Assembly (NCBI GenBank): GCA_021432605.1
Contig: MU271163.1
Coordinates: forward strand, 62,001 to 126,000
From: Coniochaeta sp. PMI_546
Taxonomy: Eukaryota > Ascomycota > Sordariomycetes > Coniochaetales > Coniochaetaceae
DNA length: 64,000 bases
Direction: 5' to 3'
Shown here piece after piece: positions 1 to 64,000 of the stretch (position 1 is its first letter; each line of letters opens with the position of its first letter). A program made the translations under genes and the position numbers. The notes beneath the pieces are model-generated. The model did no database searches and was not told the DNA's origin. It saw nothing but the letters and a program-made list of their open reading frames with translations.

Positions 1-800
1 AACCTCCTTAAGAGCCGTTCCCCTTTGAAAACTGCCAAATCCGATCACGTTCCAGGGTGCTAGGGCCCTGCCCAAGTGGCGTGCCATGGGGTTCATATCG
101 TGCTTAACGTCTTGGCTTATGACGTTCCAGCGGCCTTGATCAATGGAGAGTGGACATGCCATAAGCGCGAGTGTACGTATTGCCGCCGTAGACTGTAAGG
201 CAGTGCTATCGGAGATACCGAGATTGTTCACCGTCCTCTGCTCAACAAGGATGCGCAGACGATCCATCACTTCGATCGAGATTGCATTGTCCTACAAGTC
301 AACGCTTAGGACGTCAACCCAGTCGGTTCGTAGCTTATGGAGTCACGCGCCACTTTTTATGAATCAGCTTATGGTGGCCACAGCAAGTGGGGACATCGTA
401 TTTGCTGGTGTTTCCATGCCTTATAGTCAGTAGTATACTTGGTGGCGAGGGCGAGGGCGGTCGCCTTTATCGTGGAGCAACATCCACACAACGAGCCATG
501 CTTTAGCTCCCTCGTTTTCGTGGTTTCGAGCAGTATGGATAGAATTGCGTGCGGTACCGACAAAAGTATCGACGAGTTGAAGGACTACTACATCGCCCAT
601 GAGGGATGACCACCCGCTGACGATGGACATGAAGCTGAGCTCAAAGTAGAGGCTGACCCCGGTAGCTAGAGAGATGATGCGTAACCGGCGAAGCTCTGTC
701 ATTTGCCCAGTCACTGGCTGTATCTCACTTGTTGTGGACCTAAGATTCCTGCTGAACGCCAAGCTTGGACAGAGAATGCTCTTTGGTAGATAATCACAAG
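1..800 (-). pseudogene. Decayed aryl-alcohol dehydrogenase / norsolorinic-acid-reductase-type aldo-keto reductase
   Basis: Read on the minus strand from about 770 down to 1, pieces appear in the order of the AAD/NorB-like aldo-keto reductase family. There is an N-terminal barrel piece near 620-740, a piece resembling the DTANNYQNE..WLGEWM segment near 480-560, ALATKYTTDYKAW near 425-465, LRTDWVDVL near 310-335, and an open C-terminal stretch from about 290 to the window edge with LGISD, QGRWNV, PMARH and ALAPWNV. The frame changes at least twice between about 340 and 480, and a TAG at 292-294 stands where the family has an aromatic residue, so it cannot be translated as one protein. Introns cannot explain the stop within the conserved block. 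The 3' end lies beyond the left edge. The family assignment is from memory of conserved blocks; no alignment was run. Confidence 0.6.
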
Positions 801-983
801 ATGTTACAGACTCCACGCGCGTTCTAAGGGCCTCCTAGGTTGCACTAGTCTACGTCACCAAACCTATACCCTCTCCAGGGTCTTTGTGGCTGATGATAGA
901 AATCAGCCTGCCTTAGTCGTCAACATTCCAGATCACTCAGCATCGAGGGACAGATTATCTTATTTTCTTGCTATATATTTTCC

Positions 984-2204
984 TCACTGCGTATGCTTCT
1001 CGTTAACAAGCACGTATCGATAGCGGGCTTTCCCCTCTGCCATGTCAATTATAGCCTTGTTAGCGTCCTTAAGAGGTCGAGTCTCAACCCAAGGGCGAAT
1101 GTTCTTGTCTGCCGCAAACTGCAACATTTCGCGGATTTCTGCCGGTGATCCGATTCCACTTCCACCGATCTTGACGTTGCCTGCAATAAGGGTAAAGGCA
1201 TTCACAGCAGGAAGGTTTCCACCATCGGGAGCACTATAGAGGATGACTGTCAGTGGCTATGGCAAGTGGGGCAAAAGGGGGCGCGCTTGAGATGCTGTTG
1301 ACCTACCCAACTTGGATGAAGGTACCGTTGACTTTCAGCAGCGACAAATACCCCGAAAGTGGCATCTTCTCGCTCGAAACAGTGCATATGATCAAGTCGA
1401 GCGTCCGCGCATTCTGCGTAGCCCAATCCTTGTCGTCATCAGTCGCGATGTACTTGTCGGCTCCGAGCTTCAGGACATCGTCTTTCTTTGATGCCTTCCG
1501 CGATATACCCACAACGGTGTCGGCGCCAAGAGCTTTGGCAAACAAGACAGCGAAGTGGCCCAGGCCACCCACACCAACCACGCCGACAGATTTCCCAGGA
1601 CCGCATCCCTGCCTTTTGAGGGGTGAGTATACAGTAACGCCGCCGCAGAGCATTGGAGCGGCCGCCTCGGACGGCAAAGCGTCGGGGATCTTGACGACGA
1701 AGTGGGCGTTGGTTCGATTATAGTCGGCATAGCCGCCATAGGATTTGCCCTCGCCGTTCGGGTAGACGGAGCCATAAGTATTGACGACGCCATTGCGGCA
1801 GTATTGCTCGTTTCCGGTGGAGCACTCTGGGCAGTCGGGCTTCAAGCAGCTTCGGGCCTGGGCGCCGACCCCGACGCGATCTCCGACCTTGATGTCCTTA
1901 ACGTTTTTACCTACGCGTACAGCCTTTCCGACGATCTCATGCCCGACACAGCATGCTGCCCTCAATGTCAGTCCAGGCTACTAGCACACCAGAAAAGGCT
2001 TAGAAATTGCTTACGGTATGGCGTGGGTCCCCAGCCGGAACGTAGCATATGCAAATCAGAGCCACAAATACCGCAATGGGTGACTTGGATGTCGACGTCC
2101 TCCTCCGTCCACTTTTTGGGCTCAAATGCGCCCCATTCCATCTTCCCGTTGACAGAATCAGGGTTGTGGCCGAGCCACCCCTCGAACTTGTAGTCGGTTG
2201 CCAT
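984..2204 (-). CDS. Zinc-dependent alcohol dehydrogenase, NADP-type (ADH6/cinnamyl-ADH-like)
   Basis: Medium-chain zinc alcohol dehydrogenase, likely cytosolic, that reduces aldehydes to alcohols with NADPH. Three exons: 2204-2015, 1955-1307 and 1233-984, giving 362 aa, the usual ADH6/CAD length. Introns of 59 and 73 nt have GT..AG ends and a CTGAC branch. Visible features are the catalytic-zinc segment HCGICGSD (Cys44), GHE with His69, the structural zinc cysteines C100, C105, C108 and C116, Cys167, and the cofactor fold GVGGLGH at 191-197. The C-terminal exon has the family ending RPWVETRPL..GKARYRYVL. It is divergent from the aldo-keto reductase at 3331. No lesion is seen. Substrate cannot be told from sequence; cinnamyl-type aldehydes or a pathway intermediate of the adjoining island are both possible. 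Confidence 0.9.
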
Positions 2205-3330
2205 GTTATGTGCTGTTATGTCGTTTAATCTGTGCAGTTGACTTTGCTTGTCGTTTCGTTCCTTTTGCCTTTTGTCGTAGTGCGCAAGACGATCAAGGTT
2301 TGGAGCTCCAAAGGCAGCAGATCCAAGTCTTTAAATGCTAGAGGCGAGCCCATCAGGGCCACCCCAAAAAGACCGCTAGTCATATCGGCTAGTGTATATT
2401 GAAAACTTGATAGTGCCTGGGACTGCGGCGATAAGCGAGTGTTAGGCACTCGTACTATCTCCTATCACGACGTCATCGAGTCCAGTATGCGGTGGATCGA
2501 GAGAATGTGCGGTGGAACTTTCGTGCGGTTCTCGCGGCCGCCCCGTCCCGATGTTATTGCCAACCATCGATCATGACTTCGCTTGTGAGAGGAGTCTTTG
2601 CAAGTGAGTCGGACATTGCCGGACTTACTTCACGTCGAAGCCAACCCTAAGATCAATAGTGTACATCGCACGCATTACAGTCACCAAGTCCCCATTGTGC
2701 CCAAAACAGCAGACAACAATATGTGTATGATCCACCTTGGGCGAAGAATGGCAGCAACAATTTCTCGACATTCTTGGTATGCACGTGTAGTGAAGCATCT
2801 TCGGCACCTGCGGGTTGTCCAAGTAGCCGATCACGTTCTATTGCCGTTTTGAACCTGGAAGAGCTTGACGCCCCGCTCTCGGGTCAGCCAGCTGCAGTAG
2901 CGCTGAACAAGGGGGCTGTGGGGTTGAGGGAGGGCGGCTTTACCGATGTTTAGAGTCTCAGGGCGATCCCGCTGGCTGATGTGAGAACCTAGACTCAACG
3001 TCAATCGAGGTCTGTCAGCACGAATTCTTATCATCTGCTGTTCCCTTGGATCGATTGCTTCACCCGTTAACACCGTTAAGCCCGCAATGGGTTTCGAGAG
3101 CTGCTTGTTTGGTCTCAATAGGTGTAATAGTAGTCAGCAAATAATCAATGCAGATGTCCACGCACTTGAAATAATACATCATAATCGTGTGACTGTCAAT
3201 GAGTCGACTTATATGTAACTGCACCTTGCCCATCTTCCCTTTCCCCTTTCCTCGAAATTGAACAGATATCGTCCACTGCGACTGCTGCTCTTTTGTGTAC
3301 GTCACTAGTTTTGTGATCCATTTAGCGACT
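2205..3330. other. Divergent intergenic region between alcohol dehydrogenase and aldo-keto reductase
   Basis: About 1.1 kb shared upstream region. It contains a CRE-like GACGTCA near 2470, three TGCGGT-type direct repeats at 2488-2529, and a TTATATG TATA-like stretch near 3209 about 120 bp before the aldo-keto reductase ATG. No ORF with recognisable protein content was seen. Confidence 0.5.
2488..2529. promoter_or_regulatory. TGCGGTGGA direct repeats (candidate zinc-cluster factor sites)
   Basis: TGCGGTGGA occurs at 2488-2496 and 2508-2516, exactly 20 bp apart, and a shorter TGCGGT follows at 2524-2529. CGG triplets in this kind of array are typical binding elements of Zn2Cys6 regulators. 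Binding is inferred only. Confidence 0.3.
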
Positions 3331-4633
3331 ATGGTCAAGACACTTCCGTTCAGGGACATTCAGGTCCCAGTGCCGGGATTCGGTGCAATGGGTATAAGCT
3401 TTGGCTTAGGCCATAAGCTGAGTTACGAAGAGGCTGAACCGGTGCTGCTAAAGGCAATCGAGCTTGGATGCACGTTCTGGGACACTGCTGTGAGCCCGCT
3501 CTTTTCCTAGTTAGAAGTGAGAACCCGACTGCTGACCATACGGAAGGTGGTGTACGCTGCGGGCGTGAATGAGAAACTTCTAGGAGATTTCATCAGGAAA
3601 CACAATGTGCGTGACAAGGTCTTTAGTAAGTCCTGCACACATCTTCCACGCCCATTGTGCTGAGAAGCTGCGCATACTGATGTCACGCCTCTTATTCTTA
3701 GTTGCGTCAAAATGTGGCTTCGATGTGTTTGGGAATGGGGGCGTCACGAACTCCGCGTCTCACATCAAGACATATATCGACGGCACAATTGATAGGCTAG
3801 GATTCACCCCCGACTTGTACTACTTGCACAGAATCGATCCCAGTGAGTTTGACATTTCACTGCACTGGTACACACTATATACTAAGACTTGTTGTAGAAA
3901 CCCCCTTGGAAGAATCGATCGGAGCTCTTGCAGAGCTCCGGAAGGCAGGCAAGACCAAGTACATCGGTCTATCTGAGTGTTCGGCAACAACGCTGCGGAA
4001 AGCGAACTCGAGTACGGCTATCCTAAGCGCTTCACAAAACGTGGGACGTATTACTAACATTGGCCTAAAGTTGCGCCCATCGATGCTGTCCAAGCAGAGT
4101 ACTCTGCCTTTGAGACAGTGCACGAGACAGATGGCCTCATTGACACTGCAAAAGAGCTTGGGGTAGCTTACGTAGCTTATAGCCCCTTGGGCCACGGCTG
4201 GCTCGTGGATGACTTCCAATACAAGTCTCCGGATGACTTTGCCCCGGATGACTTTAGGCGGAGAGGTAAGTTGACTTCGTGGCAAGCTCTCTAATGTGGC
4301 CTTGGAATATGCCCAACTAACACACCACCAACTGCAGTCCCCAAGTTTCAGGGTGAGAACTTTTACAAGAACAAGGCTATTGTTGATGAAGTGAAAAAGC
4401 TCGCATCAAGGAAAGGGTGTACCACAGCTCAGATCGCCTTGGCTTGGGTAGCTTCTCAGGGGATGATTGCTATTCCGGGAACAACAAAGGTCAAGCGACT
4501 GGAGGAAAATTGGGCGTCAAGGAATATTGAATTGACGGAGGAGGAAAAGAAAGAGATGAGAAAGCTCATCGATGCCGCAAAGCCGCAGGGTACTAGATAT
4601 CCTCCGGAGTTACAAGCGCTGGTGGGACATTGA
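3331..4633 (+). CDS. Aldo-keto reductase (pyridoxal-reductase/AKR13-like)
   Basis: NADPH-dependent aldo-keto reductase of 327 aa in six exons: 3331-3489, 3547-3625, 3702-3842, 3898-4011, 4071-4265 and 4338-4633. All five introns are 55-76 nt with GT..AG ends and the frame closes exactly. The catalytic tetrad is present: Asp51 (WDTA), Tyr56 (VVYAAG), Lys83 (ASKCGF) and His122 (YLHRID). The C-terminal half carries [14 protein letters not shown] and the cofactor-binding block [15 protein letters not shown]. The ATG at 3331 gives the standard N-terminus; an upstream in-frame ATG at 3295 would add 12 residues that do not look like this family. It is divergent from the zinc ADH, so the two could be co-regulated. 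Likely reduces a carbonyl; substrate unknown. Confidence 0.92.
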
Positions 4634-5888
4634 AGCTTCGACTTGTTGGGTGACAGGGAGAGATCCATCCCATTCAAGCTCGGTATGGCATCGAGCAGTG
4701 GGCTTGGCTGGTCGCAGCCGGCAAATCCCACCTTCATCCCCACATGGACTCGCCGTACCATGCGCGCATCTGTACAAACATTTCCGTCGAGGAGGAGAAC
4801 GAGCAGCGGAGTTGTAGTGAGTCATCAACGATGACACCACATAATCTATACCTAGAGTGTCACGGTCATATGTGCCTTCTTAAAGGAAGATCACCACCGG
4901 AGCGTCCTCACTTCTGCGTGTCACATCCACATTGCACCACTTACAAGTGAAAATATCGTGAGATGGTATGATAGGCCCGGCAGATTAACAACTCATATCG
5001 CATGGTGACCTGGACTTCCCAACTGTCAGTGAGCACAAGACGCACATTTCAGATCTGATCACCGTTTTATGCGCATTTCTCTTCAACCGCAGTCCCCTGA
5101 TGGTACACAGTTAAAAGCATCTAATATTTTAAACCCTTGATATTGCACCTCCTTTCAGCTAATCGTGCCGTCCATTTGCAGCTCTATCAGGCCCTCTTTT
5201 AAAATACTTCGTGCCCTTGACATCGTGTCTCTGTTTGAAAGCTTTTGCAACTCTTACCAGACTCACCTCGGAGGAGCAACGAGCCCGTCCAACTGAAGCT
5301 GGATCCTGTCGCTAAATTGATGTCTCTTTGCGATGTAGCTAACGTGAGGACTGCAATCTGGAGTGGGAATGTACCTGTAACGCATCCGTGATGTGAGGCT
5401 TTTTTCACGTGATGTGCAATGCCTGTAAGGCCACCAGATCACAGATGATAGGAAAACATCACATGCACGCTCCTGCTTACTCCTGAGGCATCTTCCGTGT
5501 CCTGAAGGCCTTTGGTATCGGCCCAAACCACGGCCGTACCTAGATTTCCTGTCTCATGTACCAGGTCTATGTCTAGCGTCAGTTCATCATCAATGTACCA
5601 ACTTCGGAAGCCGGTGCTGCCATGACATCTAGGTTTAGGATTATCGATGAAAATTCCTTCTCCCAGTCACTGATCCTTTAATGAAGTGTTAGGGTTATTT
5701 GTGAATACAGGACGGTAGAACTTGTACTGAACATGACCTGCAGAGCTCAGGGAATGACATCGGGATTGACCATTATGAATAGCTGGGCTGGAATCTGAAG
5801 TAAGTTCGTTGTATAATGAGTGTATTTTATTAATGTAATTGACGTGTTTCTATCTTCGGAATCCGCGCTAGATTAAAAAAACGACTAC
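4634..5888. other. Convergent intergenic region
   Basis: About 1.25 kb between the 3' ends of the aldo-keto reductase and the NmrA-like gene. It is AT-rich in places (around 5110-5150 and 5810-5870), as expected for 3' UTRs. No gene or repeat was recognised. Confidence 0.5.
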
Positions 5889-6980
5889 CTAAGCCAATTG
5901 ATCCTTCTTGCTGTTCAAGAAGTCCTTCCACGTCGTCGTAGCCAGCCCAACCTTGGCCAACAACTGGTGGCCTTCAGTAAGTGAACCTCCGGCGAAGAAG
6001 CCTGGGTCCTCGCACAAAAGCTCGTTCTCCAGAAGCTCCTGCGCGATTGGCGGTGGTATGAAACTCTTATAAACCTCCTGTTCAAGCTGAACGTATTGTG
6101 CCTTCTTTCCTGTCACCTCCTGAAACTCGGCTACGATACGGTTCGGGGTATAGTAGTCGGCTGCGGCGTAGACCTGCTTGCCTAACACTTTGCTAGGGTC
6201 CTTCACTACCGCCACGAAGTATTTGCCTAATTTGTTAGCGATTAAAGTCTCATCCCTTGTTCTGTGCTCGCCAGCATGAGTGGACTGGGGGACGGAACTA
6301 ACCCATGTCATTCTCGGGGTAGAATAGCGGCAACTGTGCTTTGCTACCGTCAGTGGGTCCTGCGAGTGTATAGGATCCATCTTCACCCTTTCTGAGGAGC
6401 TGAAGGGTTGTGAAGTTGGTCATGTAGTAACCTGGTTGAATGAAGGTGGCCGGGATATCCTTCGATCGGATGTAATCTTCAACATCGGCTTTACGGTCAA
6501 AGTGTGCTACATGTCGCAGCCTACCATTGGAGGCTTTCGTAACGTTGATGAGGGACGAGAAGATCAAATGCTGCACCCCAGCATTCTTAGCGGCATCTGC
6601 GACGTTCTTGCCCTGCTCAAACTCGGTACCCGGAGCAGCACCCGTGACAAAGTCAGGCAATGTCACGAGGAAAAGTGTGTCGGTCCCGTTGAGTGCCTTT
6701 GCTATGGATTCTTGAGAGTTCAAGTCGGCCTAGAAGCAGAGATTGTCAACGCTCTACTATGCACGTCTTTGTAGAGTGTGGGTAGCATTGGTGCTCAGCG
6801 ACTTACGGTTACGACTTCCACGCCTTGTCTGGTCAGAGCCTGGGCCGAAGATTGGGAGACATCCCGAGTGACCGCGCGGATCTTGAAGCTTTTCGAAAGA
6901 GCTGAATCGGCCAGAACTGCTCGAATGACCGATCCACCCTGAACGCCTGTGGCACCGAAGACAGTGAGAAGCTTCGACAT
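5889..6980 (-). CDS. NmrA-like NAD(P)-binding Rossmann protein
   Basis: Member of the NmrA / HSCARG family: atypical short-chain dehydrogenases that sense NAD(P) or act as isoflavone-reductase-like enzymes. Three exons, 6980-6807, 6729-6303 and 6226-5889, give 312 aa, a normal family length. Introns are 77 and 76 nt; the second ends CTAACAAATTAG. The N-terminus has the dinucleotide motif FGATGVQGGSV at residues 8-18. The middle has LIFSSLINVTKAS..HFDRKADVEDYIRS, the usual position of the NmrA Lys, followed by the PGYYMTNF segment. It shares a divergent promoter with the Zn2Cys6 regulator at 7443, which suggests control by that factor or feedback on it. A TATA box lies at 7106-7113. No lesion seen. 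Confidence 0.88.
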
Positions 6981-7105
6981 GGTGAATTTGGAGAAGAGGA
7001 ATCAGCTATAAGTTTAGGGATCTAGTGGTTTTATGGGGATGATGCCGGATGATCTTGTGTTTGGTTGAGATCGATATCGGTGCTCAGTCGAGGCGCTGAG
7101 CTGAA

Positions 7106-7113
7106 TTTATATA
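7106..7113 (-). promoter_or_regulatory. TATA box of the NmrA-like gene
   Basis: TATATAAA on the minus strand, about 125 bp upstream of the ATG at 6980. A transcript starting 30-60 bp further on would carry a leader of about 65-95 nt. Confidence 0.5.
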
Positions 7114-7325
7114 CCCCGTACCTCTTCCATGCTCAGGGAAGATCTGTCTCATCTCGATAGTATCTGCCTTCTTCTTGGTTCGGACTTGGTCGAAGCTATT
7201 ACAAAGTCTGGAGTCCGAGGTGGGTCACTGACAGTAGATACTTGGTAAGCGCTAAAGCAACAGACCTGGTGTTCAGCGACCTTCGAACTGGAAGCACTGG
7301 TGTAGCATTCGATCCTGTGCCCCGC

Positions 7326-7338
7326 TTCGGACACCGAA
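7326..7338. promoter_or_regulatory. CGG-N3-CCG inverted repeat (candidate Zn2Cys6 operator)
   Basis: TTCGG ACA CCGAA is a perfect 5-bp inverted repeat with a 3-bp centre, 105 bp before the regulator's first ATG. CGG-Nx-CCG dyads are the classic target of dimeric zinc-cluster factors, so autoregulation is plausible but not shown. Confidence 0.35.
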
Positions 7339-7442
7339 CGTCCTGCCATTGGGTTTTGTCACTTAGCCGCAGTACCTCAATTAGTCAGAGAGCTCCTCAA
7401 TGCATACGAATCCACGACCCTTCGCGATGATGCCTCGCAACA

Positions 7443-9766
7443 ATGGCCGAGCATCGATACATTCCGTCCTCACGCAATTTAGCTTCCACTCAAATCCGCA
7501 TTCAACCCGTGGTGCACCCAACATCGGCTCTTGGATCGAACGCCAACATGGACGCAGAGGAGGATCGGCTACAGCACGAAGGAGAGAGCCAGGATAGCAG
7601 CACGGTGACCGGCCAATTGTCCTGTCTGCAGTGTCGCAGCCGCAAACTAAAATGCGACCGGAAGCGCCCGCGCTGCGAACGTTGTGTCAAACAGCGTGAG
7701 ACATGTAGCTATCCCGGATCTAAACAGCGTGTGCTCGGTCGAAGGAAGACTGTGCGGGAACTCGAGGAACGGATAGGTGGGCACGAACACGACGAGTTGT
7801 TTCTGCCACAGGGAGCTGACTGACCATGACACTGCTCTGACAGAGGAGCTCGAACGTCTCCTGAAAAACGTAAACCTCGATACCGCACTGCAGACGGGGT
7901 CGGACGCGAGCCAGGGAATCCCACCCTCATTCGATAATCTCGACCTCTTCGATATGAATCCACTGCCACCACACCAAGGCCTGTCCATTGGGCAAACCCC
8001 AATGATGAATCCACCAGTATCTGATGTCCCGCAGGCATCGGCAAACCAGTTGATTGACCTTGGCCTCTTTGAGCAACTGCCTTCGTTTGAGATCATTGAT
8101 GAACTGTAGGACAACATTTGCAGTCCGTCACAGTGCAGCTGTTGATAACCAGTTGTTTAGGACAAGCCTCTATTTCCAAAATATTCATGCTGGTGCGCCC
8201 ATGCTTCATCAGGCGAGCTACACGGCGGCTTTACGCCTCCCACCACACATGCGTCCTCCTATGTGCCTTCAGTATATCGTCATGGCCTCTGCTGCCGCGA
8301 CATCGGAAACTTACCGTCATCTTTCGGAGCCTTTCTACCAACGTGCCCGTGTCTACGCCGAAGCTGACGAGTTGAATGGACAAGGGGAGACCTTCACCAC
8401 AGTGGCCCATGTGCAGTCCTGGTGCCTTATCTCAGCATACGAGTGTCACATCTACGCCATGTTCACAAGAGCATCCACTAGCCTCTGCCGCGGCGTCCGC
8501 ATCGCTCAGATGCTCAAATTACACCAACTCGATAATAGAGAACCTGAGGCACTGCAGATAGGCCTGCCGCCACCGCGGAATGGCATAGAGGCCGAGGAGA
8601 GGCGGCGGACATGGTGGGTTGTCTTCCTGGCTGATCGCTACCTCACATCCACCACAGGCTGGCCGTCGCTTATTGACGAGCGCCATATTCGGACTAACCT
8701 TCCATCAACCGACGAATCGTTTGCTACCGGCACTGCTGAAACACCGGTTGCCCTATCTAAAGCCCTGCACGAACTTGAACAAGGCCGAAGCACTCAAATA
8801 TCTTCCTTGGCACTTCGCATCTTGGCTGCTAACGAGCTGCTCCACGTGCTTGATCACACATCACACCAATCACAAGAGGACGGCCCTGATGACGCTCAGG
8901 ACGGACCGTATTGGCGACGCCAAAGAAGAATCGAGGCGGACCTCAACACTTTAATCCAATTTCTCCCTGGAAGATTACACCTGTCCCGAAACCCGCGCAA
9001 CCTCGACGCCATCCTTGTTCACGTGTGCACCAATATGGCGACCATCCAGCTGCACAGCACGGCACTAGGGGTGATGAAACGCCGCTCACTGGATCCTCGG
9101 CTTCAAGCCCGGAGTCAAGCATGTCTGCTCCCCGCTGCCGAGGGTATCCTTGCCGTATTCCGCGCAGCGGGTGACGGCGTCGGCACAGCGATCCGGAACC
9201 CCATACTCTCATTCGCGGCATATATGGCGGCTTCCGTCTTTCTCGATGATCATCTCCAGGCAGGAGCTGAAGCTCCGGGTGAGAGAGGGAAAGAAAGGTC
9301 AAATCGGCAGAGCGAGGACAGTCTCCATTTCCTGGCCCGAATCCTCATCTTTTTCGGGAGGAGAAGTCCTCTCGTTCGCGCCAACGCATTCCAGCTGGCG
9401 GCGGATATGAAGCGAACGGGGTATGATGCGTCCATGATGGATAAAGTTATGGATCTGTTTGCGACTTCAGGGGGCGCCGCCTCGGAAATACTGATGCCGA
9501 CGTCCAAGGGCTCGCCTATGGTATTCTGTCCAGCCCTGACCTCCATGCCTTTTTCCTCAGATGCTTCGAAATTCGACTTGCTAGTAAGCTCCGGTTTTCA
9601 GGGGTCGGGTGCTAGTACTAGCAACATTCAAACCCCTCTTGCTCGCAATTTTCAGCCCGGGATCCCTGGACAGGGCGGTGGAACTGTGCCGACTATGTTA
9701 CAAGCTGGATACCCCAGCGGACTTTTCTCGCAACTCGGGGATGGCCATGTAGGCTACACACTATAG
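7443..9766 (+). CDS. Zn2Cys6 fungal transcription factor
   Basis: Nuclear zinc-cluster regulator of 733 aa in three exons: 7443-7776, 7844-8105 and 8161-9766. The binuclear cluster is complete: CLQCRSRKLKC then DRKRPRCERC then VKQRETC, that is C-x2-C-x6-C-x6-C-x2-C-x6-C at residues 60-87. It is followed by a basic linker and a coiled-coil dimerisation segment (ELEERIEELERLLKN). The third exon begins the fungal-specific middle homology domain (SLYFQNIHAGAPMLH) and contains the RRRTWWVVFLADRYL motif of that domain. The second intron (55 nt) is needed because the frame otherwise ends at a TAG at 8107-8109. An alternative start Met36 at 7548 has good context. It is the likely local regulator of the tailoring genes around it; low-complexity C-terminus may be the activation domain. 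Confidence 0.9.
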
Positions 9767-10146
9767 GAATGTAAAGCGACATTTGCAGGGTCATATGTTG
9801 CGATATCGACTGAAGTTCAACCAATTTCTCAGCATGCTTCTCAAATCACATCTGGTCGTGGCCCCTGTATGTGCAGCCCTTCATGGGCACCGATGGAGTA
9901 GTTGCCCGAGGTGCAGCTGACACACTGGTATGGGCTTAACCGGGATCGCCCGCAGGGCTTAGGACGGGAATTGATTCCGTCTAGACCTGCAGTGGACGTC
10001 CTGGTGCTAGATGCGGGGGTGCATGACGGTCAGCATTGTCAGATTTAAAACCCGGCTTCAATTCGTTGCTTTGAATGCCCTTCAATAATACTACTTTTCT
10101 CTCGCTCTTGAATATTCAGGTTACGTAGAACACGCGAAAACAACCA
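9767..10146. other. Intergenic region upstream of the MFS transporter
   Basis: 380 bp holding the 3' end of the regulator and the transporter promoter. It contains the dyad at 9963-9981 and an AT-rich GATTTAAAAC near 10042, about 100 bp before the transporter ATG. A pyrimidine-rich leader follows. Confidence 0.5.
9963..9981. promoter_or_regulatory. Dyad GACGG-N9-CCGTC upstream of the MFS gene
   Basis: The 19-bp element has 5-bp arms GACGG/CCGTC and the core GGGAATTGATTCC. It lies 166 bp before the MFS start. The core differs at one base from that of the perfect palindrome at 12553-12574 in the promoter of the next gene, which suggests a shared factor. Confidence 0.4.
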
Positions 10147-11796
10147 ATGCAGAATCGGGATCAGAGACCGCTCTCAGTCCGAAACTCCCAGTCTCAGTCC
10201 GGTTTCGACCTTGAGCCGAGCCAAGATTCGGGGCCGGCTCTACCGCCAGTCTCTCGGAGAAATCAGCTTGCGGTGCTCCTCTCCGCCTTTGTTACCATAG
10301 CAATTACGATTGGATATAATCAGTGCTTTGGCGTCTTTCAAGAGTATTACCTCTCGTCTGAGCAAAATGTACTGGAACGATCTCAAGTGCCTCCGCCGAC
10401 AGCGCTGCTCGCATTTGTCGGCACACTTTGTTATGGGCTTACCTGGGCCGGCGGCATCTTGGTAAACCCGGTGGTATCACGCATTGAACACGGGTCATGG
10501 GTTCCAGTCACGCCGGCCACTCGTCACTGGCGACGCAGAATCGTGCGCCTCTTGACGGCACGGACTATTACAATCTCAGGGGTGTTGATGATGAGCATGG
10601 GTTTCACACTTGCGTCTTTTAGCAAGTCAATCTGGCATCTTCTCCTGACGCAGGGTCTTCTGGTTGGTACAGGAATGTCACTCCTATATTTTCCTCTACT
10701 TGCGCCTGCTCCGGAGTATTTCACCAATCATCGGGCCACGGCCATGGGATTTGTAAGTGTTCCGTCCTCCAGTTCTGTTTTACGGCAGTCCACCTCCAAA
10801 GGGACTCTGGCACAGAACGTGTGCTGATCTCTGTGTTTTTGTACAAGATCCTAGCCGGGGGCGGTGTAGGTGGTCTAATACTCTCGCCTGTAATCAGGGT
10901 GCTTTTGAGCTCTGTAGGTGGTCGTTGGACTCTCAGAATCTATGGTGTCTTCAACCTGATCGCAGGCTTGCCAATTGCCTACGCTGTCCCTCGAAGTCGG
11001 TTTGTGTCGGTATCAACAGCGGATGGGCTGGAGAGGCCAAATACTCACGTGTCGCGTGCGCTCGTGTCGAGACCGACGTTTGTCTTCTCTGCGTTGGCCG
11101 CTTTTCTCCAGGTAAGAAGAAGCCTACCGCTTCAATACCGACGAAACACCGTATCATGCTTTGACACCACGACTGCTAGATCTGCGCATTCACTAGAGGA
11201 GCCGTAGCTGACGCATACCCTGATAATAGGCAGCCGGCGCCCAACTTCCTCTCTCCTTCATTCCTTCCTACACAGTTGTACTCGGCCTCACTGCATCCAA
11301 AGGCGCCAGCCTTCTCGCAGCAAGCAACGCCATCAACGCGGTAGCACGAGTCATGACCGGCTACGCTGGTGACCGCTTTGGCCGACAGAACACACTTGTT
11401 CTGACGCTACTTCTTGCCGCATGCAGTGTTTTTGCCTTTTGGCTCTCCAGCGTCCAAACAACCAGCTCCACCTCGCTTTCTCTATGGTTAGCGTTCATCG
11501 TGCTTTACAGCTTTTCTGCTGGTGGGTACTATGCACTGTTCCCCGCCCTGATTGCCGAAGTCTTTGGCATCCGGCAGTATGCTGCTGTGAATGCATTCAT
11601 CCTGTTTTTACGGGGTTTAGGGACCATGTTTGGCACCCCGGTCGGTGGACAGCTGCTTGGAAAGTCAGAAGAGGGTACATCTGCTTATGCTAATATAGCG
11701 TACTGGGATGGAGCACTATTGATGGGCGCGACGGCCTGTTGTGTAGGGGTACGATGGATGGATGGGAAGGGGAAGGGGTGGAAGTGGATTGCTTAA
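10147..11796 (+). CDS. MFS transporter, monocarboxylate-porter-like
   Basis: Multi-pass plasma-membrane transporter of 478 aa in three exons: 10147-10752, 10848-11111 and 11230-11796. A polar N-terminal tail of about 38 residues precedes the first membrane segment (LAVLLSAFVTIAITIGYNQC). About eleven to twelve hydrophobic segments follow. The loop between the two halves is short, as in the fungal Mch/MCT-like group, and the second half carries the MFS signature GYAGDRFGRQN. A very basic piece at residues 126-137 (RHWRRRIVRLLT) falls where the family has its first cytoplasmic MFS loop and is unusual. The gene lies in the same direction as the regulator and the next oxidoreductase. In the context of the island it would export or import a small acid or metabolite; substrate unknown. 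Confidence 0.85.
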
Positions 11797-12683
11797 TGAG
11801 AATGGGCATGGGAGACGACAGTCCCGTATGCTACGGAGATCTCCACCTCGGCAACCCCCTTCTGAATCGGTCTGGCACAGTAGAAAGCACTCCAGTGTAT
11901 GCATCCGATACTGCTTGGCTAAGGAATTTGTAGTTGTCACAGCCTCCGAGTAGGAGTAGTGGACTGCGCAGATCTTTATGGCGCGGCTCTTGAAATGGCA
12001 ATTACGTCAAAGAACGGGATGGCATCAGACCGTCTAAGTCCTCTATGCATAGACCAAGTGATTATGGTGTTCCTAATCAGAGCGACCTCTGAAGAGCTAT
12101 ACAGTATGGGCAGTCAGACTTACTTATTTGGCACAAATAGAGTAAGCCTGCAAGTACGGACTAATCAGGGCCTCTGGGAGAAGTAGAAATGAGGTAGAAA
12201 TGTATTATGTGTCTGCCGACACGTGAAATGAAAACACATTATGTCCATGACCAATGTTGGTACAGCACCACCAATCGTATCCTTGATGACCCTTCAACGC
12301 CATCTCGTGCATCACTTTCGACTCTAGGTAATTTTTCTACGTCCCATGGTCTAGAGATCAGAATGCCTCTGCACCTCTGGAGGTTCTGAGCACTGTGTTT
12401 GCATTATGGTTGGCATGCGATATGCACAAACGGGGATCAAGAACGTAGTTAGTGAAATTCGCATTCATTTACTAGGTGCAACTGGAAGTGCTGACCCGAT
12501 CGCTTAGGTAAAGTACCTGATGGTGAAGGTGGTGTGTGGTGGAGGACAAAAACACGGGGAATCGATTCCCCGTGGACAGGTTGATAAGCTCAAGTTTGCT
12601 GAGTAAGTGAGCAGTCGAGAACAAGCATCTTCCTCCAGCATAAATACATATCGTCAACACGCACTGCTAGCGAGCCTCCAAGC
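11797..12683. other. Intergenic region upstream of the GroES-like oxidoreductase
   Basis: About 890 bp. The distal part shows nothing recognisable. The proximal part has the perfect palindrome at 12553-12574 and a TATA-like CATAAATA at 12639-12646. Confidence 0.5.
12553..12574. promoter_or_regulatory. Perfect 22-bp palindrome upstream of the oxidoreductase
   Basis: Each half is CACGGGGAATC, giving a perfect dyad around CGAT-like centre. It contains CGG-N12-CCG and sits 110 bp before the first ATG of the oxidoreductase and about 65 bp before a TATA-like element. Its position and symmetry suggest a dimeric regulator's operator; it is too palindromic to be casual coding or UTR sequence. Confidence 0.5.
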
Positions 12684-14107
12684 ATGCACGGAAACCTACA
12701 GTTCATGGTAGGTGCTAGACCATTTGTGACATCTTATCGTAAATATTTCAGTAGAAAGGCACCAAGCAGGCCGTTCACTAGATCAACATCACTCGCAGCC
12801 ATGTCAGCAAGAATGAAGGAATACGTCATTTGGGCGAAGCCTGTGTACTCTGCCAAGACACGACAAGTTGACATCCCGTAAGTCGCCACGGTCCCAGCGA
12901 AGTTTCTGATATGGTCGTCGCTAAGACATGCTCAGAAAGCCCGGCCCGAAGGAGGTCCTTGTCAAGGTTGTAGCAGCCGGACTGAACCCAAAGGACTGGA
13001 AGGTACGACAGAGCCCTCACCCACCTCTCCCGTACCGTCCCCATTTCTTGCACACTGCCTCTCTATCTTGACATCATCATCTGAATATGGAGGGCCACTA
13101 CGACCTTTTGTTGTGTCCGCCAGCTCACGTCAATCGTGTAGTGGGTGAAGGGACGAGATGAAACACGTGCATTGAACGCAGGGGACGATGTGGCGGGTAT
13201 TGTCGAAGCCGTTGGCTCGGAGGTCTTCGAGTATAGGCCAGGCGACCGTGTAGCCGCCTTTCACCGAATGGGCGAGGAGCATGGCACCTATGCCGAGTTC
13301 ACCGTCGTCCCATCGAGCACAACTTTTCTACTGCCCCCCAACATCTCCTTCGAGGCCGGCGCCGGTCTTCCGCTTTCTTTCATGACGGCCGCCTTGGCGC
13401 TGTACCAGCACCTCCATCTTCCCTTGCCAACTGTTCCGGGGCAGAAGGATATTCCCGTGATTATTTACGGCGGTGCGAGTGCTGTCGGCGCTTACGCCCT
13501 ACAGCTTGCGAAGCTGAGCAAGCTCAGCCCTATTATCACCGTTGCTGGCTCCGGAATCGACTTCGTCAAGTCTCTCAATGCGGCAACACACATCATAGAC
13601 TACCGCAAGGGCAACGTAGATGCCGACATACTCGCAGCGCTAGGCGGCACAAAGTTGGCCTTGGCTTTCGACGCAATCTGTGACCACGGTTCGTACGAAC
13701 ATCTCAGCAATGTCCTAGTAGCCTCCAATGGCGGTGGGCATATTGACATGGTTGACCCTCCCGAGGACGACTCATGGAAGTTTCCGGACGGCGTGAAGAT
13801 GACACGCACCTTTGTTAGCAGTGCCTATGGTGTTCCCCATAAGTTTATCACAGAAGAGCAGGCCGCCGCCGACGGCGAGTTTGCATACATGTTCTACCGC
13901 TACCTGAGCCATCTTCTGGCAGAGGGTAACTTCCGGCCTCATCCGCACGAGGTGCTTCCCGGGGACTTGGACGGGATCATCGATGGCGTCAAAGCTCTCC
14001 ATGCTGGTAAGGTCAGCGCAAGGAAATTGATCGCGAGGTTAGTTGACTGCACCCTCGGAAGACGATGTGACTTCTCTGACCATTTCAGGGTCACCTCATC
14101 GACCTAG
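12684..14107 (+). CDS. GroES-like / enoyl-reductase-type oxidoreductase (MDR family)
   Basis: Medium-chain reductase of the zinc-free quinone-oxidoreductase/ToxD/trans-enoyl-reductase type. Exons 12684-12877, 12936-13002, 13142-14037 and 14089-14107 give 391 aa; starting at the internal ATG at 12801 gives 352 aa, the usual length. Core features are AAGLNPKDWK, GDDVAGIVEAVG, a Rossmann motif IYGGASAVGAYALQLAK and the C-terminal KALHAGKVSARKLIARV. The first 39 residues are rich in Arg, Ser and Thr and contain no Asp or Glu, like a mitochondrial presequence. The last intron is 51 nt, stop-free and in frame (GTTAGT..CTGACCATTTCAG); retention would insert 17 residues. The neighbours suggest a role in secondary metabolism, reducing an enone or enoyl intermediate; this is inferred. 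Confidence 0.85.
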
Positions 14108-14689
14108 GCCGGGTGTTGTACATGTGCATAGATAACGGGAGATTTAGATGCAGAGTTACAACGGTTATCTGCCAGACTAGACCTAGCAGCCCAGCGATAG
14201 AGCAAAATCATCTGACCAGTTTTGTTAGCGGTATGAGCGCCCATGAAGTAGTTAGTTGAGTATCACTCTGCAAAAATACTACACTACATATACGGACGAT
14301 TAGCACTGTGAGCAATGGACGAGGGACGATGTAAGGTATTGGTGCAAGCCCAACGGGGCTACTTTGTCAACACTGCTAATGCTAGAGCGGTCAGCTACCG
14401 TGTAACGGTAGACTGCGGCGCACTTTCTGCCCCCAGATGAGATGAGTACTGCGGGATAGTAAGTCATACTAGCATTCGCTCCAAGTGCGCTTAGCAAAGG
14501 GCTGCAGCCTTCCGCTGCAAGATGCTGAGCGATGATGCGGGGTGTTACTATTAGGACACACTGCTGCCGCCCAAGTCGCTATCTGCGGGTATGAGAAATC
14601 ACACGAGCCTTCACGACACCGACGACACACCGCTAGTCGCGCTACCTGCTCCCTAGACACGCGACAAGGTATCATTCTAATCGCCGGCC
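14108..14689. other. Intergenic region upstream of the LaeA-like gene
   Basis: About 580 bp. No gene, TATA box or repeat was recognised with confidence; there is no copy of the dyad found at 9963 and 12553. Confidence 0.4.
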
Positions 14690-16367
14690 ATGGCCGATGA
14701 GCATGTCCCTGTGCAAACTAGGGATTCTCTCCAACGCCGGGTAGAGGAAGTTTCTCCACGACAACCGCCGCAATCGGAAGCCTACCAGTCCTCGGACAGC
14801 CCAACAGGCCCAGACCTCCCAGCTGTAGCAACCGGCGAAGAGCGGAATGACGATTCTAACAACTCGACCCACGGTGCTAGCTCTTCGTCAGTGGGGCTGA
14901 GTGTATGTCGTTTCGACGCTGATCATGGAGTTGATAGCATTGTATCGTATCCCTGGTGCACAACTAACGGAACCAGATCGATTCAGATGACAGTGATGTC
15001 ACATCATCGTTAGGGGATGACGTGAACGTGGCGTAGGAGCTACCGGCAGCGATTCCATCAACACACTAGCTAATCACCAAGCTTCTCCTTCAGTTCTTCG
15101 AGTGTTTCTGCCACCTCCAGCGTCTTTGACTTTGTTGAAAAGCACGGACGGACGTTTCATCGGTATAAGGATGGAAGTAAGCCTGACTCTGAGCCTTCAA
15201 GGAGACCCGAATGTCGTTTTTCAGATTAAGCGATATTGACCTCTTCTCGTTCTCTGCAGAATATTACCTTCCAAATGATGAAGTAGGAGCACTTTTGTTA
15301 CACCATAGTACAAATGAGTATCTGCTAAAGACAGCCTTTTCCACAGCAAGAGCAAAGTAGACTAGGTGTGTTGATCGAGGTCCACTGTTGGCTCCAGGTT
15401 GGGTCTAACCGCTTTCTCCAGATCTCCAACACGCTCTTGCGTCCCGTCTGCTTGAAGGCAAGCTTTATCTGGCTCCAATCAACCGGCCGAGTCGTGTTCT
15501 CGACATCGGTACCGGAACTGGGATATGGGCTATTGAATTCGGTCTGTATTCTAGCTTCGTCAATTGGTAATGAAAACAGGCTGATGCTGTTGTTAGCTGA
15601 GAAACACCCGGAGTCCGAAGTGCTCGGGACCGACCTGAGTCCAATACAGCCGGCCTATGTTCCACCGAACTGTCATTTCGAGGTTGACGATGCCGAGGAT
15701 GATTGGGTCTACTCGTACAAGTTTGACTACATCCATGGCAGATATATCTGCCCTTTCCTCGCAGATATTCCCAAAGTTCTGAGCATGATATATGACAATC
15801 TCAACCCTGGTGGCTATGTCGAAATCATGGAGACCCTGATGCTGATGAAAGCAATTGACGACTCTCTGAAGGATCACCCGCTGCGGACCTGGAATACGAT
15901 GATGGTTGAAGGTAGACGGCTCAAGTCCTGCTCCTGGACCCTCCGCTTGCTACATTTCGCTGACCACTGTCCACAGGAATAAGGAAGATAGGCAAGGATC
16001 CTCTGTCCGCAGTGCACCTCAAAAAGTGGTTGGAGGAAGCTGGCTTTGTCAATGTGGTTGAGAAGAAATTCTCGGTTCCCGCAAATCCCTGGGCGAAAGG
16101 ATCTGAGCAGAAGATTCGAGGATTGATGATGATGAACAACTTGCTCGAAGTCGCTCAGGGTATCACTACAAGGATATTCACCGAGGCCCATGGATGGTCG
16201 AGAGAGGAGGTCGAAGTCTTTCTTGTTGATATACGCGCGGGTCTGAAGGACAGAAGTGTCCACGGATACGTACCTGTGTAGGTGTCCGATGTTGTGCTCC
16301 TTTCACGCGGCTACTAACCAACCGTTGTAGGCTCTGCGTTTGGGGCCAAAAGCCGGCGCCAACCTGA
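14690..16367 (+). CDS. LaeA-like SAM-dependent methyltransferase
   Basis: Class I methyltransferase of the LaeA/UMTA-like group, often tied to secondary metabolism. Nine exons close in frame to 388 aa: 14690-14902, 14977-15032, 15094-15176, 15260-15282, 15347-15365, 15422-15541, 15597-15911, 15977-16277 and 16331-16367. Exons 4 and 5 are only 23 and 19 nt and encode the junction KYYLPNDE-QEQSRLDLQH, which matches the family. The SAM motif I is VLDIGTGTGIWAIEFAEKHP, followed by EVLGTDLSPIQP, the FDYIHGRYI block, LNPGGYVEIME and KKWLEEAGFVNV. The final exon restores the family ending LCVWGQKPAPT; stopping at the TAG at 16279-16281 would lose it. The N-terminal 100 residues are disordered and acidic, as usual. 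Methyl acceptor unknown. Confidence 0.88.
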
Positions 16368-16645
16368 ATCGGCAACTTCCCAGCGCTTGGCCTTGAGATG
16401 GGTGCCGCTTGTAGGCATCAGCTCTGACGCGGTGAATCTTGCTCCCAAGTGTACGTTGCAAGACGGACATTTCAACATACACATACTGAATGCGACCATT
16501 GATGAATTAATTGGTAGATCGTCTAAGTCCTAGTTTAAAGATCAGATATTAAGTAGATGAGACCAATGCCGACTTGCTCAAAAGTCGAACGTTGGGGGTA
16601 CAATCTGTGCGCCTATGTACTTGGCATGATATGCTGTGTCACAGC

Positions 16646-19600
16646 CTAACGATAGAGCCGGCCTGGCTTTAGCGGCTCTGCCTTCTCATGCTTCAGACCA
16701 AGCGCAATCCGTCCGACATCCGCCTTGGCCTTCACATCTTGCATCATGACCTTCGTCTCACCCAGGACTCTTGCCCGCTCACCACCATTCATTGCCGAGT
16801 TTGTCTTTGGCAACTGCAGATACTTGCTGTTCCGTGCCACCGTACTGACGTATCCTAAAATGTCAGGTGCGACAGTCATCGACTCCACGATCACGCTGAG
16901 GGTGCCAGCAATCAGCAGCAAACCAGCACACAAGAAATATCCAATAACCCAGCCAGGAGAGATGAAAAACACCTGGCCAGCCGTGTAGACGTGTGTCGCG
17001 TTCACACTAATGAACTGATCCTCCTGGCCCTGCTGGATATCGCTCTGTTTAGTATATGTCAAGTATTGCACCGAGTTGCCTAGGTCCATCCAAGTATTAA
17101 ATAGGTAGGATATACGGCGACCAAACTCTTGGGGCGTGGTAAGGCTGCTGAGGTTGAAGTGAAACTTGTCGAACTTGTCTTCCTGGCTATAGAGCCCCAG
17201 GTATATCTCATCTAGATCGCGAATTAGTCACCTAGCGTTTTCTGTATTGGAGGGCGAAAGACTCTTACTTGGAGTGGTGATGACTTCATTCTCGTGATGA
17301 AATGGAGACGTGTTCTGTGCAAAAGTGCTGTCGAACCCATAGAATAGACTCGCGCCGGACGTGTTCTTGAGGTTCCCGGGAGGTGTTTCGTGTACGGCCC
17401 AAGTGCCGTCTTCGTCCCCGTCAGTCGCGTACATGCACTCAGCCACCCCTGTCTGACTCCCAGAATCCTGGTAGCATTCGACTGGAAAGTCAACAAACTT
17501 CTGCTTGAAGCTACAGTCGATCAGAGAGTGCAATGAGTCGTTACCGGACGTCGGCAAGGCATCTGCTCCAACGACTACAGTCGATCCATTCGTGATAGTA
17601 GAGCCAAACTTCATGCGGTTGAATTGCATAGTCATGACGTCGGTTTGCTCGTTTGCAGTGTCGGAGTAGAACAAATAGTGTGCTGTTCCTGATAGACTAG
17701 CTTGCCACTTGATAGATTCGGGTAGACCAACTGTCGAATTGAAGTAGGAGCCGTTGACCACAGACCAATCCCCACACTGGAATTCGAAGTAGGCAGAAGT
17801 CATGGGAAACGAAGTGCGCTCACTTCTCAGGTTAGTGTCCCCGGGGGCGCTTGTTGTTGACTCCTGAGTGCTGAATATTGACTTTGTCAATATCAGTGGA
17901 ACACCGTAGTGGGAAGTTGTGGCGGGTGCCGTAATGGCTTTGTCGCTGTCGATCCAGATGGGCTTCGGGTGGTTCCAGTTGTCTTCCAAGTCATACTGCC
18001 ACGCGGCGGGCGGCAGAAAGGTCGCTACGTAGAAGCTCGACATCTTTTGCATGACATCGTATATGGTATTCTGGTGCATCAGCACAGCCAGATTGTTGTA
18101 CGAGAAGAACCGATTCGAAACCGTCATATCAAGATATAGGACGGGCATAGTAGTGTTGACAATCTCTGGACCAATGGTATAGGTGCGTTGCAGAGCCTGA
18201 GAGCCCAGGGGCGACAGGCACCACACAACAAGCAGAAGGAGCGTCAGAAGGTCCAGTCGTCGGAGGAGGAAAGGTTGCTTGATGGCGCTGCCGAAGGAGT
18301 TGCTTCCAATGAGTTGCTCCAGCTCCATAAGTTTGATACCACGCTCAACTTTGTACGTAGCCCATGCTTTGAAAACTTGCGCAACTACCGCTGCGAAAAC
18401 GATGGGCCAAGCCGAGACGGCAACCTTGATGACGTCCTGGAGTACTCCCCAGCGGGAGGCGACGCTCTTGCCATTCATGAGGATAATGAAGAGTCCCAGA
18501 ACTACCACACATGTTAGCTGGCATTATAGAACACCTTGGCTGGGACTGAGAGAACTTACGGAGGAAGAGAAGTGGTAGAAGGACGCTGAGGCTCGCCATG
18601 ATGTAAAACGTCATGTTTTCCCAGTGTTTCTTCAACGGCCTCGAAGCCTTCTCGGCAGTCTTTTCTTCCATCTGGTTCAGTTCCTTGGCAGTGATCTTGT
18701 AGGTGACTTTCTCGTTATCCGTGGTTGTCTTCTCTCCCGTTGCAGCAGTAGCCGCTGGTGGAGGTTGCCGTGGGGGAGGCTGGGATCCGGCAGCTGCCGC
18801 AGCCATGGCGGCACCCTGAACGGCAGCACCTGCATCAATGCTTATGTGGCCTGAGGAGTCTGCATCATTGGTAGTCAGCTTCAACATTCGAGGTTGCGAA
18901 GTGCAGGTGAGCAGCTGAGACGTACCGTTGCTGTCATGTTGAAGAGTCTTGTCGTCGTCTTCAGTGACATGTGAGTCACCCTCCTCCGCGCCGTGATGCG
19001 CATCATGCCCTGCATCGCTCATACCGTCATTTTCATCATCGTCTTGGTGATCGACATCCTCATCCTCGTCAACGGACCAGTCGTCATCAGAAAGTACCTC
19101 ATCACCGTCCATAAAGTCGCCAATCTCGATCGCAGGAACAGCAGAGCCAGCGATCGCCGCCACGCCTCGCAGAAGTCGAGTCTTGAACTGATGCCTCTTG
19201 CGCTGCCTGAAGAGATTCTCTTGCTCGTCTAAAGCATCCTGGAGGCTTGCCTTGCTTGCCTCGGTCGTCGCAGGGTCGGCAGGGGCTGTGTCCAGCACTG
19301 ATCTGGCTCTGTCGGCGTCATGGGTCGGTGAGGCAGCCGCTGCCGTTGTGGCCAGTGGGGTGGTTGTATCCTTCGAACCAGGTGCCGCGGCCTCCTTGAC
19401 TTCTTTCTTATCCGTGTCCGACTGTTTGGGTTCGGGGCTTTGAACCTTCGCGGTGGAGTTCTGGGCTGTTCCATTGTCCGCCACCTTGCGAGGTACCGCT
19501 GCCGCGGCCCCGTCTTCCTCCTTGGCTGCCCTCTTCACTTTCACTAAAGTCCCGTCCGGTTTGCGAACGGTAACAATAGTGGAGGATTCACCGGAAGGCT

Positions 19601-19850
19601 TTGGTGCAGGCGTGCTCTGAGCTGCCGATGAGGCGCCGGCAGCGGCCGCTTCCTCGTCAGTGAGCTTCCGCTTCACGGTGACAATGCTCCCGTCAGGTTT
19701 CCGAACTTTCACCAGCTTGAATCCAGGAGGTGGGTTGGGGGTTGCTGTCGTCGCCAGTGGTGATGGAGAGGCTCCCGGCGAGGGTGCCCCTGAAGGAGCA
19801 CCGGTTGGCTTCCCAGACTCCATGTTACCGGTGGCAGACGCGGTGCTCAT
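16646..19850 (-). CDS. Large acidic multi-pass membrane protein, fungal, unknown function
   Basis: Exons 19850-18560, 18501-17269 and 17211-16646 give 1029 aa. The upstream extension of the frame to 19913 begins with TTG, so ATG 19850 is preferred. Residues 1-110 are Pro/Ala/Ser rich and carry a duplicated motif, VKVRKPDGSIVTVKR at 47-61 and VTVRKPDGTLVKVKR at 93-107. A long acidic Asp/Glu/His stretch lies near 255-310. Hydrophobic segments near 413-440, 455-480, 515-531 and 923-952 suggest four membrane passes, with a large domain of about 390 residues between the third and fourth. That domain is rich in N-x-S/T sites and Cys, so it is probably outside the cytoplasm or in a lumen. I do not recognise a named family and assign no function. 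Confidence 0.8.
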
Positions 19851-19913
19851 AGTGCCGCTGTGTAACCGGCGTGTGAGACACACTGGTTTGCCGGCGCTAT
19901 GAAGCTTTATCAA

Positions 19914-21581
19914 TCGGTGAGAAAAAGAAAGAAAAGGTGAAAAGTTGTGGCTTTTTCTTGAAAGCCAGACGCGGAGATGAGACGCCGCATGCTGGCATTT
20001 AAGTGCTGAACAATCATAGCGGAAAATCTTGTTGACGCCTCTGCTAGACTCAATAGATGCATGCTAATGGGGCGGAATACGCAGAACCACGGCCTGGAGA
20101 CAGCCCCCCGTCGTCTAGACCGTCGTTAGTCTGCGATAGCTTCTCAGCTACCCGCGCTGAAACAGGGATGGAGTTGCTGATCTGGTGGTCTGGTCCACGA
20201 GCGACTATTGGTATTTAACCCAATGCGGCGGACATAGCAATCCACCAGGTTCGCGCTAAGGCACGGCTTCCGATACTTCGAGAGCTGAGCATCACCCATT
20301 GGTAGACAAGCTGTCACACCTCGTGGCAAAAAGGGAATGGCCGGCGAAGGCGAGCCCCGGTGCAATGAAACAGCTAATCATGCCCGCTTGAGCCTGTGAA
20401 CCTGTTTACATTCCTCTCATTCCCCCAATGTTGTGAGCACTGAGCACTGAGCACACAGGACTAAATGATGAGAGCTGAGAAGAAGGAAGCCGTGGAACCC
20501 AGTCTACCATAGTAGGCATGATAAGACCACAGGGAATCGAATCACGGCGCAGACAGTATCTGTCAAAGGCACCTCTGAAGGAGTGTTGAGTGCCTAGGTA
20601 GGTATGTACCACGATAGCTTTAAACTGCATCGGGGCCAAATGCTGCAAACCTGAGAGAAACGACGGCCTCCCACAACACAATTCTGGCCGCGTTCCGATT
20701 TCTGAGCTAAGGTACCTGAGTACAATTCTTTATTACCGTGCAAATACCCCGGACAGCACGTGACCCGTCCATATTGCTGCGGGGCCTGTCCCGAAGCACC
20801 GTGACGGGTGCAAATCATACCTTACCCATGACGGCAAAGCCTCGGAGACTGCAGGGTTTACTGTTGATTCCGCGGTCCCGGAAGCAGGATTCAAATGTCT
20901 AGCAGTCTATCTGGTAAAGTCAGGTAGTTTAGGCCGCCAAACATCTGACAAAGCCTACAGAGCGCTGGCTGCAAGTGACAATTGGACATTTGTCTCCTTG
21001 ACTGCGTGTTGGCGTGGGTTGACGTGGCTTTGATTGGCGGCAAGTTGGTGGCCACGCATGAATTGCGACCGGCCATTGGGCATTCGCGGGGTATTCTTTG
21101 CCAGGTTGTCACGACGGTCCGATGCGGTGAAGACGGCCACTGGAGCAGCGCCCTGCAATCGAGTGGCCGTGATATTCTCTCAGTCTCTCTGCAAGGAGGC
21201 CTGACGACGACTCTCCATTTGGCCTGTGAATTTATCCAATCATGCGAGCCTCGCCCTGCTCAGCCAACGTAACGTGCTTGGCCAAATAAACCGCAGACTT
21301 CTTGAAACATCAAAAGCCGGCATTTTTCAAGAACCGTTGATTTACTTGCCCTACGACATCGTGTCTACTCTCCACATCAAGGAAGGCCTCACCCAGATAT
21401 CGACGCCGCGATGCTGCCTTGGTCCACATGATTGAGGTACACTTTACCAAGCTGAGATAACAAAGTCGACCAGCACCGTCCAAATCAACCTCATGATTTC
21501 TAGCATCCGGCGGCTTGAGCATCTTTTCTGGAGCTTCAACCTCGACCGAACAACTCGCACGCCCTGCTGACCAACGCAACA
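19914..21581. other. Intergenic region, divergent promoters of two membrane-protein genes
   Basis: About 1.7 kb upstream of both the acidic membrane protein (minus) and the basic membrane protein at 21582 (plus). No gene-like coding stretch, repeat or clear TATA box was recognised. Confidence 0.4.
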
Positions 21582-23457
21582 ATGCCCATACAAGAAACGA
21601 TTACCATCATAAACAACTCCGGCAAGATCATCAGCACTGTATGATATGGTCGCCCTTTTCATTCTCGTGACAAGTAAACTTTATGGCTGACTTTGATCGC
21701 ATCCGCAGGGCAAGCACCTTGTCAATCTCTTCAAGGATGCCAAGGCAGCCTACAAGGACAAGAAGGAGGCTCTGAGGGCCGAGCGTTGCCCCGTACCGGG
21801 TATACGCCGTGCCCAGACTTTTGACGTCGCTACGCCGCGCAGAGGGGGCCCGGCAGTGGAGTACTATGAGTACGACCCAGATGAGTACTATGAGGACCAT
21901 GTCTACGACCGCTACGGCGCCTCGGACCGGCGACGATCACATGACGACAGCCATTCTCTTTCTTCTTCTAACCGCAGCTACCGTTCCCGGAGGTCCCACC
22001 GTCACCGCTCCGCGTCCCAGTCCCGGCCCGCCCTGACCGAGTCGAACCTCCGAACACACTCCGAGGTATCCGCGACAAGACCCTCTGCTGCGCCTCAAAC
22101 GTACAGATCTCCATACGCTGAGACCGCGCCCCGAGATATGGCCTTATCCCGACCTTCACTTCATCATGCTGCAACAACGTCAGCTATCCATCCGCATATG
22201 TCCCGCACAGCAGTAGCACCGTCGACCTTCACTGAGACAGCGTCACCCGTACCGACTCCCCGTCAGAGCATGCTTGTTCACCGACCCAGGTCCGATGCAT
22301 CCCTGCCCAAGAAATCGAAGGAAATCGACCTCAACCTCGCCTACGGTAACATTCCGCCAGACTTGGCTTCTCGGGTCGATCTTGATGTGCATCATGAGTA
22401 TGACCATGATGCCCCCCCACCACCCGCCTTCATCTCGCCTGTCGTCTACCACGATGAAGAGCAAGAAGCACGCACCCTCATGGCACGCATCGAGTCCTTG
22501 CTCGACGAAGCACACTGTATTCAGCACAGCGCAACCGCCATCATCGCCCATCTCCAGGGCAACCCCGAGGCCGCAGCGGCCGTGGCCTTGACGCTGGCCG
22601 AACTATCGACCCTCCTAGGCAAGTTGAGCCCGGCCTTCCTGAGTGTGGTGAAGGGCGGGAGCCCGGCCGTCTTCGCCCTGCTGGCCAGCCCGCAGTTTCT
22701 CATTGCCGCCGGCGTGGCCGTCGGCGTTACGGTCGTCATGTTCGGCGGCTGGAAGATTGTCAAGCGGATTCGCGAGGCCAAGAAGGAGAAAGAGAGCGCG
22801 ATGGCGTTCGAGATGCAGCAGCAAGGAGCTCCAGGCCAGGAGCCCTACGAGCCGTTCACTCCATTCCCAGTTGGTGTCGCTGCCAGTGGCTTTGACGAGG
22901 CGCTAGTCTTGGAGGAGGAGCTCAGCACAATCGAGAGTTGGCGAAGGGGCATCGTACCCTTCGGAGAGGATGAGAGCGCCGACATGGAACTTATCAGCCC
23001 CGAGGCGGAGAGGAGACGAAGACAGGACAAAGGTGATGGTATTACCCCTGACGATTCGGCGTCAAGAAGTGGACGAACGGAGAAGACCTCAAGGTCGCAC
23101 AGGACGAACAAGACGACACGACGGAGCGGGCACAGCCACCACCCCAGTAGTCGTAGGCACGGCGACGGCAGCCGAGATGACATCCCCGAGCGCAAGAGCA
23201 GTAAAGGCTTCGCATCCCGGGAAGGAGGTGATGACGAGAGCGAGAGGAGCAGCAGCCATCGGAGCCACAAGAGTTCTCGGTCGAAGAAGACTGGGAAGGC
23301 CGAGGTGAAGGCTATCGAGGGTGGCAGTAAGGAGGCTGGCAATACACTCGACGTTGTCTTGCACAAGGAGAAGAAGCCCAACATGCTGAGGACGCTCTTC
23401 AAGAAGAAAAAAGAAAAGGAAGATCACGAAAAAGCTCGAGTGTCGGTTTCGGCCTGA
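21582..23457 (+). CDS. Basic, low-complexity protein with one hydrophobic hairpin, unknown function
   Basis: Two exons, 21582-21638 and 21709-23457, give 601 aa. The first exon encodes MPIQETITIINNSGKIIST and is needed to reach an ATG; the long frame alone starts only with GTG. The intron has GTATGA..GCTGAC..CGCAG. After a Tyr/Asp-rich piece and a long Arg/Ser-rich disordered region comes a hydrophobic region near 305-367, with the last 29 residues (AVFALLASPQ through VTVVMFGGW) long enough to cross a membrane, followed by a Lys/Arg stop-transfer segment. The C-terminal 230 residues are charged, Ser/Arg/His-rich and end in a Lys cluster. It resembles conserved fungal hypothetical proteins; function is not known to me. 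Confidence 0.82.
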
Positions 23458-24732
23458 AGCTATCGCACACAGGCAGATCTGGTGTTTGGGCGTCATGGAT
23501 ATGGGTAATCTCTTTAGCAAGTTTAACCATATAGAATAGATCCTAGTACATCGTCCTCCGGACACCCAATTGTAGCTTCAAGACTCCTAGTCCACACCTA
23601 GAATGACAAACAGTAGGGTGAGTTGACTCCCCCGTGTAGTATTAAGATTGACCTCGCGATGTCACTTGTCCTGTTAGCAGCATGCGACGTAGTTGATGAA
23701 GAGTGACGAATGTATACTTTTCGCCATGTTCTAGAGTCCGGTTGCCCTTCACAGGTTTACTCTGCACGACCTCGCTTGCTGTATGTAGCTTTGCAGACTC
23801 TGTCGTCGTCTCGCCGCATCATTCCGCGGTGGTCCATTCCCCACAAGTGTCATACCATGGTCCTACCTTCCCTACACGATACAGTACATCATGATTATCC
23901 GCAGGATGGCTGCAAGTGCTTTAACTCGTCGGTTGCTCCCATTGTCTAGGTAGCCATCCGGGTCTTGTAGCTTTAGGAGCCCGACAGCAAGATCGAAGGT
24001 TGCCGTTTCTCTGGCCCAGAATCAACTCGCGACGGCCTACCTTCCAATTCTTATCGTCATGATGCTGGTCCCGAAGCTCTTGATAGCCACCGATGCGGGA
24101 AAGAGCCCTTCCACAAGGAGCAGAGCTTCGACAACCCCCTGCTCCGTTACTGTTTGCGAATAGTGCAACGTAGTATCCAGCAAAAGGCGAGACACTGTAT
24201 TGTGAATGGCCAGCAGCCAAGGGTGTACCAGCGACTCGCCTAAGTGTGAGTAGGTCGTCACGCACATCAGAGAGTGGACACCTACGACCTAGACATGAAG
24301 CAGTTGCATTACATCAGCGACGGCCGACACGCCACGCGGCTCTGATATGTATCCAGAATACCATGTTGGATTCGCGATGCCACCTCTTAGGAGAAGAGAA
24401 TGCTACTCCCAGCCCAAAATTCTCGAAGTCCGCGTGGCGGTGGTCCGGTTCACCCTCTAGGTTTAGGGTAAGGCGGCACAAGGATAGCAGTGATGCCGCC
24501 AATATCAGCCATCTTCACAGGATTATGCCATCGAAACACACAGGATCTGGGAGTCTGTAGCTGAGTCACAGATGGATGAATTCGTCCTTTCGTCACGGGT
24601 GATGACAGCTACTTTGTTGATTTCTAATCATTGAGGTCCTCGTTAGGAACCAGCCCATGAAATAGTTGTACTTGGAAGAATAGGGCCATCGACATAGACT
24701 TCATAGTGAGTGTCAGAGACTCTGTTCCCACC
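23458..24732. other. Convergent intergenic region
   Basis: About 1.3 kb between two convergent genes. Only short frames without recognisable protein content; no repeats seen. Confidence 0.45.
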
Positions 24733-26304
24733 TCACATGATGACCTCATTTGTGACATCCTGCAAGTATGTTAGATTAAGCATGTCGATTATGGAAGGGG
24801 AGTTTACTCACCCTCTTTAGCTCCTTGAACGGCAAGCAAATGCAGTTCTGCACGCGCACCTCATCACCGACACCACACTCCTTGCCCAAGATGGTGATGG
24901 CTTGCACCTTGACGCCGTTCTTGATTATGCTGGTGTTATGACTCGTCACAGGCATCGGGGTGCCTTCCACCCGAGCCCAGGCGCCCACACGGCTGTTCCA
25001 ACCAATAATCGAGTACAGCACGCAGGCATCGTGCTTGATCTCCGAGTCCTCAAGCACGATGGACTCCTTGATCCGGGCGCCGGCACCGACAGTGACCCGC
25101 GGGCCGATCGACACGTTGGGCCCTAGCTTGGCTGTCGGATCGACATGTGCTGTCTTATGGATGAAAACGGGTGGGAGGATGTTGGCCGAGGGTTTTGCCA
25201 GCTCGTCCGAGTTGTTTTGCCATGCCTTCTGGAGATAGAGGGCGTTCGCAGGCACAGCTGAGCCAGCGGTCTTGATCTGCCGCCAGAAGTCCTTGGTCTC
25301 ATACACGTAGAACTGCTTGGTGTCGGCCATGTCGCCGAGAATATCCTGCTCCAGGCGGATGACCTCATTCTTGCTGTTCTCGTCGTCGTCGTCGTTTATG
25401 ATGAAGGAGTTTTCGAGGTTGTCGGAGGATGGGTAGGAGACGAGGCGTGCCGGTCGATCAGTGCGCCGCTTGATGGCGCTGCGGATGGACGGGAAGATGG
25501 CATCGGTGCTGAACAGGTAGACACCGCAATTGATCAGGTTGGAAATGTGACTCTCCGGCTTCTCCACATAGTGCAGAACACGACGTGTGTGTGCGTCGCT
25601 GACAATGCAACCGAAATTCGACGCTGCATCCTCGCTGACACGAGTCCCGAGGATGACAGCTTCGGCGTCCTTCTCGCGGAACATCTTGAGCATCTCATTT
25701 AGTGGGAAGCTGCAGCAGACATCGGAGTTGAGCACGAAGATGTGCTGCGGCCGGCCCTTTAGGATAGCATCGCGGAAGTGATACAGGCCGCCGGCAGTGC
25801 CGAGTGCCTGGTATTCTCGGAGGTATTTGATTGAGAGGTTGGGGAACTCGATCGAGGCATCTTTGATGAAGTCGCGGAAGACAGACTCCTCGTAGTATCC
25901 GATCAGATAGACCTCCTGGATCGAGGGGACCTTGTCGATGGCAGTCAGACAGTGCCAGATGATGGGGTGACCGGCAACATCGAAGAGGGGCTAGAAGACG
26001 GCAGAGCAAGCTCGTTATCAGCAACGTTGTTGAAGAATGGAAGGGATAGCTCAGGGCAGAGCAGAGGGGAGATCTTACCTTGGGCACATCGAGAGAGAGC
26101 GGCCTGAAGCGTGTGCCTCTGGAGGAGCCACCGACCTGCGAGCAAGCAATTGTGTTAGTGAAATGCCTAACATGTTTGTTCCATCAGAGGGAGACTCGGG
26201 CACAGCTCCGCGTTTGGTCACCGCCAACTCACAAGAATCACGGCTTTGGTGACAGCGGGGACGCCATTGGGCGCCTTTTCCCGGTGTGGGATCTGGAGAG
26301 ACAT
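24733..26304 (-). CDS. Mannose-1-phosphate guanylyltransferase, alpha (GMPPA-type) subunit
   Basis: Nucleotidyltransferase with a left-handed beta-helix, related to GMPPA, which in animals is the regulatory partner of the GDP-mannose-forming enzyme GMPPB. Exons 26304-26233, 26135-26079, 25990-24812 and 24759-24733 give 444 aa. The signature [22 protein letters not shown] spans an exon junction at residues 25-46 and has the GMPPA form. Further blocks are VLNSDVCCSFPL, YVEKPESHISNLINCGVYLF, the hexapeptide repeats HVDPTAKLGPNVSIGPRVTV and the C-terminal NCICLPFKELKR. A final 27-nt exon supplies DVTNEVIM, the usual family end, and would be missed if the frame were read through to 24776. Product feeds protein glycosylation, GPI anchors and wall mannan. 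Confidence 0.92.
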
Positions 26305-27843
26305 GGCTGATGAGAGCAGAATAGAAAAGATCTTGGTCTCGAGTAGTAGCTGTTAGAATGATAGAGTCGCTCAGAGCGAAGCGGAGATCTTGACAGCTTC
26401 CAGGTGTTCGTTGGAGACCAGAAGTTCTTCTCCACAAAGACCGTACAGTACGAAGGTACAGTTTCCCCTGAAAGTGTGAACCAATTGCGATGTGGGGTAG
26501 ATGCGGTGAACACGAAGGTCACGGTGTGTGTGTGTATGGTCTGTGCGGGACCTGAGCGGGCAACAATGCCCACCAGCCAGCGAGCATCTACACGTGGACT
26601 CGAAGTCCATCCTCTTGTTGATATGCGGGGCATTACCGACGGGATTCCTCCAGCCCGCTCGAGAGGCTGAGATCATGAGATGGACCCTGCAGTAGCTGCC
26701 AGAGGCGGGGCTAGCCTCATCTTCCACTACACGTAGTCTAGTGCATACACAGATAAGGTACAGGTAGACTTTGGTTTGGATGACTTGAACCTGCAAAACA
26801 CCATATACTCAACTGAACATTGGCTTCAAAGCAGGAATATTCTGGAGGCTGTTGTTGCATGACATCTTCTTTTCCTTTGCCACTGTCAATATGATTGCTA
26901 TCGATTTCATTCGCCAGAAACAGTCGTGTCAGAAATGCTTTGGTCCCGAGTTGAATTATGACCTTCACACTGTTCTGACAGCTTCCCAACACAACGAAAC
27001 CACAACAAGCTCTCCCCTATATTAGTGTTGGGGATAGTTAGGTTTGCAGTGCCTACGGACCAATGGCACCTTTGATTTGCATGGACAGGAGGTGCTTGCA
27101 CATTTTGACTACTTGTTTTTGGATGTGCATTTCGATCACGAGAGTTCACAGAAATTCACGCCCGCCCATATAAAATGCACCATCTGGCGTGAACACATGT
27201 TCACCCACGCTGCCACAGTAAACCGTCCTCGGGTGTCCTCTCCCAGCCCCCTCCTTTGCGACGTCGTGGATTGGGACTGTATTGTTAAGGTAAAGCATTG
27301 GGTTGCGCACTGGCACCTAGCAATCCTTATCAATTCCGTGTGGTTTTCTCTCCCATTTTCAACCAAACTTCATCGCCCATCTCCTTCGAGCTGGTGCGGC
27401 TTATCTGTCTCTCAACCCTCATTTACACTTCCTGCAACTTCTCTGCCAGTCCCACCTCCATCTCTCTACCTTCTCTTTTCGGTGACAAACCTGTGGTCTG
27501 TTGCCTTTGTTCACCTGTTACTTCTTTTTCTCAGGACACCGCTCAACCAAATCATCATCAACTTCGCAGCCACATCTCGATCACCATCATCGTTCTTTCC
27601 CGTCTTTCACTTCCGAGCCGCCGTAACGTGTCAGGGTTTCTCGGGAGAGCCTCAACTGTGGAGTCTCTGCTGTGGAAGCAACATCATCTGTCATTTATTC
27701 CATCACAGAAAAACTGTGTTGTCGTCTCATCAACTGTCCCTCCTCCGCCGCCGTCTGTTACCATCTTGTCCATTGCCGCAGGTAAGACCTATTTTATTCG
27801 CTTTGAACAGCCAAGGCATGTTCTAACGGATGTCGCAGATAAT
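26305..27843. other. Divergent intergenic region with long pyrimidine-rich leader
   Basis: About 1.5 kb between GMPPA-type and dynamin genes. A TATA box (ATATAAAA) lies at 27168-27175. From about 27330 to 27780 the plus strand is strongly C/T rich, as in leaders of well-expressed fungal genes. A leader intron is likely at 27782-27838 (GTAAGA..CTAACGGATGTCGCAG), ending six bases before the dynamin ATG. A long open frame here is a by-product of the C/T bias. Confidence 0.5.
27168..27175 (+). promoter_or_regulatory. TATA box of the dynamin-family gene
   Basis: ATATAAAA, about 670 bp before the start codon and just ahead of the pyrimidine-rich stretch. It implies a leader of roughly 550 nt after removal of the leader intron. 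Confidence 0.4.
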
Positions 27844-30800
27844 ATGGCACGGGGACGGGTTATCAAGGAGGAGCCAGGCTACAGTAAATCAACTGGTACT
27901 GATTCCGTTGATATCATCCCACGAATTCATAATGCCGCCGTAAATGAGGCGGGCAGGGCTCTGAAGTCCGGTAAAGTACCAGCCGGAGCCCGATCATCGA
28001 CGATCACAGTGCCGGAGCCCAGTGAGCGGAGAGGCATTCGGTCAGGCGCGCGTAAGTTCACCCGTCGCGGTTGTAGTCACATGTTGCTAATCACTCAGTT
28101 TAGCGAGTATCGATACTCGCCCGCAGATCCCAGCTCCAGAAGACGAGGGCGAGGAAGACGAGTGCATTCTTATGGAGGTGCGCCATCGTGTCAAGGCCCT
28201 GCCCGAGGAGGAGAATCCGGTCAATCAGAACATGTCCTTCATGTCGAACCCGGCATTCCAAGCGATAGGCCAACAGCTCAAGGAAGTAAACGACACACTA
28301 GGTACCCTCCAATCGTTAGGGATCCAGCATGTTGCAAGCCTTCCGGAACTTGTTCTCGTCGGTGATCAGTCAGCGGGGAAGTCCAGCATCATGTCCGCTA
28401 TCGCAGGGCTCAACCTACCTCACAACACTGGCGTTTGCACCCGTTGCCCAGTTCACATACGATTGTCTCGCGCTGTTGGCTCCGACTGGACTTGCCGAGT
28501 CAGCCTCCAGCAAGACTATGCATTCGTTCCTGGCGACGAACCCATCACCCAAGGCGACGTCACTCGTGATAATCCGTTCCCACCTTGGGTCAAGCAACCG
28601 CGGGTCGTGAAGGATTTTGTCACCATTCGCGAAAAGGTCGAGTCCATCGAACAAGTCCTTCGGTGGGCCCAGGTTGCCATCCTGAATCATGACGACAATC
28701 ACGAGCTATTCATACCCAAGGACATGTGCGATAGCCAAGCCAGCGCTTCCATCGATGGCACTAGCGCTTCCGAAACGCTTTCCAGGGCGGAGTCCCAGAC
28801 GAAAGCCAAGTTCTCGCCCAATACCGTGGCTCTAGAAATCCGAGGGCCTGGCCTGCCGGATCTCTCATTCTACGACTTGCCGGGAGTATTTGCCAATGCC
28901 CGCCGTATCGAAGACCAGTATCTTGCTGAAGTTGTCTTGAATCTGACACGGGAGTACATCTCACATTCCGGAGCCATCATCCTTTGGGCCGTTCCTATGA
29001 ACACAGATCCGGAGAATTCGACCACCTTCCGGGTGATCCGCGAGATGGGTGCTGTCGAGCGATGCTTAGGAGTCATGACCAAAGCAGATCTCCTACCAAG
29101 CGGCGGTCATGACCAGTGGATCGCCATCCTCGAAGGCAAGTTTCACCAGACCGGTCTCGGTTATTTCATAACATCTCGACCGGATAGAGGTGATCTAGAC
29201 AACCAGACAGCTTGGGAGGAAGCCTTCTTCAATAGGAGAGCCAGCCATGGTTCTCATACCGAGACACCGACTTGGCCCCAAGAGTTTGCTGAGTACGACG
29301 AGATTTGTGGCGTGGTACGCTTGAAGGACTTCTTGTCTCACAAGCTTGCCCAGGACTTCCGCAGAAGGTTCGTCGTGTTACTTGCTATTCGCCGATGCTT
29401 CCAGTCGCTAATCACCTTGCTTAACTAGCCTCCCTGCTGTCAAGACCAAACTGCAGGAACGCCTGCATGATGTTGTGAGCCAGCTGAGAAAGCTCCCAGA
29501 GCTTCCAGCAAATCCGGAGTTCGAAATCAGGAAAGGCTTGCACGACTTTACCAACCTTGCGCGTACTTGCCTTGAAGGCCAGGAGTTTTTAGACGCATGG
29601 AAAGCCAAGGAGCAGGAGTTTAGTGGCGCGATCCTTGGCATGAAACCCAAGTACATCGTAAAGCCTCCCGCCACTAATGTTATCGATCTTGACTCGGATA
29701 TCCCCATGGCTGGAAACACACCTAGCCAGCAGCCGAAGAGGCCCTCCGTGACGGATCATTACGCAGATCTACACAACACGCCTTCCAAGCGACGTGCCGG
29801 TGCGATGATCACCTCCTTCGGGGTGAAGGACGAGGACAGCCCGGCATGTACTCCGCGTGGTCTACGCATGTCTGTCACGCCCGTTGCAACACCATCCGGC
29901 CTTCGAGCTCCCGGTATGCCCCCTCGGTCGAGAACTCTGGAGGAGATCCGCGCCATCATCCAGTCCAAGCGGGCGCCAGGTGTACCAGACTCGATTCCTG
30001 ACGGAGTATATCAGTATCTCTGCACGGAGTCAGTACAACCTTGGTCCCGTCCAGTTAACACGTTCTTGAAGGAGACAAGCAAACTCGTCAACACGGAGCT
30101 ACACAAGGCACTAGAGACAGCTTTCTCGGTGCTTAAGAAGAGGTCTGTATATCGTGAGGCGAGAACCCACCTTGATGCTTTCCTTAAGGCGCACCGAGAT
30201 ACTTTGGCAGCACATCTCGGCTACGCCCTCAACCTGGAGCGCCGTCGGATGTTTACCAAGAACGAGGAATTCTTTACGGCCAATAAGGAGTCTGAGCTAC
30301 GGGAGTTGACGCGTCACCGCCACTTCTACCGATGGGCGGCAATGGGTCAACAGCAAGCTGCCCAGCAAGGTGACAGACAGCGGCCTCGGCCACTCAAGGA
30401 GATGACAGAAGATGAACGACAGCAGGAACAAGCCCGCATGGCCAAAGAGGCGCCCAAGATGGGTAGAGACCCGTATCAGCAGGAGCTCGAGGTGGCGGCG
30501 TACACTAGAGGGTACTACCTAACTGCAGCTTCTAGATTCATTGATTATGTGTCTCTCCACATCCTCTCAGGAATGTTCCCAGCTGTGGCAGAGTCCATCC
30601 AGCAGCATCTCGACAAGAAGCTAGGCTTGCTCGACCATGCTGGTAAGTCTCCTCTCCACAACTCCACAACAGACAATGCGTAGGTACTCGTGCTAACTGT
30701 GATTCCGCTTTGCAGACAGGGCTCTCTTTGACCGCTTGATGGAGGAAGAGTCCGCGACTGCCGACAAAAGGGCTCAGTTAAAGGACGACAAGCACAAATT

Positions 30801-30978
30801 TGACAAGGCCATGGAGTCTATTCTAGCGCTCGAGAAATCAGTGTCGGCTCGAACAGCACACAACGATGGCGAGGGAGATGAGGACATGGATTTTGACGTG
30901 GACATCTCGATGACGCCATGCTCGCCGCTCGGCCAGTCCATGTATCCACCGACATTGGCGACCGGCGAGGTCATGTAG
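27844..30978 (+). CDS. Dynamin-superfamily large GTPase
   Basis: Large GTPase of 982 aa in four coding exons: 27844-28051, 28104-29367, 29429-30642 and 30716-30978. The GTPase motifs are all present: P-loop GDQSAGKSS at 156-164, the switch Thr in NTGVCTRCP, DLPG at 327-330 and TKAD at 395-398. The stalk/effector region follows, with a helical GED-like end (YYLTAASRFIDYVSLHIL..). Residues near 590-690 form a disordered insert with VIDLDSDIP, which looks like a SUMO-interaction motif, and Pro/Thr-rich repeats. There is no PH domain or Pro-rich tail, so it is closer to the Mx/fungal dynamin-like group than to Vps1 or Dnm1. Membrane target unknown; the SUMO-type motif could point to the nucleus or a regulated complex. 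Confidence 0.9.
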
Positions 30979-32458
30979 GCGTCTGTCTGTGTTTTCTGTC
31001 TCACTGACGAGGACTATATTTTGCTTCTACTATTTTGCGAGGACAGCTTGTGTCGGCAAATTGTATCGGGGATGGAGGCGTTCTTGTGTGTATAGGGTAC
31101 ATGAAGGGCATGTCACATGATATCCGGAATTTGTTGCTAAGAGGCTCACTTGGCCTCAGGTACTTGTCGATATTTGTTGGGGAAGGCGCGTCTCTGGTTG
31201 CTTTGTATCGAGGTGCTGGTGTTTATGATACATCATGATGTATGTCAGGAACTTTACAGTATGGCAAAGTGCACCTTAGCTTCGTGTGGATTTCTTTGTG
31301 CTATTCGAGATTTGCCTTCTGATAAGATCATTCCAAGGCTCGAGATGACTGGCAATTCTGACAAGTGCAAAGTACCGAGTGAGAACCGGGGGTCCGGTCC
31401 ATGCACGCCACCCATGACTCTGTGCATTGTAGCATACGATGACAATTTGGATGGGGAACGAGTCGGCATGGGCGTATTCTAGGTACGCATACATATGAAA
31501 TCCATGATTTTGGCTGCAACCAGCTATGGAGTCAAGAGCGAGGCGGAAGAGATGAAGTTCTCGATGACACGGGATATATCTAGGTAGGTACCTGATGTTC
31601 TCGGTGCCTGTGTTTTGGCGACCGTACCGCGGGGGAAAAAAAGATTACTGTGTATGGAACCTGAAAGGTCCGCCGCGTATGTCAGCCACAAGTTTTGGAA
31701 GGAACGATGTGCAGAGAATGGCCCGTGCTCACTCACGGCTATGCCGCTTCTGGTCCAGACTCGGGTGAGGAACTTGCTGAGTGGGTCCGTCCCAGCGGTC
31801 ACATCGCCTCCCCTTCTCGGGTGAATGTCCTGTGGCTGTCATCTCCCCATCTCGACAAGCGAACACCGTCACCTACACTACTGTCACCAAGATTAGTGTA
31901 CAAGCAACAAGCAATCCTGTTCTCTCTTGACGAGCATTCTTGTCAGCATTCACTGCCCACCTTGCTCAGCACCAGTGGCGTTACACGCGTTGTTGACCGA
32001 CGCCGTCTTCTCGTCCCGCCTCTCCCTCCAACATTCAACGGTGCCCCTCGTCCGATCAAACGGCCTTTCAACCTGTGGGTCTCAAACTTCTCGTCCTCTG
32101 CCGGATCATCGTACACTTTCAATATAACCACCTGAGAACGATACGTCATGACACTGGCAGTGTAAAGGCCTTCTTTTTCGGACCAGTGGGGGGTCATCTT
32201 TGTGCGGCCGACACGCCTTGTGTCTTTTCGCCTTCACTAGGCTCGTGGCTGGTACGCGTTGGGAGTGAAGAACTCAGAGAACTTTTGTTGCTTCCTTACG
32301 AGCCTCACCGCGGCCTCAGCCTTTTATCATCTTTACAGTGTCCAGGATTCCCGGCATTGTTGTTCCGCGTGCCTGCTCAAGCAGTGATATAACCTGTCAC
32401 CGCTTCATCTTCTATCAACACAAGACAATATTCGGACCCATCCCAACCGCGATCATCC
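30979..32458. other. Intergenic region upstream of the Cdc4-like gene
   Basis: About 1.5 kb. It contains the dynamin 3' UTR and the F-box gene promoter and leader, which is C/T-rich from about 31840 to 32060 and again near 32400. No RNA gene or repeat recognised. Confidence 0.45.
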
Positions 32459-35400
32459 ATGGGAAGGACTCGAACACCCGTGACTCTTCCTGGGCCACAT
32501 GGCATCATGCCTTCGTCCACCGCAAGCCCTGGTCTGGCACCACTTCACAAGCCTACAGAAGTCGACCGTTCCAGGAGTCAACAAGTCTCCCTGCGATGGG
32601 ACGACGAAACCACCTCTGCTCGCCGATCCGCACGACTGCAGTTCGAGGTGGCCGAGTGCGTCGAAACCAAGACTGTCACGACTACAACCACAACCAAGCG
32701 TTCATATCCACCTCTGTTTGTGAGGGAGCCCCGCTCTCTGCATTGTCTTGATTCCAAGGAGTACCCCTTAGCATCCCGCCCTACCCCTCCGGAGTTGAGC
32801 CGAGTCACGCTCGACATGGCCGATTTCGATGCCGAGCGTTGGACTTTTGACGACGAGCCGTCGACCATGCAGGTATGCATTTTTTGTCTTCTGCCCCAGC
32901 TTCCTTCGCTTCCACTCTCCCACTGTCCGCCACGTCACTATGTTACCGTGTCGACCGTACTCTTGAGAACTAACAAAGCTAACAAAGTGTCAGACCGAGC
33001 ATACTCCCCATACCGACCTCGCACCTGACTCGAATCGCGAACCCGGAGTCGATAGTCCGAAGAGTCCCAGAAGTCCAACTTACGAGTCCACAATTCGACC
33101 TTCTATCCCTCCCGTCGAATCCTATACCCGCCGATCCAAGCGGACGAGCACACGGACGGCCTCACCTACGTACAACGCAAGCACTCGCTCTTCTAGGAGG
33201 CTGAATCGAAATCCGGGTCTCAGTTTACATCATGCGGTCTCCGATAAACTCCGCCGGGCAGCCGCTAGTAAGTCTGATAAATCCAGGAACTTCTCCGCTG
33301 GATATCTCGCGACCCCGGATACGACAGAGGCTGCCATCGGGGGTCTAGATCATTCCCTACGGGCGATGTCACCCGATGTTCCACCCGGAACCAATTCACG
33401 TACCATGCAGACGACCTCAACATATGATGTCGAAAGCCCAGCAGCAAGCGACTCACATACCATTTTCAGCAGCAATGTTGCAACTCCTCCCATCACAGAC
33501 AGCGATCTCGTCCCGTTTGCGGACCCTGAAGACTCGATCCAGCAGCCCGTCCGCCATTTCCCACCAAGACCCACCATCAACACTGTTGCTGCCCAAGATG
33601 CCAGTTTGCCCAGCCCTCGACTGTCGCCGACTTTGGCGGCCGCGCAGAGCCACCCAAGCCCTGACCAAGATGCCGAAATCGACGATGAAGATGCGTCCAT
33701 GTTTTCTCGGCAGCTAATACGCAGGGACCGCCGCGAGCGACGACAGTGGTTCGACGAAAGTCAGACGACGGATGAAGGAGACGGATCGATGCTTACTACA
33801 CTGTCGGATGGAACACCGGCTCAGGACGACACATGGGCGGTTCAGCCGAGCTTTGCCAACACACGTGCGATGCTCGAAAGCTTTGACGCCATGCCAAACG
33901 AGATGAAGTCCTTCATGATGTACCAATTCCTTCGACGGTGTCCGCGGAAGACCCTTCACATGGTGGCAGATGTGGTCAACCCTGCCCTGATGTGCGACTT
34001 TCTCAAAGAATTGCCTCTTGAGCTCAGCCTCCACGTCTTGTCGTACCTGGATCACCGAGACCTTTGTAGAGCTGCCCAGGTTTCAAAGCACTGGCGAAAC
34101 ATTGTTGACAGCAATGAGACTGGGTGGAAGGAGCTGTTCGACCGTGATGGCTTTCGTCTACCCCCCGGTGAGCTCCGGACTGCCATCCAGCAAGGCTGGG
34201 GATGGCAAGACCCTGTTGGTGAAGAAGGGTGCGAGGTAGATCTCAGCCAACAGACAAGACTCACGGCCTCCGATGCCGATCTGGTTCGCCACACGAGACT
34301 TGAGATGCCGGCCTCCAAGCCGCGCAGCACAAAACGCAAGAGGTCTTCTCTGGCCCCTAGCGTGACGTCGGAGCGCGTTAAACGGCGAGCCAGTGCGCAG
34401 GAGCATCCTAAGGACGATATCGGTTCACAATTGGAGCTGCGGCAACACAAGTCAGAAGGGCCCATTTCGGCTGCCAACGAGGCGGCTGTCACCGTCCCAG
34501 ATCCTCATATTGGACTTCCTAGTTTGCGCAAGCTTCATCTCTTCAAGTCATTGTACAGACGTCATTACATGATAAGAAAGAGTTGGACTAGTGGCAAGGT
34601 TAAGCCAAGCCACGTTGCGTTTGCTGCGCATCCTCGTCATGTCATTACTTGCTTACAATTCGACGACGACAAAATCATCACCGGCAGCGATGACACCTTG
34701 ATTCACATCTACGATACAAAGACTGGCAAGCTTCGCAAGAAGCTCGAAGGCCACGAAGGAGGTGTCTGGGCTTTGCAGTACGAGGGCAACATACTGGTTT
34801 CAGGCAGCACGGATCGGTCTGTTCGCGTTTGGGACATCGAAAAGGGGCTTTGCACCCAGGTCTTTTACGGGCACACGTCCACTGTCCGATGCCTTCAAAT
34901 ACTTATGCCGACAGACACCGGCAGGGTTGAGGACGGTAAGCCGGTCATGCTGCCGGCAAAGCCACTGATCATCACAGGTTCACGGGACAGCCAGCTTCGT
35001 GTATGGCGCTTGCCCGAGGCTACCTCGCGCCGCTACATTCAAACTGGACCTCCAGCCAACGATGCTGAATGTCCTTTCTTCATCCGCATTCTGAGCGGTC
35101 ATTCGCATTCCGTGCGAGCCATCTCTGCTCACGGGGACACTCTTGTCTCCGGTAGTTATGACAGCTCTGTTCGTGTGTGGCGCATCAGTACGGGCGAGGC
35201 CCTACACGTCCTTCACGGTCATAGTGCCAAAGTTTACTCTGTGGTCCTTGACCACCAGCGTAATCGTTGTATATCAGGCTCCATGGATTCCTTGGTGAAA
35301 ATCTGGGACCTCGACACAGGAGCTTGTCTCTATACTCTGGAGGGTCATAGTTTGCTGGTCGGGCTGTTGGACTTGCGGGACGATCTACTCGTCTCCGCCG

Positions 35401-35847
35401 CAGCTGATAGTACTTTGCGCATCTGGGACCCTGAGAAGGGTAGATGCAAAAGCACATTAATGGCCCATACGGGTGCTATTACTTGTTTCCAGCATGATGG
35501 GCGGAAGGTCATCTCCGGCAGCGAGAAAACTGTTAAGATGTGGGACATCGAGACTGGAGATTGCATACAGGACCTCCTTACCAACCTTAGCGGGGTCTGG
35601 CAAGTCAAGTTCGATCAGCGGAGATGTGTGGCAGCTGTCCAGCGGGATAATCTCACTTACATAGAGGTATGACCCCGCAGACATCTCGACATTTGCTTGT
35701 CGCATCAGTTTACCTGTTTTACTGACTAACACTTCATAGATTCTTGACTTTGGAGCCATTCGAGATGGCGTGCCACCCGAGGAGTTGGGCAAGCGGAAGC
35801 TCCTGAACGAGAGTGAAGTTCAACGCTTGCTTGCGGAGGATCCATGA
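32459..35847 (+). CDS. cdc4: F-box/WD40 ubiquitin-ligase receptor, Cdc4/Fbw7-type
   Basis: Substrate receptor of an SCF ubiquitin ligase that recognises phosphodegrons and controls cell-cycle regulators. Exons 32459-32872, 32994-35666 and 35740-35847 give 1064 aa. The N-terminal 420 residues are disordered and Ser/Thr/Pro-rich. The fungal Cdc4 dimerisation-type segment MMYQFLRRCPRKTLHMVADV precedes the F-box (LKELPLELSLHVLSYLDHRD, about 475-517). A seven-to-eight-bladed WD40 propeller covers roughly 680-1030, with repeats such as GSTDRSVRVWD, GSYDSSVRVW and GSMDSLVKIWD. A basic bipartite nuclear signal (RSTKRKRSS..RVKRRAS) lies between the F-box and the propeller. A long acidic-basic N-terminal extension is normal for fungi. 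The last exon restores the ending ILDFGAIRDG..LLAEDP. Confidence 0.92.
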
Positions 35848-36993
35848 GAGGTCCCCATCACGACCAGACCAATATCATTAGCCGTCTAAATCCCTCAGCG
35901 TGTGCCCTTGCTCCGGTGCTAGCGTCCTTTGACGTTGGATCTGGACCTGAGCGAACAGAAGACTGACCAACGCGATTTTGTCGGCGTTGGTCTTGGGTAT
36001 GAGGGATGGTGGAGGAACTACATTTTGCTGGGTTTGACTTGATCAGTATCATAGCATATGCCCGTCCAGGGCTCTTTTGTTCTGTTTCTATTGTTATCAT
36101 TATTGCAGTTGAGCTTCAGTTCCGAGCATTTTTCTGGGCTCACTGTTTGGGAATGCTCTGGGTAGGGCTCAGGCGTCAATATGAGGGGAGGGTCTCCTTT
36201 CCCCTTAGGAATTGTGCTTCCTTAGGTATCAGGTCAATCTTTCGGTTTTCCGAATGATAGATGGCGTCGGCGGCCTGGTTGGATCGCATTATGTCATTTT
36301 GGGCGTCTTGACCATAGCGTACTCATCTCAGATACCTGGCGAATGCCTAATGACAATGTTTCCACGGCTTCAGGGTTGCTCTCTCGGTGATACAATGTGG
36401 GAGTGCACGGTCTGACAGTCATTACGATGTGTGTGTGAAGAAGCCCAACCACCATGTCGACCTCGGCCAGATAACCGGCAACCAACCATTTTCTCAATTG
36501 TACTTTCTCTTCTTACGCTCGAACAGCCATATACCTACTCTCTTGTTGTCCTAGCTACTGTCGCGGAGCTGAGCGGCCTCACCAGCGGGTGTGTTGGACA
36601 TGGCCTTCTCAGATCTTCTCACTTTCCTTGTCATCACGCCTTGTTTGACAAGCACAAATAAGGGGCTACGGGATGTAGCAGGTGCGCCGTATCCTTTGAT
36701 CTATCCACACGATTTATCTGTGAAGGGGTCGTCTTGGGTCCTGAATCGAGTGGCCGCAAATTTGGAGTGTGGGAATGCCATCAGGCCTGCCAAACGTTGG
36801 TCGTCGAAGAGCACTTGGTATTAGCATATTACGGAACTATTAACTATCAAACGCCTCCCATCTACCCTAAATTACAGACACCAGTGCAGAACCAAGTCTA
36901 TCCGCCCATAGACACCCAAGTGTCTTCTGTCTTCCTGTGTCGAGATCTCATATTCCCAGCAGTGACACGCTACCTACTTTTGCATAATCCCTT
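35848..36993. other. Convergent intergenic region
   Basis: About 1.1 kb between the F-box gene and the Ser/Thr-rich secreted-protein gene. T-rich 3' UTR-like sequence; nothing else recognised. Confidence 0.45.
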
Positions 36994-37959
36994 CTATTGA
37001 TGACGTGCAACGACCCTCCTGAGTCCCCTTGCATCCTTGTTGGCAGCCTGTACGGGCCAGAACCCTCGCCTTGCGACCTCTGTCTCGCTGGAAGAGTCAG
37101 TGGTCAAGGTAGAAGTGGAGTTCATGCTCAGTGACGGCGTGAAGGACGCCAATGTTGACGTCGTGTTGCCTGATGCTCCAGGTGTCGCTGTTACTGTGAT
37201 CACGTTGGTGGCGGTGATGAGAGAAGTCGACGTCGAGGTGCAAGAAGTCGACGAGCTGTTGATCCACGGCCCACCAGTACCTGTAGGCAGAACTAGACTA
37301 GTGGAGTTGGTCGGCCACCAGGGGTAGGGACTCAGAGTCTGGGTTGTAGTTTCGGTCACCGTCGAGCCCTGACCGTTGGTGGTGGTGATTGTCGATGTCA
37401 CTGTGCGAACAATTCCAGGTCTTCCCATTCCGGGTCTGTTGTGGCTGGCTGTAGACGTGGTTGTGATTATGGCGCTAGTTTCCTCGCTTGTTGAGCCGCC
37501 GCCGGTGTGTGTGTCTGTGACGGTCACAAATGTAGGATCGACCCGGCTGCTCGGATACACGGTTTGGACCTGGGTAACGGTAATGTACACTGGAGTATTC
37601 TGGGTCGGATACTGAGTCTGCGACTCGGTTATTGTGACGGTGACTGGCGCAGGTACGTTGATGCTTGTGGGGTAGACCGTCTCTGTGACCTTGACGGTCG
37701 TGACAGCCGGAGCAACGGTAAGCGTAGTGGTCTCTGTGACGGTGGAGACGGACGGGTGAGGATGCGGATGAGGGCTGACGGTGGTGGTCTCGGTGACGGT
37801 GGAGACGCCCGGAGCAACAGTCAAGGTGGTGGTTTCGGTAACGGTTGTCTCTGGGCTGGGGCACGCCTCACTGAGCGCGTGCCGTTGTGCAGGTCGCCAT
37901 GCTTCGGATGGAAGGGCTGCGGCAAGAAGGAGAAGAAGACTGGTTGTTGAACGAATCAT
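36994..37959 (-). CDS. Secreted Ser/Thr-rich cell-wall-type protein with TVTETTT repeats
   Basis: Single-exon gene of 321 aa from ATG 37959; the longer frame to 37983 begins with GTG. A clear signal peptide (MIRSTTSLLLLLAAALPSEA) is followed by RHALSEA and a region made almost wholly of Thr, Val, Ser and Pro, with repeated STVTETTTLTVAP units at about residues 40-90 and related units throughout. Such regions are heavily O-mannosylated. N-glycosylation sites (NSTS, NSSS, NTTS, NSTS) occur in the last third. There is no obvious GPI-attachment end: the last 28 residues are basic and contain two dibasic sites (ARRG, LRRV). It is therefore probably a secreted or wall-bound protein, possibly cleaved by a Kex2-type protease. 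Function unknown. Confidence 0.8.
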   Translation of the reverse strand: MIRSTTSLLLLLAAALPSEAWRPAQRHALSEACPSPETTVTETTTLTVAPGVSTVTETTTVSPHPHPHPSVSTVTETTTLTVAPAVTTVKVTETVYPTSINVPAPVTVTITESQTQYPTQNTPVYITVTQVQTVYPSSRVDPTFVTVTDTHTGGGSTSEETSAIITTTSTASHNRPGMGRPGIVRTVTSTITTTNGQGSTVTETTTQTLSPYPWWPTNSTSLVLPTGTGGPWINSSSTSCTSTSTSLITATNVITVTATPGASGNTTSTLASFTPSLSMNSTSTLTTDSSSETEVARRGFWPVQAANKDARGLRRVVARHQ

Positions 37960-38804
37960 GATGAACTGCCTATGTGATGACACGGCGTGTCGATACTATA
38001 GGTGTATGAGATATAGACTTGCGAATATCGTGAAGTCTTCAACGAATCAGGCACTTTAAGTGGAAGATGCAGGGCAGTGATCACAAAGTTATTCAAGATG
38101 ATAAAGAGCATGATGTATCTACTTATATACGGCAACAGTGTCTGCTCACTTCAGGTTTCATGAGTCTGGTCTTCAGTACCCTAGGGTCGGCCTCAGGGCA
38201 CACTATGAGAGTGAAGGGATCGAGGGAGAGGGTCGAGTTATTGAAAAGGGGTGGTGCTTGGTCGTGAGACATATCGAGGGCAATTGCCAATACACAGGGA
38301 TTAATCCACAATGCAATATGGAGCCACAGTCTTCAATGCGAAACGGTGTTATTGGAGGACCATGACTACCTACCTGATGACATTGGGAAGGATCAGTTGA
38401 GATTCAATCAACAGAATTGCAGACTGATGGGACTGGAACCTTGAGACTGCGAAGACAAATTTGTATAGGGTAGGTGCCATGCAAAATGGTCGCTATCCCC
38501 TTGAGATCCAAAAGAAGGGAGTCGCACACCTGCCAGCCAATCACAACGTGCGCATCCGCTTCCCCGACCCCACATCTACCCTGGGGACGGGAACGGCACG
38601 AGTCGTCGAGGTCTTGGCGCCTTAGCCTGAGATGAGGTCACTAAGGTAGCGACATACCTTCACTTCTCAAAGGTTTACCGAATATAATAAAATATAATAT
38701 CCTCACTCACTGCCGACACTTGTACGTCGGTCGATGCAGTTCAACTGCCCCATCTCCCAATGCTCTGGGCTGTCTTCAAAGCAGTCAGACGCCGGTGACT
38801 GCTC
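37960..38804. other. Divergent intergenic region
   Basis: About 850 bp between the secreted-protein gene and the lipid phosphatase. It contains a very AT-rich run near 38679-38700 (AATATAATAAAATATAATAT), about 110 bp before the phosphatase start, probably its TATA region. Confidence 0.5.
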
Positions 38805-40124
38805 ATGATTGGCATCATGCCTCCCTCGCGGTCAAATTCAGGACGACACGGCAACAGCCCGTCCCTTGCTTCGAGCTCACAAGGGCGCGACAGCAGCAAA
38901 GTCCTGGCATCTTTTGCGAGATTTTGGAATGTGGGTTCTATTTGGTCAATTTTTTCTTGTCATGCTAGGCGCTTGGCTTCATATGTGCTGTCTTGTACCT
39001 CCTTTGGAAGGCCGTTCATTGACACTTCCATGCCTTCAGCGGTCCTACGCATCCGACTATCTCGGTTTCGCCGCCCTATTGACGGCCTACCTCCTGGTAA
39101 GTCTGCCAGCATGCGTCGTTTCGCTCGATAGAAGGACTGACGGCTATTGCAGATCCAATTCTTCGTGGAGCCATTCCACCGCATGTTCTCCGTCTCCGAC
39201 CTGCGCATCTCCTTTCCCTATGCAGAGGTCGAACGTGTTCCGTTAAGTTAGCCATCCCTCTAGATTCTTGTCGGCCTGGCAAAAAGTCTCGAATTTTGTC
39301 TGCCATCGAAAATCTCTAGGCTGACTCGTCCTTGTTGCCTTCTAGCCCTTGACTTCGTCTACACCCTGTTCATCCCTCTGGGTATCTTGATCTTGTACAA
39401 TGCTGCTTCAGGCTCTTCTCTGCATAAGCATCATGTCACCATCCTTGGCCTTGCGATTGCCCTCGTACTGACATCGTTCTTGACGGACCTAGTCAAGAAC
39501 ACCGTCGGCCGTCCCCGCCCAGACCTTCTAGCACGTTGCAAGCCTGCTGCCGGCACCCCTCAAGATACGCTGGTCACCATCGATGTGTGCACTGAAAGGG
39601 GCCACCACAAGCTTCACGATGGCTGGCGATCCTTCCCATCTGGCCATTCTTCTTTCTCCTTTGCCGGTCTGGGCTACCTGAGTTTGTTCTTGGCAGGACA
39701 GATGTCTATCTTTGCTCACGGGGTGCCACCCTCTTCCTCCGGAAGTGGCAGTCTTGCGCGCTCAAGCAACACTGAGAGAGTGGAGAAGCTTGTCCGTGGC
39801 GACCTCGGCCGAGCACTGCTATGTTTCGCCCCGTTGCTCGTTGCCACATGGATTGCCATCTCACGATGCCAGGACTACAGGCATGACGTGTATGACGTGT
39901 CCATCGGCGCCTTGCTTGGCTGGACTGTCGCTTATTGGAGTTACCGCCGCTACTGGCCCCGGGTGAGTAGTTCGAGGTGTCACGAGCCGTATGCCGGACC
40001 CCCAGCTGCTGAGGATCGTGGGGCAGAGACAGGGCCAGGCTATGGGCGGTTGAGGGATGAAGAGCAAGCCTTGGCGGCGGACACCAATGTAGGCATTGAG
40101 TTACGGCAGTTTTATGTGCCCTGA
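38805..40124 (+). CDS. PAP2-family lipid phosphate phosphatase (Dpp1/LPP-type)
   Basis: Integral membrane phosphatase acting on phosphatidate, diacylglycerol pyrophosphate or related lipids. Exons 38805-38930, 39040-39096, 39153-39246 and 39346-40124 give 351 aa (347 from the second ATG at 38817). The three phosphatase motifs are intact: KNTVGRPRP, PSGHSS and SRCQDYRHDVYD. The first intron is needed to join an ATG-bearing N-terminus to NRSYASDYLGFAALLTAYLL, the first membrane segment; without it the frame through that segment has no early ATG. The short exon 3 codes for VEPFHRMFSVSDLRISFPYA, the family lumenal segment. Six membrane spans are expected. The acidic C-terminal tail is cytosolic. 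Confidence 0.9.
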
Positions 40125-40444
40125 GAAGATCGCACATTTGCTAACGCCCTGCAGCTGTTCCTTTCTAGCTAGGGTCACTGATCGGATTTTGTACACGCAT
40201 TTAAATCGAGGAAGGTTCATATCCCTTTGCATCAGAGGATCTTTGTCTAGCATGTTGTGTCGTTCATTTCGAAGAGTATATATGTGGATGAGCTTGGTTG
40301 TTTGTTCGAGGCTTTGCACATGATGTATGATTCACCACGAGACTGGCATCGCTGTTGTATATCATGATATTTGAGTTCTATTAGTACACATGGCATGGAA
40401 AGTTCATAACCATCATTCCAAAACCTCTCCCTGCCGCACTTCGA
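40125..40444. other. Convergent intergenic region
   Basis: 320 bp between the lipid phosphatase and proteasome genes; 3' UTR-like, nothing else seen. Confidence 0.4.
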
Positions 40445-41383
40445 CTACTTGTCCTCCGAATTCTCGTCCTTGGCGAGATCATGCTCCTTCAGTAGAGCGG
40501 AAATCTCGTCCGCACTCCACAGTCTGTGGTAGATTTGCCCGTCGCTGTTCTGTCCAACTGTGGCGAATTCGACTAGAACGCCGTGTTAGCATATCGCACA
40601 TTCTAACAGGGAGCCCTGGGCCGACCTACTCTTCTCGCTGCTAAGCTTGGTCGAATCCATCGTCTTGCTCAGCACCTTGACGGCCATCCCGCACGCCTCC
40701 TGCAAGGTACAGTCCTCCTTGTAGTCCTGCTTGAGCAAGCTTTGGGCGCTTGCGTTGTTCGCACCAGCCGACGTCGCCTTCCAACCACCGTAGTTGCCCG
40801 AGGGGTTGCTGAGATATAGCTGGAACTGGCGCTGGGGATCCCAGCCGGCGTAGATGAAGGACACACCGAACGGCCGGAGACCGCCGTGCTGGGTGTAGCC
40901 CTGCTTGAGATCGCACAGACGTCGCACCAGCTGCTCGCACGGGATGTCTTCGTTGTATGTGAGGAGGTATCGTTGGGCGGCCTGGCGGGCATAGTTGATG
41001 AGAATGTTGGCGTCAGCCGTCATTCCAGCAACAGCGCATATCATGTTGTCGTTGAGGATGTACAGCTTCTCAGCCGAAGTGTCCTGCTCTAATAGCTTGG
41101 AAGTGACCTTTCGCTCGGCTGCAAGAACGATTCCGTCTTTGGCGAGGATGCCGATCGCCGTGCCGGCGTGCGAGATGGCTTCGAGAGCATATTCGACCTG
41201 ATAGAGACGGCCTTCTGGAGAGAAGATGGTCGTCTGGAGCTTGTCAGATCATTTTCGTATAGAATTGCTTCGGTTTGATCAAAGACACCGCAAGCTGAGG
41301 TTGCTGCGGTCTTGTCAAGCTGGAAGCTAGCTTGGGTCTTGACCCGGGGCACAACTCACCCGTGAATCGTATCTTCGCGACAT
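40445..41383 (-). CDS. pre9: 20S proteasome subunit alpha-3 (PSMA4/Pre9-type)
   Basis: Alpha-ring subunit of the 20S proteasome. Exons 41383-41360, 41233-40630 and 40572-40445 give 251 aa, the normal size. The first coding exon holds only eight codons, MSRRYDSR, and continues as [20 protein letters not shown], the alpha-type N-terminal signature that forms part of the gate. Other typical blocks are [45 protein letters not shown] and [15 protein letters not shown], which identify the alpha-3 type. The last exon gives IEFATVGQ and an acidic end. The 126-nt first intron follows the eighth codon. It is divergent from the Bye1-like gene. Confidence 0.95.
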
Positions 41384-42561
41384 GGCTGGAGGAAGTAAAT
41401 GATATGTCTCTTGTGGAAGGGCACAGAGGGATGACACTCGGTGCGCGGGTGAAGAATTGTACGTTGTAGAGAACTCGACGTCGGAAGGCTGAATGATGAT
41501 ACCTAAGCTGAGGCACTGAGCTGGGCTGCAGTTTGGTTCGAACAACTCCAAGAAAGTCGGAGCTCTAGGCAAGAACGCCGCACGCGTACCTGAGTTTGCT
41601 TCAAAGGACAGTGCTTAACCATCTTAGGCATATGCCATGTGATTGGCTACAAGGTCTACCTCAGTTGGGAGTTCAAAGGGACTCATGTGACTCTGCTCCG
41701 TCTCCACTTCTGCGCCTTACGCCACTCACATTGGAAGAATACCGGTAGAGGAGCTCTGGCCACATCATGCCGGAGCTTACCATAGTTTTGGCTTATGTAA
41801 CACCGCGGCTACCTTTTCTCCTCTAGCCGCCTCCACTTCTTGCGAACCTCCTCTTTTCCAACCTCCTCCACATTTCAACAGCTCGGCCATCGCAATAGCA
41901 CAACAACAAACGCGCTTCTCGTGACTCGCGATTACGATAGTCGCGACCGGCCAGCAACGTATCGCCGAATTATTTCATTGTCCTTTGAGTCTGCTGTTCT
42001 TTCCTAACTCACTGGGCTGCATTCTCCGGATATTTGGAACACACCAGCCTGTGGAAGCTCTTGCATCTGACAACGTCAACTTGGCCCAAGCTGCGCGCAG
42101 CACCACAGCATCTCGGAGCTCTACCCAACCTCGCTACATCGCGCATCATCGCCTGCGCATCGATATAGCAGGCGCCGCACTGCTTGGGCACTTTCCTATC
42201 AGATTTATACTTGAAGAACACGGGCGCGAGGAAGACGGACGGGGCGCTTCTAGGTCTACTACTGCTGCGAGAATAGCTCAGGGAGCCGACCTTGTCTTGG
42301 TTGTTCAGGGTCGCGTTTTGCGCAGTTGGATTCTTAGTCTCTACTCTGCCCGTAACAATGACTGCATGAGATCTCTGTTCGTGCGATTGCAATAGAACTG
42401 CTTCAGTAGAAACCCTTGGGAACCAGAGGAAAACCCCGGACAGCCATCCAGACGCCAACTACTTGCCAAAACCTCTCCGTTAGTCGTCGTCATTGTCGTC
42501 GCCAACCTACGAAGGACGTGGATACCCATCAACGTCGCCCCAATTGATAGTCAGCCCAACC
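41384..42561. other. Divergent promoter of proteasome alpha-3 and Bye1-like gene
   Basis: About 1.2 kb. A pyrimidine-rich stretch at about 41812-41880 marks the likely transcript start of the Bye1-like gene, leaving a leader of several hundred bases that contains overlapping open frames in both directions without recognisable protein content. Confidence 0.45.
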
Positions 42562-45540
42562 ATGTCTGGTAAGTTTGACAGTTGTTCTGTTGCGTTTGAG
42601 TATCTTGTCCACTTTCCTTTCCTGTCTCATCATGACAGGCCGCAGCCACTTACCACATGCTACGGGCAGCTAACTCGGTGCACTCTTACAGGCGAACCCG
42701 AACCTCGACGGTCGGTGCGTGCGACCAAAGGTCAGCACAAAGCGCTTGACTCCTTCGATCAACCTATCGAACCGCCCAAGAAGCGTGGCAAGAAGGGCAA
42801 GAAAGCGGCCCAGGAGCCCGAAGAAGAGATAATTCGTTGCGTATGTGGTGCAACCGAGCAGGACGAGGATTCAGGGGAGCCTTGGATCGCCTGCGAGCAA
42901 TGCTCCGCGTGGCAGCATAACGTATGCATGGGTATATCTCGTTATTCGGAAGATGTCAAGGACCTCGACTACTGGTGCGAGAAATGCCGCCCTGAGGACC
43001 ACAAGGAGCTTCTCGAGGCCTTGGACCGAGGAGAGAAACTGTGGGAAACGCGACGGAGGGCCTACGAGGAGGAACTGGCCGAGGAGGAAGTGGCGGAGAA
43101 GAAGAAGAAGAAGGGTTCGAAGAAGGCCAAGGGGAAGCGTACCAGTGAGTCCAAGGAAGAGCCCAAGCAATCGCCTGTACCGGAGGCAAAAAAGGAGACC
43201 AAAGCAGCTGTTGCGGGTAAGCGAAAAGCCAGGGATGAATCACAAGAAAAGGAATCAAAGGTATGGGTTCTATCCACCTTGGCTGGGATGGCGGTGCGTT
43301 GCTAACATGTCCTCTAGCCATCACAGAAGCTGCGCAAGGTCTCCGAGACCCAAGCAGTACCGATCCCTGCCTCTGCCCCTGAGGCCCCTGCCGTCCCTGC
43401 CGTCCCTGCCTATCAACCACCAGCGGATATCGCTGCAAGCATCTCCGAACTTCCAGATACAACTCGACAGAATGCCGCCAAAGGCCTATGCAAATCCCTT
43501 ACTCATGCCATCGGTGCTGCAGAGAAAAAAGGATCGTTCGTGCCGACAGATGGAATCTCGATCGCGACGAGAGCAGAGCGATTTGCGCTGGAAATCGAAC
43601 GAGCTGTTCATGATACCCACCCATCCGGTTCATACGCGACCCAGACCAGGACTCTATTCTACAACCTGAAGAGCAACCCAGAGCTAGCACTGCGTTTATT
43701 GAAGGGGACGCTTACTCCGCCTATGCTTGCCGCCATGACAACCGAAGAGCTGGCATCAAAGGAGCTTCAGCGCGAGACGGCAGAGATGAAAGCTCGTGCG
43801 GAAAAGCAGTCCATTCTTCTTCCGGAAGAGCAAGCACCTCGGGTGCGGCGGACTCACAAAGGGGAGGAACTTGTCAATGATGACACTGCTGTCGAAATCG
43901 AAGAGGCACCTCTGCCACAGGTTCGACGATCTACCATAGTTCGGGAGAGCGAGTCTGAGTCTCTCCCGCCGCCTCCAGAGGCCGAGGAGCCTACTGAGCC
44001 TGCCGTTGAGCTCCCAGAGCACATCGAGCAGACTGCTGCTCCACGCAATGCGCTTCATATTGACACCGAGCAGTCGCCGAAGACGGACTTCGATATTAAC
44101 AAAGTCTTCTCCAGCGTGAAATCGCCGACTGCCTCTGCTAATAGGCGCATGTCCACCCTGCCGGCTCCTTCCACGGGTCCTGGTGTAGACCCCGAGGTAG
44201 ACCGCATGCTCCGGGATGACGGCAATGAATCGCCGCCGTATTCTCCCACAGAAGAGAGCGACCCGGATGTTGTCTGGAGAGGGAATCTTCTGATGAACAC
44301 GATAGCCGACTTCCAGGTGGTTGCGAAGCATGTCGGCGGCGCCAAATTGACAGAAACCATTGGCCTCCCTTGGGCTACTTTGTTTCCCAAGCGGCTTACA
44401 GTAGCCGGACGCATCGACCAGCAGAAGGCTGTCGAGTACCTGTGCAGCCTACGGTACAGCTCGCTGACAGATATTGTCGTCACTAGTCTGGAACCTGCCA
44501 CGGACGGGTCCAAGGCAGCATTTCACAAGCTTATCGACTATTTTGTCTCCAAGGCACGGTATGGTGTTGTCGGTGACAAGGGTGTGGGCAACGTACGAGA
44601 CACATACTTGGTCCCTGTTTTGCCTGGCACTGGAGGCCACCCCGAGTTTATGCTAAACCTGGTCGATAATTTCATTCCCGAGATGCGGACAGAGAAGATG
44701 CTGCTGTGTGTTTTTGTATACCGCAATGATCCGGAGTCAGTCCAGGGCCGCCACCCCTCCAACAGCTCGAGCCAGGCTGTGTCCCAATCACCAGTTATAA
44801 ACACTCCGACCGCCGCTCAGGGAGCATTTTCCCAGCGAAACCAGTCCATCTCAGCGCCGCAATTCTCCCCTACATCTCCTCGAGGGTCGCTGCCGAACCA
44901 TCAGAGCCCGAGGAACAGCCAGACACCTGTCCAGCCTCCGCATGTACCACACAACGCGATCCCTGCCCAGCCACAGCAACTTCAGCAGATTAATGCGCAG
45001 GCCCAGCATGAGGCTGCGCAACGTGAAGGGGAAAGAATAGCTCGTGAGGTGCTTGGACCGTTGATCAGCAGCCCGACGCTCGCCTTTATCATGCCGCACG
45101 CCCACCGCATGCTGCCTAAGGAGTGGCATCTAATCCGAGAGGTGTATGAGCGCGACCTGCTGTCCCGCGAAGATCTCAACCGGCTCAGTAACTTGTTAGC
45201 TGAGGGAAGTCGGCCACGCGATGAGCCCAACTCCGCTGGGCCGTCGCAGCCGCCAAAACCAGCGCAGCCGGGAAGAGGTCAACTGCACCAGACGCAAGCC
45301 CACCCGCAACAAGCCCACCCGCAAGGACAGACGCAGCCACAGGTGCAGCCACAGCCTCAGTATCGTGCTCCGCCGGCGCATCAGACACCCATTCCGCCGC
45401 CAGTCCTGCCGCCGCAGAGAACGACGCCGGTGCCGCCTCCAACTGTCCCGGCAGGGCCACCGAGGCAAACGCCAATCCCTCCCCCTAACATCCCGCACCA
45501 CCCACCGCACACCGCGGCATCATCAGCTCCAACAGCTTAG
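42562..45540 (+). CDS. bye1: Bye1-like transcription elongation regulator (PHD, TFIIS-M, SPOC)
   Basis: Nuclear RNA polymerase II-associated factor of 932 aa. Exons 42562-42568 (7 nt only: ATGTCTG), 42692-43260 and 43318-45540. The PHD finger at 52-101 has all Cys/His ligands (CVCG..CEQCSAWQHNVC..CEKC) and is expected to bind histone H3K4me3. A Lys-rich linker follows. A TFIIS central domain spans about 240-360 (ALEIERAVHDTH..RTLFYNLKSN..LLKGTLTPPMLAAM) and is known in Bye1 to bind the polymerase. A SPOC domain lies at about 508-665 (VVWRGNLLMNTIADFQVVA). The C-terminus is Gln/Pro-rich. The first intron (123 nt) with a CTAAC branch supplies the start; frame and domain order fit Bye1 well. Confidence 0.93.
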
Positions 45541-46626
45541 AAATTGTTCTTTGACATGGCATGAGTTATGAGGCTGTGTTGGAAACACCAGGCATGGTCT
45601 TTCTTTCACTCGCAGATTGGCGTTTGGCGTTTGGTCTGTGGACCTTGGGGTGATCAAGTACGTTCTTTTCTTCCGCGTGCCTCATACCTCGCACGTCCAG
45701 GAGCCCAAGGTGCACCGCCTTCTTAGCCGGCTTCGACCTCTGAGTTGTGGATTTTGATTGCGATCACGAGAGATTTGCGGCGGATATATGGTCTGTCGCG
45801 CTGGTTATAATGATATGGGTAACGCAGTGCGGACTGAGATAACTGTCATCGGTTTCGGGCCACGGGGAAAATGTCGTCGGGGTGACTGTGGAGTTAGGCT
45901 TGCTTTCGATATCATTCTTCATCCATTTTGCTCTTGCATGGTACCTTATCCCTTGGCCTAAGGTACCGGGATATAGCCTCGCCTACGGTGCCGGTTGAGC
46001 TTTTGCGGTTGCGACTGCAGTCAACGTTGCCTTGTTTGTAAATGCTACGAGTTTATCGTGCTTGGTGGAATTATCTGATCAGTTGCCCATCTCTTTGAGG
46101 ACTTAACATTCATGTCCCGACCATTGATGTGGTTGGAGGCAGCACCAATCTTCTTTCTGGAGGAGATACATTGTTGTGAAACATGCAAGAGCCACCAGGA
46201 TGGCCCACCAATGGCATCTACAGTACGAATGCAAGTTTTGGTATATGAACGTACTATGTATAACGTATGCATGGACTTGGCACTGGCGGTCGCTAAATTC
46301 GCGAACTCCAGCTAACCTGGCACTCCACGTAACTTCCATTGCTTTTCTTCTTCCACTGATCCGACCACCCTCCGTGACTTTCAGCTCGAAGATTGCAGCC
46401 TTGTAAGTACAAGCTCATCTGTTCAGCCTCGACAGAGAGCGATCCCTCTTGAGCCATCCCTGCGACGTCACGATTGAGCTGTCACTCCTCTGCTATTTGG
46501 CCACGCCCGTCTCCGACTTCTGCGCCACAGCAGCTAACATAGAACCTAGCACTTCCAGACATTGCTGCCCACAGTCTCCTAAAATCTGCCTCCTCCATCC
46601 ACATCCCAAGATCCAACTTAGCGATA
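45541..46626. other. Intergenic region upstream of a small Cys-rich ORF
   Basis: About 1.1 kb. The right part has TATA-like sequences near 46240-46262, a C/T-rich stretch at 46327-46385, a strong donor GTAAGT at 46403 and a CTAAC with acceptor at 46557-46558. This is what a leader with a leader intron looks like. The left part is the Bye1 3' UTR. Confidence 0.4.
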
Positions 46627-46803
46627 ATGGCTTGCGCATCGTCGCGATCCTCTCTCGTCAACCACAACGGGCCTGGTAGCGCGGCTGTGTCCATCGTCGA
46701 ATCCATCGTCAAGCCGGCCGAAGCAACAGGTGGCAAGACGAAGTGTATCGAATGCGATGGCTATGAGTGCTGCTGCATCCCAATTCCTTGCACAGTCATG
46801 TAG
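46627..46803 (+). CDS. Small Cys-rich protein with C-terminal CaaX-like box
   Basis: A 58-aa ORF with good start context (A at -3, G at +4), preceded by a C/T-rich leader and a plausible leader intron (46403-46558). The N-terminal 39 residues are soluble and mostly neutral. The last 19 residues hold six of the seven cysteines: CIECDGYECCC then IPIPCTVM. CTVM fits the CaaX farnesylation signal, and the Cys triplet just before it could be palmitoylated or bind metal. Two readings are possible: a lipid-modified peptide, such as an a-factor-like pheromone precursor or a small membrane-anchored signalling protein, or a small metal-binding protein. I do not know a family for it. The 3' side faces Med7, 273 bp away and convergent. 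Confidence 0.5.
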   Translation: MACASSRSSLVNHNGPGSAAVSIVESIVKPAEATGGKTKCIECDGYECCCIPIPCTVM

Positions 46804-47076
46804 TTTATCATAAAGCAGGCGCACTGCTTCGCTGCGGCAGACGAATATAGCCAGGAAAGTGTGAGACGAGCTCAACCATATGGAGAAGGGCGGTGGCATG
46901 GTTCAGGGACCAAGTTTTGACGCCTGCCAGTCTTACGGCATTCGGCAGCCGGTGGCATGCGTTCCTGTTGGAAAGCCTCCTCAGACAAAGCGGGATCGCA
47001 GCGAGGTGGAGACATGAAACCCTATCTAAGCAGCTAGTGCTCGGTATATGATCATCATGAAGCTCGGCAGCGCCCA

Positions 47077-47973
47077 TCAGTGGAAGTCCGAATCTAATGC
47101 CGCCCAGCTAGCCTTCTCTCTTGCGCGCCGCAGCTCCTCGTGAAGTCTGGTGTGGTTCTTTGCCTGGACGCTATTGACCGGCTGCTTGCCGATTTTGGGC
47201 GTGTTTATGCCTCCATCGGGTGGGAGCTCGATGCTTCCCAATCCTTCGAGCACGCGGTTGGCTTTGTCAACAACAGCGCGGATGGCTGCCGTTTCCGCGC
47301 GCTTGGCGTCCAGCTGGTCTTGCATCAATGCGATGAGCTGCTCGCGAGCTTGATGAGGGCGGTATTCGTTGAGAATGTGGTGGAAGTTTAGGAGGAGGGT
47401 GCGCAGGTCTTCAACTTTCTCATAGCCCTGTATGACGAAGACATGGTCAGACATTCGACTTTTCAAGTTCCAAACAGGCAGAATGTATACCTGTTCCGGG
47501 GCGATGCCCATCACCCCCATCAACTCAAGAAAGTTAAGCAGCAACGACTTGGCAAGCCGCTTGAGGACAAATGCACGGTCGACATGTTTGCCATCGAGGT
47601 CGCCTTCGGAAGGGACCAGGCGTTCAATGCCTGCCGCTTCGAGACTCTGGAGTTCATCGTCAAGCTAGAAACTAAAATTAATCCCAAGGTTCGCCTAGGA
47701 GTCGACCAAAGTCAGGAAACATGCCGTGAGTGGCTCTCCAAACAACCGCCACTTGCCGTCGAGGGGCTCCGCCGGTGGTTGAAGGTTGACGAGGTCCTCT
47801 GGTACGCCCGGAACGCGGATGATGGTAGAAACATCAAGGCCCGTTTGGTCTGCATAGCGACTTCTCAGACTCTCCATCCGATCGATCTTGTCCGTTGTGA
47901 AGTCGCGCCAGAACGGAGGAGGATCTGGGAATGTTGACGAGGCGTTCGACGCGATCGGTGGAGGTTCAGCCAT
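47077..47973 (-). CDS. med7: Mediator complex subunit 7
   Basis: Middle-module subunit of Mediator, which links regulators to RNA polymerase II. Preferred exons 47973-47725, 47664-47491 and 47427-47077 give 257 aa. The N-terminus has FPDPPPFWRDFT, then LFGEPLT joined to LDDELQSLEAAGIERL, and the family core LRTLLLNFHHILNEYRPHQARE with a coiled coil behind it. The first intron fits best as a 60-nt GC-AG intron (GCATGT..TTTCTAG); a 42-nt GT-AG alternative would insert six residues. The second intron is 63 nt, in frame and stop-free (GTATAC..CTGACC..ATACAG); reading through it would put 21 foreign residues between GIAPEQ and GYEKVEDLRT, inside a conserved helix. It is divergent from the ZNF830-like gene. 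Confidence 0.9.
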
Positions 47974-48375
47974 TGCTGAGGCCGGGCTCCGATATGGAGT
48001 CGAAGTGAGTCTATCGTATGGTGAGGGTATTGCATCCGGAAGACCGGATGAACATCAAGCGGTACGAGTCCTTGATGAAGTGCTTCGATGTTGGTGAAGT
48101 CGCGATCGACGAGTACGATAAGCGATAAGGATTTATCTCGCGCGCCTGGAGCTTTAACTTTACGACCCCATACTTCATCGCTGTGTGGCTTGAGTTTGGC
48201 GGGGAAACAGCTCAACTGTGGCGTACTTGTGCGCTTTCCAATGTCAGCCCGCTCGACCTGGCCGTCATATCATCATTCATGACTAGAGATTCATTGCGCT
48301 ACCAAGTCGAATCATTGAGCCTCGGCGAACCAGCTGGAGGACACGGAGACATCCCTCTTATAAATTTGGGTCACA
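47974..48375. other. Divergent promoter of Med7 and ZNF830-like genes
   Basis: 402 bp. A TATAAATTTG lies at 48359-48368, immediately before the plus-strand ATG and so unlikely to be its TATA box. No other element recognised. Confidence 0.4.
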
Positions 48376-49584
48376 ATGGCCGACGTTCGCTCTCTCCTCC
48401 GCCAGCAGCGCGCCGCCAGACGCATTATCCATCCACACGCTGCTTATTCGGAAGCTGGTAAACTCCTGTGCACTGTCTGTCACGAACAAGTCAAGGCCGA
48501 GTCGCTATGGGATGGTCATATTCGCAGCCCTGCACACCTGCAACGAGTACAGAAGCTACAGGCGTCGAGGCCTACTGCAGCCCAACACACGGCCTCCAAT
48601 AAGCGCAAGCACGACGACGACGCTATGGATGCCATCTCTACGGGTGATGAAGAGGTAGATGGACTGAGAAAGAAACGAAGTCGTCATGATGTTCATGGCG
48701 TCGAGCCAGAGCTTGACACCGAGACGGTCGACAGGGTTAGGGCCGAGGACGAGGACGAGGCGACGGACAAGACGACACCTACTAGAACAAAACCCCCCAC
48801 GCCGCCACTTCCACGCCGAACCTCAGGAACACCGAGCCAGGGATTCGAGATGCAAATACCCTCGAGGCCTGCAACTCCTGTCGCCGTGCGGACAGACTTC
48901 GGAGGCTCTAATGGCACCACCGCTGCGGTCAACCGTTCACCACTCAGGCCTCAAAAAGAGCCTTCTACAGTTGCTGGCTTCGTTCCTGCGACCGACAAGA
49001 CGGGATTTAAACCAACATCATCTGTTGGACTAGCGACAATCCCACCGCCGGGAACAGATGCACTCTCATCGGGTGCACAAGGGGATGAGGTGGCGCAAGA
49101 AGTTGACGAAGACGAGTGGGCCGCGTTTGAAGCGGATCTGCTGCATAGCAACTCCAATGGAACCTCGGCAAGGCCCGGAATAGCAGCACCTGAGGATGCT
49201 GTCATATCCGCGCCGGCCATGACGGCCGACGAGCTCGCCGCCAAATCAGCGGAGGAAGACCGTGAGCGGCGGCGTGCCACCGCTGACATCGAGTTGGACA
49301 ACGAGAAGGAAGACGCTACACGCGCACTCGAAGAAGAATTTGAGGACATGGAGGAGTTGGAAGCCAGAGTGCAGAGGTTGAAAGAAAGGAGAGAAGCCTT
49401 GCGTAACCGTCAAGGAACTCCAACGGTCACAGCTGCCGAGGGGTTCCAGGAAGAGAAACATATTGATGCGGCTGTCGCAAATGGCAAGGAGAATGCAGAG
49501 GGTGCAGAGGAAAGCGACGACGAGGACGATGATGAAGACGAGGAAGATGCGGATGACTGGGCTGGGTTCCGATTCAAGGGCTGA
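48376..49584 (+). CDS. ZNF830/CCDC16-like C2H2 zinc-finger coiled-coil protein
   Basis: Intronless gene of 402 aa. A matrin/U1-type zinc finger is seen at residues 32-54: CTVC with Cys32 and Cys35, then His48 and His54 (LWDGHIRSPAHLQRV). The middle is disordered, with Pro/Thr-rich and acidic parts and a basic KKRSR nuclear signal. Residues about 270-345 form an acidic-basic coiled coil (LEEEFEDMEELEARVQRLKE), and the end is a run of Asp/Glu closed by DDWAGFRFKG, a typical family ending. In other eukaryotes the family acts in the nucleus in pre-mRNA splicing and genome stability. Divergent from med7. Confidence 0.88.
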   Translation: MADVRSLLRQQRAARRIIHPHAAYSEAGKLLCTVCHEQVKAESLWDGHIRSPAHLQRVQKLQASRPTAAQHTASNKRKHDDDAMDAISTGDEEVDGLRKKRSRHDVHGVEPELDTETVDRVRAEDEDEATDKTTPTRTKPPTPPLPRRTSGTPSQGFEMQIPSRPATPVAVRTDFGGSNGTTAAVNRSPLRPQKEPSTVAGFVPATDKTGFKPTSSVGLATIPPPGTDALSSGAQGDEVAQEVDEDEWAAFEADLLHSNSNGTSARPGIAAPEDAVISAPAMTADELAAKSAEEDRERRRATADIELDNEKEDATRALEEEFEDMEELEARVQRLKERREALRNRQGTPTVTAAEGFQEEKHIDAAVANGKENAEGAEESDDEDDDEDEEDADDWAGFRFKG

Positions 49585-49914
49585 TAAGTGAACCTGGAGG
49601 TCTGTCGTCCTCCCTGAAGGGTGTATGATAGTTATGATGTCTTGCTTTTATAGGTGGATTAATATTCGAAATATTCAAAAGAAGGCCGTTCCCCTGCGCA
49701 GTTAAACCATTGAATTGCTGCCATAACTAAGTGCTGTACGGGCTACGCACAATCTATCAGGCCATACAGTACAGGAGACATCGCTTTTCTACATCTTAAA
49801 ATGAGGTAGCACCCTCTGATACATCGTGCCAGAACAAAAAAAAAAGATTGGAAGATGAGAGGCAACCAGAAATAAGAGAACGAAGCTCGTAAGTACACTG
49901 CACTAGAACCAACG
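49585..49914. other. Convergent intergenic region
   Basis: 330 bp between the zinc-finger gene and the F-box gene; it has a 10-A run near 49838. 3' UTR-like. Confidence 0.4.
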
Positions 49915-51376
49915 TCACCTATCCACAGCAACACCTCCATGGCCTACGCTCTCCCAGAATCTTCTAAGTCTCCACACCCTCCCTACGCCAACTCTCTCTT
50001 CCCACTCCTTGACGCCCTCACTGCGTTCTTTTACCTCACCTCGCCACACCCGCTCTACCCACCGTCTCAGAGTATCCTTCACACGTTCCCTCTCGACCGC
50101 TCGCTTCTTCGCGACAAGGGCAGGGGCCACTGCCGTCCCCCTACTCGGGAGACACTCGGGCGGCAGAACAGATCGTGCCACAAGGGCCTCGACCGACGGA
50201 CGGGCGGCCAGCCGCCGGGAAAGTCGAATGCAGACTAATGAGCGAGCAAGCTTACGCGACACAACTGTCGTTCTAGTCAGAAAGATAGACCGGCTGATGA
50301 GGTCAGCAAGCGACGGGCGAAACGGCGACCAGAGCATCGGCTGCAGAATCGTCCGGGCACGCCGAAGACGGTACGCGTGGAGTATCGGTGCGAGTGAGAG
50401 ATCGCGGAGCCGGTGCGAAGTCTGCATGTCAAGCTACTGTGTTAGTAAGGTTACCAAGGAACATATTGGATCGCAGCTTAAGAGCTCTAGCGGTCGTTGA
50501 CTCAGCCCCTTCGCAGCAATTTTGGAAGTTTCAACCACGAAGAGACAAGAGGCATGAAGGAATCGCTAACTCGAACACAAAGGCCAGGAGCGGATAGCAG
50601 CATCACTAAGGGGCAAATAGGATGAGAATGCGTATATTGCTCCCCCCTTCTCCTGCAGACGTTCGAGGGCAAATTGACACCGTGAAACGCACGATGAGGA
50701 GAGGAGCAACAACACCACGGCCCTTTTCGTGTGAAGCGCAGGGGATAAGCATGTCTTGACTCACCCGAGAAGTACAAAGCAAGTCGCAAACGTCCAGGTA
50801 CCGCAGGATTTGAAGTAGTACCTCGTTCGGAAGGTCAAAGAGACCAGCCGTGGCAAAAAGACAAGATACCGGACGCAGGGGGGATGTGTTATCAGCCTCT
50901 GTGAGGGCAGCCTCGTCTCCCACCATGGATAGAACTGCCGCTTTCGGAGAAAGTGATCGCGATGGTATTGGCTCGGCGGGTGGTTCATCTGCTTCCCCGG
51001 ACGCCGGTCGACGTTCTCTGCGTCCGCAGTTCCAAAGACCTATCTCGTCTACACTGGTTTCTCTGACTGTGATCTGCATGGATGGTTGGGCATCACCGCT
51101 CGTATTCGCGGACGAACCCCCTTCAGGCAGCAGAGATTGGCTAGTAAGCCCCGTGTAGGTGGACGAAGAAAGGACTTTGGTGGTACCTTGAGGTGCTAGA
51201 GATGCTGACAACGTAAGAAGGCGTGTCTGACTTTTGGGGTCCTCAACGAGATCAGGCTCGGTACCAGGGCCAAGCGTGGCGTCGACGCCGGCTGTGCCGG
51301 CGTGCTCATCTGCGCTCACTGCAAGATGGCACGATAATCGCTGTGGAAGTGGCTGCGGGAACGTCGACGGCTCCAT
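49915..51376 (-). CDS. F-box protein, fungal, unknown target
   Basis: Two exons, 51376-50765 and 50421-49915, give 372 aa. The frame continues up to 51523 but only from a GTG, so the ATG at 51376 is used. The first 170 residues are disordered and Ser/Thr/Pro-rich. An F-box follows at the exon end, LFDLPNEVLLQILRYLDVCDLLCTSR, and is completed by TSHRLRDLSLAPILHAYRLRRA in exon 2, the usual fungal form in which the box is followed by a helical RLR segment. The intron is 343 nt, long for this window, with GTGAGT, CTAAC and ATGCAG. The C-terminal region is rich in Arg/Val/Trp and has no known substrate domain. It probably docks on Skp1; substrate unknown. Confidence 0.82.
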
Positions 51377-54300
51377 GGCTAGCCCTCTTCGAGTCCTGGG
51401 TGCGCCACAGTGTGTCAGATCGAACTGAACACAAAGGCTACGGTTCAATCGGGAAGCTTGGCTACGTCTGACGACAGAACAGAAGGCTTGATGAGTTGTC
51501 AACCCCTCCAGTACCTCTCGCACATATGCTGACCTCTTACCGCACTGTTCAGAGGTATTTCATAGGTGTATCACCCTCCCACCTTCTGTCAGCGTTGCAG
51601 ATGCAGCACCGCGTCTGTCGCGGCTTCACTTCCGCCCTGTGTCTGGGTCCCTGTCTCCTAAACGCAAAGATAGGAGAAAGAGTTTCTTGCAGGGGGCGGG
51701 TGGCGGGACTGCACCGTCTCGATAGACAGGTAGTATGCGGATTGCAAGGTTATCTGCCGAGGATGCCGCGGGAGGGTTGCAAACGAAGCACAGGCGAACG
51801 AGAAAGCGATTTCCTGAAGAGCCAGCCCCGGCTAAACATAATATCGCGCCAAGGATAGGGGTGAACAAGTTGTGCGCTGGCAGGTACAAACAGGAGGTGG
51901 TCAACACAACGGGCCGGTGGCTGGGCCGTCTTCCTGCGCCCGAGCGTGTGTCGACACAGGAAAATGCTATGCAGTTTGAGAATAGGTACTGTTGACGGTG
52001 TAGGCGCGTAGTAGGCCTCCTCCGTGTAGTTGAATCTGATGCGAAGCGATAATGTGCAAGCGGGCAAACGTGACCTGTGCTTCTCAGCCCGTCGCCGTTA
52101 CCATGCCGTCATGCCACACTTCATACACTGCCGGTTGGAGCTCTCCCTTTCCCTCGTCCTTGCTACAATGATCAATTACAAAATGAGGGAATATAATAGA
52201 ATATCGAAGCACGCGAGGATCAGGTCAAATGAATAGGACAAAGTTACAAGTGGATGAAATCACGCGCTCATGGTATTAGTGGAGAGCTGCGGAATGAGGA
52301 CATCTCATGTGCTAGCAAATAGAGGTCGCCGCAGTGACGAAGATGTTGAGACTAGAGCACCGTAGTTGGGGTGACGTTAACAGTAGTTGTCATAGTCAGA
52401 AGGTCGAAATGGGCTAGATGAATGTAAGTGGTGAGAGTTGTCGTTGAATCCTCGGTGAGACAACCAGCTGCGTCACACCTTGGAGGCAACCACTGACAGC
52501 GAGCTGTGGGTCCCGTTTGTCATCCTACCTAAAGTACAAGTATCGAGGTACCTTCTGCGGGTGACTCCCAGGTCTGGTCCGATCGCGGTACGTACCTTTT
52601 TTGCAGCTCGCGTGTTCCTGCCCAAAGTGGAGTCAAAATGTTGATGAAATTCGCATTAGAGGTGCGAAGGAGAGATTCTCAACTGTCTGTTCGTCCCTCT
52701 ACCACACAGTCCGAAGTTGAGGTGAAGGGGTGACTTTCAATCATCTCTATCCTACAGATCAGGTCCAGTCACCGGCGGTAACGTACACTTACATCTTTGT
52801 ACGTCACCTTGGGAGATAAATCTGCCTCCTCGATTCTTAGTATCATGCAACCGGCGAAGGCAAAGACCATCTGGAAGACAGCCAAAATAATCATTGATCC
52901 TCATATTGGTACCGATTACTGGACTCCAAACCTCTGAATCCACAGGTACAGAGCAGAATGTGACGCAGCTATCTGCGAAGTGCATCCTGACCCGTGGGAG
53001 ATGTGCGGGAGATGATGTGCTTGTTGACCTGCGCACCAATCTCCCCGCGTCCGCAATGCAGAGCTGCGAGCAGCCTTCGGGGATGTTGTTACCTCCGGCT
53101 ATTTAAGCATGATTTGCATACAGCATTCCAGAATACGGATGAGTAAAAGGACTGAGATGTTATTTTCGGTTGACCGGCTGGCCGCCAGCTCCAGTTTTCA
53201 GCTTGCCTAACATGCGTGCCAAAGGGCCCAAAGCCCATGTTGCGAGCCAGCAGGCCCAGGACCATCTCAGTATGATTTTACCCGCCGTAGTGGGCAACCT
53301 CGTCTAAGCTGCAGCGCCAATGTGCTGCCTGGTTCTTGCAGCGAACCTGCTGTCAACTTTTCCTCACGGTGCATTCATGGGGAGGATTGGTGCCTGACAG
53401 GAAAAGCCAAGAAGGCCCCTCTGAGGTCTCTTCTCGGCCGGGACCTCACTACAGCGACGTCCTTGAATAAGACTGACGTGTTGCGGGTCCGGCCGCCCAT
53501 CCAAGCCTGCACGGTGATGTGCACAAATATACACGGACACCTACAAATCCGAGCTCACCAATGTCACCTTCCACCGGAACGTCGCCGTCCTATACCGGTG
53601 ACGGCTGCTTGATGCTGGAGTTACAAAGCTTAATCCCAACCATGGAGCTAAGCCAATGAATTGACAAGCTGCGGCCTGCCATTTTCGACGAGCTTCAGTG
53701 TCCACGCGACCAAAGAAAAGAGAAAGAAAGGTCTGAGGTTGATGGCAGCAGGCGAACGCACTTCAAAGCTTAGCAAATGGCCAACAGTCTTAACCTCTGG
53801 ACGCGTGGGAAAGCGCGTCTAGATCGGAATCAAAACTGTGCGCAAGATCTAGCTGTGCCGCATTTGAAATGCTGGGACAACAGATAGAGAAACTTCTCTT
53901 TTCAATGCATGGGGAAATCATGGTGCACAGTCCGAGTACAATTCTGACTACCCTAGACCCTAGAGTCTGGTGCTCGGGAGTATGTTCCTTGGAAGTACCG
54001 GGTCACATCACTTCGATTTCGGTCTCTGAATTGCCTATCGAGTACTTTGGTACTTCATGGTTATCGAGGCGTCGTTGGGGCCGCACTTTGTGGTCGTCGT
54101 TTTGTATACCTTGCACAGACATCGCGGCCGCGATGTTCAAGATGGTTCCCCTCACCCCTCGTCCCACACCATCCTTCTCCAAAACTTCATGCAGAACGCT
54201 ACCTTAAAACAGGGTTCCGCCAATAGTGTGTACAGAAGGCTGTCTCTGCGGCTACTTCTCCGACAGCTCCAAATGGTCCGCGTCTGCCTTGCCGACACCT

Positions 54301-57300
54301 GAATGATGAGGACAGGGAACAGGGCTGCTGCGGATCGGATTGCGCCAGTGACGGGTGTCTGCACTTTGTGTCTGGGAGTACCTTGTTGTAGACTAGATAT
54401 TAATGTTAGACCCCAGGCGGGTCTTATTGAGAAGTACAAAGCCACCAATCGCCCTGAGTACCTGAAAGTATCGGCTTGGGTTTCTGAGAGTACCTCGGAA
54501 ACGGCCTTGACACGCGCAGCGACTCAAGAATAATAAGCTTCTTCTCTTGCTGAACGCATCTTTGATATGACGATGACCTTGTTACGATACAATCCTTCCG
54601 TGAGATTCTGCCATTGACCAATGAAGAAATGGAGATGACCCCACGTCGACGAACCATCGCACCGGGTTCAGGAAGGAGGCAGAAGCTTGTTCAGCGTCAG
54701 TGTATTCTGGCATCCGATTAGTTGATTATTGGGACCTTTCGATCAGTGGCATCGGGTTCATGGTATCTGCATTGATTCTCTACCACATGATTCGCAAGGA
54801 TCCCAAACATTCCATTAGGCTTCCAGAAAGGGTTCCTGAGTCATTGGACAGAAGCTGAGGGTTTCGCTGAGATTGGCACGGGTGTTTAAACCACCATCGA
54901 GACTCGAGAGCACGGGCATTATCCTCTTGTCCTCGAGGCCATTTGACAACCTACGGCGTTCAGCGCACTTACGTGCAAAGCAGGAGAGCTTCCTCCCGTC
55001 TTAGCGTATGATTTGGTCACATTGTGGCAGAGGGTACTTCAGAAGCCGGGGACGTTACATTGAGATACCTTTGGTCGCGTAAACGGAACGGCCCGTTTGT
55101 GACTGTTTGGACGGGGTTGAACGAAGCACAATTGGCTAAACGACGCTCAGCCTTCGAAACGGCCATCGATCAACAATCATATGGCCGCGAGAGATGGCCA
55201 TGTTTACATGGAAGCGCCTCCGCTCGTCCAGGCCCGATATCGACGAGCATGTTTATGTTATCGTCATATGCGCCGTGAGAGTTATCACCCGTCATGGGGT
55301 GATTGAGCTGCATCATGTTAAGGGGCATGCACGCAACTTCCTGATTCAGGAGAACAACTCATCAGTTGTCTCGCAGCCGAGAGATCTGCGCCCCACGGCA
55401 GGGGCGCGTGGTTGTTCACAGCATATGCCGGTTGTTCTGCTCGGTAGACAAACAGTATCTGAGAAACATACGAAGCTCTCTCAGAGGGCCTCAAGATCGG
55501 GCCAGCACTGGCAGCTTGACCAGTACGGGCCCGCCTGGACATAGGCCAGCACCTTGCTGATTTCACCATTCTCTCATATCATGCTCTACCGTACTCGCTC
55601 ATTATCGGCCCTTGCCCTGACCCCTGATTGATCAATGACGGATGATATCAACTTGCATGTACGGAGGCGAGACTCTCGATGACCCTGCCGGGGATCACCG
55701 GCCCATGCCTTGGCCATCGCCGACGGTCTTTCGCCACGGGTGAACGAAGAGCGACACGTCTCTCCGCCAGCCACTACGTTGCTGGCAAGCATCCCACGTC
55801 CGCGCCTTACAGGCATATCCCTCGTGGAAAGTAAGGGCTCCCACATAACGATATTGCTGAACAGACAGTGTACCCTCAGATGGTCTCGTACAGTCCCTAA
55901 ATCATCCCTGTGCATGAGAAAATGCAGGGCGAACGGCATGTTTGCCTGTACCATTTATCTTCATGTTCGAGTGCTGCGGTCCGTTCTCAAGAACACATCA
56001 CAGTGCATGTCTTTCGCTAAGCTATCTTTGGGGGAGTATCGTCAAGGAGACAACCAGACGACAGGGATGATACTAGACCATGGTTAAGCTGATCCTTGGT
56101 TAGTGTCAGATCGTCATGGATGTCACAGTACATGCTATACCGTCACGGCTTCGTACTTCCACCACTGTTTACAGAGAGCCGCAAGAACACCTTCGTGACA
56201 TAACGGGAAAGGTTAATGTATCTCCCCTCTCCCCGACAGTGTTGCTTCGTCGAGCGTGGCGAGGTGGGCTCGAGCCGCGACAACTGAAAGACCGCCACGT
56301 TTCTCGTCTCCCACCCCCTTGCAGAGACGAACGTCAGGTCAGTGGACAGTCTTGCTCCGCAGCGATGCATCGACGATTGTGCTGTGGCGATTTGCTACCC
56401 TTTGTGACTGGCTCCGTTGATTTGAGACCTCCAAGCCCAGCGCTGGGCCTGTCCACGCGGTAGTTCATGTGAGAAGAAGAACATGCATGAGCATGGGTCT
56501 ATGCCTCAACCTCCTTATGCGGATCCTCGGAGTAGAGCCTTCGGTGGTTCAGTTTCAGGGGGGTTCGAGTCCACGGGATGATGAATGCCTGGTCGGAAGC
56601 TCGCTGGAAAGTTCCTCAATCGTTGTACATGCCCTACGCTGACGGGTTCAAGAATGCTCAAATTACTCCCCGACATATAGGCAACCTGAGTCAGAAGATG
56701 GGACAAGCCTCACTAGTCAGGAACATCACTTGTAGATGGCATCCCCAGATTTCGGACCCCAGTCACCACTAGTGATTATGCAAAAACGAGACTACCTTGA
56801 CATCGCCGAATAATGATCCAGACTTCCAATCTACCCGTTCGAAGGCAGACGAACCATCGACGGATAGAGACAGGGTTCTCTCCACGTTTACCCCATGAAG
56901 CAGGCCCATTCCCGGATGTTCACTTGAACACGAGTCTTCATGCGATGAGCGGATAGCTGAGGAATCTGGATCTGTAACACCTTGACGCTACGTCCACATC
57001 TCCTGATATAGAGTACATTACGGTTTGCTGCAGGCGCTAGGTGCATATGAGACCCGGGAGAAACATGTAAAACAGAAAGCCACGTTTGCTAAGGCTCTTC
57101 GACCACGGAGCAGCATGTCCGAACGGCCACGGTGAATAGGTAGAGAAGGACACAAAGTAGCCACTTTTGATGGGAACGAGGATGGCTGCAAGACACGGAC
57201 AAGGAACGGGTACATATGAGGAGGTCGCGGCCGATGCGGCCTGTCACGCTAGTTGAGAAACATCAAACCCAAGGCCTAGGTCTTGGCCACCTCAGCCGTG

Positions 57301-58531
57301 CGCTGTATCCATCTGAAGGCTGGCTTGCAATGGTGTGTTTTACAAACACCCGCTCACCTACTCCTCAGAAGACAGAGGCACGGCACATTTCGCGTGTGGA
57401 GCTGGCTAGCTGCCACCATTCCCAAGGTCGAGGAGAGCAAAAGGAGACTATCAAGCAGGTGCTGCATAGTATCTATGCAGAACACTGACATGGAGTGACC
57501 GGGGGCAGAGAGAGACAAACGGGTGACGAATGAAGGGGGAGGGAAGTTGCTGGTTCGTCAAATAGCGACACTTCGTTATAGAGATCGGAAGCCAACGCTG
57601 CAGGAAGGGTGGAGAGTGGGCGTAAAAGGGGAAAAGAACACACCGTGCTTGTAGATCCCGTTTTCTTCATGTCCCCCTTCCCGCTTTACGAATCGAGGAG
57701 CCCTGCTCCGGTCTGCAAGTCTGCAAGCCTGCACGTTTTGAAAGCCTCTCTAGCTCGAGGAAAACTCACGGCATGGTGGGGAAATGACCGTTGTAAAGGC
57801 AAGCCGGTCGTGGGTATTTGAGCCATGTTCAACGTGGCTCCATCAAACTGCGGCCGGCTTGAGTGTTGGGCGGGAAGAAATGGGCTAATTGTTCGGCAGG
57901 CAAGGGTGTGCATCGACTCCCCAGTCTCCGCTGCCATCTCCCCACGCAGGGACAGGTACATGTCGACGTGTGATCGTGATTAACGCAGCTGTATGCTAGG
58001 ACTGGGGGGTTTCGAGGGATGTTCAACGGCCTAGGTCGTATCAGCCGCGGCCTTTCTTGGGTTGTTCGTCTGCTCTCCTATCGATCGATGCCTTATGTCG
58101 AGCTTTGGCTGGTTGGCCGCCCAAACAGGTTCCACCACGCGGGAGCTACGACATGATGAAGAAGTATAAGTAGTTGCGTACCTCCCTTCGGAGGAGCTTG
58201 AATGTTCACTGTTCCGGTGGACAGAAGCACCAGCGGAATTCTGACGACCTCCGGAGAAGCAACTGGAATATTAGACCCTTAGATATCTCCGAAAGACGAA
58301 CAAATCCGAACACCATTAGATACGCTGGACCTGCAATTCGAAGGTGGAGTCGCAGCATACCTTTTGCTGAGCACCCAAGCCTGTGGTAAGGAACGATTCG
58401 AGCTCCTGCTCCTCCGGTTTGCCACTCAAGGGGTCTAATGAATTCTAATTCGCTAAAAGACGAACAGCTGTCTGCAGTCAACAAGCCCACACAACCGACC
58501 ACGGAAGCCCTCACACAACCAGACGCTCACC
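51377..58531. other. Seven-kilobase stretch without a recognisable gene
   Basis: Many short frames occur on both strands, none with recognisable motifs, consistent codon use or a convincing set of splice sites. Base composition is not extreme and I see no long direct or inverted repeats, transposase or reverse transcriptase remains. The first 0.5-1 kb should be the F-box promoter and the last 0.3 kb the promoter of the 58532 gene. The remainder may hold long non-coding RNA, orphan genes or decayed sequence. Confidence 0.4.
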
Positions 58532-58864
58532 ATGTGTTATTTCGAACAAACGCGCTGGACCTGCGGCTACTGGAAGTGGGGGAACTTCCGCCAGCAATGC
58601 AACAAGGAGTACCGAACGGGCGAGACGTGCGGCCTGAAATTGGTTTATGATACGACCTACCAGTCGGGCCAGTGCAAGCTCTGCGACCAGATACAAAAGA
58701 AGTACCGGCGCGTTCACAAGATGCAGACCGATATTGCAAGGTGGCAGCGAGAGGGCAACCGGGTGGCCACAATCGAGAAAACCGAGGGAGACATCCAGGA
58801 AATCACTGCCCAAATACAGGAAATAATGAACCAACATAACGAGAGGCAGCTGAAGATCACCTAA
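58532..58864 (+). CDS. Small Cys-rich fungal protein, unknown function
   Basis: Intronless 110-aa ORF with strong start context (CACC before ATG). Cysteines at 2, 11, 23, 33, 48 and 51 lie in the first half, with aromatic residues between (TRWTCGYWKWGNFRQQC and GQCKLCDQIQ), like a small zinc-binding fold. The second half is a charged helix with heptad-like spacing (IEKTEGDIQEITAQIQEIM). It has no signal peptide. I recall similar short proteins as conserved hypotheticals in Sordariomycetes, often in several copies per genome, but cannot name a family. Probably nuclear or cytosolic; function unknown. Confidence 0.75.
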   Translation: MCYFEQTRWTCGYWKWGNFRQQCNKEYRTGETCGLKLVYDTTYQSGQCKLCDQIQKKYRRVHKMQTDIARWQREGNRVATIEKTEGDIQEITAQIQEIMNQHNERQLKIT

Positions 58865-60178
58865 GGGTGAGTGAGCACAGCAAAAGAGAGGAAAAAAGAG
58901 ATGTATAGGTGTGTAGAGACCTGACTTGAGAGGGGAAGTGGGCACTAACAGGCTGAGTAGACCACCAATGTTCCCTTCTGATCCCCAAGAGAGCGCAATG
59001 ATTCGACAAGAGAGGCAACCGTGAGCTTACCTAGAGTGTAAGACAGACCACAGGGGAGGATATCAGGCCAAGGGCGGGCCACAATGGCGGAGCTGGAAGG
59101 GAAAGGGACTCTGTCGGGTTTCGAGGTCGTACTACTCGTTGACCTGAATTTATTGTCTTCCGCTGCATGCTGTGCTTCAACCTTTCAGTTGTTCATTGAC
59201 ACTGGAAGTGTTTTGGTCTCAGTTTGGGTCTTCAGGGCGAAAGCAGCCGGGAATGCCAACCGATGTGGCCGGAGTCAAACAGACGTCTTTTACCAGCCTC
59301 GCCATCCGGACGAGGAGTGAGAGAAGGGTGTCGCAATTCCATGATAGAGCATGGCGAAGAAAACTGGGAGTCCGTACATAGCGTGTAATCTGCCAGCTTG
59401 CTAGAGTTTTCCGTACGAGGCCACAGGCCAACTTAGAGGAATCCAGACACCAGCTGCACCGGTGGTAGCACATCACAAGCTCCAGTTGCACTGTAGCCCC
59501 CCTCCTCCTCCTGCCACTGACTCCGCCGCTCTGATGACAGAACTGTTCAAACCTGCCGGGGCTTATCCAGTTGGGGCTCGCAGCCCACCGCGAGAAAGAC
59601 GGCTCGTCGGCGAATGAGAAACAGGCGTATGCAGGTCATTCCGATAGAGCTAGCGTCTGACGAAAAGGGCGACACTGTCCGGCATAGGTAATTCAAGGCA
59701 GCGAGCGATATTTCATGGATTGACAGACCCTATGCCTCGAGGAAAAGGTACAGCCGATAGAAGCCTAGAGAAGCCTAGAAGCTTGACAGGTGGAAGATTC
59801 GATCGCCGGCAGTACTTCTGAAATACCTGTACTGCTTGATTATCATGTGATCCAGAACACAGGTTTTGACGAACCACCACCATGCAGGACCTAGGCATGA
59901 TGTGCTCCTGGCCACCAGAGGGGGAATGACGTTGCGTCTGGCCTGCTGGATTGCTGGGTTCCGAAGGGGCAGCGATGGCGTCGCCAAGCAGGAAGTGGAC
60001 AGTAAGAATCGGGATCGCATCGGCAGCTAATGCGCTTCGAATGCTGAGTGGGTAGTAGATTATTGATGCTGACTTGCTCGGGGCGTCCTGTATGTCACAA
60101 AATGGGCTGACATCCGTTTCTCCACCCGCTCTTGTAGATACCCTTCTTCCAGATCGCCTGCTACGACCTGTTAGTCAT
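58865..60178. other. Intergenic region
   Basis: About 1.3 kb of short frames with no recognisable content and no repeats seen. Confidence 0.4.
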
Positions 60179-60937
60179 TCAGTGATGCAGCTGGGGCTCA
60201 TACATAACCCCATTCGTTGCTGGCCCGACCTGTGTGTAGTGGCGATCAGAACGATCTTCACTAGAGTGAGGCTCTTGGGCTGGGACCAGAGCTCCGTGAC
60301 ACCGGGACCGGAGAAATCTCGCCTTCAAAATACCCGGAACAACAAGACCAGTGGAGGCCCAGAAGCAGGAAAAAGACGTTGGAAGCGACCAGACTAGACA
60401 TGCGAGCTTCATACTAGAGGATCCACTATAAAGCAACACTGCAACCCGCAGTGTACGTGTCCAGCGGTGAATGGCCTTGAGAACTTCGAAACGGCCAGCT
60501 AGAAGGATTCTTCGCCAAAAGATGCCATGATTGGCCAACTGTGGGCACGCTCTCGTGAGCATCTGCCAAAGGAAAGATGGAGCCGGTACAAAAGGGAGCC
60601 TTTGATTGACTACGTTAGTCTGGGCAATACAGCGACGCCCCCGCTCTAGCACAAGATGCATCGCCGCGGTAGGCGTCCTCCACACCAATTTTGACCACAT
60701 AATCAACCTGACAACATGCTTAAACAACCTAAGCAACGCTAACAATGGGGGGAGAAGAAAAGGACAAAAGGGAGGCGGCAGCCCACCACCTTGGGGTATC
60801 AAACGAAATTGATCCAAGCCTGCGTCGCCGTGCGATCCTGTGACCTCCATCCGCACTCCGGGTTCTTTGCCGGAGTGTTGTGGACCAAGAACAAGCGATG
60901 GACCGTAGTCTCTGGTGACCGATAAAGCGAGAGGCAT
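60179..60937 (-). CDS. Unexplained long ORF, possibly an orphan gene
   Basis: A 252-codon open frame from ATG 60937. It is longer than expected by chance in sequence of this composition, but the translation has no known motif. It is rich in Leu, Arg, Pro and Trp and has one hydrophobic patch (FCPFLLPPLLALLRLF). It lies 73 bp downstream of the LAMTOR1-like gene on the same strand, so it may only be part of that gene's 3' UTR. Treat as doubtful. Confidence 0.2.
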   Translation of the reverse strand: MPLALSVTRDYGPSLVLGPQHSGKEPGVRMEVTGSHGDAGLDQFRLIPQGGGLPPPFCPFLLPPLLALLRLFKHVVRLIMWSKLVWRTPTAAMHLVLERGRRCIAQTNVVNQRLPFVPAPSFLWQMLTRACPQLANHGIFWRRILLAGRFEVLKAIHRWTRTLRVAVLLYSGSSSMKLACLVWSLPTSFSCFWASTGLVVPGILKARFLRSRCHGALVPAQEPHSSEDRSDRHYTQVGPATNGVMYEPQLHH

Positions 60938-61010
60938 AGTCCGCGACAAGCTCCGAAGGCAAGACTCTCTGTCTAGGTAGCAGGAAAAGTGGATATCGCT
61001 TGGATGGGTA

Positions 61011-61691
61011 TTATTTCATGGCAGTCGCAGCTTCAGCGAAGGTTCCAACAAGCGGTCTGTTGTCGGCCTCTACCTTCATGGGCGCAGCGCTGCCCTGCGC
61101 TTCGATCTTATCCTCCTCCGGTGCATCCCAATCGACCCGCCCTGCGACTGCAGCAGCCGCTAGATCATCGTTGGAGGAGAGTTGGGTCAGGAGGGTCTGA
61201 TATCGGGCCATGCGTGCCTCTTGCCCGGCAGTTGCATAATGCGCAGCCAGCGGTTCGGTATGCGGGTCCTTGTCCTGCGGTGCAATCTCGTATATGTCCA
61301 CCATGTTGCTGTAGCAGGTAAAAAAATACAAGTCAGCCACTCGGTTCGCTTCCACAACCACATCACCACTACTATGCCTGATTATGGCGCACGACCAGAA
61401 GGTCGGGACGGGAGGGGTGAAGTTACTCTGATGTGCGAGCGACTACGCGCTGCAGAGCCTCAATCTCCCTTTGAGTCTCCTGCGGATCCTCCTGACCGTT
61501 TACTTGCTGTTCACCGAAGCTGCCGTAGTGCATTCCGTTCGCATCGTCGAAGAGCAGGCGAGATTCGTCGTCCTGCGAAGAGAAAACTTGCATTAGTACC
61601 TAGGTTGAGCCAAAACGTGCAAGGTCGCTGCGTTCACCTCATCGTACGAGTCACGACGACGACTGCCGAGACAAGAGGCACAATTCCCCAT
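61011..61691 (-). CDS. LAMTOR1/Meh1-like Ragulator membrane anchor
   Basis: Three exons, 61691-61638, 61572-61427 and 61308-61011, give 165 aa, close to human LAMTOR1. The start MGNCASCLGSRRR is an N-myristoylation signal (Gly2) with Cys4 and Cys7 for palmitoylation, followed by basic residues, the way the EGO/Ragulator anchor attaches to the vacuole or lysosome. Exon 2 continues DDESRLLFDDANGMHYGSFG and EALQRVVARTS, and exon 3 NMVDIYEIAP, the conserved helix of this family. A longer helical region (ARMARYQTLLTQL) and a disordered acidic end follow. The complex recruits Rag GTPases and TORC1 for amino-acid signalling. The first two exons are below 50 codons each, so the gene is easy to miss. 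Confidence 0.85.
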
Positions 61692-62797
61692 CGCTCTTGC
61701 TCGATTCCTCGACGGACAAAGCGCCGAGGTTGCTGAGATGTAAGCTTGTCCCTCACGGGAACCTAAAGAGTGTGGTGCATAAGGATTTGTGCGGAAATGC
61801 GCAATGCCTCTAATAGTGGTGCATTAACGAGGCCTCCGGCCAGTTGAGCGGACAGGCGATGGCTTGGAAGTCTGGTGGTGATGTCGTCAAATCCATCAGT
61901 GGCAGCCGGGGCGAGAGCAAAGCACTGATGCGCGGCTAATTTCCCGCCAACCTCGAGGCGCCTTGCCGCAGCCAACTGGCGCGGATTCCCTGACATCGTT
62001 AAGGTACACAGTAACACTACCAGTTGTATTCTGAAATATGCTACGTGCTCTGCCAGCTGGCACCATTTGTCATTTATGAGCTTCATGGAGCCCCACTTTA
62101 GCCTCAATTCAGAATCGAGGTTTCTCGTAGCCGAACATCCATCACTCCCGTCGACAAGACTGCCCTCGCCAGCAGTCATAGTGACTTCACCAGACCTAGG
62201 AGCGCGAGCACGCGCTACGCCTTCTAGTGTTCGAAGTCGGCTTCTCTTCTACTTCTTGCCCTTGTCAAAGCCACGCAAGGGCTTCATAGTGTCTGAGGAA
62301 AGTTATTGGTTTCTCATGCCTACTTCGTCTGTAACCTCGAGATCTCCCTCTATAATCATTCCTCCGTGGCTACACTGTGAGGTGCTGTCGCTCCCTAATG
62401 GAAGGTAATTACCTTCGTATGACTATACGCCTCTCAGGCGATCCTGACCATGTTACACAGTCCAGGGGTTCATGAACGGTAGTTATGGTCCCTTTTCTTG
62501 TGCTACTCTGTTTTCCAATAGGTCTCGTCAAGGCTCATCATCCGAGTACTGTTCAGCGGTCAAGAACATTTCGACCTTCGCGCAAAGTATTGTTTTTTTC
62601 AACTAAGGTAATAATAGTGTACCTTGAGGAAGAGACAGACATCAAGAGCACTATGTCAAGCAACCATAGCATGCGAGCGCCCCCTTTTCCCCGCCCGGTA
62701 CTGGGTATGTATGCGAACTCCGGGCACCGAAAAAAAAGGCAAACAAGACCTTGGGGGAGAATAGAGGAACTTATCCTCTCCCGTACCAGCCAAACCC
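61692..62797. other. Intergenic region
   Basis: About 1.1 kb between the LAMTOR1-like promoter and the GH16 3' end. It has a C/T-rich stretch near 62230-62270 but no recognisable gene. Confidence 0.4.
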
Positions 62798-64000
62798 CTA
62801 CAAGCATTGAGAATAATAATCGTTCTGGAACTTGCACGTCGTCCCCGCAGCGCACGACTTGCATCCGTTCCAATTCTTGCCGGCGCATTGGCCCCATTTG
62901 GCAGACTGGCAGGCTCCGGTCTGTCCTCCGGTCTGTCCGCCCTGTCCGCCTTGCCCGCCCTGGCCGCCCTGGTTTCCTCCTGTTCCTTGGCCTAGGTTGG
63001 TGAAATTGTCAGTCACAAGTAATACATATCTGGACAAACGGGTTCAAGTCTTACCTATATTCGTGAGCAGCGCTGGGACCCCAATCTTGGACGTCTCGTC
63101 GATGGTGCAAACATTGATGCACTTCCCGGACTTGACAAACTGCGGGTCCGTGTTGTTGTAGACCATTTCTATCCACTGGATCTGCAAATAAGCCTGCGAG
63201 TTGATGCTCATATTGCCACTCCAGCTCCCGCCGTCGCTCCAGTTGTTGAACATGATCTGCGACGGGTCCCGCGGAGCCTGGAACGAGATGGCCGACACGA
63301 GCTGCCCGTTGACGTACCACGTGCTCGACCCCGGCGTCCAGTCGAGCCGGTAGTACGCCCAATCGCTCCATCTCCTGCCCGACGGCAGGGACGCGTTCCG
63401 GGTGGCCTGCGGGATGTCGCCTGTGCTGTTCCAGGACGGCTGGTTGGTATACTGCACAAAGTTTGGCGGGTCGACGGTCCGGATCTCGAGATCCGCCTCC
63501 TGCACCAGCGCTAGCGAGTTGTTTGGTCCCGGCCGGTATGTAAACATGGCCGTGACCGCACCTGGCGCTCCCTTTGTGCGCGCAAACATGCGCACCGAGA
63601 CGTATTGATACCCTTGGCTAATGGACTCGAACTCAGCAGCTGTCTGGAAATCCTTCAGTCTGGCGGTCCTCATAGTCAGGTGTGTTTGCGACGAGGCCTG
63701 GTTGTCCGCGTTGCGCTCGATGTAGATGTTGTTCGGCGAGTTGACCATCAGCACGCTGGCGTCGCTGCCCGTGATGTCCGAGTTGTTGAACTTGAATACT
63801 TGGCTGTTGTTCCAGTTCTGGATGCCCCATGTGCTGGTCCAGTTGCTGGATTCAAAGTAATTGCTTGGAGGCGGAGCGTTAGCGTTGCTGTCCGGATCCG
63901 GCTTGACACCTGGTACATTGACATATTGGTTGAGCTGGCGGAAGTCAAAGAACTGGTGATGTGCGAAGTAGTTGGCTGACGTGGCGTTGGTCTTGTAACA
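62798..64000 (-). CDS. Secreted GH16-family glycoside hydrolase with CBM1 domain (partial)
   Basis: 3' part of a secreted wall- or plant-polysaccharide-active enzyme; the start lies beyond 64000. Exon pieces seen: 64000-63055 and 62991-62798, joined by a 63-nt intron (GTAAGA..CTGAC..CAACCTAG). The visible part begins [21 protein letters not shown] and contains the GH16 active-site form E-x-D-x-E in [12 protein letters not shown] at 63485-63499, and the beta-sandwich pieces [19 protein letters not shown] and [15 protein letters not shown] linker of about 30 residues made of GGQ repeats follows, then a fungal CBM1 domain with six cysteines ([20 protein letters not shown] and the usual ending QNDYYSQCL). 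Probable endo-beta-glucanase type; exact substrate unknown. Confidence 0.88.

Follow-up and report, generated by a model that had tools for sequence, protein, structure and literature searches.

A short Coniochaeta open reading frame may encode a lipid-anchored, cysteine-rich microprotein rather than an a-type mating pheromone

The window analysed here, a 64,000-nucleotide stretch of contig MU271163.1 from Coniochaeta sp. PMI_546, carries a short open reading frame (ORF) of 58 codons followed by a TAG stop codon (Table 1). The predicted peptide ends in ECCCIPIPCTVM and contains seven cysteines among its 58 residues, at positions 3, 40, 43, 48, 49, 50 and 55, with an IPIP stretch between the CCC triplet and the cysteine of the CaaX box. 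It has one CxxC motif only, lacks KR, KK and RR, and hence any Kex2 pair, and has four serines and no threonine among residues 1–12. The short cysteine-rich ORF with a CaaX end of the farnesylation type described in the first-pass annotation is therefore present, with CTVM as its last four residues. Elsewhere in the window, an F-box and WD40 repeats occur together in one large protein (33366–35672, + strand), a glycosyl hydrolase family 16 domain is encoded by an ORF at 63044–63748 (− strand), and an Rfam search of the whole window returned 0 matches.

Table 1. Features of the peptide locus (window positions) and of the a-factor-like gene found on another contig of the same genome
Feature	Position	Strand	Basis or remark
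Upstream neighbour: ORFs with PHD-finger and SPOC domains, probably one gene	42562–45540	+	Pfam
Pyrimidine-rich segment that may be a promoter or the first leader exon	46320–46402	+	67% C+T
Putative leader intron	46403–46549 (acceptor alternatively 46558)	+	Donor GTAAGT (46403), branch-like site CTAAC (46534), acceptor AGs with their last base at 46549 and 46558
Coding sequence of the 58-aa peptide, stop included	46627–46803	+	ORF listing; codon score rank 6/306
Codons of CxxCx4CCC (residues 40–50), with GY at 45–46	46744–46776	+	
CaaX box CTVM (residues 55–58), farnesylation type	46789–46800	+	
MED7 (two ORFs), the convergent neighbour downstream	47077–47973	−	Pfam
Apparent a-type pheromone precursor, 22 aa, ending DGYCVVM	contig C4:1876936–1877004 (L010:4936–5004)	−	

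The start context, the pyrimidine-rich leader and the leader intron proposed for this ORF in the first-pass annotation were all recovered as sequence signals, the intron being putative. The ATG at 46627 lies within ATAATGG, which places A at −3 and G at +4, and the C+T content is 62% in the segment between the first acceptor and the start codon (46550–46626). The + strand contains no ATG from 46272 to 46626, and none of the seven ATGs at 46200–46271 is spliced in frame to CTVM, whichever acceptor is used, so the likely start is 46627. A longer protein read through an upstream coding exon was ruled out, with 0 of these 7 ATGs reading into CTVM.

The ORF might have arisen by chance and have no function, or it might be a piece of a non-coding transcript. 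A strict CaaX end was found in only one of the 611 ATG ORFs of 20–120 aa in the window, that of the 58-aa peptide. First-order simulation yielded 0.82 such ORFs per window (60 windows) or 0.94 per window (2,000 windows, 1,874 ORFs), a rate that favours a chance origin, and the CaaX end alone is therefore not significant. Six or more cysteines in the last 24 residues were found in 4 of the 1,874 simulated CaaX ORFs, and in none of the 104 ending in Met, so that the 2,000 simulated windows contained no case resembling the peptide in both respects. Nevertheless, the same simulation rate would produce roughly one CaaX ORF with six cysteines across 33.5 Mb of genome, and the rarity of the combination is thus support rather than proof. 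Codon usage also argues against chance: with a synonymous-codon model trained on 12 other ORFs of the window, the peptide scored 0.136 bit per codon over 56 codons, ranking sixth among 306 ORFs of 40–120 aa, whereas the overlapping antisense ORF of 93 aa scored 0.017. The start context and the leader-intron signals point in the same direction. Pattern searches of viral contigs (44 matching stretches) and of prokaryote genome contigs (595 matches) gave 0 confirmed relatives, a result that would suit a chance ORF, although both collections contain no fungi by design. We consider a chance ORF unlikely, and the 58-aa ORF is probably a real gene.

Protein searches of the same genome with queries of 58 and 24 residues returned only the window locus among the matches listed, which is a lower bound. 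The pattern CTVM followed by TRR was found at seven places in this genome, six with a true stop codon and one ending in TGG. The reversed control pattern gave 11 matches, so CTVM ends are not enriched genome-wide. Only the window peptide has six cysteines in its last 24 residues, and the other six places have one or two. Searches of Pfam, NCBIfam and PDB sequences with the 58-aa peptide gave 0 matches at E values up to 10, NCBIfam being made for prokaryotes and the HMMER filters dropping most weak matches. Neither a metallothionein nor any other catalogued family was matched by profile in Pfam or NCBIfam at this threshold. Searches of the open-access literature yielded no recognised description of the peptide, and six peptide strings taken from it occurred in 0 papers there. 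A single-sequence AlphaFold model was uninformative (mean pLDDT of 49.9). The 24 contigs of the assembly gave 0 matches to 5.8S rRNA, and rDNA may therefore be missing from it.

The a-factor precursors are described as short and ending in CaaX or CPAX (PMC10569646, in the part consulted), and the window peptide shares a short CaaX-ended ORF and a final Met with the Sordariomycete a-factors of the N. crassa mfa-1 and G. zeae ppg2 type. The first-pass annotation accordingly raised the possibility of an a-factor-like pheromone. A search of the genome for YC[TIMAV][IMV]M followed by TRR identified three places, the reversed control giving one, and two of the three were rejected as a-factor genes, their short open frames having no Met upstream. 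The third, the 22-aa precursor on contig C4, gave a score of 38 with the peptide that PMC3068285 prints for C. globosum, a value reached by 0 of 2,000 shuffles. It is flanked by genes for cyanate lyase (PF02560, E 5.9e-30) and EBP2 (PF05890, E 4.1e-60), and the three share one strand. According to the sections of PMC3068285 that deal with this locus, the a-factor genes of N. crassa, M. grisea and G. zeae are located close to cyanate lyase, and those of M. grisea and C. globosum on its downstream side; EBP2 is among the flanking genes, and order and orientation vary between species. The C4 gene thus appears, on sequence grounds, to match an a-factor gene in its sequence, ending and genomic surroundings, and we regard it as a candidate pheromone gene. 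Judged by this gene and its neighbours, the fungus would probably be placed among the Sordariomycetes. STE3 is present in the genome (two exon matches), and a search for the MAT alpha box gave 0 matches, as did its controls.

The window peptide differs from this precursor and from the Sordariomycete a-factors in general. Aligned with the C4 precursor it scored 21, a value reached by 310 of 2,000 shuffles, indicating no resemblance beyond chance. It lies at another locus, between the PHD/SPOC and MED7 genes rather than near cyanate lyase and EBP2, it lacks both the MPS start and the GYC end, and it has extra cysteines. Since an a-factor-like gene sits at the published neighbourhood on C4, the a-factor suggestion for the window peptide was not upheld. 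We rejected the peptide as a candidate in view of the C4 gene ending GYCVVM between cyanate lyase and EBP2, and consider it very unlikely to be the a-factor of this fungus. A membrane-anchored peptide is more likely than a mating pheromone, and we prefer this reading because what seems to be the actual pheromone gene is the one on C4.

Other described precursors share some of these features. HPP1, the h-type precursor of T. reesei, contains three (LI)GC(TS)VM copies together with Kex2 sites, as given in the relevant part of PMC3068285. It resembles the window peptide in its CPAX-type ending with Thr after Cys, but the latter has one CTVM and no dibasic pair, and thus falls outside the h-type definition in that source. 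Verticillium VdPpg2 (66 aa, C-terminal CaaX) is similar in size and ending, as far as it is described in the portion of PMC11077750 considered, but it has five undecapeptide repeats with internal CaaX-like motifs, and no repeats are present in the window peptide.

The closest described counterpart that we identified, a lead by description only, is a putative a-factor from Leotiomycetes. Wilson et al. (2023; PMC10569646, here and below as represented by the parts of the article consulted) screened Leotiomycete proteins no longer than 100 aa for a CaaX or CPAX end and proposed B. cinerea BCIN_13g03330, found in at least 111 species of their set, as a putative a-factor. According to these authors, the a-factors found until then in filamentous ascomycetes all came from the Sordariomycetes. 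Members of the BCIN_13g03330 family are 45–64 aa long, most commonly end in CTVM, have a Ser/Thr-rich start and, in 87 cases, carry GY near the end. The statement of the first-pass annotation that no described family fits the window peptide therefore needs qualification in view of this Leotiomycete peptide, which agrees with it in length (58 aa), in the CTVM end and in GY near the C-terminus (G45-Y46), the comparison being with the published description only. With the Ser/Thr-rich N-terminus of the family can be compared the four Ser, but no Thr, at the start of the window peptide. The consulted parts of PMC10569646 make no mention of a CxxC/CCC cluster in this family. BCIN_13g03350, close to BCIN_13g03330 in numbering, is described as a xyloglucan-specific glucanase (PMC10745266, as partly consulted), and none was identified beside the window peptide among the ORFs scanned.

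The peptide could also be a second prenylated signalling peptide, exported in the manner of a-factor and perceived through Ste3 or a different receptor, perhaps in a context other than mating. The final Met of its CaaX box, its lack of a Kex2 pair and the presence of STE3 in the genome are compatible with this, whereas the occupation of the conserved neighbourhood by an a-factor-like gene and the lack of resemblance to the C4 precursor argue against it. Upstream of the peptide gene, ATTGTT and then TGAAACA occur at 46170–46183, an arrangement that we take to resemble an HMG site beside a pheromone-response element. However, this is one of six copies of TGAAACA within the 64-kb window, and the motif is absent from 3,018 bases around the a-factor candidate and from 3,510 bases around STE3. 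We therefore rejected it as a pheromone-type control site, and its absence from these two genes also speaks against a second signal. The literature on the Leotiomycete candidate bears on both sides: its traits match those of the window peptide, and non-mating roles for the N. crassa a-factor are recounted in the same article, but in three species the candidate was without mating-type-dependent expression, in data in which MAT genes were also low (PMC10569646, in part). Overall, we consider a second exported signal quite unlikely.

We lean towards a small gene for a lipid-anchored, cysteine-rich microprotein that is not an a-type mating pheromone. Our best reading of the sequence is that the peptide would be farnesylated, probably also palmitoylated, and tethered to a membrane; transcription, both lipidations, location and function are all inferred. 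Farnesylation would take place on C55 of CTVM, after which the last three residues would be removed by a protease of the STE24 or RCE1 type and the C-terminal cysteine methylated by ICMT. The CCC triplet at 48–50 may be palmitoylated by a DHHC enzyme, as are upstream cysteines in Ras tails. The lipids would keep the peptide at a membrane, on the side facing the cytosol, and its N-terminal part together with the CxxC pair might serve there as a small adaptor or a thiol/metal site. Ras tails and Ykt6 likewise carry cysteines just upstream of a farnesylation CaaX box, but the window peptide matches no Pfam family and so has neither a GTPase nor a longin domain. The genome encodes proteins of the prenyltransferase fold PF00432 at three places (5 matches), a STE24-type protease (PF16491, 1 match), ICMT (1 match) and DHHC enzymes (9 matches). 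Because PF00432 includes geranylgeranyltransferases and triterpene cyclases as well, a farnesyltransferase was not singled out among these matches. The proposal of the first-pass annotation that the peptide may be farnesylated and palmitoylated is thus consistent with its CaaX box and cysteine cluster and with the enzyme genes present.

Alternatively, the peptide may serve mainly to buffer metals or thiols, like a metallothionein, with the CaaX box being incidental or merely placing it at a membrane. Seven cysteines in 58 residues, including CxxC and CCC, would suit such a role, but the absence of any Pfam family at E values up to 10, the single CxxC and a CaaX box of good farnesylation type make this still less probable than a second exported signal.

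Wilson et al. themselves doubted that their CTVM candidate acts in mating, pointing to several lines of evidence (PMC10569646, as partly consulted). We tentatively propose, with some doubt, that the window peptide and the Leotiomycete "putative a-factor" belong to one unrecognised, widespread family of dually lipidated, cysteine-rich CTVM microproteins, constituting a separate lipid-peptide system in which the Leotiomycete gene would carry the wrong name. Should the two prove homologous, the CTVM family would be separate from a-factor, because the Coniochaeta genome carries an apparent canonical a-factor gene as well. Homology would thus mean that the Leotiomycete candidate is not an a-factor and that the prenylated microproteins of fungi include a second class. 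The occurrence of a CTVM look-alike beside an apparent true a-factor in one genome makes the identity of the Leotiomycete candidate directly testable.
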